In this document: positions 1 through 64,000 of the stretch, one piece after another
Layout of the letters: the number at the start of each line of letters is the position of its first letter
How positions within the stretch are numbered: position 1 is the stretch's first letter
Origin: Pelagovum sp. HNIBRBA483
Lineage (GTDB): Bacteria > Pseudomonadota > Alphaproteobacteria > Rhodobacterales > Rhodobacteraceae
Assembly: GCF_040931995.1 (NCBI RefSeq)
Contig: NZ_CP162412.1
Span: 1,984,001 to 2,048,000, forward strand
DNA: 64,000 nt
Direction: 5' to 3'
The notes under the pieces: model-generated
What the model was told of the DNA's origin: nothing
Seen by the model: only the letters and a program-made list of their open reading frames with translations
The model's database searches: none
Translations under genes and position numbers: made by a program

Positions 1-440
1 CAGAGCTCCTGCGCGACAACGATCTGACAGAACTCGAAGTTCTGCGTGAATACAGCGAAAATGATAGCCTTAACGTTCGCGTCAGCCGTCAGACACAGGT
101 TGTCTCGCAAGTTGCTGCCCCTGCTGCCGTTGCAGCACCCGTGCAAGCCGCGGCTCCGGCCGCCGCTGCAGCCCCCGCGCCCGAATCGGCCGATCCGGTC
201 GATCACCCCGGCGCGGTGACATCGCCAATGGTCGGCACCGTTTACCTGGCGGCCGAGCCTGGCGCCGCACCGTTTGTTTCTGTTGGCAGCAAAGTCAACG
301 AAGGCGACACGCTGCTGATCGTAGAAGCAATGAAAACGATGAACCAGATCCCTGCCCCGCGCGGCGGAACTGTGACGCGGCTCCTCATCGAAGACGGCGC
401 TCCTGTCGAATTCGGTGCGCCCCTGATGATCATCGAATAA
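1..440 (+). CDS. accB: Biotin carboxyl carrier protein of acetyl-CoA carboxylase (5' end outside window)
   Basis: This protein carries the biotin that shuttles CO2 between biotin carboxylase and carboxyltransferase in the first step of fatty-acid synthesis. The reading frame is open from base 3 and its start lies left of the window. The visible part has the usual order: an N-terminal helix ([13 protein letters not shown]), an Ala/Pro-rich linker, and a C-terminal biotinyl domain with the EAMKTMN motif. The lysine that receives biotin is encoded at 333-335. It lies 10 bases before accC in the same direction, the standard accBC pair. The birA gene at about 23.5-24.2 kb encodes the ligase expected to modify it. 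An internal ATG at 141 would remove the N-terminal part and is not the true start. Confidence 0.95.
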
Positions 441-450
441 GGCCTTGGCA

Positions 451-1800
451 ATGTTCGATAAAATCCTGATCGCCAACCGTGGAGAGATCGCTCTCCGTGT
501 CGTCCGCGCCTGTCGCGAAATGGGTATCAAATCCGTTGCGGTCCATTCCACGGCTGATTCCGATGCGATGCATGTGCGTATGGCCGACGAGGCCGTCTGC
601 ATCGGGCCGCCCTCCTCCGCGCAAAGCTATCTCAGCTTTGCTGCGATCATTTCAGCTTGTGAGATCACAGGCGCGCAGGCCATCCACCCTGGCTACGGCT
701 TTCTCTCCGAAAACGCAGCCTTTGTGCAAGCGCTCGAAGATCACGGCATATCCTTCATCGGCCCCACTGCGGAACATATCCGCATCATGGGCGACAAGAT
801 CACCGCAAAGGAAACAGCTGAAAAGCTTGGTATTCCGGTGGTTCCGGGCTCGGACGGCGGCGTGAAAGACATTGCCGATGCAAAGCGCGTCGGCAAGGAA
901 ATCGGTTACCCCGTGATCATCAAAGCCACGGCAGGTGGCGGCGGTCGCGGGATGAAAGTCGCCCGCAACGAAGCCGAGATGGAAACAGCCTTCTCGACCG
1001 CGCGGTCCGAGGGCAAGGCCGCGTTCGGCAATGATGAGGTCTATATCGAAAAGTACCTCACGACCCCGCGCCATATCGAAATTCAGGTCTTTGGCGACGG
1101 CAAAGGCAACGCGGTTCACCTTGGCGAACGTGATTGTTCATTGCAGCGGCGTCACCAAAAGGTGTTCGAGGAAGCCCCAGGCCCCTGCATCACCGAAGAG
1201 GAACGCCAGAAGATTGGTAAAATCTGCGCCGATGCTGTGGCAAAAATCAATTACATCGGCGCGGGCACGGTCGAGTTCCTCTACGAGAACGGCGAATTCT
1301 ACTTCATCGAGATGAACACCCGCCTTCAGGTCGAACACCCGGTCACTGAGGGCGTCTTCGGTCAGGATCTCGTACGCGAACAAATCCGCGTCGCGGCTGG
1401 TTTGCCGATGTCGTTCACGCAGGATGATCTGGTTCTGTCCGGCCACGCAATCGAAGTCCGCATCAATGCCGAACGGTTACCGAACTTCTCGCCCTGCCCC
1501 GGTAAGATCACCCAATATCACGCTCCGGGTGGTCTCGGCGTCCGCATGGATTCCGCCCTTTATGATGGCTACTCTATCCCCCCCTACTACGACAGCTTGA
1601 TCGGTAAGTTGATTGTACACGGGCGCGACCGACCAGAGGCATTAGCACGGCTCAAAAGGGCTTTGGGTGAATTGATTGTCGATGGCATCGACTCGACCAT
1701 CCCGCTTTTCCACGCCTTGCTGGAGGAAGAAGCCGTCCAAACAGGTGAATACAACATTCACTGGCTCGAACATTGGCTTGAGCAAAATCTATCCGCCTAA
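451..1800 (+). CDS. accC: Acetyl-CoA carboxylase, biotin carboxylase subunit
   Basis: This ATP-grasp enzyme carboxylates the biotin on AccB using bicarbonate and ATP. It is 449 residues, the normal length. The N-terminal domain starts [14 protein letters not shown], the glycine-rich ATP loop is [13 protein letters not shown], and the catalytic region includes [17 protein letters not shown] chose the ATG at 451 over an in-frame TTG at 445 because family members begin at MFDK and an AAGG sits 8 bases upstream. It is co-transcribed with accB. The aat gene follows after 30 bases in the same direction and may share the transcript. Confidence 0.97.
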
Positions 1801-1830
1801 AAGTCGGTTACACCACATTCAGGATCGTCG

Positions 1831-2481
1831 ATGAAAGACGAACCGTTCGAAATAACAACGGAAATCTTGCTGAGGGCTTACACCCTCGGCATTTTTCCGA
1901 TGTCCGAATCCCGCGACCAACATGAAATCTTCTGGGTCGATCCGAAACGGCGCGGCATTCTCCCAATCGAGAGGTTTCATATCTCGCGATCCCTCCGCCG
2001 CAAAATACTGAAAAACCCTTTCCGCATCACCTTCGATAAGGCTTTTACGCAAGTCATCTCCGGTTGCGCGGACCGTCAAGAGACGTGGATCAATACCAAA
2101 ATAGCCAGCCTCTACGAAGGTCTGTTCGATCAGGGCCACGCACATTCAATCGAAGTCTGGAACGACGATAGGCTTGTCGGGGGCGTCTACGGCGTTGCAA
2201 TCGGTGCAGCTTTCTTTGGCGAGAGCATGTTCTCGCGGCAGACCGATGCCTCGAAGATCGCCCTCGCCTACCTGACGCATCGACTATGGAAAGACGGATT
2301 CACTTTATTTGATACGCAGTTCATCACCGATCATCTGCTATCACTCGGCGCCGAGGAAATCTCCAAATCAGATTATCACAAACGGCTCGACGCTGCGGTG
2401 ATCCGACACGCGCTATTCAGAGCAAACGCCCCGCTACCATCACCTTACGAAATCACGCAACCAAGAACCCAGACATCATAG
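1831..2481 (+). CDS. aat: Leucyl/phenylalanyl-tRNA--protein transferase
   Basis: This cytoplasmic enzyme adds Leu or Phe to proteins with N-terminal Arg or Lys, marking them for ClpS/ClpAP degradation (bacterial N-end rule). The 216-residue protein has family hallmarks: LLRAYTLGIFPM near the N-terminus, a WVDPKRRGILP segment, GGVYGVAIGAAFFGESMFS in the core, and the FDTQFITDHLLSLGA motif near the end. AGGA lies 6 bases before the ATG. The last 37 bases overlap the 3' end of the convergent DUF2155 gene, and both frames look genuine there. Confidence 0.95.
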   Translation: MKDEPFEITTEILLRAYTLGIFPMSESRDQHEIFWVDPKRRGILPIERFHISRSLRRKILKNPFRITFDKAFTQVISGCADRQETWINTKIASLYEGLFDQGHAHSIEVWNDDRLVGGVYGVAIGAAFFGESMFSRQTDASKIALAYLTHRLWKDGFTLFDTQFITDHLLSLGAEEISKSDYHKRLDAAVIRHALFRANAPLPSPYEITQPRTQTS

Positions 2482-2915
2482 CGCGGATGGTCCATTGCGT
2501 TCAGCGCGGGCGCAGAGGCAATCATCCACCCGCGGAAGACAGGCTCCTCGATAGACTGATAAGTAATCGTCAAACCGGCATAGGCGTTACCGGCTGGGTT
2601 ATTTACCGGATAGCGGCAGTCGATCGAAGCAATTGAAATAAGCCCGACCCGTACCGCGCCACCGGAAGGCACATCAATATCCGTCACAGCACCGGTGATC
2701 TTATCAAGAACACGGACAAGAGCAGCGCCAGATGACTCCACGCGCTCGGAAAGTGGCAGCTCTTCAATTTCCTCGAATTCCGGCCCAACCAAGGGGAGCA
2801 CCCCTTCGCCTTCCGCAGGCGCCAAAGGTGTCTCGATCACCTCCTGCGCCAATAGGCTTCCTGCAGCGCCAAACGCAAACCAGGTACCGACCACAATACC
2901 CCGCATCAAGCTCAC
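2445..2915 (-). CDS. DUF2155 domain-containing exported protein
   Basis: This is a small exported protein of unknown function from a family found mainly in alphaproteobacteria. An N-terminal signal peptide is visible (hydrophobic stretch ending in SLLAQ, probable cleavage after Ala). The mature part contains VRVLDKITGAVTDIDVPSGG and a Cys-containing segment (SIDCRYPVNNP), which match DUF2155. The frame opens at a GTG (2915) that overlaps the mlaD stop codon as GTGA. An ATG at 2906 is an alternative start. Coupling to mlaD suggests a role at the cell envelope, but this is only inference. The 3' end overlaps aat by 37 bases. Confidence 0.85.
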   Translation of the reverse strand: MSLMRGIVVGTWFAFGAAGSLLAQEVIETPLAPAEGEGVLPLVGPEFEEIEELPLSERVESSGAALVRVLDKITGAVTDIDVPSGGAVRVGLISIASIDCRYPVNNPAGNAYAGLTITYQSIEEPVFRGWMIASAPALNAMDHPRYDVWVLGCVIS

Positions 2916-3364
2916 TCTTCGCCCCCCCCTCCAGAGGCAAACCGCAGCAGCAATGTGACCAAGCTCACCGCGCCCTGAGTATCGAGGATTTCTGCGCCCT
3001 CGGCGTAATTATCGAACGAGCCGCCCGGCATGATTTCTATGAAGGTTCCGCCCAGCAGCCCTTCAGAGGCCACAACAGCGGTGCTGTCATCAGGGATCAA
3101 GACATCATCGCTGATCTGCAAAGCGGTCACCGCGCGGAACGTCTGCGGATCAAGGTTCAAGTCCGTAACGGTTCCAACTTTCACGCCTGCAAGCCGCACA
3201 TCTGTTCCGACGCTCACCCCCTCGGCAGAACGGAATGCCGCATTGAGCATATAGCCCTCTGAACGGCCACCACTGCCAGTCGTTTGCATCGTGAAAATAA
3301 GAAACGCCGCTGCCACGATGACAACGGCCGTTCCAACCAGGGTTTCAACAATGTTTTCGCGCAT
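2912..3364 (-). CDS. mlaD: MlaD-like MCE-domain protein of a lipid transport system
   Basis: The 150-residue protein has one N-terminal membrane helix (VGTAVVIVAAAFLIFTM) followed by a single MCE domain (about residues 38-115, with VRLAGVKVGTV). This is the layout of MlaD, the periplasmic membrane-anchored ring subunit of the Mla phospholipid transport system that keeps the outer membrane asymmetric. The other Mla genes (ATPase, permease, MlaC) are not in this window. It sits between the NDUFA12 gene and DUF2155, an arrangement I associate with Rhodobacteraceae. The symbol is assigned by domain architecture. Confidence 0.85.
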   Translation of the reverse strand: MRENIVETLVGTAVVIVAAAFLIFTMQTTGSGGRSEGYMLNAAFRSAEGVSVGTDVRLAGVKVGTVTDLNLDPQTFRAVTALQISDDVLIPDDSTAVVASEGLLGGTFIEIMPGGSFDNYAEGAEILDTQGAVSLVTLLLRFASGGGGEE

Positions 3365-3376
3365 GTCGCTCCCGCC

Positions 3377-3760
3377 TTATTCGGGCGTCCAGGCCTCGTA
3401 GTCGCTCCGGTCCGCCGGCCGTGCATTCCGAATGGAACCTGCGGGCGCATACGCCAGCGCCGTTCCAGTCAGGTTCTCCTGATGCGGCTTCTCCCACGCC
3501 TTATGCACCAATGGTTTATCACTCGGCGTTTCATCCCAAGTGCGGTGCAACCAACCATGCCAATCTGGGCTAATGCGGCTACCTTCGATCTCACCATTGT
3601 AGATGACCCAGCGCTTGCTGTCGTCGGCTGTGCGGTAATAGGTGTTGCCTTGGTCGTCTGCGCCGACCTTGACCCCTTTGCGCCATGTGAAAAACTGGGT
3701 GTTCAGGGTTTGACCGTCCCACCAAGTAAAGATGCGGCTTATCGCGCTCACAATGCCCAT
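3377..3760 (-). CDS. NDUFA12-family NADH:ubiquinone oxidoreductase accessory protein
   Basis: The 127-residue protein is the bacterial counterpart of mitochondrial complex I accessory subunit NDUFA12 (B17.2). Matching features are [17 protein letters not shown] near the N-terminus, [21 protein letters not shown]-like spacing ([15 protein letters not shown]), and [17 protein letters not shown] placed the start at 3760 (MGIVSAI) rather than at the upstream in-frame 3796 because family members begin here and a GGAG lies 8 bases before the ATG. It is encoded more than 20 kb away from the nuo operon in this same window, as is usual in alphaproteobacteria. It probably stabilises assembled complex I. 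Confidence 0.9.
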
Positions 3761-3825
3761 TTCATCGCTCCGTTGCTTGGCCCCCTCTTGCCTCAAACCA
3801 ACGCGAAGGTCCAGAGGTAACCACT

Positions 3826-4242
3826 TTATTTACTTGGCGCGTCACCGCCCTGATCACGCTCACGAAAGCGTGCTGTTACTTCAATTTCGATCTTCATTTC
3901 AGGCTCCTGTAATCCTGCCACGAACATCGTCGCGGCAGGTCGTGCATTTTCGAAAGCCTTTGATGTTTCGGGCCAGCATTTCGGCCAATCTTGCGGATCA
4001 GGCAGTATGTAGCGCACCCGCACCACATCATCCATCGATGCCCCTGCCTCTGCCAAAGCGGCAGAGATGGTCGCCAATGCATTGCGGCACTGCATATTCA
4101 CTTCATCGGGGATCGTCATCGTTGCGTAATCGTAGCCGGTTGTTCCCGCCACAAAAATCCAGTCACCGTCGATGACGGCCCGAGAGTAGCCAATCCGCGC
4201 CTCGAAAGGCGAGCCTGTCGAAATGTGGCGCCGGTCGCTCAT
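3826..4242 (-). CDS. RidA family (YjgF/YER057c/UK114) protein
   Basis: RidA-like proteins are small trimeric proteins; classical members hydrolyse reactive enamine/imine intermediates. The 138-residue sequence shows the fold: [21 protein letters not shown] near the start, then [19 protein letters not shown], the conserved arginine in [13 protein letters not shown], and a C-terminal IEIEVTARF strand with the acidic residue. I chose the ATG at 4242 (MSDRRH) over 4257. It lies downstream of clpX but is separated from it by a Rho-independent terminator, so it probably has its own promoter or depends on read-through. The exact substrate cannot be named. Confidence 0.88.
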
Positions 4243-4259
4243 CACATCCTCTCCCAAAC

Positions 4260-4287
4260 AAAAAAGACCGGCTCAAATGAGCCGGCC
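4260..4287 (-). terminator. Rho-independent terminator downstream of clpX
   Basis: A perfect CCGGCTCA/TGAGCCGG inverted repeat (4268-4285) is followed, on the minus strand, by a run of six T residues (A run at 4260-4265 on the plus strand). It lies 25 bases after the clpX stop codon and before the RidA-like start, so it should end the clpP-clpX transcript. Confidence 0.85.
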
Positions 4288-4310
4288 TCCAAATTCGATT
4301 CTCGCGATCA

Positions 4311-5576
4311 TCAGGCCCGCGCTTCGCTCTTCTCGGGCTCGTCGGCATAGATCATCAGCGGCTCAGCGTCGGGGCCAACGGCCTCTTCGTTCACGACAAC
4401 CTCGGTCACATTTTCCATACCGGGCAGATCGAACATCGTATCAAGGAGAATGTCCTCCATGATCGACCGCAGGCCACGCGCGCCTGTCTTCCGCTCGATG
4501 GCCCGCCGCGCAATCGCGCGCAACGCATCATCGGTGAAGGTTAGCTTCGTATCCTCAATGACGAACAAACGCTGATACTGCTTCACCAGCGCGTTCTTCG
4601 GCTCGCTGAGGATGGTAACAAGCGCGTCTTCATCCAGGTCTTCCAGCGTCGCGATCACTGGCAGACGCCCCACGAACTCAGGGATCAACCCGAACTTTAG
4701 CAAATCTTCAGGTTCCAGATCATGGAACACCTCACCGACATTACGCTCGTCTACCTCGCGCACATCCGCGCCGAAGCCCATGGCAGAGCCTTTGCCCCGC
4801 TGAGAGATGATCTTGTCCAGCCCCGCAAATGCGCCACCACAGATGAACAGGATGTTGGTTGTATCAACCTGAAGGAATTCCTGCTGCGGATGCTTACGTC
4901 CGCCCTGCGGCGGCACGGAGGCAACCGTGCCTTCCATGATCTTCAAGAGCGCCTGCTGCACACCCTCACCCGATACATCACGGGTGATCGACGGGTTGTC
5001 CGACTTGCGGGTGATCTTGTCGACCTCGTCGATATAGACGATCCCGCGCTGCGCACGCTCTACATTGTACTCGCTGGCTTGAAGCAGCTTGAGAATGATG
5101 TTCTCAACGTCCTCACCCACATAGCCAGCTTCCGTCAGCGTGGTTGCATCGGCCATCGTGAACGGCACATCCAAAATCCGTGCAAGCGTCTGAGCCAAAA
5201 GCGTTTTGCCGCAGCCGGTAGGACCAACAAGAAGGATGTTGGATTTCGACAACTCAATGTCAGAAGTTTTGGCCGAATGGTTGAGCCGCTTGTAGTGGTT
5301 ATGCACCGCAACCGCCAAAACGCGCTTCGCATGCACCTGTCCGATCACATAGTCATCTAGTACCGCACAAATCTCACGCGGGGTCGGCACCCCTTCCGAG
5401 GACTTCAGCCCAGAGGATTTCGTCTCCTCACGGATGATGTCCATGCACAGCTCTACACACTCATCGCAGATAAATACGGTCGGTCCCGCAATCAGCTTCC
5501 TCACCTCATGCTGGCTCTTGCCACAAAAGCTGCAATACAGGGTGTTTTTGCTGTCGCTGCCTGACGAATTCGCCAT
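4311..5576 (-). CDS. clpX: ATP-dependent Clp protease ATP-binding subunit ClpX
   Basis: ClpX is the hexameric AAA+ unfoldase that recognises substrates and feeds them to ClpP. At 421 residues it is full length. It has the N-terminal C4 zinc domain (Cys15, Cys18, Cys37, Cys40), Walker A GPTGCGKT (about 118-125), Walker [11 protein letters not shown], the pore-loop and RKSDN region, and a C-terminal [17 protein letters not shown] segment. It follows clpP by 114 bases in the same direction. The gap contains a small palindrome just before the ribosome-binding site. Transcription ends at the terminator at 4260-4287. Confidence 0.98.
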
Positions 5577-5587
5577 GTTTCCCCTTT

Positions 5588-5600
5588 CGGCACAGTGCCG
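5588..5600 (-). repeat. Short palindrome upstream of the clpX ribosome-binding site
   Basis: CGGCACAGTGCCG (plus strand) is a perfect 6+6 inverted repeat around one base, 11 bases before the clpX start and directly beside the purine-rich GAAAGGGG Shine-Dalgarno. It could be a weak mRNA hairpin or a protein-binding site. No function is known. Confidence 0.4.
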
Positions 5601-5690
5601 TTTTACGTTCGGACCGTTCCCTAACAGTAAGACAGGCGCTTCAGGTCCACAACGCCAAAATGCCCGTCTTCTGCCACTCTATCGGGACCG

Positions 5691-6311
5691 TTATTCCCCA
5701 GCGTCGTCGCGCCGCGTCAGAATTTCGTCAATCAGGCCCCAGTCTTTTGCATCTTCGGGCGACATGAAATTGTCACGCTCCAGCGCCGCTTCGACCTTCT
5801 TCAGGGTCTGCCCGGTATGGGTGACGTAAATCTCATTCAGGCGCGTTTTCAGCTTCTGCGTCTCTTGCGCGTGGATCATGATATCTGTCGCCTGCCCCTG
5901 ATAACCGCCCGAAGGCTGGTGCACCATGATGCGGCTGTTCGGCAGCGAGAAACGCATTCCAGGCTCGCCTGCGGTCAACAGCAGCGACCCCATTGACGCA
6001 GCCTGCCCCACACAAAGCGTCGAAACCTTGGGCCTGATGTATTGCATGGTATCATAGATCGAGAGCCCCGAAGTCACCACGCCGCCCGGGCTGTTGATAT
6101 ACATGCTGATCTCTTTCTTGGGGTTCTCGGCCTCAAGATGCAACAACTGCGCAACGATCAACTGGCTCATCCCGTCATGCACGGGGCCAGATACAAAAAT
6201 GATCCGCTCCTTCAAAAGACGCGAGAAAATATCGTAGGCCCGCTCCCCGCGTGCAGTCTGCTCAACCACCATGGGAACAAGGTTCATATACGTTTCAATT
6301 GGATCTTTCAT
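5691..6311 (-). CDS. clpP: ATP-dependent Clp protease proteolytic subunit ClpP
   Basis: ClpP is the serine peptidase that forms the two-ring degradation chamber and works with ClpX. The 206-residue protein has the catalytic serine in GQAASMGS (Ser106), the catalytic histidine in [10 protein letters not shown] (His131), and the aspartate in [11 protein letters not shown]. The INSPGG oxyanion-region motif is present. It is the first gene of a clpP-clpX pair, the standard order. A promoter-like sequence with a CTTGAAG -35 region lies about 55-80 bases upstream, consistent with heat-shock control, although that is inference. Confidence 0.98.
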
Positions 6312-6364
6312 TCTGCCCGCCTCATTTTCGGATTTCTAAACAATAACCGGAGTATCTTGAGGGA

Positions 6365-6393
6365 ATCTTAGTTTGGCGCTGCGGGGGCTTCAA
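6365..6393 (-). promoter_or_regulatory. Candidate clpP promoter
   Basis: On the minus strand TTGAAG (6388-6393) and TAAGAT (6365-6370) are separated by 17 bases, a fair match to a housekeeping promoter. The -35 element is preceded by C, giving CTTGAAG, which resembles the -35 of RpoH promoters. No good RpoH -10 (CCCCATNT type) is seen. Confidence 0.35.
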
Positions 6394-6451
6394 GGCCCGT
6401 TCGTGTATCTCGGCGGGTTGAAGACAATTCCGCGAAGACTAGCTCCGCGAC

Positions 6452-7636
6452 ATGTCAGAACACACCCCATTCGCCCTGCCGTCATTTCTCGCAGCGCAAG
6501 ACAAAATGCGCAGCTTCGCGCCCTTGGCAGGGCACGATTACGCGCGCTTGCGCAACTTCGATATACCCAATCATCCTCATGTTTCCGGCCTCTCACCCTA
6601 CCTGCGCCATCGCATGATCACGGAGGCGGATGTCCTGAAGGAAACGCTGGCGCTTCACCCCCCTGCTCAGCAGAAGAAATTCGTCCAAGAGGTTGTCTGG
6701 CGCACCTATTGGAAGGGCTGGTTGGAAATGCGCCCTGCCGTCTGGACCCAGTACCAAACTGGCCTCCATGCCGCATTGAACCGTATCCAGACCGAATCTG
6801 CCTTGCGCCAGCAATGGCAGTCCGCCTGTGAGGGAACCACAGGAATTGACGGATTTGATCATTGGGCAAAAGAACTTCGCCAGACCGGCTATTTACACAA
6901 TCACGCGCGAATGTGGTTCGCGTCGATTTGGATTTTCACGCTGCGCCTGCCGTGGGAGCTCGGCGCTGATTTCTTCCTGCGCCACCTGCTCGACGGTGAC
7001 CCAGCTTCTAATACGCTGTCATGGCGCTGGGTTGGAGGCATTCAAACAGAAGGTAAGGCCTACCTCGCCAGCCGTAGCAATATTGCGCAATTCACCATTG
7101 GACGCTTTGCGCCAAACAGCCTTATCGAATCCGCACAGCCGCTTGCATTTACCCCGCACCCCGAGCCCGCTCCGCTCCCTGCCGCAACCAAACCCGCCGC
7201 TAACGCCCGCACGCTTTTTCTCATCACCGAGGAAGATTTATCGCCCGAATGGGTGTTGAACGGCGCTCCCGCGCCATATCTCATCGCCACATTGAATTCG
7301 ACAAAAGCCCGCAGCCCATTGCACATCAGCAATGACCTTTCCGCATGGACGGATGCCGCCATGACCGATTGCCTCGCACGCCACGGCTGGTCAGGAGCGA
7401 TCAAATTGCAAGGCGCCCCCGACTTGGCAGAAGTCGTGAAAGCACACAACATAGAACAGATCGTCACCAGTTACCTGCCGATAGGCCCCGCGCGCGACAC
7501 ACTTTCAGCAGCAAACCTCGACACTCCGTTGGTTCAGGTAATGCGCGCTTATGATCGGCGCTGGTGGCCTCACGCGACACATGGTTTCTTCAGGTTCCGC
7601 AAAATCATCCCTCAAATCCTCGAAAGTCTGGCATAG
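6452..7636 (+). CDS. Photolyase/cryptochrome-like FAD-binding protein with reversed domain order
   Basis: Residues 1-235 match the FAD-binding domain that normally forms the C-terminal half of DNA photolyases: [67 protein letters not shown] and an [10 protein letters not shown]-like end. No antenna domain precedes it: the protein begins only about 25 residues before this domain. Instead about 150 residues follow a Pro/Ala linker and look like an alpha/beta Rossmann-type domain ([49 protein letters not shown]). That would be a circularly permuted layout relative to ordinary photolyases. Light-driven DNA repair or signalling is plausible but not shown. It is divergent from clpP. Confidence 0.8.
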
Positions 7637-7704
7637 GGGCACGCCCGTCTTGTCGTGGCGTGGCGGCTGACATAGGAATGTCCACAATACTTGCAGGAGG
7701 TTCC

Positions 7705-8490
7705 ATGCGCATTCTCATCACCAACGACGACGGCATCAACGCGCCCGGACTGGTCGTACTTGAGAAAATCGCGACAGAGTTGGCCGGCCCCGATGGCGAG
7801 GTTTGGGTCGTCGCGCCTGCATTCGAGCAGTCAGGTGTCGGCCACTGCATCAGCTACACGCACCCGATGATGATTGCGGAACTTGCTCCGCGCCGTTTTG
7901 CTGCCGAGGGCTCACCCGCCGATTGTGTTCTGGCCGCTCTTTACGATGTTATGGCGGATTGCCGCCCCGATCTTGTGCTTTCCGGCGTCAATCGCGGGAA
8001 CAACGCCGCTGACAACGTGCTCTACTCCGGCACGGTCGGCGCGGTTATGGAGGCCGCCCTGCAAGGCCTCCCCGCAATTGCGCTTTCGCAGTACTACGGG
8101 CCCGCAAACGCCAAACTGGACGACCCTTTCGAAGCCGCATCCGTTCATGGCGTCGAAACAGTGCGCAAACTTCTCGATCACGGCCACTGGGACACCTCTG
8201 ACTATCGCCTGTTCTACAATGTTAACTTCCCGCCGGTACCCGCCAATCAAGTCAAAGGCATCGCCCCGACCTATCAGGGCTTCCGTAAGGACAGCTACTT
8301 TGCAGCCGAGCCACACATGTCGCCGTCGGGGCGCAAGTTTCTTTGGATCAAAGGCGGCGCGCAACACGGCCCAACCGGCACAGGCTCCGATGCTCAGGCT
8401 AATCTAGACGGCTACATCTCCGTAACACCGATGCGCGCCGATTTGACAGACCATTCCACCCTCGCGGATCTGCGAAAGGCGCTCTCGTGA
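7705..8490 (+). CDS. surE: 5'/3'-nucleotidase SurE
   Basis: SurE is a metal-dependent nucleoside monophosphatase involved in survival under stress. The 261-residue protein begins [15 protein letters not shown] with the metal-binding Asp pair, has SGVGHCIS and the [21 protein letters not shown] motif (Asn metal ligand), and is normal in length. I start it at 7705, where a perfect AGGAGG lies 4 bases upstream, not at the far upstream in-frame ATG (7564), which lies inside the preceding gene. Its stop overlaps the pcm start (GTGA), so the two are translationally coupled. Confidence 0.96.
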
Positions 8491-9137
8491 CAGATGACGT
8501 AGGCGCCATCGCCGAGCGGAAAATGCAGTTCCTTTTCGCGCTCCGCAGCCGCGGCGTCACAGATGCCCGCGTACTGACCGCGATGGAGCGCATCGACCGC
8601 GCACATTTCGTCAAAGGCCTTTTCGCGGACAAGGTCTATACCGACGTGCCGCTTCCCATCGCGTCGGGGCAAACCATTAGCCAACCATCTGTCGTGGGGC
8701 TAATGACACAAGCGCTCGATGTTTCGCCTCGTGACAAGGTTCTCGAGGTCGGAACCGGTTCCGGTTACCAAGCAGCGATCCTTAGCGTACTTGCCCGCAG
8801 GGTCTACACGATCGATCGCTTCAAGCGCCTTGTCGCGGATGCCCGCGCGATCTTCGAGGAAGAGGGCTTGCACAACATCACCGCCATCACCGGCGACGGC
8901 AGCTTTGGCTATCCCGAACAGGCGCCGTTTGATCGCATTCTTGTGACAGCCGCCGCCGAAGATCCACCAAGCCCGCTCTTGGCGCAATTGCGCGTAGGCG
9001 GTATCATGGTGTTGCCTGTAGGCCAGTCTGACGCGGTACAAACCCTGATCCGCGCCACACGAACAGAGACAGGCTACGAGTACGAGGAACTACGCCAAGT
9101 AAGATTTGTCCCCTTAATTGAAGGACTTGGCGACTAG
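8487..9137 (+). CDS. pcm: Protein-L-isoaspartate O-methyltransferase
   Basis: This SAM-dependent enzyme methylates isoaspartyl residues to begin repair of aged proteins. The 216-residue protein has the [10 protein letters not shown] region, the substrate segment [14 protein letters not shown], and SAM motif [14 protein letters not shown]. Translation begins at a GTG that overlaps the surE stop by 4 bases. The order surE-pcm-nlpD matches the well-known enterobacterial cluster, but no rpoS follows, as expected for an alphaproteobacterium. Confidence 0.95.
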
Positions 9138-9191
9138 AGTTAATGCAGAATAATCCGGCGAAACGACCGGTATATATATTGAGGCCCTTGA

Positions 9192-10400
9192 ATGTCCGCG
9201 ACACGATTTCACCTGCGCTCGGCGTTACTTCTGAGCTCCGCGCTCTTTGTTGTCTCAGCCTGTTCTGAGCAGTTTGACCTTGATCTGCGCAACTTCGGCG
9301 GGAATACGCTCGCCGCTAACGACGTTGCCACAATGCCTTTGGAGCGCCCGACGCCGGACAGCCGCGGCCTCATCACCTATTCCACCTATCAGGTCGTGGT
9401 CACGCGCCCTGACGATACGATCACCGCGATTGCCCAGCGGCTTGGGATCGAAGCACAAAGCCTAGCGGAATATAACGGCATCGCTCCAAACGTCTTGCTC
9501 CGCGCTGGTGAGATCATCGCCCTCAATCAACCCGTCGCCACCGAAAATGCCACAACTGGTGCGGCCAACGGTGGATCAGGCACTTCCCGTGTCGATGTCA
9601 CCACGCTCGCAGAGGATGCGATCAATCGCGCGGCGCCTTCCGCAACAGAGACGACCCTGCCGCCAGCCCCCGCGGCCACACCCGCCCAAACAGGGCCAGA
9701 ACCAATTCAGCACCGCGTCAGGCGCGGTGAAACCGCCTTCGGCATCGCGCGGCGGTACAATATCCCCGTCCGCGTCCTCGCAGAATGGAACGGCCTCGAC
9801 TCCGAACTTTCCGTGCGCGAGAACCAAACACTCCTCATCCCCGAAAGCGCCTCCGGAAGCGCGCCAACTACCCCCCAACCGGCGGCCGAAGAAGAGGCTG
9901 TGACGCTGCCCGGAACAGGTACTACCGCCCCCGAGCCGCCCTCGGCTGCCGACCCCCTCCCCGAGGACGACAGCACGACCACCGAACCAGCAGTTGCACT
10001 TGAGGCACCAGCACTGGCCGCGCCCGAGCCAGAAGAACAGGAAGCCGCTGATACGCCGTTCATCTATCCTGTGTCGGGTTCCATTATCCGTGACTACGCC
10101 AAGGGGCGGAACGAAGGCATTGATATCGGCGCAGCAGCTGGAACACCCGTCAAGGCAGCGGCCGATGGCGTCGTCGCCGCAATCACCCGCGACACAAACG
10201 GCGTCGCGATCCTCGTACTCCGCCATAGCGACGGACTTCTGACCGTCTACACGAACCTTGAAGAAATCACCGTCGCAAAGGATGACCGCCTAACACAAGG
10301 CGCAAGTCTGGGCGTTGTCCGCGACACCTCGCCAAGCTTCCTGCATTTTGAAATCCGGCGCGGACTGGAAAGCCTCGATCCCAAGGATTTCCTCCCCTGA
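9192..10400 (+). CDS. nlpD: NlpD-like lipoprotein: two LysM domains and a degenerate LytM/M23 domain
   Basis: The 402-residue protein has a lipoprotein signal (lipobox VSAC, Cys24), LysM domains at about 66-114 and 174-219, an acidic Pro/Thr-rich linker, and a C-terminal M23 (LytM) domain at about 290-402. In active M23 peptidases the first zinc ligand is His in an HxGxD pattern. Here it reads RNEGIDIG, with no His, and the second motif has VYTN instead of YxH. E. coli NlpD has the same kind of loss and acts by activating an amidase. I therefore infer an amidase activator in septal peptidoglycan splitting rather than a peptidase. It lies 54 bases after pcm. Confidence 0.88.
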   Translation: MSATRFHLRSALLLSSALFVVSACSEQFDLDLRNFGGNTLAANDVATMPLERPTPDSRGLITYSTYQVVVTRPDDTITAIAQRLGIEAQSLAEYNGIAPNVLLRAGEIIALNQPVATENATTGAANGGSGTSRVDVTTLAEDAINRAAPSATETTLPPAPAATPAQTGPEPIQHRVRRGETAFGIARRYNIPVRVLAEWNGLDSELSVRENQTLLIPESASGSAPTTPQPAAEEEAVTLPGTGTTAPEPPSAADPLPEDDSTTTEPAVALEAPALAAPEPEEQEAADTPFIYPVSGSIIRDYAKGRNEGIDIGAAAGTPVKAAADGVVAAITRDTNGVAILVLRHSDGLLTVYTNLEEITVAKDDRLTQGASLGVVRDTSPSFLHFEIRRGLESLDPKDFLP

Positions 10401-10419
10401 GCTGCGTACCGGCGTGCGA

Positions 10420-11277
10420 CTATCCCTTGATGCGTACGCCCCGCCTGCCCGCGAGATCGGTAAAATACTGCCACGCGACGCGCCCTGAGCGCGATCCGCG
10501 TGTTGCCTGCCATTCGATGGCCTCTGCACGCAGAACCTCATCAGGGATATCGATCCCGTAGGCATCACAATAGCCGCGTATCATTTCCAGATATTCGTCC
10601 TGACTACAGGGGTGAAAGCCCAGCCACAGCCCGAACCTGTCAGAAAGCGATACTTTTTCTTCAACCGCTTCGGCAGGATTAATGGCCGACGAGCGCTCGT
10701 TCTCAATCATGTCGCGCGGCATCAGGTGGCGCCGGTTTGATGTCGCGTACAACACGACATTCTCCGGTCGCCCCTCGATACCACCATCCAAAACCGCTTT
10801 GAGAGACTTGTAATGAGCATCATCATGCCCAAAAGACAGGTCATCGCAAAACAGCAGGAAACGTTCCTGCGCACCTCTCAACAGGTTAAGGCAGCGCCCG
10901 ATGGATGGCAGATCCTCGCGTTGAATTTCGACGATCTTCAACTGCGGGGACTTTTCGTTAACAGCGCCATGTACTGCTTTGACAAGGCTTGATTTCCCCA
11001 TCCCGCGCGCGCCCCACAGGAGCGCATTATTCGCAGGCATCCCCTTCGCAAACTGACGGGTATTCGCGAGCAGCGTGTCACGCGAGCGATCATTTCCCAC
11101 CAGCAATGACAGCGAGATACGGGACACGTCCTTGACCGGCACAAGGCGGTCCGGCTCCGTGTGCCAGACAAACGCTGACGCCTGCCCGAAATCCGGCGCC
11201 GCTTCGGGCGGTGGGCTGATCCGTTCGAGTGCTTCCGCTATTCGCGTCAATGCGTCGGCGGGCCCGTCCAGTTTCAT
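10420..11277 (-). CDS. DUF815 AAA-type ATP-binding protein
   Basis: This is a P-loop ATPase of the DUF815 family. The 285-residue sequence shows Walker [11 protein letters not shown] (about residues 88-97), a Walker B-like LLFCDDLSF, and a sensor-like [13 protein letters not shown]. It overlaps tatC by 4 bases at its start (ATGA), so it belongs to the tatABC transcript. The family has no settled function. The coupling with Tat is seen here but may reflect only conserved gene order. Its 3' end is convergent with nlpD. Confidence 0.9.
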
Positions 11278-12146
11278 GGCTTCTCGTCCTCATCGAAGTC
11301 CTCATCAAAGAGGCTCTCACCCTCTCCGATAACTCCCTCGGCGCGCGCTGCTGCGTCCTTTTTCTTCTCCACGCGGCGCACCAGCTGGATCGAAATCTCA
11401 TAGAGCCCGTAGACAACCACGAACAGGATCACTTGGCTAATGACATCAGGAGGCGTCGCCAAAGCGGCGAGCAATAGGATACCAACCACTGCATATTTGC
11501 GCATGTTTCTCAGGCCGCGAGAGCTGACCAGCCCTGCCTTTCCCATCAGGGTCAGCAGTACCGGCAGCTGAAAGCACAGCCCAAACGCCACGATAAACTT
11601 GATCGTCAGCGACAGATAGGCCTGTGCCGACCCTTGGAACGCTATCCCCGCAACGCCTGTTGCCCCGTCCGTCCCCTCCATGAGCGTGCCAGGCTGCTGG
11701 AAGCCTAGGAAGAAATCGAACGCCAGCGGTGTGATTGCGAAATAGGCAAACGACGCCCCAAGAAAGAACATGAACGGCGACGCCACGAGGAATGGCAAAA
11801 ACGCATTCTTTTCAGTCCGGTACAGTCCGGGCGCCACGAAGCGCCACATCTGGTAACTAATCACAGGAAAGGACAGCACCAAACCGCCAAGCAACGAGAT
11901 CGAAATCGCAACGAAGAAGCCCTCTTGCAGCGCAATAAGCACCAATCCACAGTCATCTTGTCCGCGCGCGGCAAGCGCATCACAAAGCGGCAAGGTCAGG
12001 AAATCAAAGATAGGGTTCCAAACCGCAAAACAAATCACCATCCCCACGATGAATGCCAGCAAGGATCTGATCAGTCGGTTGCGCAGCTCGGCAAGATGCT
12101 CGATCAACGGGGCCGCGCTATTCTCCATGTCATCACTCGCGCTCAT
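11274..12146 (-). CDS. tatC: Twin-arginine translocase subunit TatC
   Basis: TatC is the six-helix membrane receptor for twin-arginine signal peptides. The 290-residue protein begins with the conserved cytoplasmic [12 protein letters not shown] motif, has the loop ending in [17 protein letters not shown]-type residues and multiple hydrophobic helices, and ends in a highly acidic tail ([12 protein letters not shown]). It overlaps tatB and the DUF815 gene by 4 bases each. The large subunit of the molybdenum hydroxylase at 61 kb is a likely client. Confidence 0.97.
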
Positions 12147-12595
12147 GATTTGTCCTCGGTTTTATCCTCGGCCGGCTCAGCAGGCTCGGTGGATGCAGCG
12201 CTTTCCTGTTCCGCCTCGGCCGCAGCCTCTTTTTCCTTCCGCGCCGCAGCGGCTTTCGCACTGGCTTCCTTGAACTTCGCTGCAGATTCAGCGCGCTCTT
12301 TCGAAAGCGCTTCAGTCGCCCCGCCCGGCTTGAAGCTCGTCGTCGCGGCCTTCTTGAGGCTATCAGTACCGAATTTAGTCGGGTTCGCCGCCGCTTTAAT
12401 GGTCTTGGAGATATCCTTCACACCAGCATCATCGGCCGCCGACTCCATTGCGCGGCTGAATTCGCGTGCCATACCACGCGCCTTTCCGCTGAGCTGCCCA
12501 AGCGTCCTGAACATTCCGGGGAGGTCTTTCGGACCAACAACAATCAGCGCAACGATGCCGATCAGCACCATTTCACTCCAGCCAAGACCAAACAT
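12143..12595 (-). CDS. tatB: Sec-independent protein translocase TatB
   Basis: TatB works with TatC in the receptor complex for folded Tat substrates. The 150-residue protein has the N-terminal transmembrane helix ([18 protein letters not shown], with the conserved Gly-Pro), then an amphipathic helix and a long Ala/Glu/Lys-rich tail. I chose the ATG at 12595 (MFGLGWSEM), the family start, with GAGGAGG upstream, rather than 12622. It lies between tatA and tatC in the normal order. Confidence 0.95.
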
Positions 12596-12667
12596 CGGCG
12601 GCACCCTCCTCAGAGCAGACAATGAAAATCAGGCGAGGCGCTTTCAACGCTCCCGACCCGCCAAAGC

Positions 12668-12880
12668 TTACGCCTTGTCTTTTTCATCCTCGGGGGTGAC
12701 GTCCTTGGCCGCAGCCGCTTGTTCTTCGATTTCTTGCTTGCCGTCATCAACACCCCTCTTGAAGGCGGTGATGCCCTTGCCAACCTCGCCCATCAGCGAC
12801 GAGATCTTTCCACGACCGAAAAGAACCAGAACAACAACCGCGATCAGAAGAAGTCCCGGAAGACCGATATTGTTAAGCAT
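12668..12880 (-). CDS. tatA: Sec-independent protein translocase TatA
   Basis: TatA forms the pore-like assembly that moves folded proteins across the inner membrane. The 70-residue protein has a short N-terminal helix ([17 protein letters not shown]), the FGRGKI hinge and an amphipathic helix ([14 protein letters not shown]), with a charged tail. GGGAGA precedes the ATG at good spacing. It begins the tatABC-DUF815 run. Upstream, tandem inverted repeats fill the region shared with the divergent WYL-type regulator. Confidence 0.96.
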
Positions 12881-12993
12881 GTTTTTCTCCCTGACATGGG
12901 CGCAGCGTCATGCACCCGAATAAGTTCACCTCACCCTATGGCGCGGCTCACGCGCACAAAAGCCTGAAAATGCTCCTCTGCCCCGGAAACACC

Positions 12994-13029
12994 GCTTGCA
13001 ACGCAAGCCTGCTGACAGCAAATTGTCAG
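12994..13029. repeat. Two tandem inverted repeats between tatA and the divergent regulator
   Basis: GCTTGC-AAC-GCAAGC (12994-13008) and CTGACA-GCAAAT-TGTCAG (13012-13029) are perfect inverted repeats lying 3 bases apart. They sit in the 238-base divergent region, about 115 bases before tatA and 90 before the regulator. They may be operators for the adjacent regulator or RNA hairpins in the tatA leader. Nothing in the sequence decides between these. Confidence 0.45.
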
Positions 13030-13118
13030 TTGCCCACAAATATAGAACCCTTGCGTGCAGGCCTATTCTACCTCGCATGCCATAGAAACTGACACATGAA
13101 CAGAGATCGGAGACCGCC

Positions 13119-13787
13119 ATCGCACGCAATGACCGCCTTTTCGAACTGATCCAGATTTTGCGCGACGGCCAGCTCCATCGCGCGGCGGATTTGGGGCGGC
13201 GGCTTGGCGTTTCGACCCGCACAATTTGGCGTGACATGGCAACTTTGAGCGGCTCCGGCATCCCGATTGAGGGTGAACGCGGCGTGGGTTACGTCCTGCG
13301 TGCGCCGGTGAGCCTGCCACCAATGGCACTCAACCGTGATGAATTTGAAGCGCTGCGCCTTGGAATGATCCTCGTCGCAACCAGTGAAGACACAACCCTC
13401 GCCGCTGCTGCGCGCAGCCTGCGTGGCAAGATCGGCGCAGTCACGCCACAGGGTATGCAAGACGACGGCGCCGATACTTTCGTCTATTCAAGTCCGGAAG
13501 CGGCGGCCTCGGCCCGCCACCTCGCTACTCTCCGCCGCGCCCTTCGTGAACACCTGTTTCTCGATCTAACCTTAACTGGGCAAGACGAGTCGATGCGTGT
13601 CCGACCGCTTCACCTTGAGTATTGGGGGCGCCTCTGGACCCTAACCTCGTGGTCTGAAAACGGCAATAAATTCATAAGTTTGCGCGTTGATCTTATCGCG
13701 AAAATCGCACTTTCAGGCGGCGCATTTCTACCCGAACCCGGCAAAACGCTCGACGACTTTCTCGAACACTTTACCGCCGCGCACTAG
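13119..13787 (+). CDS. HTH/WYL-type (YafY-like) transcriptional regulator, apparent ATC start
   Basis: This is a DeoR/HTH_11-type DNA-binding protein with a WYL-like C-terminal domain. The winged helix covers roughly residues 1-60 (ADLGRRLGVSTRTIWRDMATL as recognition region), and a ligand-sensing region follows (MRVRPLHLEYWGRLWTLTSW). The homologous N-terminus (ARNDRLFELIQIL) is encoded upstream of any usable ATG, GTG or TTG. The frame reaches ATC at 13119 exactly where a start is expected, with GGAGA 5 bases before it, and hits a stop at 13083. TTG at 13158 would cut away the first HTH helix. It is either a rare ATC start or a start-codon mutation. Confidence 0.82.
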   Translation: MARNDRLFELIQILRDGQLHRAADLGRRLGVSTRTIWRDMATLSGSGIPIEGERGVGYVLRAPVSLPPMALNRDEFEALRLGMILVATSEDTTLAAAARSLRGKIGAVTPQGMQDDGADTFVYSSPEAAASARHLATLRRALREHLFLDLTLTGQDESMRVRPLHLEYWGRLWTLTSWSENGNKFISLRVDLIAKIALSGGAFLPEPGKTLDDFLEHFTAAH

Positions 13788-14866
13788 CCTCGCACCGGAA
13801 AGACGTGGCACCGATCCCGCCGGAACATCAGCCAAAGCGGCGTGCCTGGATCGGGCAAAAAGACAGACGGGACAGCGGCGCGCAGCGTAGAGCCGTCAAA
13901 GTCCATCTTGAAATCGACAATACTCTCAGACCCGAGATACCGCGCCCGCTCGACGATACCACGCGCGGCCGTGCCGTCTTTCGGCGTCGGATCTGGCCCA
14001 CGCCCCCCACGATCAAAATCAATCCTCAAATGCTGCGGTCGGATCACGATCTCGACCGTCGTACCGTCCGGCACCCCCGGCGCAAGGAACTGCCCAAACG
14101 GCGTCTCCGTCAGCGCCCCTTCAACAACGCCGCGTATCAGGTTGATATCGCTAAAAAAAGCAGCTGCTTCGCGATCCGCTGGAGCGTTGTAGATATTATA
14201 GGGCGCCCCGCGCTGCACGATTTGACCATTGCGCATCAGCGCAATTTCATCAGCCATGCGCATGGCTTCCGCTGGTTCGTGCGTCACCAGCAGAACGGAG
14301 GTTCCTTCCCCCTTGAGCACCTGCAACGTTTCATCGCGAATGTCGTCGCGCAGACGATCATCTAGCCCGCTGAACGGCTCGTCCATCAATAGAATTCGTG
14401 GCCGTGGCGCAAGCGCGCGCGCCAGAGCCACGCGCTGTTGCTCACCGCCAGACAATTGATGCGGATAAGCGTCGATATGGCGGGCCATGCCAACCTTTTC
14501 GAGCAATTCGCCCACACGCTCACGGTTGCTGCGTGCCGATCCGGTCAGCCCGAACGCCACATTCTCCGCAACGCTCAAGTGCGGAAACAGCGCAAAGTCC
14601 TGAAACATCAGGCCGATTTCGCGGCTCTCAGGGGGAACGCGCGTGATCGTGTCGCAGACAAGTTGCCCATCCACATAGATCTCACCACTGTCTTGCATCT
14701 CAACGCCCGCGATCATGCGCAAGGTCGTGGACTTACCGCAGCCCGACGGGCCAAGAAGGCAAATCACGCTCCCGGGCATGACCGAAAGCGACACATCATT
14801 CACCACCCGCAGCCCGTCATAGCTGCGGATGAGATTTTTCACTTCGAGGCGTGGTGTAGTATGCAC
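13784..14866 (-). CDS. ABC transporter ATP-binding protein, PotA/FbpC-type, without adjacent permease
   Basis: The 360-residue protein is a complete importer-type ATPase. It has Walker A GPSGCGKST (about 38-46), signature LSGGEQQRVALARAL, Walker B ILLMDEPFSGLD, the H-loop LLVTHEPAEA, and a C-terminal TOBE-like domain (about 270-360). This architecture fits ATPases of iron(III), spermidine/putrescine or similar uptake systems. No permease or solute-binding gene is next to it, so the substrate is unknown. Translation starts at GTG 14866. Its last 4 bases overlap the end of the convergent regulator gene. Confidence 0.9.
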   Translation of the reverse strand: MHTTPRLEVKNLIRSYDGLRVVNDVSLSVMPGSVICLLGPSGCGKSTTLRMIAGVEMQDSGEIYVDGQLVCDTITRVPPESREIGLMFQDFALFPHLSVAENVAFGLTGSARSNRERVGELLEKVGMARHIDAYPHQLSGGEQQRVALARALAPRPRILLMDEPFSGLDDRLRDDIRDETLQVLKGEGTSVLLVTHEPAEAMRMADEIALMRNGQIVQRGAPYNIYNAPADREAAAFFSDINLIRGVVEGALTETPFGQFLAPGVPDGTTVEIVIRPQHLRIDFDRGGRGPDPTPKDGTAARGIVERARYLGSESIVDFKMDFDGSTLRAAVPSVFLPDPGTPLWLMFRRDRCHVFPVRG

Positions 14867-14931
14867 AAATGTATCCGACGAATTAGCTCGGGTAAATTCT
14901 CCCTACCAACGCGGGGTGGGAGGCACAAGCG

Positions 14932-15711
14932 TCAGAGCGTCGCGTTTACGGCACCGCCATCCAATAGGATGTTCTGCCCCACGATAAACCCGGCATGCTG
15001 CGAACACAAGAAAGCGCATGTCGCGCCAAATTCCTCGGCCGTGCCATATCTGCGGGCCGGAATGGTCTGTTGGCGGTTTTCACGCGCCTGATCGATATCA
15101 ATCCCCGTGTTTTCCGCGACCCCTTGATCAAGGCTCTTGGCGCGGTCCGTGGCGTGAATGCCCGGCAGCATGTTATTGATGATCACCCCATAAGGCGCAA
15201 CCTGCCGCGATGTGCCCGCGACATAGCCGGTCAAACCGGCCCGCGCGGAATTCGACAGTCCAAGCTGCGGGATAGGTGATTTGACCGACTGGCTCGTGAT
15301 GTTCACCACACGGCCCCAGCCCCGCTCCATCATCTGTGGAACGAGCGCTTTGATCATCGCAATAGGCGCCAGCATATTTGCGTCCAGCGCCTTGATGAAG
15401 TCCTCGCGATCCCAATCTGTCCACATACCCGGGGGCGGGCCACCCGCATTGTTCACAAGGATGTCGATATCACCGGCAGCGTCCAAAACTGCCGCACGCC
15501 CCTCTTCGGTCGTGATATCAGCGGCGACAGCCACCACAGTGACGCCATAGGTCGTGCGGATTTCTTCGGCAGTTTTCTGCAGCGCTTCCTCGCCCCGCGC
15601 GTTGATCACCAGATCGACACCCGCCTCGGCCAATGCCATCGCACACCCGCGCCCAAGTCCCTTGGACGCCGCGCAAACCAGCGCCCGTTTTCCTTTAATT
15701 CCCAAATCCAT
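14932..15711 (-). CDS. SDR-family oxidoreductase lacking the usual YxxxK catalytic motif
   Basis: The 259-residue protein has a Rossmann fold of short-chain dehydrogenases: a nucleotide-binding motif AASKGLGRGCA (variant of TGxxxGxG), the NNAG motif (ILVNNAGGPPPG), and the C-terminal QNILLDGGAVNATL. At the catalytic position the normal Tyr-x-x-x-Lys is replaced by SNSAR. Such atypical beta-ketoacyl-reductase-like SDRs form a recognised subgroup. It may use a different mechanism or be non-catalytic. A strong GGGAGG precedes the ATG. Substrate unknown. Confidence 0.88.
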   Translation of the reverse strand: MDLGIKGKRALVCAASKGLGRGCAMALAEAGVDLVINARGEEALQKTAEEIRTTYGVTVVAVAADITTEEGRAAVLDAAGDIDILVNNAGGPPPGMWTDWDREDFIKALDANMLAPIAMIKALVPQMMERGWGRVVNITSQSVKSPIPQLGLSNSARAGLTGYVAGTSRQVAPYGVIINNMLPGIHATDRAKSLDQGVAENTGIDIDQARENRQQTIPARRYGTAEEFGATCAFLCSQHAGFIVGQNILLDGGAVNATL

Positions 15712-15830
15712 GCAAACCTCCCTCGCATCACCGTCAGAGCTAGGTTACAAAACTGACTATGGCAAGGGTCGGGCCATCACGACACCGCCGCCTCATCGTC
15801 CACCACGCCGCCACAGCCAATACCAAAGAA

Positions 15831-16844
15831 ATGACAGATCCGGATCATACAGGCCCACAACTGCTGAACCTTTACCGCTCAGACGCCTTCGCAGTTACGG
15901 CGGGCGCGGCTGAGAGCGATCCGCTGGTCTTTGCAGACGAACTGATCATGGATGATATCTACGGCCTGGTCGACCCGTCCCTGCGCGGCGAAATCTCTGT
16001 TACAGTCGATGGCAAGGATGCTGGCTTTGCCATCACACCCCAATCGGCTTGGGGCGCGCCTGAGCACCGGCTCTATCTCGACAGCTGCATCACATTCATG
16101 ACACCCGATGGCACAACACAAGAGGCCATCATTTTCGTCGAAGTCGGTGGCGGGATCGCGGTGGAAATCTACCTCCTGCCACTTGCTGAAATGCATGTAG
16201 ATACCGATTACCGGCTGGTCGGCATCGACCGCACGACCGCAACGCGCCGCTTCGCCGAGGCCGCCTTCGTTTCCTTCGCCGCCGGCACCCGCATTACACT
16301 GGCATCAGGCGAAATGCGCGCTGTCGAGGATCTTGCCGTCGGCGACCGTGTTCTCACGCGCGACGATGGCCCCCGCGCAATCCGCTGGATCGGCCACACG
16401 ACGTTCCGCGCGACCGGCACATTCGCGCCGGTCAGCATTGCCGCAGGTGTCCTGCACAATGACCGGGAGCTTCGCCTCAGCCCTGACCACCGCATTTTCG
16501 TCTACCAGCGCTCCGATAATCTCGGCGCAGGCAGGCCCGAGGTGTTGATCAAGGCTCGCAATCTCGTCAACGGGACCACCATCCAGCAGACAGAAGGCGG
16601 CTTTATCGACTATTACCAACTGCTCTTTGACGACCACCACATCATCTATGCCGAGGGGATCGCAGCGGAATCCCTGATGATCGACCCGCGCACCACCAAG
16701 GCCCTACCAGATGACATCCGCGAACGCCTCGCTGCTACGGGCGGCATTCACGAAAGACGTCGCCACCACGACTACGAAATCGCTGAATCGCTCGTTGGCA
16801 ACGATGACATTGCCGAACTTCTGCGCCGCGCGTCGCAAAGCTGA
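15831..16844 (+). CDS. Hint-domain protein with Ser in place of the first Cys
   Basis: The C-terminal half (about residues 145-310) matches the Hint (hedgehog/intein-like) domain of roseobacter proteins: AAGTRITLASGEMRAVEDLAVGDRVLTRDDG, split here as GTRIT, VEDLAVGDRVLT and IRWIGHT motifs, then LSPDHRIFV and YYQLLFDDHHIIYAEG. In typical members the domain opens with CF-aaGT; here it opens SFAAGT, so the nucleophile would be Ser. The N-terminal part is beta-rich and of unknown role. No cleavage partner is visible. The ATG at 15831 (MTDPDH) was preferred to 15759. Self-processing is possible but unproven. Confidence 0.78.
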   Translation: MTDPDHTGPQLLNLYRSDAFAVTAGAAESDPLVFADELIMDDIYGLVDPSLRGEISVTVDGKDAGFAITPQSAWGAPEHRLYLDSCITFMTPDGTTQEAIIFVEVGGGIAVEIYLLPLAEMHVDTDYRLVGIDRTTATRRFAEAAFVSFAAGTRITLASGEMRAVEDLAVGDRVLTRDDGPRAIRWIGHTTFRATGTFAPVSIAAGVLHNDRELRLSPDHRIFVYQRSDNLGAGRPEVLIKARNLVNGTTIQQTEGGFIDYYQLLFDDHHIIYAEGIAAESLMIDPRTTKALPDDIRERLAATGGIHERRRHHDYEIAESLVGNDDIAELLRRASQS

Positions 16845-16890
16845 AACCACGCCAATTGCCCTTTTCCAAACGCCCGCCTATAGGGACGTC

Positions 16891-18486
16891 ATGACAAATC
16901 GCCCGACCCTTCCGCCCGAAATCGCCCGCCGCCGGACATTCGCGATCATCTCGCACCCCGACGCAGGCAAAACCACCCTTACCGAAAAGTTCCTGCTCTT
17001 CGGTGGGGCGATTCAAATGGCCGGTCAGGTCCGCGCGAAAGGCGAAGCACGGCGCACCCGTTCAGACTTCATGCAGATGGAAAAGGACCGCGGCATTTCC
17101 GTCTCGGCCTCAGCGATGTCCTTTGACTTTCGCAATTTGCGCTACAACCTCGTCGATACGCCCGGCCACTCGGACTTCTCCGAGGATACTTACCGGACCC
17201 TGACCGCAGTTGACGCAGCGGTCATGGTGATCGATGGTGCCAAAGGCGTCGAAAGCCAGACCCAGAAACTCTTCGAAGTCTGCCGCCTGCGCGATTTGCC
17301 GATCCTGACCTTCTGTAACAAGATGGACCGCGAAAGCCGCGATACCTTCGAAATCATCGACGAAATACAGGAAAACCTCGCGATCGACGTGACGCCTGCA
17401 AGCTGGCCGATCGGCATGGGCCGCGATTTCCTCGGCTGCTACGACCTGATCAATGACCGGCTGGAACTGATGGATCGCGCCGACCGCAACAAAGTCGCCG
17501 ACTCGATCCAGATCAATGGCCTCGACGACCCCAAAATGGCTGAACACATCCCCGCAGCCCAGCTCGAAAAGCTGCGCGAGGAAGTCGAGATGGCGCGCGA
17601 GCTTCTACCCACCCTTGATCCCCAAGCGGTGCTCGATGGCTCCATGACGCCAATTTGGTTCGGCTCTGCGATCAACTCCTTCGGCGTCAAGGAGCTGATG
17701 GACGGCATCGGCGCCTATGCGCCTGAACCACAACCCCAAAAGGCCGAGCCGCGCGAAATTGCGCCAGAAGAAAAGAAGGTCGCAGGTTTCGTATTCAAGG
17801 TGCAGGCCAACATGGACCCGAAACATCGTGACCGCGTTGCTTTCGTGCGGCTCGCATCCGGTCACTTCACCCGTGGTCAAAAGCTTCTTCATGTCCGGTC
17901 GAAAAAGCCAATGGCCGTCACCAACCCCGTGCTGTTTCTCGCCTCCGATCGCGAACTGGCTGATGAAGCATGGGCTGGCGATATCATCGGCATCCCGAAT
18001 CATGGTCAGCTGCGGATCGGCGATACATTGACAGAGGGCGAACAACTCAAAGTCAGCGGCATCCCCTCCTTTGCGCCTGAATTGCTGCAAAACTGTCGTG
18101 CAGGCGATCCAATGAAGGCAAAACACCTCGAAAAAGCACTGATGCAGTTCGCAGAAGAAGGCGCGGCGAAGGTTTTCAAGCCTACCATCGGTGCGGGCTT
18201 TATCGTCGGCGTCGTCGGTGCACTCCAGTTCGAGGTGCTCGCTAGCCGGATCGAGCTGGAATACGGCCTTCCCGTTCGCTTTGAGGGGTCACAATTCACC
18301 TCCGCACGCTGGGTTTCTGGCCCAAAGCCCAAGGTCGATGCCTTCGTGCAGGCGAATAAGCAGCATATCGCCACGGACAATGACGGCGATCTTGTATACC
18401 TCACCCGCCTGCAATGGGATATTGACCGTGTGTCGCGCGACTACCCCGATGTCACCCTCTCAGCGACGAAAGAAATGATGGTCTAG
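16891..18486 (+). CDS. prfC: Peptide chain release factor 3
   Basis: RF3 is a translational GTPase that recycles RF1/RF2 after termination. The 531-residue protein starts with the G1 motif HPDAGKTTLTEK, has the long switch insert typical of RF3 (KGEARRTRSDFMQMEKDRGIS spread over this region), the G3 motif DTPGHSDFSEDTYRTL and the G4 motif CNKMDRE. Length is normal. The start at 16891 was chosen because earlier in-frame ATGs lie inside the preceding gene. Confidence 0.97.
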   Translation: MTNRPTLPPEIARRRTFAIISHPDAGKTTLTEKFLLFGGAIQMAGQVRAKGEARRTRSDFMQMEKDRGISVSASAMSFDFRNLRYNLVDTPGHSDFSEDTYRTLTAVDAAVMVIDGAKGVESQTQKLFEVCRLRDLPILTFCNKMDRESRDTFEIIDEIQENLAIDVTPASWPIGMGRDFLGCYDLINDRLELMDRADRNKVADSIQINGLDDPKMAEHIPAAQLEKLREEVEMARELLPTLDPQAVLDGSMTPIWFGSAINSFGVKELMDGIGAYAPEPQPQKAEPREIAPEEKKVAGFVFKVQANMDPKHRDRVAFVRLASGHFTRGQKLLHVRSKKPMAVTNPVLFLASDRELADEAWAGDIIGIPNHGQLRIGDTLTEGEQLKVSGIPSFAPELLQNCRAGDPMKAKHLEKALMQFAEEGAAKVFKPTIGAGFIVGVVGALQFEVLASRIELEYGLPVRFEGSQFTSARWVSGPKPKVDAFVQANKQHIATDNDGDLVYLTRLQWDIDRVSRDYPDVTLSATKEMMV

Positions 18487-18546
18487 CACCAAGCGCGGCT
18501 TGAAAACCACAAACCACCGCCAAAATACTCCAACTTGGCGTGTTTC

Positions 18547-18575
18547 TTGACCTCTTCGTGCCAGAGGCGTAACAC
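18547..18575 (+). promoter_or_regulatory. Candidate promoter of the DEAD-box helicase gene
   Basis: TTGACC (18547-18552) and TAACAC (18570-18575) are 17 bases apart, about 90 bases before the helicase start. The -35 is a strong match and the -10 a weak one. A CGGCCAG/CTGGCCG hairpin (18604-18620) would lie in the 5' leader. Confidence 0.35.
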
Positions 18576-18603
18576 AGCCTCAATATTAGCGCCTCCGGCA
18601 ATC

Positions 18604-18620
18604 CGGCCAGAGGCTGGCCG
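18604..18620 (+). promoter_or_regulatory. Stem-loop in the 5' leader of the DEAD-box helicase gene
   Basis: CGGCCAG-AGG-CTGGCCG forms a perfect 7-bp stem 44 bases before the start codon. It has no T run, so it is not a terminator. RNA helicase genes often carry structured leaders that affect autoregulation or cold response; whether this one does is unknown. Confidence 0.4.
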
Positions 18621-18664
18621 CGTGACAAAGCGGCCCTGACGCCGCAAACACGCGAAAGGTATCA

Positions 18665-20101
18665 ATGACCCAATTCAATGACTTGAACCTCGATAAGAAG
18701 GTTCTAAAAGCCGTATCCGAAGCTGGATACGAGACACCGACCCCTATTCAGGCAGGGGCCATCCCCCCCGCTCTCGAAGGGCGCGATGTTCTCGGAATCG
18801 CCCAAACAGGCACCGGCAAAACCGCAAGCTTCACCTTGCCGATGATCTCCATGCTGCATCGTGGTCGCGCTCGCGCCCGCATGCCACGCAGCCTTGTTCT
18901 GTGCCCGACGCGCGAACTGGCCGCTCAGGTCGCAGAGAACTTCGACACCTACGCGAAATATTCCAAGTTGACCAAGGCGCTCCTCATTGGGGGTGTCAGC
19001 TTCAAGGAACAGGACGCTCTCATCGACCGTGGCGTCGATGTTCTGATCGCCACACCAGGCCGTCTCCTGGACCATTTCGAACGTGGTAAGCTCCTGCTGA
19101 CCGGTGTTCAGATCATGGTCGTAGATGAGGCCGACCGGATGCTCGACATGGGCTTTATCCCCGATATCGAGCGCATCTTCGGCCTAACCCCATTCACGCG
19201 CCAAACGCTGTTCTTCTCCGCCACGATGGCGCCAGAAATCGAGCGGATCACCAATACATTCCTCTCCGCGCCAGCACGAATTGAAGTCGCCCGCGCAGCG
19301 ACCACCGGCGAAAATATCCGCCAAGGTGTGGTCCATTTCAAACCCTCCCGCCGCGACCGCGCCGATAAAGAAAAGCGCGCGCTTCTACGCGCCATGATCG
19401 ACGGCGAAGGCGAGAGCTGCACCAACGCGATCATCTTCTGCAATCGTAAAATTGATGTCGATATCGTCGCCAAGTCTCTGATAAAGCATGGTTATAACGC
19501 CGCGCCCATTCATGGTGACCTCGATCAAAGTCAACGCATGAAGACCTTGGATGGCTTCCGTGAAGGCAATGTGCATTTTCTCTGCGCCTCTGACGTAGCC
19601 GCCCGCGGCCTCGACATTCCCGCCGTGAGCCATGTGTTCAATTACGACGTGCCTTCGCATGCCGAGGACTATGTTCACCGCATCGGGCGGACTGGTCGTG
19701 CAGGCCGCAAAGGCGCGGCCGTGATGATCTGCTCTCCGCGCGACCAGAAATATTTCGAGGCTGTTGAAAGCCTCGTCCAAATGACCATTCCGGTGATGGA
19801 GAACCCGCTCGGCACGGCCACGGAAGCGGAAGTGACCTCGCCACAGCCCGAAAAAGCGCCAGAAGCAAAGCCCAAGCGCAGCCGTTCTCGGAAGAAAGCT
19901 CCCGAAGAAACCGCCACCGCCAAACCAGCGGAAGAAACAGCCACCAGTGATGCGGCCGTGCCTGAGAAAAAGGCCGAACCGGCGGAGCGTAAAAACCGCG
20001 GTCGCGGACGCCAAGACAACAATCGCGATCGCGTTGTTGGCATGGGCGACGACGCTCCGGCCTTCATCCGCCTCAGCTTTTCCGAGCGCCGCTCCTCCTA
20101 A
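18665..20101 (+). CDS. DEAD/DEAH-box RNA helicase, RhlE-like
   Basis: This ATP-dependent RNA helicase probably remodels structured RNA or ribosome precursors. The 478-residue protein has the Q motif (YETPTPIQAGAIP), motif I AQTGTGKT, motif II DEAD (VVDEADRMLDMG), motif III SAT, motif V ARGLDIP and motif VI HRIGRTGRAGRKG. After about residue 380 comes a basic and acidic low-complexity tail with Lys/Arg clusters (KRSRSRKK, RKNRGRGRQDNN), typical of RNA-binding extensions. The gene has a long leader with a stem-loop. The exact paralogue (rhlE or similar) is not certain. Confidence 0.93.
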   Translation: MTQFNDLNLDKKVLKAVSEAGYETPTPIQAGAIPPALEGRDVLGIAQTGTGKTASFTLPMISMLHRGRARARMPRSLVLCPTRELAAQVAENFDTYAKYSKLTKALLIGGVSFKEQDALIDRGVDVLIATPGRLLDHFERGKLLLTGVQIMVVDEADRMLDMGFIPDIERIFGLTPFTRQTLFFSATMAPEIERITNTFLSAPARIEVARAATTGENIRQGVVHFKPSRRDRADKEKRALLRAMIDGEGESCTNAIIFCNRKIDVDIVAKSLIKHGYNAAPIHGDLDQSQRMKTLDGFREGNVHFLCASDVAARGLDIPAVSHVFNYDVPSHAEDYVHRIGRTGRAGRKGAAVMICSPRDQKYFEAVESLVQMTIPVMENPLGTATEAEVTSPQPEKAPEAKPKRSRSRKKAPEETATAKPAEETATSDAAVPEKKAEPAERKNRGRGRQDNNRDRVVGMGDDAPAFIRLSFSERRSS

Positions 20102-20104
20102 AGA

Positions 20105-20938
20105 TCAGTCGATCAGCGCGTCACTCCGCAGCCCTGCCCGTTCAAGATGAATGGGCAGAACGCGGCCATAAAGCTGCCTCGTCCGCTCTGGCGCACCTAC
20201 CATGTCTGGTTGATCCACATAGGAGAAGATCGCCACATGTCGTGGCGTTGCGCCCTTCAGCGGCGCCACACGATGCAGCGAATATCGGCCGCGAAACAGT
20301 TGCAAATCACCCGGTTCCAATCGCAATGACACAACCCTGTCAGACGTGCCATCAAGCACCTTCGCCACAGCATCGAAATTCTCGTCGTCTTTGCGAATGT
20401 TCGGTGCATATTCGAACTCACCGCCACTTTCCGCGTTTTGGATGGCCAGTGTCACGGTGAAGTTGTTCGTGTCGAAATGCCAAGGAAAGCCGTTGCCCTC
20501 GCCCGCCGTGTTGACGATCACATCAGCCAAAGGATCGGCGTAGCGATAGAATGCCTCCTCTTCGAGACATTCCTGAATAAAGGCATCAAAGCCCGGGAAA
20601 TCATGCACGCTGCGCAGCGGCCCATCCGGTAGGAAGTTATCGGCGGGTATGAAGGCGTTTGAACGGTCAAAGAAACGCCGCACCGGATGGCTTTCGGGCA
20701 GCGCCGGATCATCTTTTGAAAAATAAGCGTTGGTGCGGTTGCGGCTATGATGCCCCAAATGCGCCACCGCATCGGCTTCGGCACGCAATGCCGCCACGCC
20801 AGCTTCGGTCAGGAACCCTTTGACAACCGCGCAGCCATCTTGCCTCAGGCTCTGCCGCACCTGAGCAACAATCTCCTGCCGCTTCTCAGCGTCATGGATC
20901 GGATATCGCTCAAGCGAAATATATTGATGTGCACCCAT
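20105..20938 (-). CDS. Fe(II)/2-oxoglutarate oxygenase of the BesD/HalD-like fold, with HxD motif
   Basis: The 277-residue protein looks like the phytanoyl-CoA-hydroxylase/BesD type of non-haem iron enzyme. The metal site is His154-x-Asp156 (FPWHFDTNNF) with His222 (YSLHRVAP) and a 2-oxoglutarate-binding Arg just after (ATPRHVAIFSY). In BesD-type amino-acid halogenases the Asp is Gly, leaving room for chloride. Asp here predicts hydroxylation, though automated names may say halogenase. A free amino acid or similar small molecule is a plausible substrate. Its Shine-Dalgarno lies in a hairpin (20941-20969). It is convergent with the helicase gene. Confidence 0.85.
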   Translation of the reverse strand: MGAHQYISLERYPIHDAEKRQEIVAQVRQSLRQDGCAVVKGFLTEAGVAALRAEADAVAHLGHHSRNRTNAYFSKDDPALPESHPVRRFFDRSNAFIPADNFLPDGPLRSVHDFPGFDAFIQECLEEEAFYRYADPLADVIVNTAGEGNGFPWHFDTNNFTVTLAIQNAESGGEFEYAPNIRKDDENFDAVAKVLDGTSDRVVSLRLEPGDLQLFRGRYSLHRVAPLKGATPRHVAIFSYVDQPDMVGAPERTRQLYGRVLPIHLERAGLRSDALID

Positions 20939-20940
20939 CT

Positions 20941-20969
20941 GTTTCCCTCCCTCTGTAAGGGAAGGAAAC
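20941..20969 (-). promoter_or_regulatory. Hairpin enclosing the Shine-Dalgarno of the oxygenase gene
   Basis: On the minus strand GTTTCCTTCCCT-TACAG-AGGGAGGGAAAC forms a 12-bp stem (one G-U) with a 5-base loop, ending 2 bases before the ATG at 20938. The Shine-Dalgarno AGGGAGG is inside the 3' arm. The single imperfect pair is G-U in the minus-strand RNA but would be C-A in plus-strand RNA, which favours a minus-strand transcript. There is no T run, so it is not a terminator. Confidence 0.6.
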
Positions 20970-21028
20970 GCCGCACTCAGCCTACCGTCTCCACCTAACG
21001 CGACATCGCTTTGGTCGCGAATGAGACG

Positions 21029-22696
21029 TCAGCTCAACCTGCTTACCACAACGGTAACCTCGGGCTTCTTGCCAATCTCGTTCTGGGCTGTCTGACGCAC
21101 GATCTTTTTCAGCTCTTTTTCCAAGCGCTCGTCGTCCATCAAGGTCCGGTCCTTTGCCCGCGCAAGGAACTGCGCCAGATCTGCCTCAAGCACATCCACC
21201 AACGGCGCATTACCCCGTCCTACCTCGGCAAGCCCCATAACCTCGCACCACGGATCACCGAGCGGTTCGTCCTCCTCATCCATGATCAAGGTCACCACAA
21301 CATGACCGTTCAGCGCCATCCGGATGCGGTCGCGAACGATCCCGTCCAATGCCCCAACTTGCACAGCACCATCGAGATAGGTCCGCCCCGTCTCGACATA
21401 TTCCTCAACCTTGGGCGCGTTGCCAGAAAGGTTGATCATCATGCCATTGACAGCAACAACACCTGTCATGCCTTTGGCCTCGGCGATCTTCACATGCTCG
21501 CGCAAATGGCGATGTTCCCCGTGCATAGGGATCAGCATTTGCGGCCGCATGATGTCATGCATCTTTTCGAGGTCGGGCCGGTTCGCATGGCCGGATACAT
21601 GGTATTTTCCACCGGCATCATCAATCACATCCACACCCATCTCGGAGAGGTTGTTCATGATGCGGATCACGCTTTTCTCGTTTCCGGGGATCGTCTTGGA
21701 CGAAAAGAGGAATGTATCACCCTCTTTCAACCGCAGCCCGAGGTATTTGCCCTGCGACAGCTGCGCGCTCGCCGCGCGTCTCTCTCCCTGAGATCCCGTC
21801 ACAAGAAGCAGCAGGTTCTCGCGCGGCACCGATTGCGCATCCTCAGGGGAAATTGTTGGTGGGAATCCGTTCAACAGACCGGTTTCAATCGCCGCTTCCG
21901 TCATCCGCCGCATGGCCCGCCCAAGCAGACAAACCGACCGACCCGCGTTTCGACCGGCAATCGCCAGCGTTTTCAAGCGCGCAATGTTCGATGCAAACGT
22001 CGTTGCAACAACCATCCCGCTTGCCTCGCGCATCAGCGCTTCAAGCGGTTCTGCAAGGCCCGCCTCCGAGCGCCCCGCATGCGGAGAAAACACGTTTGTA
22101 GAATCGCATACCAACGCTTTGATGCCGTCCTTCGCCACGCTGGCCCACAGTGCCTCATCGAACGGATCGCCAACCACGGGTGTATGGTCGATCTTAAAGT
22201 CCCCCGTATGCACCAGGCGCCCATCTGGGCTGTCGATCACCAGTCCCGCGCTTTCGGGGATGGAATGGCTCACCGGCAAAAATCCCACGGTGAACGGACC
22301 AGCCTTGACCGTTTCCGGCCACGCCTGCACCGTTTCAACGGCGCTTTCTGGTTGGCCGGCTTCTGCCATCTTGCGCCGCGCGATATTGGCGGTAAAGACC
22401 CGTGCGTAAACCGGCGCGCCCAGCCGTTCCCAAATATGCCCGATCGCGCCCACATGGTCCTCGTGGGCATGGGTGATAAAGATCCCTTCAATGCGGTCCT
22501 TACGCGCTTCCAGCCACGCAATATCAGGGAAGATCAGATCCACACCGGGTGATCCGTCCATATCGGGGAACGTCACCCCAAGATCGACCACAATCAGCCG
22601 CTCCCGATCCGGTGCGCCATAGCCATAAACATAGGCGTTCATCCCAATCTCGCCCGCCCCGCCTAGGGGAAGGTAGATCAATCTTTCACTGCTCAT
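21029..22696 (-). CDS. rnj: Ribonuclease J
   Basis: RNase J is a metallo-beta-lactamase/beta-CASP nuclease with endo- and 5'-exonuclease activity in mRNA and rRNA processing. The 555-residue protein has the zinc motif THAHEDHVGAI, the HTGDFKID motif, the beta-CASP segment GSQGERRAA, and the SGHANRPD and PMHGEHRHL motifs. Length is normal. It overlaps coaX by 4 bases at its start and is the last gene of the run that begins at nuoA. Confidence 0.96.
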   Translation of the reverse strand: MSSERLIYLPLGGAGEIGMNAYVYGYGAPDRERLIVVDLGVTFPDMDGSPGVDLIFPDIAWLEARKDRIEGIFITHAHEDHVGAIGHIWERLGAPVYARVFTANIARRKMAEAGQPESAVETVQAWPETVKAGPFTVGFLPVSHSIPESAGLVIDSPDGRLVHTGDFKIDHTPVVGDPFDEALWASVAKDGIKALVCDSTNVFSPHAGRSEAGLAEPLEALMREASGMVVATTFASNIARLKTLAIAGRNAGRSVCLLGRAMRRMTEAAIETGLLNGFPPTISPEDAQSVPRENLLLLVTGSQGERRAASAQLSQGKYLGLRLKEGDTFLFSSKTIPGNEKSVIRIMNNLSEMGVDVIDDAGGKYHVSGHANRPDLEKMHDIMRPQMLIPMHGEHRHLREHVKIAEAKGMTGVVAVNGMMINLSGNAPKVEEYVETGRTYLDGAVQVGALDGIVRDRIRMALNGHVVVTLIMDEEDEPLGDPWCEVMGLAEVGRGNAPLVDVLEADLAQFLARAKDRTLMDDERLEKELKKIVRQTAQNEIGKKPEVTVVVSRLS

Positions 22697-23466
22697 TGGT
22701 TATCCTTGTTGAATTGGCTGATGACCCGCAATCCATGCATCGTCAGATCGTCTTCAATATGGTCAAAGAGCATATCTCCTTGCGCGAACAAAGGCGCAAG
22801 CCCTCCAGTCCCGATAATAGTCATTTGCGCGCCACGTTCCGCAATAACTTGCTCACATACGCCGCGCACAAGCCCCACATAGCCCCAAAAAATACCAGAC
22901 TGCATGCAGTCCACGGTATTGGTGCCGATCACATTGGTCGGCTTGGTCACATCAACATGCGGCAATGCGGCAGCGGCTTGGTGTAACGCCTCAAGGCTTA
23001 AATTGACCCCCGGCGCAATCACCCCGCCTACATAGGCGCCATCGTGGTCAACCACATCGAAAGTTGTCGCCGTGCCAAAATCGACCACGATCAGATTACC
23101 ACCGTGCCGATCGAATGCACCCGCCGTATTCACTAAGCGGTCAGGCCCCACCTGCGTTCCAAAATCGACGCGCGGCTCCACCGGCAACTTGCATTCCGGC
23201 TTGCCGACCACCAACGGGCGCAGTCCGAAATAACGATCAGCAAATACCCGCAAGTTAAAAACCACGCGCGGCACAGTGGAGGAGATCACGATATCACGAA
23301 TATCGGCATCAACCTTGTGATGCGCAAGCAACGTGGAAAACCACACGAAGTACTGGTCCGCGGTGCGCTGATGTTCCGTAGACGTGCGGAAAGTCACCGC
23401 AAACTTTTCGCCGTCCCATAGCGAAAAGACAGTATTCGTATTGCCGCAATCAATCGCCAAAAGCAT
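22693..23466 (-). CDS. coaX: Type III pantothenate kinase
   Basis: CoaX phosphorylates pantothenate in the first step of coenzyme A synthesis. The 257-residue protein has the nucleotide-binding MLLAIDCGNTNTVFSLWDG start, the pantothenate-binding GPDRLVNTAGAF region, and VVDFGTATTFDVVD. It lies between birA and rnj. The order birA-coaX-rnj after nuoN is familiar in Rhodobacteraceae. Confidence 0.96.
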   Translation of the reverse strand: MLLAIDCGNTNTVFSLWDGEKFAVTFRTSTEHQRTADQYFVWFSTLLAHHKVDADIRDIVISSTVPRVVFNLRVFADRYFGLRPLVVGKPECKLPVEPRVDFGTQVGPDRLVNTAGAFDRHGGNLIVVDFGTATTFDVVDHDGAYVGGVIAPGVNLSLEALHQAAAALPHVDVTKPTNVIGTNTVDCMQSGIFWGYVGLVRGVCEQVIAERGAQMTIIGTGGLAPLFAQGDMLFDHIEDDLTMHGLRVISQFNKDNQ

Positions 23467-23476
23467 CCGTCAGTTC

Positions 23477-24217
23477 CTAGAAATATATATCGGCGGCCGG
23501 AATGGATTTCGGGCCGGTGCCAGTGATCAGGATCAGGTTTCCATCGTCGTCAATCGTGTCGAACACGCCGCGAATTTCCTCTCTGGCGGTACGCGCAGTG
23601 ATCACATCACCCAACCGCGCCGCATGCCGCAGCCAATCTTCGCGAATACGCGCAAAACCGAATTTCTCCAGTTTCGCCTCTTGCGTTGCGTAGCTTGAAG
23701 CAAGAACTGAAAGAAAAGTCTCCGCACTTACCTCGTCGCCGCCCTCACCGCTCAGGCTCACCGGCCCGAAGGACGCGTTCTCGATACCTTCCGGCACCGT
23801 GCTGAGGTTCACACCGATCCCAATCGACAGCCAGTCGAGGAACGGCCCATTGCCAGCGCTCTCCAGCAGAATACCCGCAACTTTACCTTCGTTCAGCAAA
23901 ACATCATTCGGCCATTTGAGCGATAAGCGGCTGCGATCAATGTAGATCGCTAAAGCTTCGAACAGGGCATTAGCTGCAAGGAATGAGCGCCGCGCGCCCT
24001 CAGCCGCGGTGCAATAAGGTCTAAACACAAGCGTTGTAGCCAGATTGCCGTTACCGGCAGCCCAGCTCCGCCCCCTGCGCCCGCGCCCAGCAGTTTGCCT
24101 GTGCGCCATGATCCAGAGCGGTTGAGTTAAGCCCGCCTCGGCACGGCGGCGGGCCTCGGCCATGGTGCTGTCCGTTTCGTCGAGGATGACCCGCGCGAAA
24201 CTGGCGGGCCAGAACAC
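23477..24217 (-). CDS. birA: Biotin--[acetyl-CoA-carboxylase] ligase
   Basis: BirA activates biotin with ATP and attaches it to AccB, which is encoded at the left edge of this window. The protein has the GRGRRGRSWAAGNGNLA biotinyl-adenylate loop and KWPNDVLLNEGKVAGILLE. There is no N-terminal DNA-binding domain, so it is an enzyme only and not a repressor. The start is uncertain. GTG 24217 (VFWPASF) fits the usual distance to the ETDST motif, has GGA upstream and does not overlap nuoN; TTG 24241 and ATG 24280 are in-frame alternatives that overlap nuoN. Confidence 0.92.
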   Translation of the reverse strand: MFWPASFARVILDETDSTMAEARRRAEAGLTQPLWIMAHRQTAGRGRRGRSWAAGNGNLATTLVFRPYCTAAEGARRSFLAANALFEALAIYIDRSRLSLKWPNDVLLNEGKVAGILLESAGNGPFLDWLSIGIGVNLSTVPEGIENASFGPVSLSGEGGDEVSAETFLSVLASSYATQEAKLEKFGFARIREDWLRHAARLGDVITARTAREEIRGVFDTIDDDGNLILITGTGPKSIPAADIYF

Positions 24218-24230
24218 GTCTTTATCCGCG

Positions 24231-25667
24231 TCAGTTGACAAGCGTTTCCGCCGCCGCTGCTGCCAGCGGCTCAATGCCAAACAGATTGATCACCCCGAAC
24301 ACCATCACAGCAGCCGAGATCATCAACGCGCCCCACAGCGCAGGTGACATCTGCCCGTCCAAAGGCTCTTCCGACTCTCCAAAATACATGAAGTAGACGA
24401 TCCGCAGGTAATAGAACGCACCTATGACCGATGCCACAACACCCGCGATAGCGAGCCATGCCAAACCAGCATCATAAGCGGCGCGCAGCACATAGAACTT
24501 GCCGAAAAAGCCGACCATCGGCGGCACACCGGCAAGGCTGAACAAAAGAACCAGCATCGCTAGCGCCTTCAGCGGCTCATTGCGGGAATACATCTTGAGC
24601 GACGCAATATCCGTGACCGGGCGCCCGTCCCGCTCCATTGAGAGGATGAAGGCAAAGGTGCCGATATTCATCGTCACATAGATCGCCATATAGATCAGCA
24701 TCGCCTGAACACCGAATGCCGTGCCAGCTGCCAACCCCATGAGCGCAAAGCCCATATGCGCGATGGAGGAATAGGCCATCAGGCGCTTAATGTTCGTCTG
24801 TCCGATCGCAGCAATTGCACCAAGGAACATCGAAACAACGGCAAGGAAGGCAATGATCTGCTGCCAGTCACCAACATTTCCGCCAAAGGCGTCATGCACA
24901 ACGCGCGCAAACAAGGCCATCGCCGCCACCTTCGGCGCAGTCGCGAAGAACGCGGTCACAGGCGTTGGCGACCCTTCGTAAACGTCCGGCGTCCACATGT
25001 GGAACGGCGCGGCGGATACTTTGAACGCAAAGCCCGAGATCAAGAAAACAAGGCCAAAGATCAGGCCGAGCGAAGGCTCATGCCCCGCTGCTTCGATGAT
25101 CCCCGAGAACAGCGTCGTTCCCGAGAAGCCATAAGTCAGCGACGCGCCGTAAAGGAGCAGGCCGGAGGACAGCGCACCAAGCACAAAGTATTTCAGACCG
25201 GCTTCCGTCGATTTCGCGCTGTCGCGGCGCAATGAGGCCACAACGTAGAGGGACAGCGATTGCAGCTCCAAGCCCATGTAAAGCGCCATCAAGTCGCCGG
25301 CGGAAACCATGACCATCATACCCACCGTGGCGAGCGCGATCAGCATCGGATATTCGAAGCGCAACAGGTCGCGCTTCTCAAGGTAGTCGAGGCTCATCAC
25401 CAGAACAGCCGCCGCCGACAGGAGAATGGTGACCTTGGCAAATCGGGCGAAACCGTCATCAACAAACGCACCTTCAAACGCGACTTTCGTGCCGTCGCCG
25501 CCTGTCCCGATCCAAAACGCGAGGAGGACGAACACAGCAGCCGTCAGCCATGTCAACATCGGTGCAAGTTTGTCCTTGGCGGTGTAGACCGCCACAATCA
25601 ACGCAACCATCGCAAAGATCGACAGCACGATCTCAGGCAGAATGATCGAAAGGTCAGTAGAGATCAT
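24231..25667 (-). CDS. nuoN: NADH-quinone oxidoreductase subunit N
   Basis: NuoN is one of three antiporter-like membrane subunits that pump protons in complex I. The 478-residue protein is almost entirely hydrophobic helices and has the typical [30 protein letters not shown] and [16 protein letters not shown] segments with conserved Lys and Glu residues. It is the last nuo gene. Only 12 bases separate it from nuoM. Confidence 0.97.
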
Positions 25668-25679
25668 GTCCGTCGCTCC

Positions 25680-27221
25680 TTATTGCGCGGCAAGTTGGTT
25701 TGCGGCTGCGTGGGCGGCCTGTGCCATATCCACCTGCCCGATCAGCGCTTCCACGCTCGGTCCAATGATATCAAGCACCAGCGCCGGATAGACACCCAGC
25801 AACAGGGTCATCACAACGAGCGGCGCAAAGATCATCTTTTCGCGGCCTGTCATATCGGTGATCGCCTTGAGGCTCTCTTTGATCAGATCGCCCATTACCA
25901 CGCGGCGATAGAGCCACAGCGCATAGGCAGCCGACAAGATCACACCCGACGTCGCGAATGCGGCAACCCAAGTGTTCACCTGGAAAATCCCCATCAGCGT
26001 CAGGAATTCCCCAATAAAGCCCGAGGTACCCGGCAAGCCGACGTTCGCCATAGTGAAGAACATGAAGATCAAGGCGTAAGCCGGCATCCTGTTTACAAGG
26101 CCACCATAGGCATCAATCTCGCGGGTGTGCATCCGGTCATAAATCACCCCCACACAGAGGAAGAGCGCGCCAGAGATAAAGCCGTGGCTGAGCATCTGGA
26201 AGATGGCCCCGTCGATCCCCTGCTGGTTTGCTGCGAAAATGCCCATCGTGACATAGCCCATATGCGCAACCGATGAATAAGCGATGAGCTTCTTCATGTC
26301 CTCCTGCACCAGCGCAACGAGGCTTGTGTAAACAATCGCGATGGCCGACATCCAGAACACCAGCGGCGCAAGAACGTCAGAAGCAACAGGGAACATCGGC
26401 AACGAAAAGCGCAGGAAGCCGTATCCACCCATCTTCAGCAGGATCGCCGCCAGAACAACGGATCCGGCCGTCGGCGCCTGAACGTGCGCGTCGGGCAGCC
26501 AGGTATGCACGGGCCACATCGGCATCTTGACGGCAAACGAGGCAAAGAATGCCAGCCACAGGATCGTCTGCATACCACCGACGACGTGGATACCAAGAAG
26601 GTCGAAGCTTTCCGAGCCGAAATTATGCGTCAACAGCGCCGTGATATCGGTCGTCCCCGCATCCGCGAACATGCCCACCATCGCAACGAGCATCAGCACC
26701 GATCCGAGGAAGGTATAGAGGAAGAACTTGAACGCCGCGTAGATACGATCCTTCCCGCCCCAGATCCCGATGATCAGGAACATCGGGATCAGGCCCGCTT
26801 CAAAGAACAGGTAGAACAGCACCAGATCGAGCGCCATGAACACGCCCAGCATCAGCGTTTCCAGAATGAGGAACGCGATCATGTATTCCTTGACGCGCAC
26901 CTTCACATCCCACGCGGACCAGATCACCAGCGGCATAAGGAAGGTAGTGAGCATCACGAACAGGATGGAAATCCCGTCAACGCCCATTTTATATTGCATG
27001 CCCAGCAGCCATTCGGCCTCTTCCACGAACTGGAAGCCGGTATTCTCAGGGTCAAATCCGAACAGGATGAACAGCGATACAAGGAATGTTGCCACCGTCG
27101 CGATCATTGCGACCCACTTCGCATTACGCTGTGCCGCTTCGTCCTCACCGCGCAAGAAAACCGCAAGGATGGCAGCCGCAAGGAGCGGGATAAAGGTCGT
27201 GATGGAAAGAAGGTTATCCAT
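25680..27221 (-). CDS. nuoM: NADH-quinone oxidoreductase subunit M
   Basis: NuoM is an antiporter-like proton-pumping subunit of complex I. The 513-residue polytopic protein contains [18 protein letters not shown] with its conserved Glu, the [20 protein letters not shown] motif, and [15 protein letters not shown]. It shares one base with the end of nuoL, so translation is probably coupled. Confidence 0.97.
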
Positions 27222-29293
27222 TAGTTCGCTCCCCCGGAGATCGTCACCCAGGTCAGAATAATTGCGATACCCAGCACCATGGCAAAGGCATAGTGGAAGA
27301 CGTAGCCGGACTGCGCGCGGCCAGCGATGCGTGTCAGGAACGGAATGATACCCATCGCGAGCCCGTTGATGCCGCCATCAATCACCGCACCGTCGCCACG
27401 CTTCCACAAGAAGCGGCCAAGCGCCTTTGCGGGACGCACAAAGATGAAGTCGTAAATCTCGTCAAAGTACCACTTGTTCAGCAGGAACAGGTACAGCGGC
27501 CGCTGATTTTCCGCGAGCTTCGCAGGCAGATCGGGGCGGCGGATATACATCTGGAAGGCCGTCAGGAAACCAATGACCATAGCGACAAACGGGGAGAGCT
27601 TCACCCATGTCGGGACATAATGCGCCTCATGGAGTACGGTATTCTCTGGCGCGATATAAATCGCGGCCTCACCCGGTTTGCTCTCCATGACATAGTGCAG
27701 CTCAGATGCCTTCGGGCTGCGCTTAGCAACGGTCTCGACCAGCTCATGCGCAGGCTCGCCGTATTTTCCACCGAAGAATTTAACCACCTCGTTGGTCTTG
27801 CCAAAGAAGCTGCCATACCAGATCGCCCCAGCGAAAATCGCGCCAAGCGCCAGCACACCCAACGGCACGATCATAACGGTCGGGCTTTCATGCGCATGGT
27901 CATGCGTATGCTTGTTGCCGCGTGGTTCGCCCCAGAACGTCAGGAACATCAGACGCCAAGAATAGAAAGACGTGAACAGCGCCGCGATGACGAGCATCCA
28001 ATAGGCATATCCACCCGCACTGCCGACAAACGCGCTCTCAATCACCGCGTCTTTTGAGGCAAATCCGGCAAAACCGATCCAACCTGTCAGCGGGATACCA
28101 ACGCCGGTAATCGCCAGCGTCCCGATCAGCATCGCCCAGAAGGTCAGCGGCAGCTTTTTCCGCAGGCCGCCATAGTTTCGCATATCTTGTTCGTGGTGCA
28201 TCCCGTGGATAACCGAACCGGCACCGAGGAACAGCATCGCCTTAAAGAACGCATGCGTCAGCAGGTGGAACATCGCCACCGAGTAAACGCCAACACCAGC
28301 TGCAACGAACATGTAGCCCAACTGCGAACAGGTCGAATATGCGATCACCCGCTTGATGTCGTTCTGCACAAGGCCAACAGTCGCCGCAAAGAACGCGGTC
28401 GTCGCACCGAGGAAGACGACGAATTGCTTCGCTTCCGGTGCAAATTCAAACAGCGGTGACATCCGGCAAACGAGGAACACACCCGCCGTCACCATCGTCG
28501 CCGCGTGGATGAGCGCCGAAACAGGCGTTGGGCCTTCCATCGCGTCAGGCAACCATGTGTGCAGGATCAACTGCGCCGATTTACCCATCGCACCGATGAA
28601 CAGCAGAACAGCCAGCAGGTTTGCTGCATTCCACTCTGCCCAAAGGAAGCTGATTTCAGTTTCAGCCAGCGCAGGTGCCGCTGCAAAGATATCTTCGAAG
28701 CGCACCGAGTCCGTCAGCATGAACAGCCCGAAAATCCCCAACGCAAAGCCGAAGTCACCAACACGGTTGACGACAAATGCCTTGATTGCCGCAGCATTGG
28801 CGCTCGGCTTGCGGAAGTAAAAGCCAATCAGCAGGTAGGAGGCAACACCCACACCTTCCCAGCCGAAGAACATCTGAATGAGGTTGTCAGATGTCACGAG
28901 CATCAGCATCGCAAAGGTGAAGAACGACAGATACGCAAAGAACCGCGGGCGATAGCTCTCGTCATCGGCAAAATTTTCGTCATGCGCCATGTAACCAAAG
29001 GAGTACAGGTGCACGAGCGCCGAAACCGTAGTGATCACGATCAACATGATCGCGGTCAAGCGGTCGAGGCGGATCGCCCAATCGGTGCTCAGCGTGCCAC
29101 TTTCGATCCAGCGCAGGATCTGAATCTGCTCCGTAACACCATCATGGCCAAGGAACACAATCCAGCTCAGGAGCGCTGCAAGGAACAGAAGCCCCGTCGT
29201 AATCCACTGCGCGGCTTTCTCGCCAGTGATCCGCCATCCAAAACCGGCAATCAAGGCTCCAACGAGCGGCGCGAAAAGAATAATCGTTTCCAT
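27221..29293 (-). CDS. nuoL: NADH-quinone oxidoreductase subunit L
   Basis: NuoL is the most distal proton-pumping subunit of complex I. The 690-residue protein has the antiporter core ([52 protein letters not shown]), a long hydrophilic loop rich in His and Glu at about 465-590, and a C-terminal part that should form the lateral helix bracing NuoM and NuoN. It follows nuoK closely. Confidence 0.97.
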
Positions 29294-29299
29294 GGGTCG

Positions 29300-29605
29300 T
29301 TAGCCTTTCATCACGTTGACGTCTTCAACGTCGATGGTGCCGCGGTTGCGGAAGAAACAGACGAGGATCGCCAATCCAATCGCCGCCTCTGCCGCAGCAA
29401 CCGTCAACACGAACAGGGTGAACACCTGCCCGACGAGGTCGCCAAGGAACGAGGAGAAGGCAACGAAGTTGATGTTGACCGACAACAGGATCAGTTCGAT
29501 CGACATCAGCAAAATGATGATGTTTTTCCGGTTCAGAAAGAGCCCGAAGATCCCGATGACGAACAGCGCCGCCGCTACGGTAAGGTAATGTTCAATTCCG
29601 ATCAT
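29300..29605 (-). CDS. nuoK: NADH-quinone oxidoreductase subunit K
   Basis: NuoK is a small membrane subunit of complex I. The 101 residues form three hydrophobic helices with the conserved glutamates in [11 protein letters not shown] and [11 protein letters not shown], both needed in the family for proton transfer. It lies directly upstream of nuoL, after nuoJ. Confidence 0.97.
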
Positions 29606-29645
29606 ATCGTCTGTCCCAGCGTCTTTTGTGTCGCGGTCGTATTGT

Positions 29646-30254
29646 TTAGAGGCCCTGCCCCGGTTTCACGTCTTTCAGCTCCATAGCCTTGGCCGGATCG
29701 CGGTACATCTGGGCAAGGATATCCTGCCGCTTGATGTCCTGACGGTGCCGCAAGGTCAGCACAATCGCCCCGATCATCGCCACCAGCAGGATCAAACCCG
29801 ACAGCTGGAAGAGCATGAAGTATTTGTCATAAAGGAGCGTTCCCAGCCCCGCCGTATTCTGGATGCCACCGTCAACGGGTGCCGCCAAACGTGTCTCGAT
29901 GCCATCCGAATAGCCCCATGCCCCGAACGCGAGCGCCAGCTGCATCAGAATGATCACCCCGATCAACAGCGCCAGCGGCATGTATTTCGTCATCTCGGCT
30001 TTCAGCTCAGCGAAATCGACGTCGAGCATCATCACCACAAAGAGGAAGAGCACCGCCACCGCGCCGACATAGACGATCATCAGCAGCATGGCGACGAACT
30101 CAGCGCCGAGCAGGATGAACAAGCCCGCTGATGACAGGAAGGCAAGGATCAGCCACAGCACCGAATGCACAGGGTTGCGGCTCACCACGGTGAACAACCC
30201 GCCTACCAAAGTGCTCAGCGCAAATACATAAAAGATGAAATCGGCTACGGTCAT
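29646..30254 (-). CDS. nuoJ: NADH-quinone oxidoreductase subunit J
   Basis: NuoJ is a five-helix membrane subunit of complex I. The 202-residue sequence has the conserved [13 protein letters not shown] and [26 protein letters not shown] region, which includes the pi-bulge helix of the family. Its start overlaps the carboxymuconolactone-decarboxylase-like gene by 4 bases, which places that extra gene firmly in the operon. Confidence 0.96.
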
Positions 30255-30652
30255 TGGTCCTCGTCCTCTTCCATGACCTCATTGGCGAGTTCCATCGCCT
30301 TGGTCATCGCCGGAATACCGCCAAACATACCCATCTGCGCGATGGTCTCGGCAATCTCTTGTTTCGTGGCCCCTGCCTCGCGGGCATGGCGCACGGTAAT
30401 GCGGATCTGCGCTTCCGCCTGCGCACCCAGCACCGTCAGTCCCGCCAGTGTCAGCAACAGCCGTGTTTTGGCGTCCAACCCTTCGGGGTTGAACGTCTTG
30501 CCCATGACAGACTCCATCATGTCCTTAGGCATCGTCGGCCACATCGCTTCGAATCCTTTGGGCGTGAAGGATTCCAGCGCCGGATTGAGCGCCTTCGCCC
30601 AGTCCTGCCCTGCCTTCATCATGGCCTCAAAAGGGTTCGTCGGGTTGCTCAT
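30251..30652 (-). CDS. Carboxymuconolactone decarboxylase-like protein inside the nuo operon
   Basis: The 133-residue protein matches the CMD/AhpD-like fold ([41 protein letters not shown]). AhpD-type members have a CxxC pair, but this protein has no cysteine at all, so thiol peroxidase chemistry is excluded. It overlaps nuoI and nuoJ by 4 bases each. An extra reading frame at this position is known from rhodobacterial nuo clusters. A role in complex I assembly is possible but not shown. Confidence 0.88.
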
Positions 30653-31143
30653 CGGTACGGTGCGTCCACTTCAAGGTTACGCGCAATCTCTGCTTCCCAA
30701 CGTTCACCGTTAGCCAGCAGCTTGTCCTTGTCGTAGTAAAGCTCCTCGCGCGTCTCGGTCGAAAACTCGAAGTTCGGCCCTTCAACAATCGCATCCACCG
30801 GACATGCTTCCTGACAGAAACCGCAGTAGATGCACTTCGTCATATCGATGTCGTAGCGCGTTGTCCGGCGGCTGCCATCCTCACGCGGTTCAGCATCGAT
30901 GGTGATCGCCTGCGCGGGGCAAACCGCTTCGCACAGCTTACAGGCGATACAACGCTCTTCACCATTCGGATAACGGCGCAGCGCATGCTCACCACGGAAA
31001 CGCGGGCTCAGCGGTCCCTTTTCATGCGGGTAGTTCAGCGTGGCCTTCGGTGCAAAGAAGTATTTGAACCCCAGCCTAAAGCCCGCAATGAAATCAGCGA
31101 GAAGGAAGTATTTGGCCGCACGGCCATAGTCGATCTGCGTCAT
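30649..31143 (-). CDS. nuoI: NADH-quinone oxidoreductase subunit I
   Basis: NuoI carries two [4Fe-4S] clusters (N6a, N6b) that pass electrons towards NuoB. The 164-residue protein has both ferredoxin motifs, [12 protein letters not shown] and [12 protein letters not shown], with the connecting YDIDMTK segment. It sits 3 bases after nuoH and overlaps the CMD-like gene. Confidence 0.97.
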
Positions 31144-31146
31144 CTA

Positions 31147-32187
31147 TCAGCCTCCGATCGTCCAGCGTGCCCAAAAGCCGCCGAGAACTTCAAATTTCGC
31201 AAGGAACGCCACGATCACGACCCATGCCAGCGACATCGGCAGGAAGACTTTCCAGCCAAGGCGCATCAACTGGTCGTAGCGGTAGCGCGGGGTGATCGCC
31301 TTCACCATCGCGAAGATGAAGAAGCAGAACACCATTTTCAGGATCATCCAGATCACGCCATCTGGAAGGCCCGGAATGGGCGACAGCCAGCCGCCAAGGA
31401 ACAGCAGCGACACCAGCGCGCACATCAGCACAACAGCGGTCAATTCACCGATCATGAACAACAGGAACGGCGTAGAGGAATATTCCACTTGGTAGCCAGC
31501 AACCAATTCCGATTCCGCTTCCGGAAGGTCAAACGGCGGGCGGTTCGTTTCGGCCAGCGCCGAAATGAAGAACAGGAACAGCATCGGGAAATGCGCAACC
31601 CAGTACCAGTTAAACAGGCCCGCATTACCGTCCTGCGCATTGACGATATCGCCAAAATTCATCGAGCCAGTGGAGATAATCACACCAATGATGATCAGGC
31701 CGATCGACACTTCATAAGAGATCATCTGCGCCGCTGAGCGTAGCGAGCCGAGGAACGGGTATTTCGAGTTCGACGCCCAGCCCCCCATAATGACGCCATA
31801 AACCTCCAAAGAGGAAATCGCGAAGACATAGAGGATCGCCACGTTGATATCCGCCAGCACCCAACCGTCATTGAACGGGATCACCGCCCAAGCGATCAGC
31901 GCCAGAACGAAGGAGATCATCGGCGCGAGGAAGAACACTGTCTTATCCGCACCCGCAGGAACGACGATCTCCTTGAACACATATTTCAGAAGGTCAGCAA
32001 ACGACTGCAACAAGCCAAACGGGCCAACCACGTTCGGACCACGGCGCATCTGCACAGCAGCCCAGACCTTGCGGTCGGCATACATCAGGAACGCCAACGC
32101 CCCCAACAAAGGCAGGATCAGCAACAGGATCTGACCCAGAGTCAGCAGCACGATCCCGAGATTTGTCGTGGTGAAAAACTCTACCAT
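31147..32187 (-). CDS. nuoH: NADH-quinone oxidoreductase subunit H
   Basis: NuoH is the membrane subunit that forms the quinone chamber entrance of complex I. The 346-residue protein has many hydrophobic helices and the conserved loops [14 protein letters not shown]-type ([17 protein letters not shown]), [21 protein letters not shown] and [11 protein letters not shown] chose ATG 32187 (MVEFF) with GAGGGAA upstream rather than 32226. It follows the small lipoprotein gene by 10 bases. Confidence 0.97.
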
Positions 32188-32197
32188 GTTCGTTCCC

Positions 32198-32590
32198 TCA
32201 TATCGTCGGCACGCCTGTGGCCGCACAATCGGCCACTGTCACCTCGGCGTCTATTGTCTTGAGCCCGCGCGGCAGCGCCGGCGAGATGGTGTAAACAGCA
32301 TCCGCTGACCATATGCCAGCCTCTTGCGCCACATTCGTGCGCACATGACGGGCAAATCCGTAACCGCGGATCAGCGTGTATTGGGCCGCCGCGCATTCCG
32401 CGTAGCGGGCCACGTCCTCTGCGTTGCGCGCGCCGCGCATCGCCACCTTGAAATTGACCAAATCCCCATCCATCAGCCGCGTCTCGACCCCCTCGTAAGA
32501 GGGGTCGAACGCTGCCCGCGCGGCGGTATCCGGCGCCTGTGACGCCGCACACCCCGCGAGGGCTAAAAGCGATATGAGGACGAGCCGCAA
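32198..32590 (-). CDS. Small predicted lipoprotein between nuoG and nuoH
   Basis: The 130-residue protein has a short signal sequence with a lipobox (LALAGC, Cys14). The rest is soluble and has a second and third Cys (YAECAAA, VADCAAT) that could form a disulphide in the periplasm. I do not recognise a named domain. It is tightly placed between nuoG (5 bases) and nuoH, so it is co-expressed with complex I. A link to the enzyme is only inferred from position. Confidence 0.8.
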
Positions 32591-32595
32591 TCAAA

Positions 32596-34614
32596 TCACT
32601 CCGCCGCGATCTTTGCTGAGGCGCGCGCTTTGGCATTGGCCGAAAGTTCAGCCATCAATTGGCTGGCCCGCGCGATCGGGTTGGTCATGTAGAAGTCGCT
32701 CACCGCGTTGCGGAAGTCCGCCTTGCCAAGCTTCTTCGCCGGCAGCGGCGTCCATTCATTCTCCGGTACGGTGTCGATCTCAGCCAGATGCGGCACGGCT
32801 GCGACCAGAGCCTGACGCAGCTGCGCAAGGCTGTCATACGGCAGCGTCTCGCCCAGTTCGGCAGAAAGCGCCCGCAGGATCGCCCAGTTTTCTTTGGCGT
32901 CACCCGGCGCAAAGCCCGCACGCATCGCTAATTGCGGGCGGCCTTCGGTGTTCACGAACAGGCCGTTTTCCTCGGTGTAGGCGGCACCCGGCAGGATGAT
33001 ATCCGCACGGTGCGCACCACGGTCGCCATGGCTACCCTGATAGATGACGAATGCACCGTCAGCGATCTCAACTTCATCAGCACCGAGGTTATAGATCACC
33101 TCCGCACCCTCAATGGCAGCATCCATGCCACCTGCAGTCACAGCTCCCACATCCATCGCACCAACGCGGCCAGCAGCCGTGTGCAGCACCATCAGTTTGG
33201 AGCCGGATGCTTCAGCCAGCGCCATTGCCTCGGCCAGAACAGCTTCACCATCGGCCTCACGCAGCGCGCCCTGCCCCACGATCACCACGCTATCAGCGCC
33301 CTCGGCGTCCTTGGCGAGCGACGATTTCGCGCGGGCCAATTCATCACGTCCCGTGCCGAAATGTGCATAATCATATGTCAGATCAACAGCTTCGCCGATC
33401 AGGCCAACCTGCGCACCAGCGAGCCATGCCTTGCGGATACGCGCATTCAGAACCGGCGCCTCAGTGCGCGGGTTGGTTCCCACCAGCATCACAAACTTGG
33501 CGCTATCAATGTCTTCGATCGCTGCAGTGCCGACATAGGCCGAGCGATTTCCGGCAGGCAACTTCGCGCCGTCCGTCCGGCACTCAACGCGCCCACCCAT
33601 GCCTTCGATCATCTGCTTGAGCGCAAACGCCGCTTCGACAGGCGCCAAATCACCCACGAGGCCAGCAACAGCCTTACCTTTCATCGCGGCGGCGGCAGCT
33701 GCAAGCGCCTCCCCCCAGCTCGCCTTGCGCAGCTTGCCGTTCTCACGAATGTAGGGTGTATCCAAACGCTGGCGCCGCAGTCCGTCCCAAACAAAGCGCG
33801 TCTTGTCGGAAATCCATTCCTCGTTCACGCCGTCATGGTTGCGCGGCAGGAAGCGCATCACTTCGCGCCCCTTCGTGTCCACACGAATGTTCGAGCCAAG
33901 CGCGTCCATCACGTCGATGGATTCGGTCTTGGTCAGCTCCCACGGACGCGCTGTAAATGCGTAGGGTTTCGATACCAGCGCACCGACGGGGCACAGATCA
34001 ATGATGTTGCCCTGCATGTTGCTTTCGAGCGTCTCACCCAGATAGCTGGTGATCTCCGCATCCTCGCCACGGCCCGTTTGGCCCATCTGGCTAATGCCAG
34101 CGACCTCGGTGGTGAAGCGCACGCAACGTGTGCAGGAAATGCAGCGGGTCATATGGGTTTCAACGAGCGGCCCAAGATCGAGATCTTCCGTCGCCCGCTT
34201 CGGCTCGCGGAAACGGCTAAAGTCGACGCCATAGGCCATCGCCTGATCTTGCAGGTCACACTCGCCACCCTGATCGCAGATCGGGCAATCCAGCGGGTGG
34301 TTGATCAGCAGAAATTCCATCACGCCTTCGCGCGCCTTCTTCACCATCGGCGAATTGGTCTTCACGACGGGCGGCTGCCCCTCAGGACCAGGCCGCAAAT
34401 CACGCACCTGCATGGCGCAGCTGGCGGCGGGCTTCGGCGGGCCGCCAACAACTTCAACAAGGCACATGCGGCAGTTACCGGCAATCGACAGCCGCTCATG
34501 ATAGCAGAAGCGGGGCACTTCGATTCCCGCCTGTTCACAGGCCTGAATCAGGGTCATGCTCCCTGGTACTTCCAGCTCGTTTCCATCGATGATGATTTTG
34601 CGCAGATCAGACAT
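32596..34614 (-). CDS. nuoG: NADH-quinone oxidoreductase subunit G
   Basis: NuoG is the large iron-sulphur subunit of the peripheral arm of complex I. The 672-residue protein has the [2Fe-2S] site ([15 protein letters not shown]), the [17 protein letters not shown] motif, [4Fe-4S] motifs [10 protein letters not shown] and IDLCPVGAL, and a molybdopterin-oxidoreductase-like C-terminal domain that has no cofactor in this family. The start at 34614 (MSDLRKI) fits homologues better than 34668. Confidence 0.96.
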
Positions 34615-34769
34615 GGCCAGCCTATCGTTCCCGTTTGCATGACCTGCGTCAGCCGCTTGGGACATCACAGGTCGTTTGCAGTCGGGGCCTTCTAACGTGC
34701 TAACGCGCCCGATGAAAGGCGCTTCATGCCCAAATTAGCAGGAAATTTTGCCTCCGAGGCCAATCATTT

Positions 34770-35216
34770 TCAGCGCAACAAGCGTCCAATCTGACTTTCA
34801 GCCGCGATCTCACGCGCGCCAACCGCACAATGGCTCGCAACATCACCCGGAATTGCGCCCAAATCGGCAAGCCGCGCGCGGGCGACCTCCTCCAATGCAT
34901 CCTTCTGCACATCGTCAGCGATGAACGCCGAAACCTCTTCCTTGGAATAGCCCATTTGCCGCGCCTTCTGCTCCAGTTCGGCAAGATAAAACACACCGCG
35001 CACAATCCGCGCGCGGATATCGGGGCACACTTCAGAAATTTCGTAGGCGATTCCCGTCGCGATCAAACCTTCCCTGATTTCAAACACTTGCGAGAGCGGC
35101 TTCTTCCCGCTCTCGACGGTCTGCGCGACAGCCACCATAGGCAATGCAGCGATTGCAACCGCCATACCAGCGCCCGCGACGGCCCTCAAATTTGTGATGT
35201 TATGATGCCTGCTCAT
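34770..35216 (-). CDS. DUF5333 domain-containing exported protein in the nuo operon
   Basis: The 148-residue protein has an N-terminal signal peptide (GMAVAIAALPMVAVAQ) and a mature helical part with two cysteines (SEVCPDIRARIV, ASHCAVGAREI). It matches DUF5333, a family found near nuo genes in Rhodobacteraceae. The start at 35216 (MSRHHN) is used; the frame extends further upstream through a terminator-like hairpin and is not coding there. It is 155 bases ahead of nuoG. Function unknown. Confidence 0.83.
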   Translation of the reverse strand: MSRHHNITNLRAVAGAGMAVAIAALPMVAVAQTVESGKKPLSQVFEIREGLIATGIAYEISEVCPDIRARIVRGVFYLAELEQKARQMGYSKEEVSAFIADDVQKDALEEVARARLADLGAIPGDVASHCAVGAREIAAESQIGRLLR

Positions 35217-35283
35217 GGAGCGAATGTCGGTCTTTGCCGTTTGATATTCAATATCCTTGTGCGAAAACCCTACCCCAAATGCA

Positions 35284-35312
35284 AAACGCCCCTGTCTGGG
35301 ACAAGGGCGTTT
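35284..35312 (-). terminator. Terminator-like hairpin inside the nuo operon, after nuoF
   Basis: On the minus strand AAACGCCCTTGTC and GACAGGGGCGTTT-type arms form a 13-bp stem with one mismatch and a 2-4 base loop, followed by TTTTGC. It begins 20 bases after the nuoF stop. It could end part of the transcription, giving less of the downstream genes, or stabilise the 3' end of the upstream message. Confidence 0.6.
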
Positions 35313-35331
35313 CATACAGCATTCCCGAAGA

Positions 35332-36612
35332 TCACTCGGCGGCGAGCGCCTTGCCTTTGATCCGGTCTTCGATCTCGTCGCGGAAATTGCGGATAAGGCC
35401 CTGAATAGGCCACGCCGCCGCATCACCCAGCGCACAGATCGTATGGCCTTCAACCTGCTTGGTCACGTCGAACAGCATGTCGATCTCCTCAACCGATGCA
35501 TTGCCCTGCACCAAGCGCTCCATGACACGCATCATCCAGCCGGTGCCTTCACGGCAAGGGGTGCACTGGCCGCAGCTTTCATGCTTGTAGAATTTCGAAA
35601 GCCGCCAGATCGCCTTGATGATATCGACAGAGTTGTCCATCACGATCACCGCAGCGGTGCCAAGGCCGGAGCCAAGCTCACCCCGCAGGTAATCGAAATC
35701 CATGATCGCGTCTTTCATCTTCTCACCGCGCACGCACGGCACAGAAGACCCACCCGGGATAACCGCTTTCAGATTGTCCCATCCACCACGGATGCCACCG
35801 CAATGCTTCTCGATCAATTCCTCAAACGTGATCGACATCTCTTCTTCGACGACACATGGATTGTTCACATGACCCGAGATCGCAAACAGCTTGGTGCCCG
35901 CGTTATTTGCACGCCCAAATCCCGAGAACCAGCTCGCCCCACGGCGCAGGATCGTCGGCACAACAGCAATTGATTCCACGTTGTTCACCGTGGTCGGGCA
36001 CCCATAAAGGCCAGCGCCCGCAGGGAACGGCGGCTTCATCCGCGGCATGCCTTTCTTGCCTTCAAGGCTTTCAAGCAGCGCGGTTTCCTCACCACAGATG
36101 TAAGCACCGGCACCGTGATGCAGGTAGAGGTCAAAATCCCAGCCCGATCCGGCAGCATTCTTGCCCACAAGGCCCGCGTCATAGGCCTCGTCGATCGCCG
36201 CCTGAAGCGCTTCGCGCTCACGAATGTATTCGCCACGAATATAAATGTAGCAGGCATGCGCATTCATCGCGAAGCTGGCAATCAGGCAGCCTTCGATCAG
36301 CGTATGTGGGTCATGGCGCATGATCTCGCGGTCTTTACAGGTGCCCGGCTCGGATTCGTCGGCGTTCACTACCAGATAGGACGGACGCCCATCGCTTTCC
36401 TTCGGCATGAAAGACCACTTTAGGCCTGTCGGGAAGCCCGCACCACCACGGCCGCGCAGACCGGATGCTTTCATCTCGTCGATGATCCAGTCGCGGCCTT
36501 TCTTGATGATCGCGCCAGTGCCATCCCAATGCCCACGCGCCTGCGCGCCTTTCAGCGTGCGCTCATGCATACCGTAGATATTGGTAAAAATCCGGTCCTG
36601 ATCCTTGAGCAT
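35332..36612 (-). CDS. nuoF: NADH-quinone oxidoreductase subunit F
   Basis: NuoF binds FMN, NADH and one [4Fe-4S] cluster and is the electron entry point of complex I. The 426-residue protein has the [16 protein letters not shown] nucleotide-binding motif, [13 protein letters not shown], and [15 protein letters not shown] for the cluster. ATG 36612 (MLKDQDRIF) with AAGG upstream was chosen over 36654. A terminator-like hairpin lies downstream. Confidence 0.97.
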
Positions 36613-36616
36613 GGCC

Positions 36617-36841
36617 TTACCCTTTGTCCTTCTGACGCTTCCGCCAGATGTCATATGTCATCCACAACGCCCAGCCAAAACCGGCCAGAGCCATCAGATC
36701 AAAGAGCGCCCGTACCCGTCCGGACAAGCCCAACTCCGATCCTGCATAAATAGCGACAATCCAGAAGATCCCCGTTCCAGCCATCAGCAGCGCCGCGCGC
36801 CGCCCAGCCTGTGCCAGTTCCTGATCTCTGTTCTGCGCCAT
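36617..36841 (-). CDS. DUF5337 small membrane protein in the nuo operon
   Basis: The 74-residue protein has two predicted membrane helices ([17 protein letters not shown] and [19 protein letters not shown]) and a basic C-terminus. It matches DUF5337, a short family present between nuoE and nuoF in Rhodobacteraceae. It ends 4 bases before nuoF. An assembly or accessory role is inferred only from position. Confidence 0.85.
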
Positions 36842-36884
36842 CCTCGTTTTCCGCCCCCGCCCTCCGGCGACGGCTACTCCTTAA

Positions 36885-37931
36885 TTACTTACCGCCAGCC
36901 AGCGCAGCGGCCTGATCAACCCAGCCATCACGCTCAATGCGCCCGCGTGCTTTGGCGGCATCGTCAACCCATGCAACCTCCGCCGGCGACCACTTTGCAA
37001 TCTGGTCGTAATGAAAAATGCCCAACCCGTTGAGCGTCTCTTCCATCTTCGGTCCCAATCCGGTGATCTTTTTCAGATCGTCCGCGCCCGCCTTACGCGC
37101 CGCTTTCAGGACACGGGGCTTTTTCGCAGCCACCTTCGCTTCATCAGCTGTCTCAACTGGCGCTTTGGCGGCCTTCGGTGCCGCAGCTTTCTTCGCTACC
37201 GGCTTCTTGGCTGTCGCTTTGCTCTTGTCCAGCCACGGTGTCAGTATTGGCACTTCGGTGCCGTCAATCCGCTTGACGGTATCGCCAATGTCCTTTGCCA
37301 ACTGGGCCGATGCGTTGAACTGCTGCCGCCCGCTTTCATGATCCGTCAGGCTGGTCAGCCCCTTCAACGGCTCCGCTGCATAGCGTCCGTTCTGCGGGCC
37401 GGGCGTCGGCACCTTGCCAGCGGCCAGTTCATCGAGGATTTCGGCAAACCGTTCCGCTGTCAGATCCTCGTAGTAATCCTTGCCGATTTGCACCATCGGC
37501 GCGTTCGAACAAGCGCCAAGGCACTCGACCTCTTCCCAGCTGAACTTCCCATCAGCCGAAACGACATGCGCCTTATCAGCGATCTTTTCCTTGCACACAG
37601 CGATCAAATCTTCCGCGCCGCAAATCATGCAGGACAGCGTCCCGCAGACCTGCACATGCGCCACGCTGCCCACCGGCTGAAGCTGGAACATGAAGTAGAA
37701 AGAAGCCACTTCCAGCGCACGAATGTAGGCCAAGCCCAACATATCCGCGACCGCTTCGATAGCAGGGCGGCTCAACCAGCCCTCCTGCTCCTGCGCCCGC
37801 CACAGGAGCGGAATAATCGCAGAGGCTTGGCGGCCTTCTGGGTACTTCGTGATCTGCGCCTCAGCCCATTTCTGGTTCTCGGGCGTAAAGGCAAAGCTCT
37901 CGGGCTGTTCATGATAGAGACGACGAAGCAT
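36885..37931 (-). CDS. nuoE: NADH-quinone oxidoreductase subunit E with C-terminal extension
   Basis: NuoE carries a [2Fe-2S] cluster (N1a) beside NuoF. Residues 1 to about 200 are the standard subunit, with [15 protein letters not shown] and [15 protein letters not shown] holding the cluster cysteines. The protein is 348 residues, far longer than the usual ~170-240. The extension has an Ala/Lys/Pro-rich linker ([15 protein letters not shown]) and a terminal domain [29 protein letters not shown] that resembles a helix-hairpin-helix module. Long NuoE forms occur in Rhodobacterales; the role of the added domain is unknown. Confidence 0.95.
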
Positions 37932-38010
37932 CAGATCGAACCTTTGGTCTGTGCCAGCCGCCCATGGCAGCCAGCGAAAGTATAATCACATATTTCGGTA
38001 TCCAATCGGA

Positions 38011-39234
38011 TCACCGGTCGATTTCTCCGAACACAACATCCATCGTGCCGATGATGGCCGACACATCCGCCAACTGGTGGCCCTTACAGATGTGATCCAT
38101 CGCCTGAAGGTGCAGATAACCCGGCGCGCGCAGCTTGGCGCGATACGGCTTGTTGGAGCCATCTGCCACCAGATAGACGCCAAACTCACCTTTCGGTGCT
38201 TCGACAGCGGCATAGACCTCACCCTCAGGGACGTGGAAGCCTTCGGTATAAAGTTTGAAGTGATGGATCAGCGCTTCCATCGACTGTTTCATGTCGGTCC
38301 GCTTCGGCGGCGTGATCTTACCACGCGCCAGCACATCGCCCTGCCCTTCAGGGGCGCGCAGCTTTTCTATCGCCTGCAAGATGATCGAGGTCGACTGGCG
38401 CATCTCTTCCATCCGGCAGAGGTAACGATCATAGCAATCGCCGTTCTTGCCGACGGGTATCTGGAACTCGAACTCGTCATAGCACTCATAGGGCTGCGCA
38501 CGGCGCAAATCCCACGCAAGGCCCGAGCCGCGCACCATTACGCCAGAGAAGCCCCATTGCTGGATTTCCTCTTCCGTGACGACGCCGATATCCACGTTCC
38601 GCTGCTTGAAAATCCGGTTTTCGGTCAACAGCCCGTCGATGTCGTCAAGCACATTGGGGAATGCCTTCGCCCAAGCTTCGATATCGTTGAGCAGCGCTGG
38701 CGGCAGATCCTGATGCACACCGCCCGGGCGGAAATAGGCCGCATGCAAACGCGCACCACAAGCACGCTCATAGAAAACCATCAGCTTCTCACGCTCTTCA
38801 AAGCCCCAGAGCGGCGGCGTCAGTGCGCCCACGTCCATAGCCTGTGTCGTCACGTTCAGAAGGTGGTTCAGCACGCGCCCGATCTCGGAATACAGAACAC
38901 GGATCAGCGACGCGCGGCGCGGCACTTCAACGCCGGTCAGCCTCTCGATGGCCAAGCACCATGCATGTTCCTGATTCATCGGCGCCACATAGTCGAGGCG
39001 GTCGAAATACGGCAGGTTTTGCAGATAGGTGCGGCTTTCCATCAGCTTTTCGGTGCCACGGTGCAGCAGGCCGATGTGCGGGTCGCAGCGTTCCACGATC
39101 TCGCCGTCCAGCTCCAGCACAAGCCGCAAAACACCGTGCGCCGCAGGGTGCTGCGGCCCGAAGTTGATGTTGAAATTGCGGATCTTCTGTTCGCCCGTTA
39201 CGGCGTCTTCAAATCCCTTGGTCCCGTCCATCAT
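38011..39234 (-). CDS. nuoD: NADH-quinone oxidoreductase subunit D
   Basis: NuoD (49-kDa subunit) forms the quinone-binding site with NuoB. The 407-residue protein starts with [18 protein letters not shown] and includes [25 protein letters not shown] and the C-terminal [25 protein letters not shown]. It is not fused to nuoC. Two adjacent ATG codons (39234, 39231) can serve as start. Confidence 0.97.
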
Positions 39235-39330
39235 GCACTTGCCCTCGCAAGGTTGGCCCGCCGGTCGGCAGGCAGGGTGGCAACAGTTTCAGCCGCCCGA
39301 TTGTGTTGAAGTTTCAGCACCGCCACGCGC

Positions 39331-39939
39331 CTACCCCTTTGCCTCAGCCTTGTCATCGCCCGGAAGGATGTATTCTGCACCTTCCCATGGGCTCATGAAA
39401 TCAAACTGCCGGTATTCCTGCACCAGTTTGACCGGCTCATAGACGACCCGCTTCTGCACCTCGTCATAGCGCACTTCGGTGTAGCCGGTTGTCGGGAAGT
39501 CCTTGCGCAGCGGATACCCGCGGAAGCCATAATCCGTCAGGATACGGCGCAGGTCCGGATGGCCGGTAAACAGAATGCCGAACATGTCGAAAACCTCGCG
39601 CTCGAACCAGTTCGCGCTCGGATGCACCTCGAGTATCGACGGTACCATCTCCTCCTCGCGGATCGAAACCCGCAACCGGATACGGTGGTTTTGGTACATG
39701 GACAGCATGTGGTAAACGACGTCGAACCGTTTTGCACGGCCCGGATAGTCCACCGCCGTGATATCCACGAGGGTCGAAAACTGACAATTGCTATCGGTCT
39801 TCAGGAATTCGACAAACGCCACGAGGTTTGACGGCGCCACATCCACATTCAGTTCGCCGTGGGTCACATCCCAGCCCAGAACACAATCGTTCCGCTTCAG
39901 CTCGAGAAGCTCGCCCAGTTCTTTCAGCGCATCAGACAT
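39331..39939 (-). CDS. nuoC: NADH-quinone oxidoreductase subunit C
   Basis: NuoC (30-kDa subunit) is part of the connecting module of complex I. The 202-residue protein has [39 protein letters not shown], cited here in parts: [12 protein letters not shown] and GYPLRKDFP, the family signature. GGGAGC precedes the ATG. It lies 12 bases after nuoB and is separate from nuoD. Confidence 0.97.
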
Positions 39940-39951
39940 CTCGTCGCTCCC

Positions 39952-40841
<890 letters not shown>

Positions 40842-40921
40842 GACTGTTCCTTTCTCATGCTGCGAGGTCCCGAAAGTGCAACCGCTCTGGAACCCGCACC
40901 AGACGTCATTTGGCTGCGCCG

Positions 40922-40950
40922 TGCATACCGCCGCACCCTGAAAGGGTCAA
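40922..40950 (-). promoter_or_regulatory. Candidate promoter of the nuo operon
   Basis: On the minus strand TTGACC (40945-40950) and TATGCA (40922-40927) are 17 bases apart, about 80 bases before nuoA, with an AT-rich stretch upstream (TTTTAGGTATATATT). The -35 match is strong and the -10 weak. Confidence 0.4.
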
Positions 40951-41014
40951 CCGAGCCGCACCGCAATATATACCTAAAATCGCGTCTCTACCCGCATATT
41001 TAAGTTCTGCGCCC

Positions 41015-42214
41015 CTACTGCGCCGCGGCGGCATGTCGCGCCATGGCCTCATCGCGGATAATCCGCGCGATTAACGCGCAGTCTTCAATGCTGAAGGTCA
41101 GCGGTAAACGCATGTCTATCAGCCCCGCCAAAACCGAATCCGTGCGCGGCATCGGCGCACTTTCCGCATAGCGCCAGCTATCGTAGCGCGAGGTAAAGCC
41201 AACCGGCTCCGCGCCGCCGAACCATTTCAGCTCGACACCCCGCGCCGCGCAGCCTTTCAGGAAGTCCTGAACCGCCTCAGGCGCCCAATGTGGCAACAGG
41301 AACTGGATCGAGGACGCGACATAGCCTTCCTTTTCAGGACGCTCCACAATCGCCAGCCCGGGCGTGTTGCGCAGGCCTTCCTCGACCACCTTGTATAGCG
41401 CGTTCCAGCGTTGGCACTGCCGCGGCAAATCCTTGATTTGCGGGCGGAGAATCGCCGCCCGCAGGTTATCCATGCGCCCCGAGATATTCGGCGTGACGTA
41501 TTTCACCTGCTCAAACACCTCGCGCGATGGCGCAGCACGGTGGCGTTCGTAGAGCATATAGCTGCCAGAGAGGATGATAGCCCGCGCCATGCCTTCTTCG
41601 TCATCCGTAATGAGGAAGCCCCCCTCACCTGAGTTCACATGCTTATAGGTCTGGGTCGAATAGCACCCGAACTTGCCCCACCGCCCTGAGGGCACGCCGT
41701 TCCAGTCCGCGCCCATCGTGTGCGCACAATCCTCGATCACCGTCACACCGGCGTCGTCACAGATCTGCATGAGCCGTTCCATATCACAGATATGGCCCCG
41801 CATATGCGACAACAGCAGAACATTCGCCTGGTCGATCTTTTCTTCAAGATCATCGAGGTCGATCACTAACCCCTCTGTCACGCCCACAAAAATCGGGCGC
41901 CCACCGACAGCCGCAATTGCTCCCGGCACCGGTGCCAGCGTGAATGCATTCGTCAGCACCGCATCCCCCGGCTCAACGCCACTGGCGCGCAGCGCCGTGG
42001 TCATCGCATAGCCGCCGGATGCAACTGCAAGGCAGTAGGATGCGCCGGTTTGCGCCGCAAATTCCTCTTCGAGCAACGCCGTCTGCGCGATCTCGCCGTC
42101 AATTGTGTTATAGCGGTGCAGTCGACCGCTTTTCATCACCCCCAACGCCGCCGCGATCCCGTCCTCGGGAATCGGCTCCTGCTGGGTGAAACTGCCTGTG
42201 AATATCTCTGTCAT
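41015..42214 (-). CDS. DegT/DnrJ/EryC1/StrS-family PLP aminotransferase
   Basis: These PLP enzymes usually aminate keto-sugars for polysaccharide or glycoconjugate synthesis. The 399-residue protein has the fold: YCLAVASGGYAMTTALRA, the cofactor Asp region VIEDCAHTMGADWNG, and the PLP lysine in YSTQTYKHVNSGEGGF (cited as TQTYKHVNSGEGG). No sugar-biosynthesis genes are adjacent, so the substrate is open. I chose ATG 42214 (MTEIFTG) over the far upstream in-frame start 42295, which would overlap the divergent promoter region. Confidence 0.88.
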   Translation of the reverse strand: MTEIFTGSFTQQEPIPEDGIAAALGVMKSGRLHRYNTIDGEIAQTALLEEEFAAQTGASYCLAVASGGYAMTTALRASGVEPGDAVLTNAFTLAPVPGAIAAVGGRPIFVGVTEGLVIDLDDLEEKIDQANVLLLSHMRGHICDMERLMQICDDAGVTVIEDCAHTMGADWNGVPSGRWGKFGCYSTQTYKHVNSGEGGFLITDDEEGMARAIILSGSYMLYERHRAAPSREVFEQVKYVTPNISGRMDNLRAAILRPQIKDLPRQCQRWNALYKVVEEGLRNTPGLAIVERPEKEGYVASSIQFLLPHWAPEAVQDFLKGCAARGVELKWFGGAEPVGFTSRYDSWRYAESAPMPRTDSVLAGLIDMRLPLTFSIEDCALIARIIRDEAMARHAAAAQ

Positions 42215-42331
42215 GGCGGCACATTGATAAGTTGGGCAAGCGTCGTCAATGCTGTCATGCGACCCGCCATGTCGCGATTGATCCAGACTTCTCACTGTCT
42301 CTCGCTGACGCTCTGCTCAACGGAGGCCCTC

Positions 42332-43675
42332 ATGACCCAAACACCCGCACCGCTCGATTTCGCCCTGTCCCTCGCATGGGATGACCTCCCTTCCGACTGC
42401 CAAGCGCGGGCGCGTCTGTGCCTGCTCGATCTTGTCGGCATCGCTATCGGCGGCGCGCAAACACGTCTCAGCACCATCATTCGCGACCACGCCCATGCCG
42501 AATTTGGCGGCAATTTCCCGATGCTGCTCGATACCCGCAGCTCCAGCGCCTCTGGCGTCGCCTTGGCGGCCGGCATGACGATTGACGCGCTCGACGGCCA
42601 TGACGGCTACAACCCCGCCAAAGGCCATATCGGTAGCCCAACCTTTGCAGGCCTCTGGCCCCTCGCCCACCGGCACGAAGCGGATGGCCGCGCCTTCCTC
42701 ACCGCGCTTGCCGTTGGTTACGAATTCGGCGCCCGCGTGGCCGAGGCACAGCACGCCACCGCCCCCGACTATCACACCTCCGGCAGTTGGGGTGCCGTGG
42801 CCGTCGCGGCTTCTGGCGCTCGCCTTGCGGGGCTGTCGCCCGATCAAACACGCCACGCCCTCGGCATTGCCGAGTATCACGGCCCGCGCAGTCAAATGAT
42901 GCGCTGCATTGATCACCCGACCATGCTCAAAGACGGCTCCGGCTGGGGCGCCATGTGCGGCGTCTCCGCCATCGACCTCGCCGCCCGCGGTTTTACCGGC
43001 GCACCTGCGATCACTGTTGAGAATGCGCCCACCTACTGGGCGGACCTCGGCAGCCGTTGGGCGATCATGGAGCAGTATTTCAAGCCCTACCCTGTCTGCC
43101 GCTGGGCACAGCCGCCTGTTGAGGCGCTTCTCACACTCCGCCGCCAGCATGGTCTGACCTCCGATCAGGTCGCGCGGATCGAGGTCGAAAGTTTTCACGA
43201 ATCCACCCGCCTCGCGACCCGCCGCCCCGCCTCGACCGAAGAGGCCCAGTATTCGACCTCCTTCCCCTGCGCCGTGGCGATGGTGCGCGGCGGCATCACA
43301 CCCGCCGACATTTCCGACGATGCGCTGACCGACCCCGAAATCCTGCGCCTGTCCGACAGCATGATCATGCGCGAAGCAGAGGTCGCCAATGCTGCATTCC
43401 CCAATCGTCGCCTCGCCCGCACGACCTTGGTGTTGACGGATGGGAGCGAACTGCAAAGTGAGTGGCACGAGCCTCGTTGGGATGCCACGTCGCCGCCAAC
43501 CGATACCGAATTGCGCGCGAAGTTTCACTCAATCGCAGATCCGGCAGTAGGAACCGCACGCGCCGCCGCAATCGAAAACGCGATCAACGCACTGGATACC
43601 ACGCCCCTCTCGGAACTCTCGCGCCTACTGTCTCAGCCAATCAACGCCGAAACCACATCCGGCAGTTCCGCGTAA
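42332..43675 (+). CDS. MmgE/PrpD family protein
   Basis: The 447-residue protein belongs to the family of 2-methylcitrate dehydratase (PrpD) and cis-aconitate decarboxylase. It has the N-terminal helical domain (CLLDLVGIAIGGAQT), GMTIDALDGHDGYNPAKGHIGSP (seen as DGHDGYNPAKGHIG), FKPYPVCRWAQP and ARIEVESFHES. No other propionate-cycle genes are nearby, so the exact substrate is unknown. CGGAGG lies 5 bases before ATG 42332. Its last 43 bases overlap the end of the convergent HAD gene. Confidence 0.9.
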   Translation: MTQTPAPLDFALSLAWDDLPSDCQARARLCLLDLVGIAIGGAQTRLSTIIRDHAHAEFGGNFPMLLDTRSSSASGVALAAGMTIDALDGHDGYNPAKGHIGSPTFAGLWPLAHRHEADGRAFLTALAVGYEFGARVAEAQHATAPDYHTSGSWGAVAVAASGARLAGLSPDQTRHALGIAEYHGPRSQMMRCIDHPTMLKDGSGWGAMCGVSAIDLAARGFTGAPAITVENAPTYWADLGSRWAIMEQYFKPYPVCRWAQPPVEALLTLRRQHGLTSDQVARIEVESFHESTRLATRRPASTEEAQYSTSFPCAVAMVRGGITPADISDDALTDPEILRLSDSMIMREAEVANAAFPNRRLARTTLVLTDGSELQSEWHEPRWDATSPPTDTELRAKFHSIADPAVGTARAAAIENAINALDTTPLSELSRLLSQPINAETTSGSSA

Positions 43676-44295
43676 TCGTCCAACAAAGCTTGTGGCAGCA
43701 TCTCGCGCACCGCATCGCCCAGCGGCCCGAATGTCACGAGGATCGAGGCGATGCCCGCCGCCCGCGCTGTCTCACGGTCGGTGATCGTGTCTCCCACCAG
43801 AACCGCGCGCGCAGGGTCACCGCCCGCCCGCTTGATTGCTTCGCGCAATGGTGCGGGGTCAGGCTTGCGTACAGGGAGCGTATCAGCCCCAACAAGCGAG
43901 CCGAATAAATCCCGCACCCCAAGGCTGACCATCAACCGTTCCGCTAGCGCTTCGGGTTTGTTCGTGCAAATCCCCACGCAATAGCCCAGCGCCGAAAGCT
44001 CTTTGACCGCCTCTGCCACACCGGGGAAAAGCGTCGTATGATGATCCAGCGCCTCCGAATAAGCCTCCAACAGACGCGGATACTGCCACTCAATTTCTGC
44101 GTCACCATAGCTTCCCGTTCGCCGGAAACCCTCGCGCAGCATCGCCTTGCCGCCCTGCATTCCCACCCAGCCATCCGTCAGCGGGTCCAACACATCGCCT
44201 AAACCCAAGTCGCGAAAACAGACATTCGCCGCGTTGATCAGGTCGCGGCTCGTATCCGCCAAGGTTCCATCAAGATCAAAAATGACACTGCGCAT
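43633..44295 (-). CDS. HAD-family hydrolase, phosphoglycolate phosphatase-like
   Basis: The 220-residue protein has HAD motif I FDLDGTLADTS at the very start, a helical cap, motif II CTNKPEALAE, the conserved KPDPAPLREA lysine, and motif IV VGDTITDRETARAAG. Length and cap type fit Gph-like phosphatases that clear 2-phosphoglycolate. Other small phosphate esters are possible. AGGAGA precedes ATG 44295. The frame extends far upstream without family similarity. Its 3' end overlaps the MmgE/PrpD gene by 43 bases. Confidence 0.9.
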   Translation of the reverse strand: MRSVIFDLDGTLADTSRDLINAANVCFRDLGLGDVLDPLTDGWVGMQGGKAMLREGFRRTGSYGDAEIEWQYPRLLEAYSEALDHHTTLFPGVAEAVKELSALGYCVGICTNKPEALAERLMVSLGVRDLFGSLVGADTLPVRKPDPAPLREAIKRAGGDPARAVLVGDTITDRETARAAGIASILVTFGPLGDAVREMLPQALLDDYAELPDVVSALIG

Positions 44296-44415
44296 GGCGT
44301 CTCCTATTGCTCCCCGCACATGTAACGTTTCGAAAGGTCTTGTGAAGCCACTTCGCTTGCGCTGGCACGAAAGCCATGTAGTAAGAGTGCAAAAATATGT
44401 TTCGATAGAGGTATT

Positions 44416-45765
44416 ATGAGCGTCGCTTGCGTAATTCTTGCCGCAGGAATGGGCACCCGAATGAATTCGGACCTTCCAAAAGTGCTCCATCAGGTCGCCG
44501 GTGCGCCAATGGTCGTTCATTCGATCAAGGCAGCCACCGCCATCGAGGCTGAGCGGATCGTCGTCGTCACCGGCCACGGCGCCGCGCAAGTCACCAAGGC
44601 CGTGCAGGATTGGAACCCAGACACCGCCACCGTCGAACAGACCGAGCAACTCGGCACCGCGCATGCCGTCCTTCAAGCGCGTGACGCTTTGGCTGGGTTT
44701 TCAGGCGACGTGATCGTTCTCTACGGTGACACCCCCTTCATCCGCCCCGAGACGCTCGAAACCATGCGCGCCGCGCGTCAAAGCCACGCCGTTGTCGTCC
44801 TCGGCTTCGAGGCCGCCGATCCGGACCGCTACGGCCGCCTGAAAATGGCAGGTGACACGCTCGACTCCATCGTCGAATTCAAAGATGCAACCGATGCTGA
44901 GAAAGCCATTACCTTCTGTAATTCCGGCGTTCTCTGCGCGGATGCAACGACACTCTTCTCCCTTCTCGATGAGGTCGGGAACGACAACGCATCAGGCGAG
45001 TTTTACCTGACCGACATCGTCGCCATCGCCAACGAGCGCGGGCTGTCCGCCACCGCCGTCACCTGCCCCGAGGCAGAGACGATGGGCGTCAACGACCGCG
45101 CACAACTGGCCGCCGCAGAACGCATCTTTCAGGCTAACGCCCGCGCCGAGGCGATGGAAAACGGCGTTACGCTCACCGCGCCTGAAACCGTCTTTTTCGC
45201 CCATGACACGGTGATTGGCCGCGACACCATAATCGAACCGAACGTGATCTTCGGCCCCGATGTCACAATCGAAAGCGGCACCCGCATCCGCGCTTTCTCT
45301 CATCTCGAAGGCTGCCACGTCAGCCGCGGCGCGACTGTCGGCCCCTTCGCCCGCCTCCGCCCCGGCGCGGAGCTGGCCGAGGATGTCCATGTCGGCAATT
45401 TCTGCGAGATCAAGAACGCCACCATCGACGAAGGCGCGAAGGTTAATCACCTCTCCTATATCGGCGATGCCTCGGTCGGTGCGCGCACCAATATCGGCGC
45501 GGGCACCATCACCTGCAACTATGACGGCGTGTTCAAACACCGCACTACGATAGGTCGCGAGGCGTTCATCGGCTCCAATACCATGCTCGTGGCCCCCGTC
45601 ACCGTTGGCGACCGCGCCCTCACTGGCTCCGGCTCGGTCATCACACAGGATATTCCCGCTGATGCCCTTTCCGTCGCCCGCGCAAAACAAGTGAACAAAC
45701 CCGGCCTTGGAAAGCGCCTGATGGATTCGCTCCGCGCCCGCAAATCCGCAAAGAAGGAGCAGTAA
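44416..45765 (+). CDS. glmU: Bifunctional UDP-GlcNAc pyrophosphorylase / glucosamine-1-phosphate acetyltransferase
   Basis: GlmU makes UDP-N-acetylglucosamine for peptidoglycan and lipopolysaccharide. The 449-residue protein has the N-terminal uridyltransferase domain (ILAAGMGTRMNSDLPKVLH, cited as AAGMGTRMNSDLPK) and a C-terminal left-handed beta-helix acetyltransferase domain (hexapeptide repeats, YIGDASVGARTNIGAGTITCNYDG seen as GARTNIGAGTITCNYDG). AGAGG precedes the ATG. It forms an operon with glmS, one base away. Confidence 0.97.
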   Translation: MSVACVILAAGMGTRMNSDLPKVLHQVAGAPMVVHSIKAATAIEAERIVVVTGHGAAQVTKAVQDWNPDTATVEQTEQLGTAHAVLQARDALAGFSGDVIVLYGDTPFIRPETLETMRAARQSHAVVVLGFEAADPDRYGRLKMAGDTLDSIVEFKDATDAEKAITFCNSGVLCADATTLFSLLDEVGNDNASGEFYLTDIVAIANERGLSATAVTCPEAETMGVNDRAQLAAAERIFQANARAEAMENGVTLTAPETVFFAHDTVIGRDTIIEPNVIFGPDVTIESGTRIRAFSHLEGCHVSRGATVGPFARLRPGAELAEDVHVGNFCEIKNATIDEGAKVNHLSYIGDASVGARTNIGAGTITCNYDGVFKHRTTIGREAFIGSNTMLVAPVTVGDRALTGSGSVITQDIPADALSVARAKQVNKPGLGKRLMDSLRARKSAKKEQ

Positions 45766-45766
45766 C

Positions 45767-47580
<1,814 letters not shown>

Positions 47581-47584
<4 letters not shown>

Positions 47585-48264
47585 CACCTGAAGCCGCCAT
47601 TGCCGCGCTCGAAGCGCAGGAAAACCCGCAAAAAGCAGCGGAAATGGCCGCCTATCACAAGATTCCCCGCCGCTACCTCGGGCTGTCCACACCCCAGATC
47701 GACGCGCTGACAAAGGAATGGCGTGCAGCGGTGGACCTCCCCACCCGCCTCGCTCTCGCAGACGGGCTTTGGCAGAGCGACATTTACGAAGCCCGCGTCG
47801 CCGCTGCCAAACTGCTCATTCAAGCCCGCATCCGCCCCGAAGATACCGCCGCATGGGAGCTGATCTGCTCTTGGGTGCCCGATTTCGATAGCTGGGCCAT
47901 TGCAGATCACGCCAGCATGGCCGGCCAGCGCCGCCTCCTGGCTGATCCGACGCGGATCGCCACCCTCCGCGACTGGACGACATCGGATCACCTCTGGACC
48001 CGCCGCGCGGTGCTTGTCATGACCTTGCCTTGGACCAAGATGCCCCACCCAAAGCCCGCGGACCTCGCCATCCGCGAAGTGGTGCTCAGCTGGGCCGCAA
48101 GCTACGTCCCCGACCGGCGTTGGTTCATCCAAAAGGCAATTGGCTGGTGGCTACGCGATCTGTCACCGCGCGATCCGGACCGCGTGCGCGCTTTCCTCAC
48201 CGAGCATGGCGACGCGATGAAACCCTTCGCGCGAAAAGAGGCCGCGCGCCTCCTCCCAGCCTAA
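47581..48264 (+). CDS. DNA alkylation repair protein (AlkD-like HEAT-repeat family)
   Basis: AlkD-like proteins are HEAT-repeat DNA glycosylases that remove bulky or cationic alkylated bases. The 227-residue protein matches the family: YHKIPRRYLGLSTPQIDAL, WQSDIYEARVAAAKLL, SWVPDFDSWAIADH, WTRRAVLVMTLPW and RRWFIQKAIGWWLRDL. The start ATG 47581 overlaps the glmS stop (ATGA), so it is translated from the glmU-glmS message. A longer frame beginning at 47431 inside glmS is not coding. It overlaps the convergent lipoprotein gene by 4 bases. Confidence 0.9.
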
Positions 48265-48761
48265 TTCACAAAAACAGCGACTTCGACAACATCCGCCAGT
48301 GACAGCCCCAAAAGCCGCATCGCGGCAAGGCTCATCTGGCTACCCGAACCCACCGCACCGCCACTTGGCCGTAGTTCAATGTTGATGCTCTCACCGCCTG
48401 CCACGGCACGTCCCATTTGCAACTCAGTCACCAAAGGCGTCCGCAGCCAAATCCCCGCCTGCGCGATATCGCCCAAGGTCACGGTCGTCACACCAAGCGA
48501 TCCGCTATTGCCGCTCTCCACCGCCAGCGCGGCCGCGCGATCGGCATCATCTGTGGTGTCGAATTCCTCGACCGTGCTCGCCCCCTCCGGCGGCGGCGGC
48601 GGCGGGGAATCATCCAGCGTCTGCTCGCTGACCGCTTCCGGCGCAGGGAGGAGCCCATCGCCCCCACCGCCAAAAAGTCCCGAAAACCTGTCCGGCAATG
48701 CAGCACAACCGGACAAAATGACCATGGACGCAAGCCCGAGATAGAATGAAACGCGAGTCAT
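48261..48761 (-). CDS. Predicted lipoprotein of unknown function
   Basis: The 166-residue protein has a lipoprotein signal with lipobox ILSGC (Cys19), then a Gly- and Pro-rich linker (GLFGGGGDGLLP, DSPPPPPPEGAS), then a compact C-terminal region (LGVTTVTLGDIAQAGIWLRTPLV, seen as TTVTLGDIAQAGIWLRTP). The last part contains GSQMSLAAMRLLGLSL, which resembles an assembly motif of RlpA/SPOR-like septal-ring lipoproteins only loosely. I do not assign a family. It is divergent from moaA. Confidence 0.8.
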   Translation of the reverse strand: MTRVSFYLGLASMVILSGCAALPDRFSGLFGGGGDGLLPAPEAVSEQTLDDSPPPPPPEGASTVEEFDTTDDADRAAALAVESGNSGSLGVTTVTLGDIAQAGIWLRTPLVTELQMGRAVAGGESINIELRPSGGAVGSGSQMSLAAMRLLGLSLADVVEVAVFVN

Positions 48762-48850
48762 AAGCCGAGGCTATGCCAGCAGCGCCCCAAGACGCAACAA
48801 TCTCGGTCATTTGACTTGCGGCTGAACCGCACACGACCTAGCTTTCACTT

Positions 48851-49855
48851 ATGACACAGCCTCTCGTCGATCCCTTTCAGCGCGCAATCACCTACCTGCG
48901 CCTCTCGGTCACCGACCGCTGCGATTTCCGCTGCGTCTACTGCATGTCGGAGAACATGACATTCCTTCCCAAGAAGGAACTTCTGACACTTGAGGAACTC
49001 GATCGCCTCTGCTCCGCCTTCATTGGCCTCGGAGTCGAGAAGTTGCGCATCACCGGCGGCGAGCCGCTCGTCCGCCGCGATATTCTGACCTTCTTCGACG
49101 GCATGTCGCGCCATCTTGAAAGCGGCGCGTTAAAAGAGCTGACCCTCACCACCAATGGCAGCCAGCTCGAACGCTTCGCAGATCAGCTCTATGCCGCTGG
49201 CGTGCGCCGCGTGAATGTCTCGCTCGATACGCTGGACGAGCAAAAATTCGCGGATATCACCCGCTGGGGCCGCCTGCCACAAGTTCTGCGCGGCATCGAT
49301 GCCGCCCAGCGTGCCGGTCTGCGCGTGAAGATCAACACCGTCGCTCTCAAAGGCTTCAACGAAGACGAGCTGTTCACCCTCGCTGAATGGTGCGCCTCGC
49401 GCGATATGGACCTCACCTTCATCGAAGTTATGCCGATGGGCGATATTGGCAATGAGGACCGCCTCGGCCAATACTGGGCGCTGAGCGACCTCCGCGCGCG
49501 CCTCGCCGAACAATACACCCTGACCGATCTGGCAGAGCGCACCGGCGGCCCCGCCCGCTACGTCCGGCTCGAAGAAACCGGCCAGAAGATCGGCTTCATC
49601 ACGCCGCTCACGCATAATTTCTGCGAAAGCTGCAACCGCGTGCGGATCACCTGCACAGGCGAGATTTACACCTGCCTTGGGCAAGAGGGCCATTGCGACC
49701 TGCGCAAACCGCTGCGCGCCTCACAGGATGACGCAGTTCTTGAAGACGCCATCCGCGCGGCCATTTCGCTGAAACCGCGCGGTCATGACTTCGATTACTC
49801 CCGTCAGGATGTCGCCGGTCGCGTCAGCCGCCACATGAGCCACACAGGCGGCTAA
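48851..49855 (+). CDS. moaA: GTP 3',8-cyclase
   Basis: MoaA is the radical SAM enzyme that begins molybdenum cofactor synthesis from GTP. The 334-residue protein has the N-terminal SAM cluster motif (Cys24, Cys28, Cys31 in [10 protein letters not shown]), [11 protein letters not shown], and the C-terminal cluster motif [22 protein letters not shown] (cysteines in CESC and TCTG). It ends in the family's conserved Gly-Gly. No other moa genes are adjacent. The molybdenum hydroxylase at 60.6-63.3 kb is a downstream user of the cofactor. Confidence 0.97.
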
Positions 49856-49864
49856 TCATCGCGC

Positions 49865-51028
49865 CTAGCGCAACGGCATCCTCCGTTCGGCAATCTCCGC
49901 CCACCAGCTGCACCCTGCTGGTATCGCCTCATCGTTGAAGTTGTATTCAGGATGATGCACCGGCGCCGTGTCGCCATTGCCCACAAGGATATAGGCACCC
50001 GGGCGCTCTTCCAGCATATAGGCAAAATCCTCGCCCCCCATCACGAGCGGCGCTTCCGCGCAATCGCCCGAAACGGCCCGCGCGACCTCGGCGGCGAATT
50101 CCGTCTGCTCATCATGGTTGACCATCACTGGATAGCCGCGATGGTATTTCAGTTCCGCCTCCGCGCCAAAGGCCTCGGCCACCGAATGCACGATCGTCGT
50201 AAGCCGCCGCTCCGCCATCGCCCGCATCTCGGGCGAAAGCGTCCGCACAGTGCCTTTCATCGCGTGGCGCGGCGGGATCACGTTGAACGCTTTCGATGAA
50301 CTTTCCATAGAGGTCACAGACACGACAACCTGCTCCACCGGATCGGCATTGCGGCTGGCGATGCTCTGCAGCGCGACCACGATCTGCGCCGCCACAAGGT
50401 TCGCGTCAATCGTCTCATGCGGTTTCGCGGCATGCCCGCCCTTACCCTTTACCGTGATTTCGAACTGATCCGTGCTGGCAAAAAACGGCCCCGGCCGGAT
50501 CGCGAAACTGCCCATCGGCACTCCGGGCCAATTGTGCATCCCGTAAACTTCCTGAATGCCCCACCGCGCTATCAGCCCGTCTTCACACATTTCGCGCCCA
50601 CCGCCGCCGCCCTCTTCGGCTGGCTGGAAGATCACCACGACCGTCCCGTCAAAATTCCGCGTCTCAGCAAGATACTGCGCCGCCCCAAGCAGCATCGCCG
50701 TATGCCCGTCATGGCCGCAAGCATGCATCGCGCCTTGGGTCTTGGAGGCATAGGGCAACCCCGTCGCCTCCTCGATCGGCAGCGCATCCATATCCGCCCG
50801 CAAGCCAATCACGCGGCCAGAGCCGGTTTCCTTGCCCTTGATCACCCCAACGACACCCGTGCGTCCGATCCCCTCGGTCACCTCATCCACACCAAAGGCG
50901 CGCAGCTTTTCAGCCACCAGCGCCGCCGTCCGATGTGTCTCGAAAAGGATCTCGGGATGGGAATGAATGTCTCTCCGCCATTCCGTGATATCGGGCATCA
51001 GTTCGGCAAAGCGGTTCTTGATGGGCAT
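49865..51028 (-). CDS. M20-family amidohydrolase (aminoacylase/hippurate hydrolase type)
   Basis: The 387-residue protein is a zinc-dependent amidase that removes acyl groups from amino acids or similar compounds. Visible motifs are DIHSHPEILFETHRTA, GLRADMDALPIEEATG with metal Asp, MHACGHDGHTAMLLG with metal His, FQPAEEGGGGGREM with the catalytic Glu, and the small dimerisation domain starting at KGKGGHAAKPHETID. The specific substrate is not predictable. The stop is 10 bases from the convergent moaA stop. GAGG precedes the ATG. Confidence 0.93.
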   Translation of the reverse strand: MPIKNRFAELMPDITEWRRDIHSHPEILFETHRTAALVAEKLRAFGVDEVTEGIGRTGVVGVIKGKETGSGRVIGLRADMDALPIEEATGLPYASKTQGAMHACGHDGHTAMLLGAAQYLAETRNFDGTVVVIFQPAEEGGGGGREMCEDGLIARWGIQEVYGMHNWPGVPMGSFAIRPGPFFASTDQFEITVKGKGGHAAKPHETIDANLVAAQIVVALQSIASRNADPVEQVVVSVTSMESSSKAFNVIPPRHAMKGTVRTLSPEMRAMAERRLTTIVHSVAEAFGAEAELKYHRGYPVMVNHDEQTEFAAEVARAVSGDCAEAPLVMGGEDFAYMLEERPGAYILVGNGDTAPVHHPEYNFNDEAIPAGCSWWAEIAERRMPLR

Positions 51029-51120
51029 ATCCAGTCCTCGATCTGTCAGATGTGAAATGACCCACGCCGCAGCGCGGTGATGTCGTACAATCTATGCCCA
51101 TTAGCGGCGGGTGCAATGGG

Positions 51121-52464
51121 CTACAGGTTCGGCCCCGGAACGAGCCGCGTCCCGTCATGGAACCGCCCGTAGCGGAACCGGCTCATATCATGACCTAACT
51201 CTCCGCCGGTCGCCATCGCCACCGCGATCTGCCCAAAGGCCGGCCCGATTCCGAATCCATGCCCGCTCATCCCCGTCACAACCGTCAGCCCCGGCAGGTC
51301 AGAGATCGTATCCACCACCGGCACGACGTCCGGCATGGTGTCGATCATCCCTGCCCAACTGGCCGCAATCGGTACCGGCCCCAATTCGGGATATGCTGCC
51401 TCGAAACGTCGCTTGATCTCGGCCACCTTCGCCTCATTCGGCGCAGGGTCCAGAATCCGCATCCTCTCGAAAGGGCTCTCCCCATCCAGCGCCCATCGGC
51501 GCGACGTGCCCCACCCATCGGGGAAACCGCGCGGCGCGAGCGGGCGATAAACCGTTCCCATCGGGTCCGCCCAAAGCTGCGGCAGATACCCCCTGAACGC
51601 CCGAAATGCATCTGGTCCGATATACAGCTCATGATACCCCGCTGGCGCAAGGCTGTAGCCCCCGTCCATCCGGCGCCGGAAAGCCAGTTTTGAATCGACC
51701 GCCCCGCCGGTGAAAATCTCTGGCATCGGCCCCGTTGCCGCGACCGTGCACCTTACCGAAAGCTGCGGGATGAAAACCCCGTGCCGCCGCAACAAAAGCG
51801 ACGACCACGCACCACCGGCAAGGATCACCGCATCCGCGCGAATGGTCCCGCTTTCGGTGATCACTCCGCTTACACGCCCGGCTGCGATATCCAGCCCACG
51901 CACCGCGCAGCCCTCACGGATCAACGCACCTTTTTCCGCCGCCATCCGCGCCAGCGCGGGCACCGCCAGCCACGGCTCGGCCCGCATGTCATCTGGTGTC
52001 CACAACGCCCCGCGATAGGCGTTCCGGTTGCCCGGCAGCAGGTCTGCAGCCTCCCTAGCCGATAGGATGCGCGTACTCATGCCATGCGCCTGCGCGTTCG
52101 GCAGCCATTCGGCATATTTCGCGACAGTGGCATCGTCCTCGGCCAGATAACAAACACCCGTCTGCTGCAACCCCGTCGCGCCACCAAGCGCCGCATCCCA
52201 TTTCCGCCAATGGCCACCTGCTTCCAGCATCACAGGAATTTCCGCCGCATCCCGCCCCTGCGCGCGGATCCAGCCCCAGTTGCGGCTCGATTGCTCGCCC
52301 GCAATCCGCCCCTTCTCCAGCAGCACGACCCGTAGCCCTTGCTCGGCCGCGAAGATCGCCGCCGAGACACCTGCAATCCCGCCACCGATCACCACCACAT
52401 CTGCCGCCTCCGGCAGCGTGGCACTATGCGTCATTGGTGTCTGATCATTGATGGGGAATCGCAT
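51121..52464 (-). CDS. FAD-dependent oxidoreductase of the DAO family
   Basis: The 447-residue protein has the dinucleotide-binding motif DVVVIGGGIAGVSAAIFA, a second strand ending RVVLLEKGRIAGEQSSRNWGW (cited as LLEKGRIAGEQSSRN), and a C-terminal GMSGHGFGIGPAFG motif that contacts FAD. This fits flavoenzymes that oxidise amino or N-methyl compounds such as glycine, sarcosine or D-amino acids. The substrate is unknown. ATG 52464 (MRFPIND) has GGAG upstream and was preferred to 52518. It may be co-transcribed with the M20 gene 92 bases downstream. Confidence 0.9.
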   Translation of the reverse strand: MRFPINDQTPMTHSATLPEAADVVVIGGGIAGVSAAIFAAEQGLRVVLLEKGRIAGEQSSRNWGWIRAQGRDAAEIPVMLEAGGHWRKWDAALGGATGLQQTGVCYLAEDDATVAKYAEWLPNAQAHGMSTRILSAREAADLLPGNRNAYRGALWTPDDMRAEPWLAVPALARMAAEKGALIREGCAVRGLDIAAGRVSGVITESGTIRADAVILAGGAWSSLLLRRHGVFIPQLSVRCTVAATGPMPEIFTGGAVDSKLAFRRRMDGGYSLAPAGYHELYIGPDAFRAFRGYLPQLWADPMGTVYRPLAPRGFPDGWGTSRRWALDGESPFERMRILDPAPNEAKVAEIKRRFEAAYPELGPVPIAASWAGMIDTMPDVVPVVDTISDLPGLTVVTGMSGHGFGIGPAFGQIAVAMATGGELGHDMSRFRYGRFHDGTRLVPGPNL

Positions 52465-52530
52465 TGCCGCTCCGCTTGTTGTTTCAGCGCAGCCTATCCC
52501 GCATTCCCGCCAGCGCAAGCCAGCGTGGCG

Positions 52531-53811
52531 TCAGTGCATTTTCTTGTGGATCCGCTGAATCATCAGCCACACGCCCGCGATCACCACCGGCGTCACCGCC
52601 GCCGCAACAAAGGGCTTCGGAACGCCAAATAACTTCTCCAACGGCCCGAGAAGATACATCGCCAAACCGACCCCATAATAACTTATCGCCACCACCGATA
52701 GCCCCTCGACAGTGCGCTGCAAGCGCAGCTGCATATCCGCCCGCTGGTCCATCGACTTTAGCAAATCCTGATTTTGCGCGGAGCGCTCCACATCCACCCG
52801 CGTCCGCAACAACTCGCTTGCGCGGATCGCCCGCGCCGCCATCTTTTCCAGCCGCGCCTCGGTGGATTTGACTGTTCGCATCGCCGGATCAAACCGCCGC
52901 ATCATGAATTCAGCAAACGTCTGGCGTCCGTGAAACCGCTCCTCGCGCAGCACTTCGATCCGCTGGTTCACAATCGTCTCATAGGCGCCCGTCGCGCCGA
53001 ACCGAAAGCTCGATTTCGCAACGATATGCTCCAGCGCCGATGAGATTTCCAACAAGGAGTGCAGCGTCTCACTTGGGCTTGTCATCGGCCCCGACATATC
53101 CGCGACAAGTGCCGAAAGCTGCTTTTCCAGCAGGCCCATCTGCGCGCCCAACTCGCGCGCCTTCGCAAGCCCCAGCATCGACATCGCCTTGTAAGTCTCG
53201 ATCTCGCAGAGCCGCTGGACCACCCGCCCGATCCTGCGCGCGCCAGTGGAGGGGCGGGCAAACAGCGCGAACCGCATATGTCCTGCCTCATCAATACGAA
53301 AATCGGCAGCCACCACCAGATCGTCATCCAGCATCCGGCTAATGGCGAGGCTTTCTGGCACGAACCAATCGCGCACTTTGTCAATGATCCCCTCATCGCC
53401 TTCTGCCTGTTCAACGCGGATCAAGGCCGACGTCATGCGCGTCCCAGGCGCCACGTCCAGCCAGTCTTGCGGAAAGAGCGCGAAAGTCGCGGCATCAAAT
53501 GGCCGCTCAGCGATGCCCTCACCAAAAATGGTGTAAGTCACAAATTCCGTATGGCTTTCCCATTTCAGCACATGCCGCCCGATCTGGCCGAAATAATGCG
53601 TGGCATCCGGCTGCGGATGGGGCGCGCCGAACCTGTCCAGCAAGTCAATCAGGTGCGCACGCTCCGCGTCACGGTCCCGCCCAGCTGCATTATGCGCGGG
53701 CTTGAGGGCGAGATACGCCGCCCGCCCTGGCGCCTCGACCGATGGGAAAGGCCGCGCATGCAGCTCATTGGCCAGCGCATAGCGAAGCGGATGATCTTCG
53801 ATTTTCGCCAT
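52531..53811 (-). CDS. DUF3422 family membrane-anchored protein
   Basis: The 426-residue protein matches DUF3422, a family of unknown function. It starts HPLRYALANELHARPFPSVEAPGR, seen as ANELHARPFPS, the family signature. The long middle part is helical and charged. Near the C-terminus are two membrane helices (VAISYYGVGLAMYLLGPLE, AAVTPVVIAGVWLMI) joined by a short loop, as in CorA-like ends, although the GMN motif is absent. An AT-rich stretch upstream probably holds its promoter. Confidence 0.9.
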   Translation of the reverse strand: MAKIEDHPLRYALANELHARPFPSVEAPGRAAYLALKPAHNAAGRDRDAERAHLIDLLDRFGAPHPQPDATHYFGQIGRHVLKWESHTEFVTYTIFGEGIAERPFDAATFALFPQDWLDVAPGTRMTSALIRVEQAEGDEGIIDKVRDWFVPESLAISRMLDDDLVVAADFRIDEAGHMRFALFARPSTGARRIGRVVQRLCEIETYKAMSMLGLAKARELGAQMGLLEKQLSALVADMSGPMTSPSETLHSLLEISSALEHIVAKSSFRFGATGAYETIVNQRIEVLREERFHGRQTFAEFMMRRFDPAMRTVKSTEARLEKMAARAIRASELLRTRVDVERSAQNQDLLKSMDQRADMQLRLQRTVEGLSVVAISYYGVGLAMYLLGPLEKLFGVPKPFVAAAVTPVVIAGVWLMIQRIHKKMH

Positions 53812-53941
53812 AATCTCTCAGCCATAGCAGTTTTCCCGCACCGTAGCGAGAAATTCCCCCAAGTCCACAATAAAATTGTTCATTATCAATAAGTTATCTG
53901 CACACCATTGCATACGATACCCGCAGAGCGCTGTACAAACG

Positions 53942-53974
53942 AAAACGCCCGGCGCGTGTCTCCACCGCCGGGCG
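53942..53974 (-). terminator. Rho-independent terminator after the ornithine decarboxylase gene
   Basis: On the minus strand a perfect 9-bp GC-rich stem (CGCCCGGCG/CGCCGGGCG, arms 53966-53974 and 53946-53954) with an 11-base loop is followed by TTTTC. It starts 23 bases after the decarboxylase stop. Confidence 0.8.
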
Positions 53975-53996
53975 CTCTCTATCTTGTTGGGAGGTC

Positions 53997-55169
53997 TTAG
54001 ATCGTCACAACGTCCAGCGGCGGGAAGCCATTGAAACAAACCGAAGAATAGGTCGAGGTATAGGCACCAGTATTGCGGATCAGCACCCGATCACCTGCCT
54101 TCAGCGTCAGCGGCAGCGGCATCGGGCGCTTCTCGTAAAGCACATCCGCGCTGTCGCACGACGGCCCCGCCATGATGCACGGCCCCATCGGGTCTGCGTC
54201 TTTCGCTGTCTCAAAATGGTAACGGATCGCCTCGCCCTCGGTTTCCGCCAAGCCAGAGAAACGGCCAATATCGAGATAGACCCAGCGGTGCAGGTCACGG
54301 TCCGATTTACGGCTGACCAGCATCACTTCCGATACGATCACACCCGCCTCGGCCACCATGCCACGGCCCGGCTCGGCCATGATGGTTTCCACATCACCAA
54401 ACCGCGCGAGAACCATATCCATAACACCGGCAGCATAGGCCGTCGGCGCTTCGATCTCTTCGTCGTAGAATGCCGGAAAGCCACCACCGATGTTCAGCAG
54501 GCGCAGCGCATGCCCTTCCGCTTTGGCGGCGTGCCAGATCGCGGCCAGCCCATCCAGCGCCGGTCCCCACATCGCGGCCTGCCGCGTCTGGCTGCCCACA
54601 TGAAACGAAAAGCCAACCGGATCCAGCCCCAACGCCTTCGCGTAGCCAAGCAAACGGATCGCGGTATCACGGTCACAGCCGAACTTGCGGGTCAACGGCC
54701 AGTCGGCCTCGCTCACCTCAACGATCAGGCGGATATAGACCTGCGCACCAGGCGCATGTTCGGCGATCTTTTCCAGCTCTTCCTCGGCATCGGCTGCAAA
54801 AATCCCAATCCCCGCGTTCCATGCAAAGGCGATGTCGGAGGGCCGCTTGATGGTGTTGCCGAAGGAGATGTGCTCCGGTTTCGCGCCTTGGCTCAGGCAC
54901 AGCTCGATCTCGGCGCGCGACGCCGCATCAAAATGCGACCCCAGCGCCACCAGCCGCGCAATGATGTCCCGCGCAGGGTTAGCTTTGACCGCGTAGTGAA
55001 TGTCGGCACGGCCCAACCCCGCCTTCAGCGCATGATACTGCTGCTCGACACGGTCGACATCAATCACCAGCGTCGGCCGGTCAAATACAGTTTCCGCGAC
55101 GAACTGATCGAGGCGAGAGGGATTTACAATAGCTTCGGAGGCGGACGCCCCCGCAAAATGCATCGTCAT
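53997..55169 (-). CDS. Ornithine/lysine decarboxylase, fold type III PLP enzyme
   Basis: The enzyme decarboxylates ornithine (perhaps also lysine) to putrescine (or cadaverine). The 390-residue protein has the PLP lysine in IHYAVKANPARDI, the FDAASRAEIELCL and SFGNTIKRPSDI motifs, FHVGSQT, GGGFPAFYD, and the C-terminal active-site Cys region MAGPSCDSADVL followed by GAYTSTYSSVCFNGF. I place the start at ATG 55169, because AGGAG is 6 bases away; ATG 55175 touches the AGGAG directly. A structured leader lies upstream and a terminator downstream. Confidence 0.93.
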   Translation of the reverse strand: MTMHFAGASASEAIVNPSRLDQFVAETVFDRPTLVIDVDRVEQQYHALKAGLGRADIHYAVKANPARDIIARLVALGSHFDAASRAEIELCLSQGAKPEHISFGNTIKRPSDIAFAWNAGIGIFAADAEEELEKIAEHAPGAQVYIRLIVEVSEADWPLTRKFGCDRDTAIRLLGYAKALGLDPVGFSFHVGSQTRQAAMWGPALDGLAAIWHAAKAEGHALRLLNIGGGFPAFYDEEIEAPTAYAAGVMDMVLARFGDVETIMAEPGRGMVAEAGVIVSEVMLVSRKSDRDLHRWVYLDIGRFSGLAETEGEAIRYHFETAKDADPMGPCIMAGPSCDSADVLYEKRPMPLPLTLKAGDRVLIRNTGAYTSTYSSVCFNGFPPLDVVTI

Positions 55170-55320
55170 GGTCATCTCCTATAGACCCGGCCATCTATGA
55201 CCGCTCACTTCCAAGGGAGACGTTACCGTCGCTGCGTAAACGCGTGTCGGGAGATGCGCCCGATCGTGGCCAGAGGTGCGTGCGTTGGCGTCTGTGCGCG
55301 GGCGTTTGTCGCTTTTGTTG
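55170..55320 (-). promoter_or_regulatory. Structured 5' leader of the decarboxylase gene, probable speF-type RNA
   Basis: The leader forms several stems on the minus strand: TCGGG/CCCGA around 55248-55264, GACG-GTAA-CGTC (55219-55230, a GNRA-type loop), ATAGAT/GTCTAT (55181-55198), and GGTCAT/ATGACC (55170-55175 with 55197-55202), which encloses the AGGAG ribosome-binding site. A conserved leader called speF is known upstream of ornithine decarboxylase genes in alphaproteobacteria; position and structure agree, but I could not compare with its model. Confidence 0.6.
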
Positions 55321-55391
55321 AGTCGTTTCAAGAGAAATTTTTTGATTTCCAAAAATTTCCGCAAAAATCGGCAAAAACCCCCGTTTTCCAC
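55179..55391 (-). CDS. Possible 70-codon upstream reading frame in the decarboxylase leader
   Basis: An ATG-started frame of 70 codons (starts MENGGFCRFLRKFLEIKK) ends 9 bases before the decarboxylase start at 55169. Its N-terminal third is rich in Lys, Arg, Phe and Leu. The Shine-Dalgarno is weak and the frame runs through the structured leader, so it may be chance. If translated, it could be a regulatory leader peptide. Low confidence. Confidence 0.25.
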   Translation of the reverse strand: MENGGFCRFLRKFLEIKKFLLKRLNKSDKRPRTDANARTSGHDRAHLPTRVYAATVTSPLEVSGHRWPGL

Positions 55392-55418
55392 TATAAAATG
55401 ATCAAATTATGCCTTCTT

Positions 55419-56711
55419 TCACCCCGTTCTTGGGCGTCCATCAGCGTCAAAAATCACCTGAAATCCAGCAACGAATTTATGCTGCACTCTTCCGGGGAGC
55501 AGCAAACTGTCAAACGGATCTGCTTCTACCAAATCACCCCGCCCCAGCGCATAGGCATCGACGTGATCCACCGTCCCGTTGCGGATGATTTTGTCGCTAC
55601 CACGAAAGGCGTAGCAGATCTCCCGCGCAGGGTCTTCTGTCTCCACCAAGACCCGATCAGGTCCAGAGAGAGACACCCGCGTGACGCGGGTTCTGGGCGC
55701 ATAGAACCCGTGCAAAATCCCCACCTCTTCCGGCTGGCGCGGCAGGATTTCCGGCACGAGCGTCACAGGGCCAGAGAATTGCAACATGATCTGCTCCGCA
55801 TCACGCTGCGCGGATGTCACCGCAACCGGCTTCCACTCGTCCCCTCGGTCCACCGCCGCCATCGCACTGCCAAAGACCTCGCCCAGCAACACCTTTCCCA
55901 GGCTGCTAGTATGGATCGGATCCTGAAAACCATCCTCATGAGTGTAGAACGGAAATTGGTAGCGAGGCCCGACAAAGGTGCAATCGATACGGCGGTCACA
56001 AAGCGCGCGCACCGCCAACCGATTAGGCCAGTTGTTACCCGTCCCCGGCGCACCCGTTCCTGCGGGCTGATCGAGGAACCAGTGAATGGGAAGGTCCAAC
56101 TCTGAAAGATCGGCTTCAATGTCCGCCATCAGCGCCAGCAGATGTTCTTCATATGCCGCGCCACTCATCGTCCGGTCATTCTCGCCATGACTGAACGCAA
56201 TGAATATCTTCGATGCGGGCCTCCCACGGGCTTCTGACAGCGCCGCCCCATGTTGGATCGCAGCAATAAGGTTCACATACACATGCGATTTCTCGCCATT
56301 ATCGGCGTAGCGGTGAATGCCGTTCTTATCTACAAAGCCCTGCCCACCGATGCCCGCAGTCCGCACCAGCACATCCGGCCGCACGCCTTCGCAACGTTGT
56401 AAGAAAGCCTGCCCAGTAGCCCGCACAATTGATTGCACGCCGGTCGCCTCATCCCGTGCGGGTATAAGCCGCTCCGCTTTCGTAACAGGCGGATGCCCCA
56501 AAAACCCCCGCGTGCCGCCAACAGTTTCACGAAACACATCATCGAACGTGAGAACCTTATGATCCCATCGAGTTCGCACATCGATAACCGGCCCCGAAGG
56601 CGCCACTCCCGAGTTCGACTGGCCATAGTGAAAACACAAAACCGTGTCGCCACGGTCCTTGGCCTTTGGCGCATAATCATCAGTCAAAATGCAATTCGCC
56701 ATAATCGCCAT
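55419..56711 (-). CDS. SGNH/sialate-O-acetylesterase-like hydrolase
   Basis: The protein has the catalytic Ser motif of the sialate O-acetylesterase-like SGNH group (CFHYGQSNS), a mid-protein IAFSHGENDRTMSG segment, and DPIHTSSLGK, which holds the Asp-x-x-His of the triad. The C-terminal part (from about residue 300) is a separate beta-rich region. The substrate is unknown, perhaps an acetylated carbohydrate. There is no signal peptide. The start is uncertain: ATG 56711 is used, with GTG 56744 and ATG 56702 as alternatives. It lies downstream of the pntB terminator. Confidence 0.7.
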   Translation of the reverse strand: MAIMANCILTDDYAPKAKDRGDTVLCFHYGQSNSGVAPSGPVIDVRTRWDHKVLTFDDVFRETVGGTRGFLGHPPVTKAERLIPARDEATGVQSIVRATGQAFLQRCEGVRPDVLVRTAGIGGQGFVDKNGIHRYADNGEKSHVYVNLIAAIQHGAALSEARGRPASKIFIAFSHGENDRTMSGAAYEEHLLALMADIEADLSELDLPIHWFLDQPAGTGAPGTGNNWPNRLAVRALCDRRIDCTFVGPRYQFPFYTHEDGFQDPIHTSSLGKVLLGEVFGSAMAAVDRGDEWKPVAVTSAQRDAEQIMLQFSGPVTLVPEILPRQPEEVGILHGFYAPRTRVTRVSLSGPDRVLVETEDPAREICYAFRGSDKIIRNGTVDHVDAYALGRGDLVEADPFDSLLLPGRVQHKFVAGFQVIFDADGRPRTG

Positions 56712-56783
56712 CAATGGCTGCGAGGGTCGAACATCACGCACCACAAATCAAGAACTTCAGCAGCCCATCCCGTCATGGCAAAC

Positions 56784-56809
56784 AAAAACCCCCGCCGAAG
56801 CGGGGGTTT
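56784..56809 (-). terminator. Rho-independent terminator after pntB
   Basis: On the minus strand CCCCCGC-TTCG-GCGGGGG forms a perfect 7-bp stem with a very stable C(UUCG)G loop, followed by TTTTT. It begins 24 bases after the pntB stop. T residues also follow on the plus strand, so it could act in both directions. Confidence 0.9.
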
Positions 56810-56832
56810 CTCAAATCCAATCTGCCTGCCCG

Positions 56833-58266
56833 TTAACTGATTTTTGTCAGCAGGGTATCGAGGCTTGCTTTGGCATCGCCGTAGAACATGCGCGTGTTTT
56901 CTTTGTAGAAGAGCGGGTTTTCGATGCCCGAATAGCCCGTGCCCTGTCCCCGCTTGGAGACGAACACCTGCTTGGCCTTCCAGCATTCCAGCACCGGCAT
57001 ACCCGCGATGGGGCTGTTCGGGTCTTCTTGTGCCGCAGGGTTCACGATGTCGTTGGAGCCGATCACGATGGCCACGTCCGTTTCAGGGAAGTCCTCGTTG
57101 ATCTCGTCCATCTCCATCACGATGTCATAGGGCACCTTCGCTTCCGCCAACAGCACGTTCATATGCCCCGGCAAGCGCCCCGCAACGGGGTGAATGGCAA
57201 AGCGCACGTTCTTGCCCTTGGCCCGCAGGCGGCGGGTCAGTTCCGCCACGTTCTGTTGCGCCTGCGCCACCGCCATACCGTAGCCCGGGATGATGATCAC
57301 GCTGTCGGCCTCGTCCAGAGCCTGCGCCACACCATCCGCCTCGATCGCGATCTGCTCGCCCTCGACCTCCATCGCCGGCCCCGCAGCGCCGCCAAAGCCC
57401 CCGAGGATCACGCTGATGAACGACCGGTTCATCGCCTTACACATGATGTAGCTGAGGATCGCGCCCGACGAACCGACCAAGGCACCCACAACGATCAGCA
57501 GGTCGTTGCCGAGGCTGAAGCCAATCGCCGCCGCGGCCCACCCCGAATAGGAGTTCAGCATCGACACAACCACCGGCATGTCCGCGCCGCCGATCCCCAT
57601 GATCAGGTGATAGCCGATGAACAGCGCCGCCGCCGTCAGGATCAACAGGGGCAGCATCGCGCCCGCGTTCAGATACCACACAAGGCACACGACCGAGAGC
57701 AAAGCCGCCGCCGCATTCAGCAGATGCCCGCCCGGCAGCTTTGTCGCAGCCGAGTTCACCTTGCCCGCCAGCTTGCCATAGGCAATCACCGAGCCGGTGA
57801 AGGTCACCGCACCGATCCAGATGCCCAGCGACAACTCGATCTTCAGGATCGCGATCTCAATCGGCTCTTTCTTGGCGACCAACAGCGCAAACGCGCCCTC
57901 AACGCCTTCGCCCGCAGCCTTCGCCGCTTCAACGAGGTTAATGGTCATCTCGGCATTGAAGCCCACGAACACCGCCGCAAGGCCCACCAGCGAGTGCATC
58001 GCCGCCACCAGCTGCGGCATCTCGGTCATCTGCACCCGCATCGCCACATAATAGCCGATCAGGCCACCCGCTGCGATCAGCACCAGCGACAGAAGCCACA
58101 GCCCCGCCCCCGGTCCAACCAGCGTCGCAAAGACCGCAATCGCCATCCCCACGATGCCGTACCACACCGCGCGTTTCGCGCTTTCCTGCCCAGACAATCC
58201 CCCCAGCGAGAGGATGAACAGAACACCGGCAACGACATAGGCTGCCATGGTAAACGAATTTTCCAT
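56833..58266 (-). CDS. pntB: NAD(P) transhydrogenase (Re/Si-specific) subunit beta
   Basis: PntB is the membrane and NADP(H)-binding subunit of the proton-translocating transhydrogenase, which makes NADPH from NADH at the cost of the proton gradient. The 477-residue protein has about nine membrane helices in its first 270 residues and a C-terminal NADP domain with [36 protein letters not shown] (cited as [14 protein letters not shown]) and [20 protein letters not shown] lies upstream. It follows pntA after 15 bases. Confidence 0.97.
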
Positions 58267-58281
58267 TGTTCTGGCTCCCCC

Positions 58282-59862
58282 TTAAGATTTCTGGAACATG
58301 GCGAGCATGCGCCGGGTGACAAGGAAGCCACCAAAGATGTTGATACCCGCCATAAAGACCGAGATGGCCGCCAACAGGATCACGAGGAACCCGCCCGATC
58401 CGATCTGGATCAAGGCGCCCAGAATGATGATCGACGAGATCGCGTTCGTCACCGCCATCAGCGGTGTGTGCAGCGAATGCGCGACGTTCCAGATCACCTG
58501 GAAGCCGATGAACACCGACAGAACGAACACGATGAAGTGCTGCATGAAGCTCGCCGGCATATCCGGGATCAGCCCCACGCCAAGGATCAGCGCCGCGCCG
58601 ATGGCCAGCAGCGTCACCTGGTTCTTGGTCTGCGCCTTGAAGGCCGCAGCTTCCGCCGCGCGCTTCTCCTCCGGCGTCAGCTCCTTGGCCGCTTCCTTCT
58701 TCGGAGCAGCCGCAATCGCCTGCACCTTCGGCGGTGGTGGCGGGAAGGTGATCTCCCCCTCATGGGTGATCGTGGCACCACGGATCACGTCATCGTCCAT
58801 ATTGTGGTTCGGCGTGCCGTCCTTCTCGGGCGTCAGGTCCGTCATCATATGGCGGATGTTCGTCGCATAGAGCGTCGAGGCCTGCTGCGCCATCCGGCTG
58901 GGGAAGTCGGTATAGCCGATGATGATCACGCCGTTATCGGTCACGATCCGCTCGTCGGCCTTGGTCAGCTTGCAGTTGCCGCCCCGCTCTGCCGCCAGAT
59001 CGACGATCACCGACCCCGGCTTCATCGCCTGCACCATGTCCTCGGTCCACAGCTCCGGCGCCTCGCGGTTCGGGATCAGCGCGGTGGTGATGACGATATC
59101 CATTTCAGGGGCCAACTCGCGGAACTTCGCCAGCTGCGCCTCACGGAATTCCGGCGAGGAAACAGAGGCATAGCCGCCGCTGGCAGATCCATCCTGCTGT
59201 TCTTCCTCGAAATCGAGATAGACGAACTCAGCGCCCATCGATTCCACCTGCTCGGCCACTTCCGGCCGCACGTCGAAGGCATAGGTCATCGCGCCCAGCG
59301 AGGTCGATGTCCCGATCGCCGCCAGACCGGCCACACCAGCGCCCACGATCAGCACCTTCGCCGGCGGCACCTTGCCCGCCGCCGTCACCTGCCCGGTGAA
59401 GAACCGGCCAAAGTTGTTGCCCGCCTCGATCACCGCGCGATAGCCCGCGATATTCGCCATCGAGGACAGCGCATCCATCTTCTGCGCGCGGCTGATGCGC
59501 GGCACCATGTCCATCGCAATCACGCTCGCGCCCTTCGAACGCGCCAACTCCATCAGCGCCTCGTTCGACGCAGGATAGAAAAACGAAATCAAAGTCTGAC
59601 CCTTCGTCAGACGCTTGGCCTCCGTCTCCGAAGGCGGACGCACCTTCGCAACGATGTCTACGGCCTTGAACAGCGCTGCGCCGGTCTTCACCACCTCGAC
59701 GCCAGCCTCCTTATAGGCCGCGTCGGTAAACCCAGCAGCTTCCCCCGCTTTTGTCTCGATCACGCATTCGTAGCCGAGCTTCTGCAATTCCTTGGCCGAG
59801 GCAGGGGTCATCGCGACCCTGTTCTCACCAGCGAATGTTTCCTTTGGTGCGCCGATTTTCAC
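58282..59862 (-). CDS. pntA: NAD(P) transhydrogenase (Re/Si-specific) subunit alpha
   Basis: PntA binds NAD(H) and supplies some membrane helices of the transhydrogenase. The 526-residue protein is a single-chain form: NAD-binding domain ([20 protein letters not shown], cited as [46 protein letters not shown]), a Glu/Lys/Ala linker at about 370-400, and three to four C-terminal helices (pntA2 region fused). It starts at GTG 59862 with GGGGAC upstream. Transcription of pntAB ends at 56784-56809. Confidence 0.97.
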
Positions 59863-59997
59863 GGACTGTCCCCTTTGGTTGATTGTCCTGTCGCCCTTCC
59901 ACTATCGCGCGCAACAAAGTTTCTCAAGCAACGAAAAACCAATTTTCGACACTTTGTGCGCTAACAGCGACTTTGGCGCGCGACTGGCCACACCAGA

Positions 59998-60447
59998 TCA
60001 CAGCCAGCGGCGCGTCTTTTCGCAGTATCGGGCAAAATCAGCGCGGAACTTCCGGCGCAAACGGTCCTCTTCGGGAATGATGAAACGCCGTTCCAGAACC
60101 CACGCCAAAACAGGCACGAGAACCAGCCCCAACACCGCATCCATCCACAAGATAACCCCTGCCAAAAGCAGGACATCGCCCAGATAAATCGGATTGCGGC
60201 TCCGCCGGAAGATCCCGCTTTGCACCAGCCTGTCCGCCTCCCTGTGCGGGATGATCGTCGTGCGTTGGCGGCGCATCTCGGTTGCTGCCAGCAACATCAA
60301 CAGAACTCCGCCACCGATCAGGATACCTGCAAGAAATTGCGTGACCGGATGCGCCAGCGATAAGTTCCAAGGGTCAATCCGCGCCACCCCGTATGCCAGT
60401 ACAGCAAACAGCAAGGTCCAAAGCGGCGGAAGATCGATCATTTTCAT
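59998..60447 (-). CDS. Isoprenylcysteine carboxylmethyltransferase-like membrane protein
   Basis: The 149-residue protein has three to four membrane helices and the ICMT/PEMT-like signature [18 protein letters not shown] (cited as [18 protein letters not shown]), [14 protein letters not shown] and the C-terminal [16 protein letters not shown] followed by the [12 protein letters not shown] tail. Such bacterial proteins are thought to be SAM-dependent methyltransferases of lipids or small molecules, but the substrate is unknown. Two in-frame ATGs (60447, 60441) can start it. Confidence 0.85.
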
Positions 60448-60604
60448 AATCCCACCCTGCCCGCCTTCGTGTGCTTTGTCACCCCGAACCTGCGCTTTTC
60501 ATGACGCCACGAAACACCTTCAACCTCTTGCCTCTGCAATCAAAAGCCCCATCTTTGCGTTAACGTCACGCATTCGCGGCAACAAAGAAATACCGGAGGC
60601 AGCA

Positions 60605-61069
<465 letters not shown>

Positions 61070-61070
61070 G

Positions 61071-63311
61071 ATGTCCAAAATTGGAAAAATCGCCCGCCGT
61101 AGCTTCCTGATCGGGTCGGTCGCCGTCGCTGGCGGCGTCGCCTTTGGCGTCTATCAGGTCAAGAAGCCAGCACCGAACCCGCTCACCTCCTCCGCGGGCG
61201 AGGCCGTGCTGAACCCCTTCGTTGTGATCAACAAGGACGGCGTCACCCTCATCGCCCCGAAAGCTGAAATGGGCCAAGGTGTCCATACAACTTGGGCTGC
61301 GCTGATTGCTGAAGAGCTCGACGTCGCATGGGAAGATATCACCGTCCTGCATGGCCCTCCTGCCAAAGCCTATTTCAACTCCGCGCTGTTTGGCCTTGGC
61401 TTGCCTTTCCTCGATTACGAGGTCGGCGATTTCCGTCATGGTTTGCGCACCCAAGTTGGCGAAATCGCGAAGCTCGTGGGCCTGCAGCTCACTGGCGGCT
61501 CCACATCAATGAAGGATGGCTTTGTCCGGATGCGCGAAGCGGGTGCCACAGCCCGCGAAACCCTCAAGCTCGCAGCCGCCGCGCGGCTTGATCTGTCCGT
61601 CAATGACCTCACAACCGAGAATGGCAAAGTCATCGCCCGCGATGGCACAGCCCTTTCCTACGCCGAACTCGCCGCAGAAGCCGCCGCGATCACCCCGCCC
61701 CGCGTGGCGCTCCGTGACCCCTCCGAATGGAAGTACCTCGGCAAAGACATGCCGCGCGTCGATATGCTCGGCAAAGTCACTGGCACCGCCCGCTTCGGCA
61801 TCGACACGCGGATGGAGGGAATGCGCTTCGCCACCGTCCGGATGGTGCCGAATGGTGGTGGCATGGCAAGCTATGATGACAGTGCCGCCCGCTCCATGCC
61901 GGGCGTCGAAGCGATCATAGACCTCGGCGACGGCATCGCCGTTGTGGCAACCAACACTTGGCTCGCCTTCCGCGCCGCCGAAGCGGTCGACATAACTTGG
62001 GGGCCGTCCCCGCGCCCTGCCACCAACGAGGCGCTTTTCGATGTGATCGCCGCAGAGCTTGACACCGGCACCCCAAATGCAACGCCCCGCGACGAAGGCG
62101 ATGTAGATAGCGTGACCGACGGCACCGAGATTACCGCCGAATACCGCATCCCTTGGCTGGCGCACGCAACGATGGAACCAATGACCGCGACCGCGCGTGC
62201 CTCTAATGGCAACATTGAACTATGGGTTGGCAACCAATCCCCCACCCTGACGCGCGACAAGGTCGCCGAGGCGCTTGGCATCGCGGCCGAAAATGTCACC
62301 GTCGAAACACCGATCATGGGCGGTGGCTTCGGTCGGCGCGGTGAGACGGATTTCTCCGTTCTGGCCGCGCGCATTGCGCAAGCCGTGCCGAACACTCCCA
62401 TCAATGTCACTTGGACCCGCGAAGAGGATATGCGGCACGATTTCTACCGCCCCGCCGCCATCGCCCGTTTCCGAGGTCTTGTAAAAGACGGTCAAGCAAT
62501 CGCGCTTGATGCGAAAGTCTCCGGCCATTCAGTCATGAAAGCCTCCGCCGAGAAGATGGCCGGCAGCGAGACACCCGGCCCCGACCGCGAGCATGTCTCC
62601 GGCGGCTTTGATCAACCCTACGGCATCCCCAACTTCCGCTATACGGGCTACCTTGCCCCGACGAATATTCCCGTCGGCTATTGGCGCTCGGTGGGCGCCT
62701 CGATGAACGGTTTCTTCTTTGATACCTTCATCGACGAAATGGCCCATGCGGCCGATCGCGACCCTCTGCAATTCCGGCTCGAACTGATCCGGCGCGAGCA
62801 TGAGCCTTCCGCCAAAGTGCTGGAAAAAGTGGCCGAAATGTCTGGTTGGACAGGCCAAACGCCAGCCGGAACAGGGCGTGGAGTGTCTTTCTGCTATAGC
62901 TACGGCACACCCGTCGCCCAAGTCTGCGAGGTGGTCGAAGAAAACGGCCGCATCCGCATCACCAACCTTTGGATCGCCTGCGATGTCGGCACCGCGCTTG
63001 ACCGCCGCAATATCGAAGCACAGATGACCGGCGGTGCGCTGTTCGGCCTTTCCGCTGCCATGATGGGCGAGATCACCTTCACCGACGGCGCAGCCGATCA
63101 GTATAACTTCCCCGATTACGACGCGCTGCGCATGCACACGGCGCCAAAGATGTCGGTCGCGATCCTCGAAAACAATCGCCATCTTGGCGGCGTGGGGGAG
63201 CCCGCGACACCGCCCGCGCCCGCCGCTCTTGGTAACGCCCTTTTTGATCTGACCGGCCAGCGCCTACGCGAAACCCCGTTTAACAAGGCGGTATCGTTCT
63301 ACGGCGTCTAA
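61071..63311 (+). CDS. Molybdenum hydroxylase large subunit (xanthine dehydrogenase family, IorB type), Tat-exported
   Basis: The 746-residue protein is the molybdopterin-binding subunit of an aldehyde- or N-heterocycle-oxidising enzyme. A twin-arginine signal is visible at the start (ARRSFLIGSVAVAGGVAFG), so it is expected to be exported by TatABC. Cofactor motifs include GGGFGRRGETDFSVL, and the catalytic Glu in HLGGVGEPATPP. There is no FAD subunit gene, as in IorAB-type enzymes that pass electrons to a cytochrome. The cytochrome c gene just downstream on the other strand is a candidate partner. Substrate unknown. Confidence 0.92.
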   Translation: MSKIGKIARRSFLIGSVAVAGGVAFGVYQVKKPAPNPLTSSAGEAVLNPFVVINKDGVTLIAPKAEMGQGVHTTWAALIAEELDVAWEDITVLHGPPAKAYFNSALFGLGLPFLDYEVGDFRHGLRTQVGEIAKLVGLQLTGGSTSMKDGFVRMREAGATARETLKLAAAARLDLSVNDLTTENGKVIARDGTALSYAELAAEAAAITPPRVALRDPSEWKYLGKDMPRVDMLGKVTGTARFGIDTRMEGMRFATVRMVPNGGGMASYDDSAARSMPGVEAIIDLGDGIAVVATNTWLAFRAAEAVDITWGPSPRPATNEALFDVIAAELDTGTPNATPRDEGDVDSVTDGTEITAEYRIPWLAHATMEPMTATARASNGNIELWVGNQSPTLTRDKVAEALGIAAENVTVETPIMGGGFGRRGETDFSVLAARIAQAVPNTPINVTWTREEDMRHDFYRPAAIARFRGLVKDGQAIALDAKVSGHSVMKASAEKMAGSETPGPDREHVSGGFDQPYGIPNFRYTGYLAPTNIPVGYWRSVGASMNGFFFDTFIDEMAHAADRDPLQFRLELIRREHEPSAKVLEKVAEMSGWTGQTPAGTGRGVSFCYSYGTPVAQVCEVVEENGRIRITNLWIACDVGTALDRRNIEAQMTGGALFGLSAAMMGEITFTDGAADQYNFPDYDALRMHTAPKMSVAILENNRHLGGVGEPATPPAPAALGNALFDLTGQRLRETPFNKAVSFYGV

Positions 63312-63406
63312 TCTTGTGAAAGATGCGCACAGGCGGCGGTGAGGTAGCCACAATGGTGGCGCACATCCGCCGCCTCGTGCCGTCCAAGCGCAAATTCCCG
63401 CGCCGG

Positions 63407-63844
63407 TTAGTCGATGCCGTTCTCGCGCTGCAACGCGCGAACATAATCGACGATATTCGCCACATCCGACGGCGTAAGCCCGCTTTGCGGCGGCATGTCG
63501 CCAAACGGCCAGTGATGCGCACGCACGCCCCGCTGGACAGCCATCAGGAACGCCATATCCCCATGATGACTCGGCTCATAAATTTTGTGCACCAGCGGCG
63601 GGCCCATACCCAAACGGCCAGTGGCATTCTCGCCATGGCAGTCGGCACAGACAGCATCAAACGCACGTTTGCCCATTTCCTGTTTCGCGGTCAGGCTCTC
63701 GGGCAATGTGATCTCGACCAGCGGCGCGCCCTCTGCGCCGTTTTCCTGCGCTATCGCCTGATCTGTGCCGCCCACTATCATCCATACCGCACCGCCCAGC
63801 GCCAATGCCGCAACTGCCCCCATGATTACTGAATTCCGCTTCAC
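63407..63844 (-). CDS. Exported c-type cytochrome
   Basis: The 145-residue protein has an N-terminal signal or anchor (GAVAALALGGAVWMIVGG), one haem-binding motif CADCH (residues 66-70) and a likely Met axial ligand in PFGDMPPQSG. This is a small class I cytochrome c of the periplasm. It starts at GTG 63844 with GGGAGA upstream. It is convergent with the molybdenum hydroxylase genes and could be their electron acceptor. Confidence 0.9.
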   Translation of the reverse strand: MKRNSVIMGAVAALALGGAVWMIVGGTDQAIAQENGAEGAPLVEITLPESLTAKQEMGKRAFDAVCADCHGENATGRLGMGPPLVHKIYEPSHHGDMAFLMAVQRGVRAHHWPFGDMPPQSGLTPSDVANIVDYVRALQRENGID

Positions 63845-63910
63845 GAAGCTCTCCCTGTCTCACTGTATTTGATCTGCTAGAGGTTCCAGCAGGGGGAAGG
63901 TCAAGCGACC

Positions 63911-64000
63911 CTATGCCGTCTGACGAAGATGTGAGCGCCCTGCGGCCCATGCATGTACTGCCGCGCCGAAGGCGGCGAAAAGCGGGCGCGACACCGGATC
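63911..64000 (-). CDS. Clipped C-terminus of an unidentified protein at the right edge
   Basis: A minus-strand frame is open from the window edge for 29 codons and stops at 63911-63913. Its end reads SRPLFAAFGAAVHAWAAG, natural-looking and hydrophobic. It would lie upstream of the cytochrome gene in the same direction. Too little is present to name a family, and it may not be coding. Confidence 0.3.
   Translation of the reverse strand, partial: DPVSRPLFAAFGAAVHAWAAGRSHLRQTA

Follow-up and report, generated by a model that had tools for sequence, protein, structure and literature searches.

Layout of the gene and its surroundings

The window, a 64,000-nucleotide stretch of the genome of Pelagovum sp. 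HNIBRBA483, carries an open reading frame at 6452..7636 on the + strand that begins with ATG and encodes 394 amino acids followed by a stop. On the basis of the reading frame, the homology of its FAD domain, its conserved family and a structural model, we annotate it as a photolyase gene, apparently of the NewPHL type. It is flanked by two genes that we named from their translations: clpP (5691..6311, − strand), which is divergent across 140 bases, and surE (7705..8490, + strand). Of the 80 closest named relatives, 68 likewise have a divergent clpP no more than 1.5 kb from the gene, and surE is in the retrieved flank of one of these 80 loci (L045). The 140 bases that separate clpP from the photolyase gene (6312..6451) contain blocks that are partly conserved among 61 aligned regions, including a cTTGA / cTAncT pair oriented toward the photolyase gene and a second pair, CCCTTGCAGC / ACTAAGA, that points toward clpP. 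These blocks look like two divergent promoters.

The initial annotation proposed that the protein starts with a photolyase FAD domain, ends with an alpha/beta domain and has no antenna domain in front, and this order was borne out. In an AlphaFold2 model built from an 81-sequence alignment (mean pLDDT, 96.0; pTM, 0.93), a helical domain extends to residue 214, a coil continues to residue 253 and a five-stranded alpha/beta domain follows. The helical FAD-binding domain (residues 12–214; 6485..7093, + strand) was delimited by Pfam, by hhalign and by alignment of the model to Thermus photolyase 1iqr, in which residues 1..229 align to 168..411 (Z, 16.7; 213 residues; rmsd, 3.2). Within it lie the HNHARM motif (residues 149–154; 6896..6913, + strand) and a second FAD-domain motif (residues 181–193; 6992..7030, + strand), both present as initially described and both supported by alignment to A. 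nidulans photolyase and by column counts. A Pro/Ala-rich linker (residues 215–253; 7094..7210, + strand), which is coil in the model and less conserved than the FAD domain, leads to the C-terminal alpha/beta domain, here called the Z-domain or Z (residues 254–393; 7211..7630, + strand), which was characterized by folding it alone and by VIA-align. Among the best 50 rows of each fold search with the whole model, the matches were to FAD domains only and no entry was named NewPHL.

Sequence searches placed the start of the protein relative to ordinary photolyases. Pfam FAD_binding_7 matched residues 77–205 (E = 3.8e-21), covering only profile positions 1–127 of 203, and hhalign matched the FAD domain to that of ordinary photolyases at 99.9%. 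By phmmer, residues 15–205 aligned with residues 207–396 of E. coli photolyase 1dnp; because this alignment starts at residue 207, the window protein begins past the usual end of the antenna domain. The N-terminal antenna domain PF00875 had no match in the protein, and the gene begins directly with the FAD domain. Searches with Pfam and NCBIfam profiles gave no match in the last 160 residues. A hidden antenna domain upstream of the gene was ruled out, as neither an antenna nor a Phr5-type domain is encoded in the preceding 2.5 kb. An antenna match in this interval was seen in one of 80 relatives (L122), six of the 80 having less than 2.5 kb of upstream sequence.

Three other photolyase-family genes turned up in the same genome when it was searched with PF00875 and PF04244, so the window gene is one of at least four. 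One of the three encodes 486 amino acids and is nearest to 8-HDF-type and class I models, a second encodes a divergent protein of 535 amino acids, and the third (L200, G000:C1:807875) is a PF04244-type gene whose open frame spans 523 amino acids. The protein from this third gene carries a cysteine-rich YCKNC...ACPF segment, as in Fe-S 6-4 photolyases. In two genomes (L191 and L192), another photolyase or cryptochrome gene lies within ~4 kb of the NewPHL gene. A 'DASH-like' class considered for a further locus (L126) was not borne out, since several photolyase and cryptochrome models match L126, L191 and L192, all below cut-off.

Spread of the family and its conserved residues

We extracted 121 homologues with the same layout and lengths of 369–428 amino acids, from a set in which rows below 200 bits had been removed and start codons were picked by script. 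These similar lengths rule out a frameshift or a truncated photolyase. In the bacterial family to which the window belongs, full-length matches (E = 3.5e-85 or better) were found in 49 of 149 genomes searched, the Pelagovum genome included. The number of homologues of similar length, the frequency of full-length copies and the invariant or nearly invariant active-site columns of the FAD domain together confirm that the reversed layout is real and did not arise by chance. Read from raw sequence, it is thus a common arrangement in one bacterial family. The restricted FAD_binding_7 match would suit a degenerating photolyase fragment that has lost its antenna domain and reads through into downstream sequence, but the 121 homologues, the invariant active-site columns and the presence of two domains that are both predicted at high confidence and conserved family-wide leave practically nothing in favour of this explanation.

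The remaining listed matches in the family search covered the FAD region only and lay mostly in open frames of ~470–630 amino acids, as for ordinary photolyases; the exceptions were a contig-end fragment (G030) and a two-piece copy (G126). In the latter (contig C59:35913-36441), the NewPHL gene occurs as N- and C-terminal pieces with the middle absent, and it is possibly a broken copy. With the C-terminal 160 residues as the query, 13 of the 190 genomes searched in the class gave a match, again including the Pelagovum genome. A profile search of 398 genomes of the phylum gave at least 23 full-length matches (own genome included), a lower bound because not every first-look candidate went on to scoring; among the matches listed, all were from the same class.

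One relative, at 48% identity, comes from a record titled uncultured Gammaproteobacteria (L117), and its flanks have no clpP or clpX match; it is possibly a mis-binned contig or a transfer. The Ruegeria sp. TM1040 megaplasmid (L203) carries a divergent NewPHL-type gene (43% identity) that has no clpP nearby and adjoins PAS-domain and response-regulator genes. In ten of the 12 plasmid records that matched, the gene is annotated simply as 'FAD-binding domain-containing protein'. The match covers at least 80% of the protein in eight of these 12 records, and NewPHL-type photolyase would be a more useful annotation for full-length plasmid copies.

Residue conservation was counted in two alignments, A2 with 81 rows and the more diverse A1 with 48 rows. 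Aligned to A. nidulans photolyase, residues N150, M154, N187, W191 and W193 of the window protein correspond to N349, M353, N386, W390 and W392, respectively. In ordinary photolyases, we take E283, W286, N349, M353 and W392 to be the CPD-binding positions, N386 (A. nidulans numbering) to be the asparagine at flavin N5, and W390, W367 and E. coli W306 to be the tryptophan positions with known roles. The residues at all five presumed CPD-binding positions are identical in the window protein, and none of the 81 rows of A2 departs from E80, W83, N150, M154, W193, N187, W191 or W168. In A1, the W193 position is W in 47 of 48 rows and Q in one, and the other seven residues are again invariant.

Residue 114, which aligns with E. 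coli W306, is T in the window protein and in 58 of 81 rows; across the family this position holds T, S, A or V, with no Trp among the four commonest residues. Position 109, where the window protein has L, is Trp in 17 of the 81 rows, and position 122 is Trp in 70 of 81, the window protein among them, which would leave room for a longer electron chain in some members. The 13 FAD-contact residues of Synechococcus PCC 6301 photolyase are listed in PMC9426592, which gives T346 for a residue that is W in the PDB sequence. By alignment, nine of the 13 are identical in the window protein, and the rest change from T to V, W to F, W to Y and A to S. The only cysteines of the window protein are at positions 126 and 307, and the Fe-S pattern CxxC..C was found neither in it nor in any of the 121 homologues, which rules out an Fe-S variant of photolyase.

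Fold and origin of the C-terminal domain

Folded alone, the Z-domain was predicted with a pLDDT of 95.4. In a VIA-align search with this model, the top row was photolyase 8ijy (Z, 10.2; 112 residues; rmsd, 2.9), aligned over residues 8..120 only. The antenna domain of 1iqr gave a Z of 9.8 over 134 residues (rmsd, 3.1; 7..148 to 2..146), and the universal stress protein (USP) 1q77 gave a Z of 9.2 over 111 residues (rmsd, 3.9); rows that differ in Z by under 1 count as tied, and 8ijy is not clearly above 1q77. Foldseek alone returned no match for Z below an E value of 0.001; a 6-4 photolyase and a universal stress protein shared the top of its list at 1.5e-3. Photolyases or cryptochromes made up 31 of the best 50 VIA-align rows, and 28 of these 31 align through residue 146–149 of the Z model, one of them (9lpg) by reaching beyond the antenna domain; the other three, including the top row, stop at 120–127. 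The remaining 19 rows, which are USP-like or ATP pyrophosphatases, end at residue 118–132. As modelled, the C-terminal domain does have the antenna-type alpha/beta fold over the full domain.

A sequence match between the last 150 residues and antenna-domain models, which the initial annotation had named as support for a circular permutation, was not obtained directly: Pfam gave no match and hhalign stayed at noise level. Against a profile of 31 antenna domains, Z reached 4.2% at default settings and 2.1% in the reverse direction (scores, 20.9 and 18.5), and 0.03% with '-glob'; a value of 71% obtained with '-corr 0.4' was not counted, as this setting is not the default. As a control, we used 36 decoy profiles from flanking open frames of at least 120 amino acids that were common to six or more loci, a mild control given that some of these frames are perhaps not real proteins. 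The best decoy scored 20.2 with Z, 18.8 with Phr5 and 23.1 with the antenna profile, which places the direct comparison of Z with antenna domains (20.9 versus 20.2) at the level of noise.

A profile match (L180) led us to gene pairs that resemble Phr4 and Phr5. A small alpha/beta protein is encoded in 7 of 337 genomes of the class searched, and in all seven a NewPHL-related FAD-domain gene lies directly upstream on the same strand (the L180, L193-L199 set); at L180, the stop codon of the FAD-domain gene is overlapped by a possible GTG start for the small downstream gene. Pairs of phr4 and phr5 are described in marine Synechococcus (PMC9426592). On Deinococcus plasmids (L201, L202 and L204, read for three of the four Deinococcus matches), the two domains are fused in proteins of 456–472 amino acids, with FAD first and an antenna-like domain last. 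These fusions are annotated only as 'FAD-binding domain-containing protein' and carry the CxxC..C pattern; overall, six of the ten Phr4-like or Deinococcus rows have an Fe-S type cysteine pattern.

The Phr5-type domains matched the antenna profile at 90–96%, well above the decoys, and at 95–96% from end to end when the Deinococcus domains were included. With Z, the Phr5-type profile gave 11–66% depending on direction and set; with the Deinococcus domains added, it gave 20–66% over 94–96 columns. We also tested a USP profile, which gave 27–48% with Z over 32–35 columns, 78–83% with the Phr5-type domains over 39–40 columns and 15–16% with the antenna profile. The scores with Z were 27–30 for the USP profile and 24–33 for the Phr5-type profile. 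Because the USP control performed similarly to the Phr5-type profile with Z, part of each signal comes from the HUP fold that all these domains share, and the link from Z to antenna or Phr5-type domains is weak by sequence alone.

Phylogeny provided a stronger argument for the origin of Z than the profiles. In a FAD-domain tree of 45 rows, the NewPHL proteins (16) and the Phr4/Deinococcus type (10) grouped together against 19 antenna-first proteins with support of 100/100. Of the 31 ordinary photolyases, 16 were included, as were 16 NewPHL proteins chosen for diversity, with neither the PF04244 protein nor class II photolyases among the rows. As this places the alpha/beta domain after the FAD domain in one clade, and this domain is antenna-like in one branch, the simplest reading is that Z is a diverged antenna domain. 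The initial annotation had left the choice between a circular permutation and a fusion with an unrelated domain. The sister group, which has an antenna-like domain after the FAD domain either fused or as a separate gene, favours a swap in domain order, as does the fold, and the suggestion of an unrelated domain fared less well.

Alternatively, Z might be another domain of the HUP superfamily, such as a universal stress protein, that was joined to a FAD domain without its antenna. USP structures come close to antenna domains against the Z model, and the USP profile does about as well with Z as the Phr5-type profile. However, it is the photolyase and cryptochrome rows that span Z through residue 146–149, the sequence match of the USP profile extends over far fewer columns than that of the Phr5-type profile, and the sister group has an antenna-like domain in the same place as Z. 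We therefore consider this alternative unlikely, and Z is most likely a diverged antenna domain that is now placed after the FAD domain.

It is possible, although we would sooner doubt it, that the FAD-first order arose once, through separate, overlapping antenna-type and FAD genes that were later fused in reverse. The separate-gene stage would resemble the Phr4/Phr5-like pairs that we observed in Alphaproteobacteria. If this were true, NewPHL would be a natural domain-swapped photolyase produced by gene fission and refusion, with Z as a relic antenna. Short photolyase-like proteins (SPL) are listed as one of eight groups (PMC9178010) and have been put forward as the group from which the photolyase/cryptochrome family arose (PMC9498864, PMC9649867); given this proposal, where the C-terminal domain came from is relevant to how photolyases gained their antenna.

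Proposed function and comparison with known photolyases

From the order of the domains, their predicted fold, the conserved residues and the placement in family and clade shown above, we infer that the window protein binds FAD and most likely carries out light-driven repair of CPDs in single-stranded DNA, the substrate being proposed by analogy with characterized family members. The N-terminal helical domain would bind FAD, and the reduced form, FADH−, would be excited by blue or near-UV light. An electron would then pass from it to a cyclobutane pyrimidine dimer bound in a pocket formed by E80, W83, N150, M154 and W193, and the electron would return to the flavin once the dimer is split. Oxidized flavin would be re-reduced by light through a chain of two tryptophans, W191 and W168. 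Instead of collecting light, the Z-domain probably packs onto the FAD domain, which would fit the higher conservation of the C-terminal segment of Z: the mean share of the commonest residue is 0.68 in this segment and 0.50 in the rest of Z, compared with 0.77 in the FAD domain.

This conserved segment is also what might be expected of a signalling surface, as in a cryptochrome-like light sensor. Cryptochromes are homologous to photolyases, and the three other photolyase-family genes in the genome could cover repair. By contrast, the CPD-pocket positions and the asparagine at flavin N5 are kept in all or nearly all members, and published NewPHLs are described as repairing CPDs (PMC13274461, PMC9426592), which makes a sensor in place of a repair enzyme very improbable. 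Taken as a whole, a NewPHL-class photolyase that repairs CPDs in single-stranded DNA and carries a diverged antenna domain as Z is a highly probable explanation.

The closest parallels outside NewPHL each differ from the window protein. Universal stress proteins and other HUP-fold domains have the same core fold as Z but no attached FAD domain, and their alignments end before the end of Z, as noted above. Cryptochrome DASH has a homologous FAD domain and differs in its N-terminal antenna domain; it repairs CPDs in single-stranded DNA. Class I and III CPD photolyases (E. coli PhrB, A. nidulans and Agrobacterium 4u63) have the same FAD domain, CPD pocket and flavin-N5 Asn, but have an N-terminal antenna domain and a longer C-terminal part of the FAD domain. 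They also have a Trp triad. SPL and the Phr4/Phr5 or Phr6 proteins of cyanobacteria (PMC9426592) share a FAD domain without an N-terminal antenna, although the Fe-S pattern that follows the FAD domain in SPL and Phr4–Phr6 is absent from the window protein. SPL were reportedly treated by Xu et al. 2021. The Phr4-like and Deinococcus proteins, whose FAD domains share a clade with NewPHL, differ in the Fe-S pattern of six of the ten rows and in an alpha/beta domain that matches antenna profiles at 90–96%.

The window protein most resembles the NewPHL photolyases, which are said to be the subject of Emmerich et al. 2020 (NAR 48:12845). Its predicted structure has the FAD domain first, no preceding antenna and a short C-terminal Z-domain; by alignment it has a Trp dyad (W191 and W168, in 81 of 81 rows) with T114 at the third position; and it has the CPD-pocket residues and the Asn at flavin N5, with no Fe-S cysteines. 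In published descriptions, NewPHLs have an inverted topology and repair CPDs in single-stranded DNA (PMC13274461), their layout is an N-terminal FAD domain and a C-terminal Z-domain (PMC9426592), the Dinoroseobacter shibae protein is a photolyase with a 'mere Trp dyad' (PMC8948257), Phr7 is described without Fe-S cysteines (PMC9426592) and this Asn is conserved in NewPHL (PMC12083526). The literature names members from D. shibae, Methylobacterium mesophilicum, Erythrobacter litoralis and Rhodospirillum centenum, and already places Phr7 nearest to Phr4 and Phr6. Compared by description only with the named members A8LJA9 (D. shibae) and M7YZC8 (M. mesophilicum), the window protein showed no difference: the proteins of D. 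shibae and M. mesophilicum and Prochlorococcus Phr7 share its FAD-first order with a short alpha/beta Z-domain last, and NewPHLs share its lack of Fe-S cysteines, its Trp dyad and its CPD-pocket residues. The closest relatives in our searches are, like D. shibae, roseobacter-type Alphaproteobacteria. The initial annotation raised the prospect of a different light-sensing or repair protein; in its architecture, motifs and taxonomy, the window protein instead fits the published NewPHL class, a known class rather than a new architecture.
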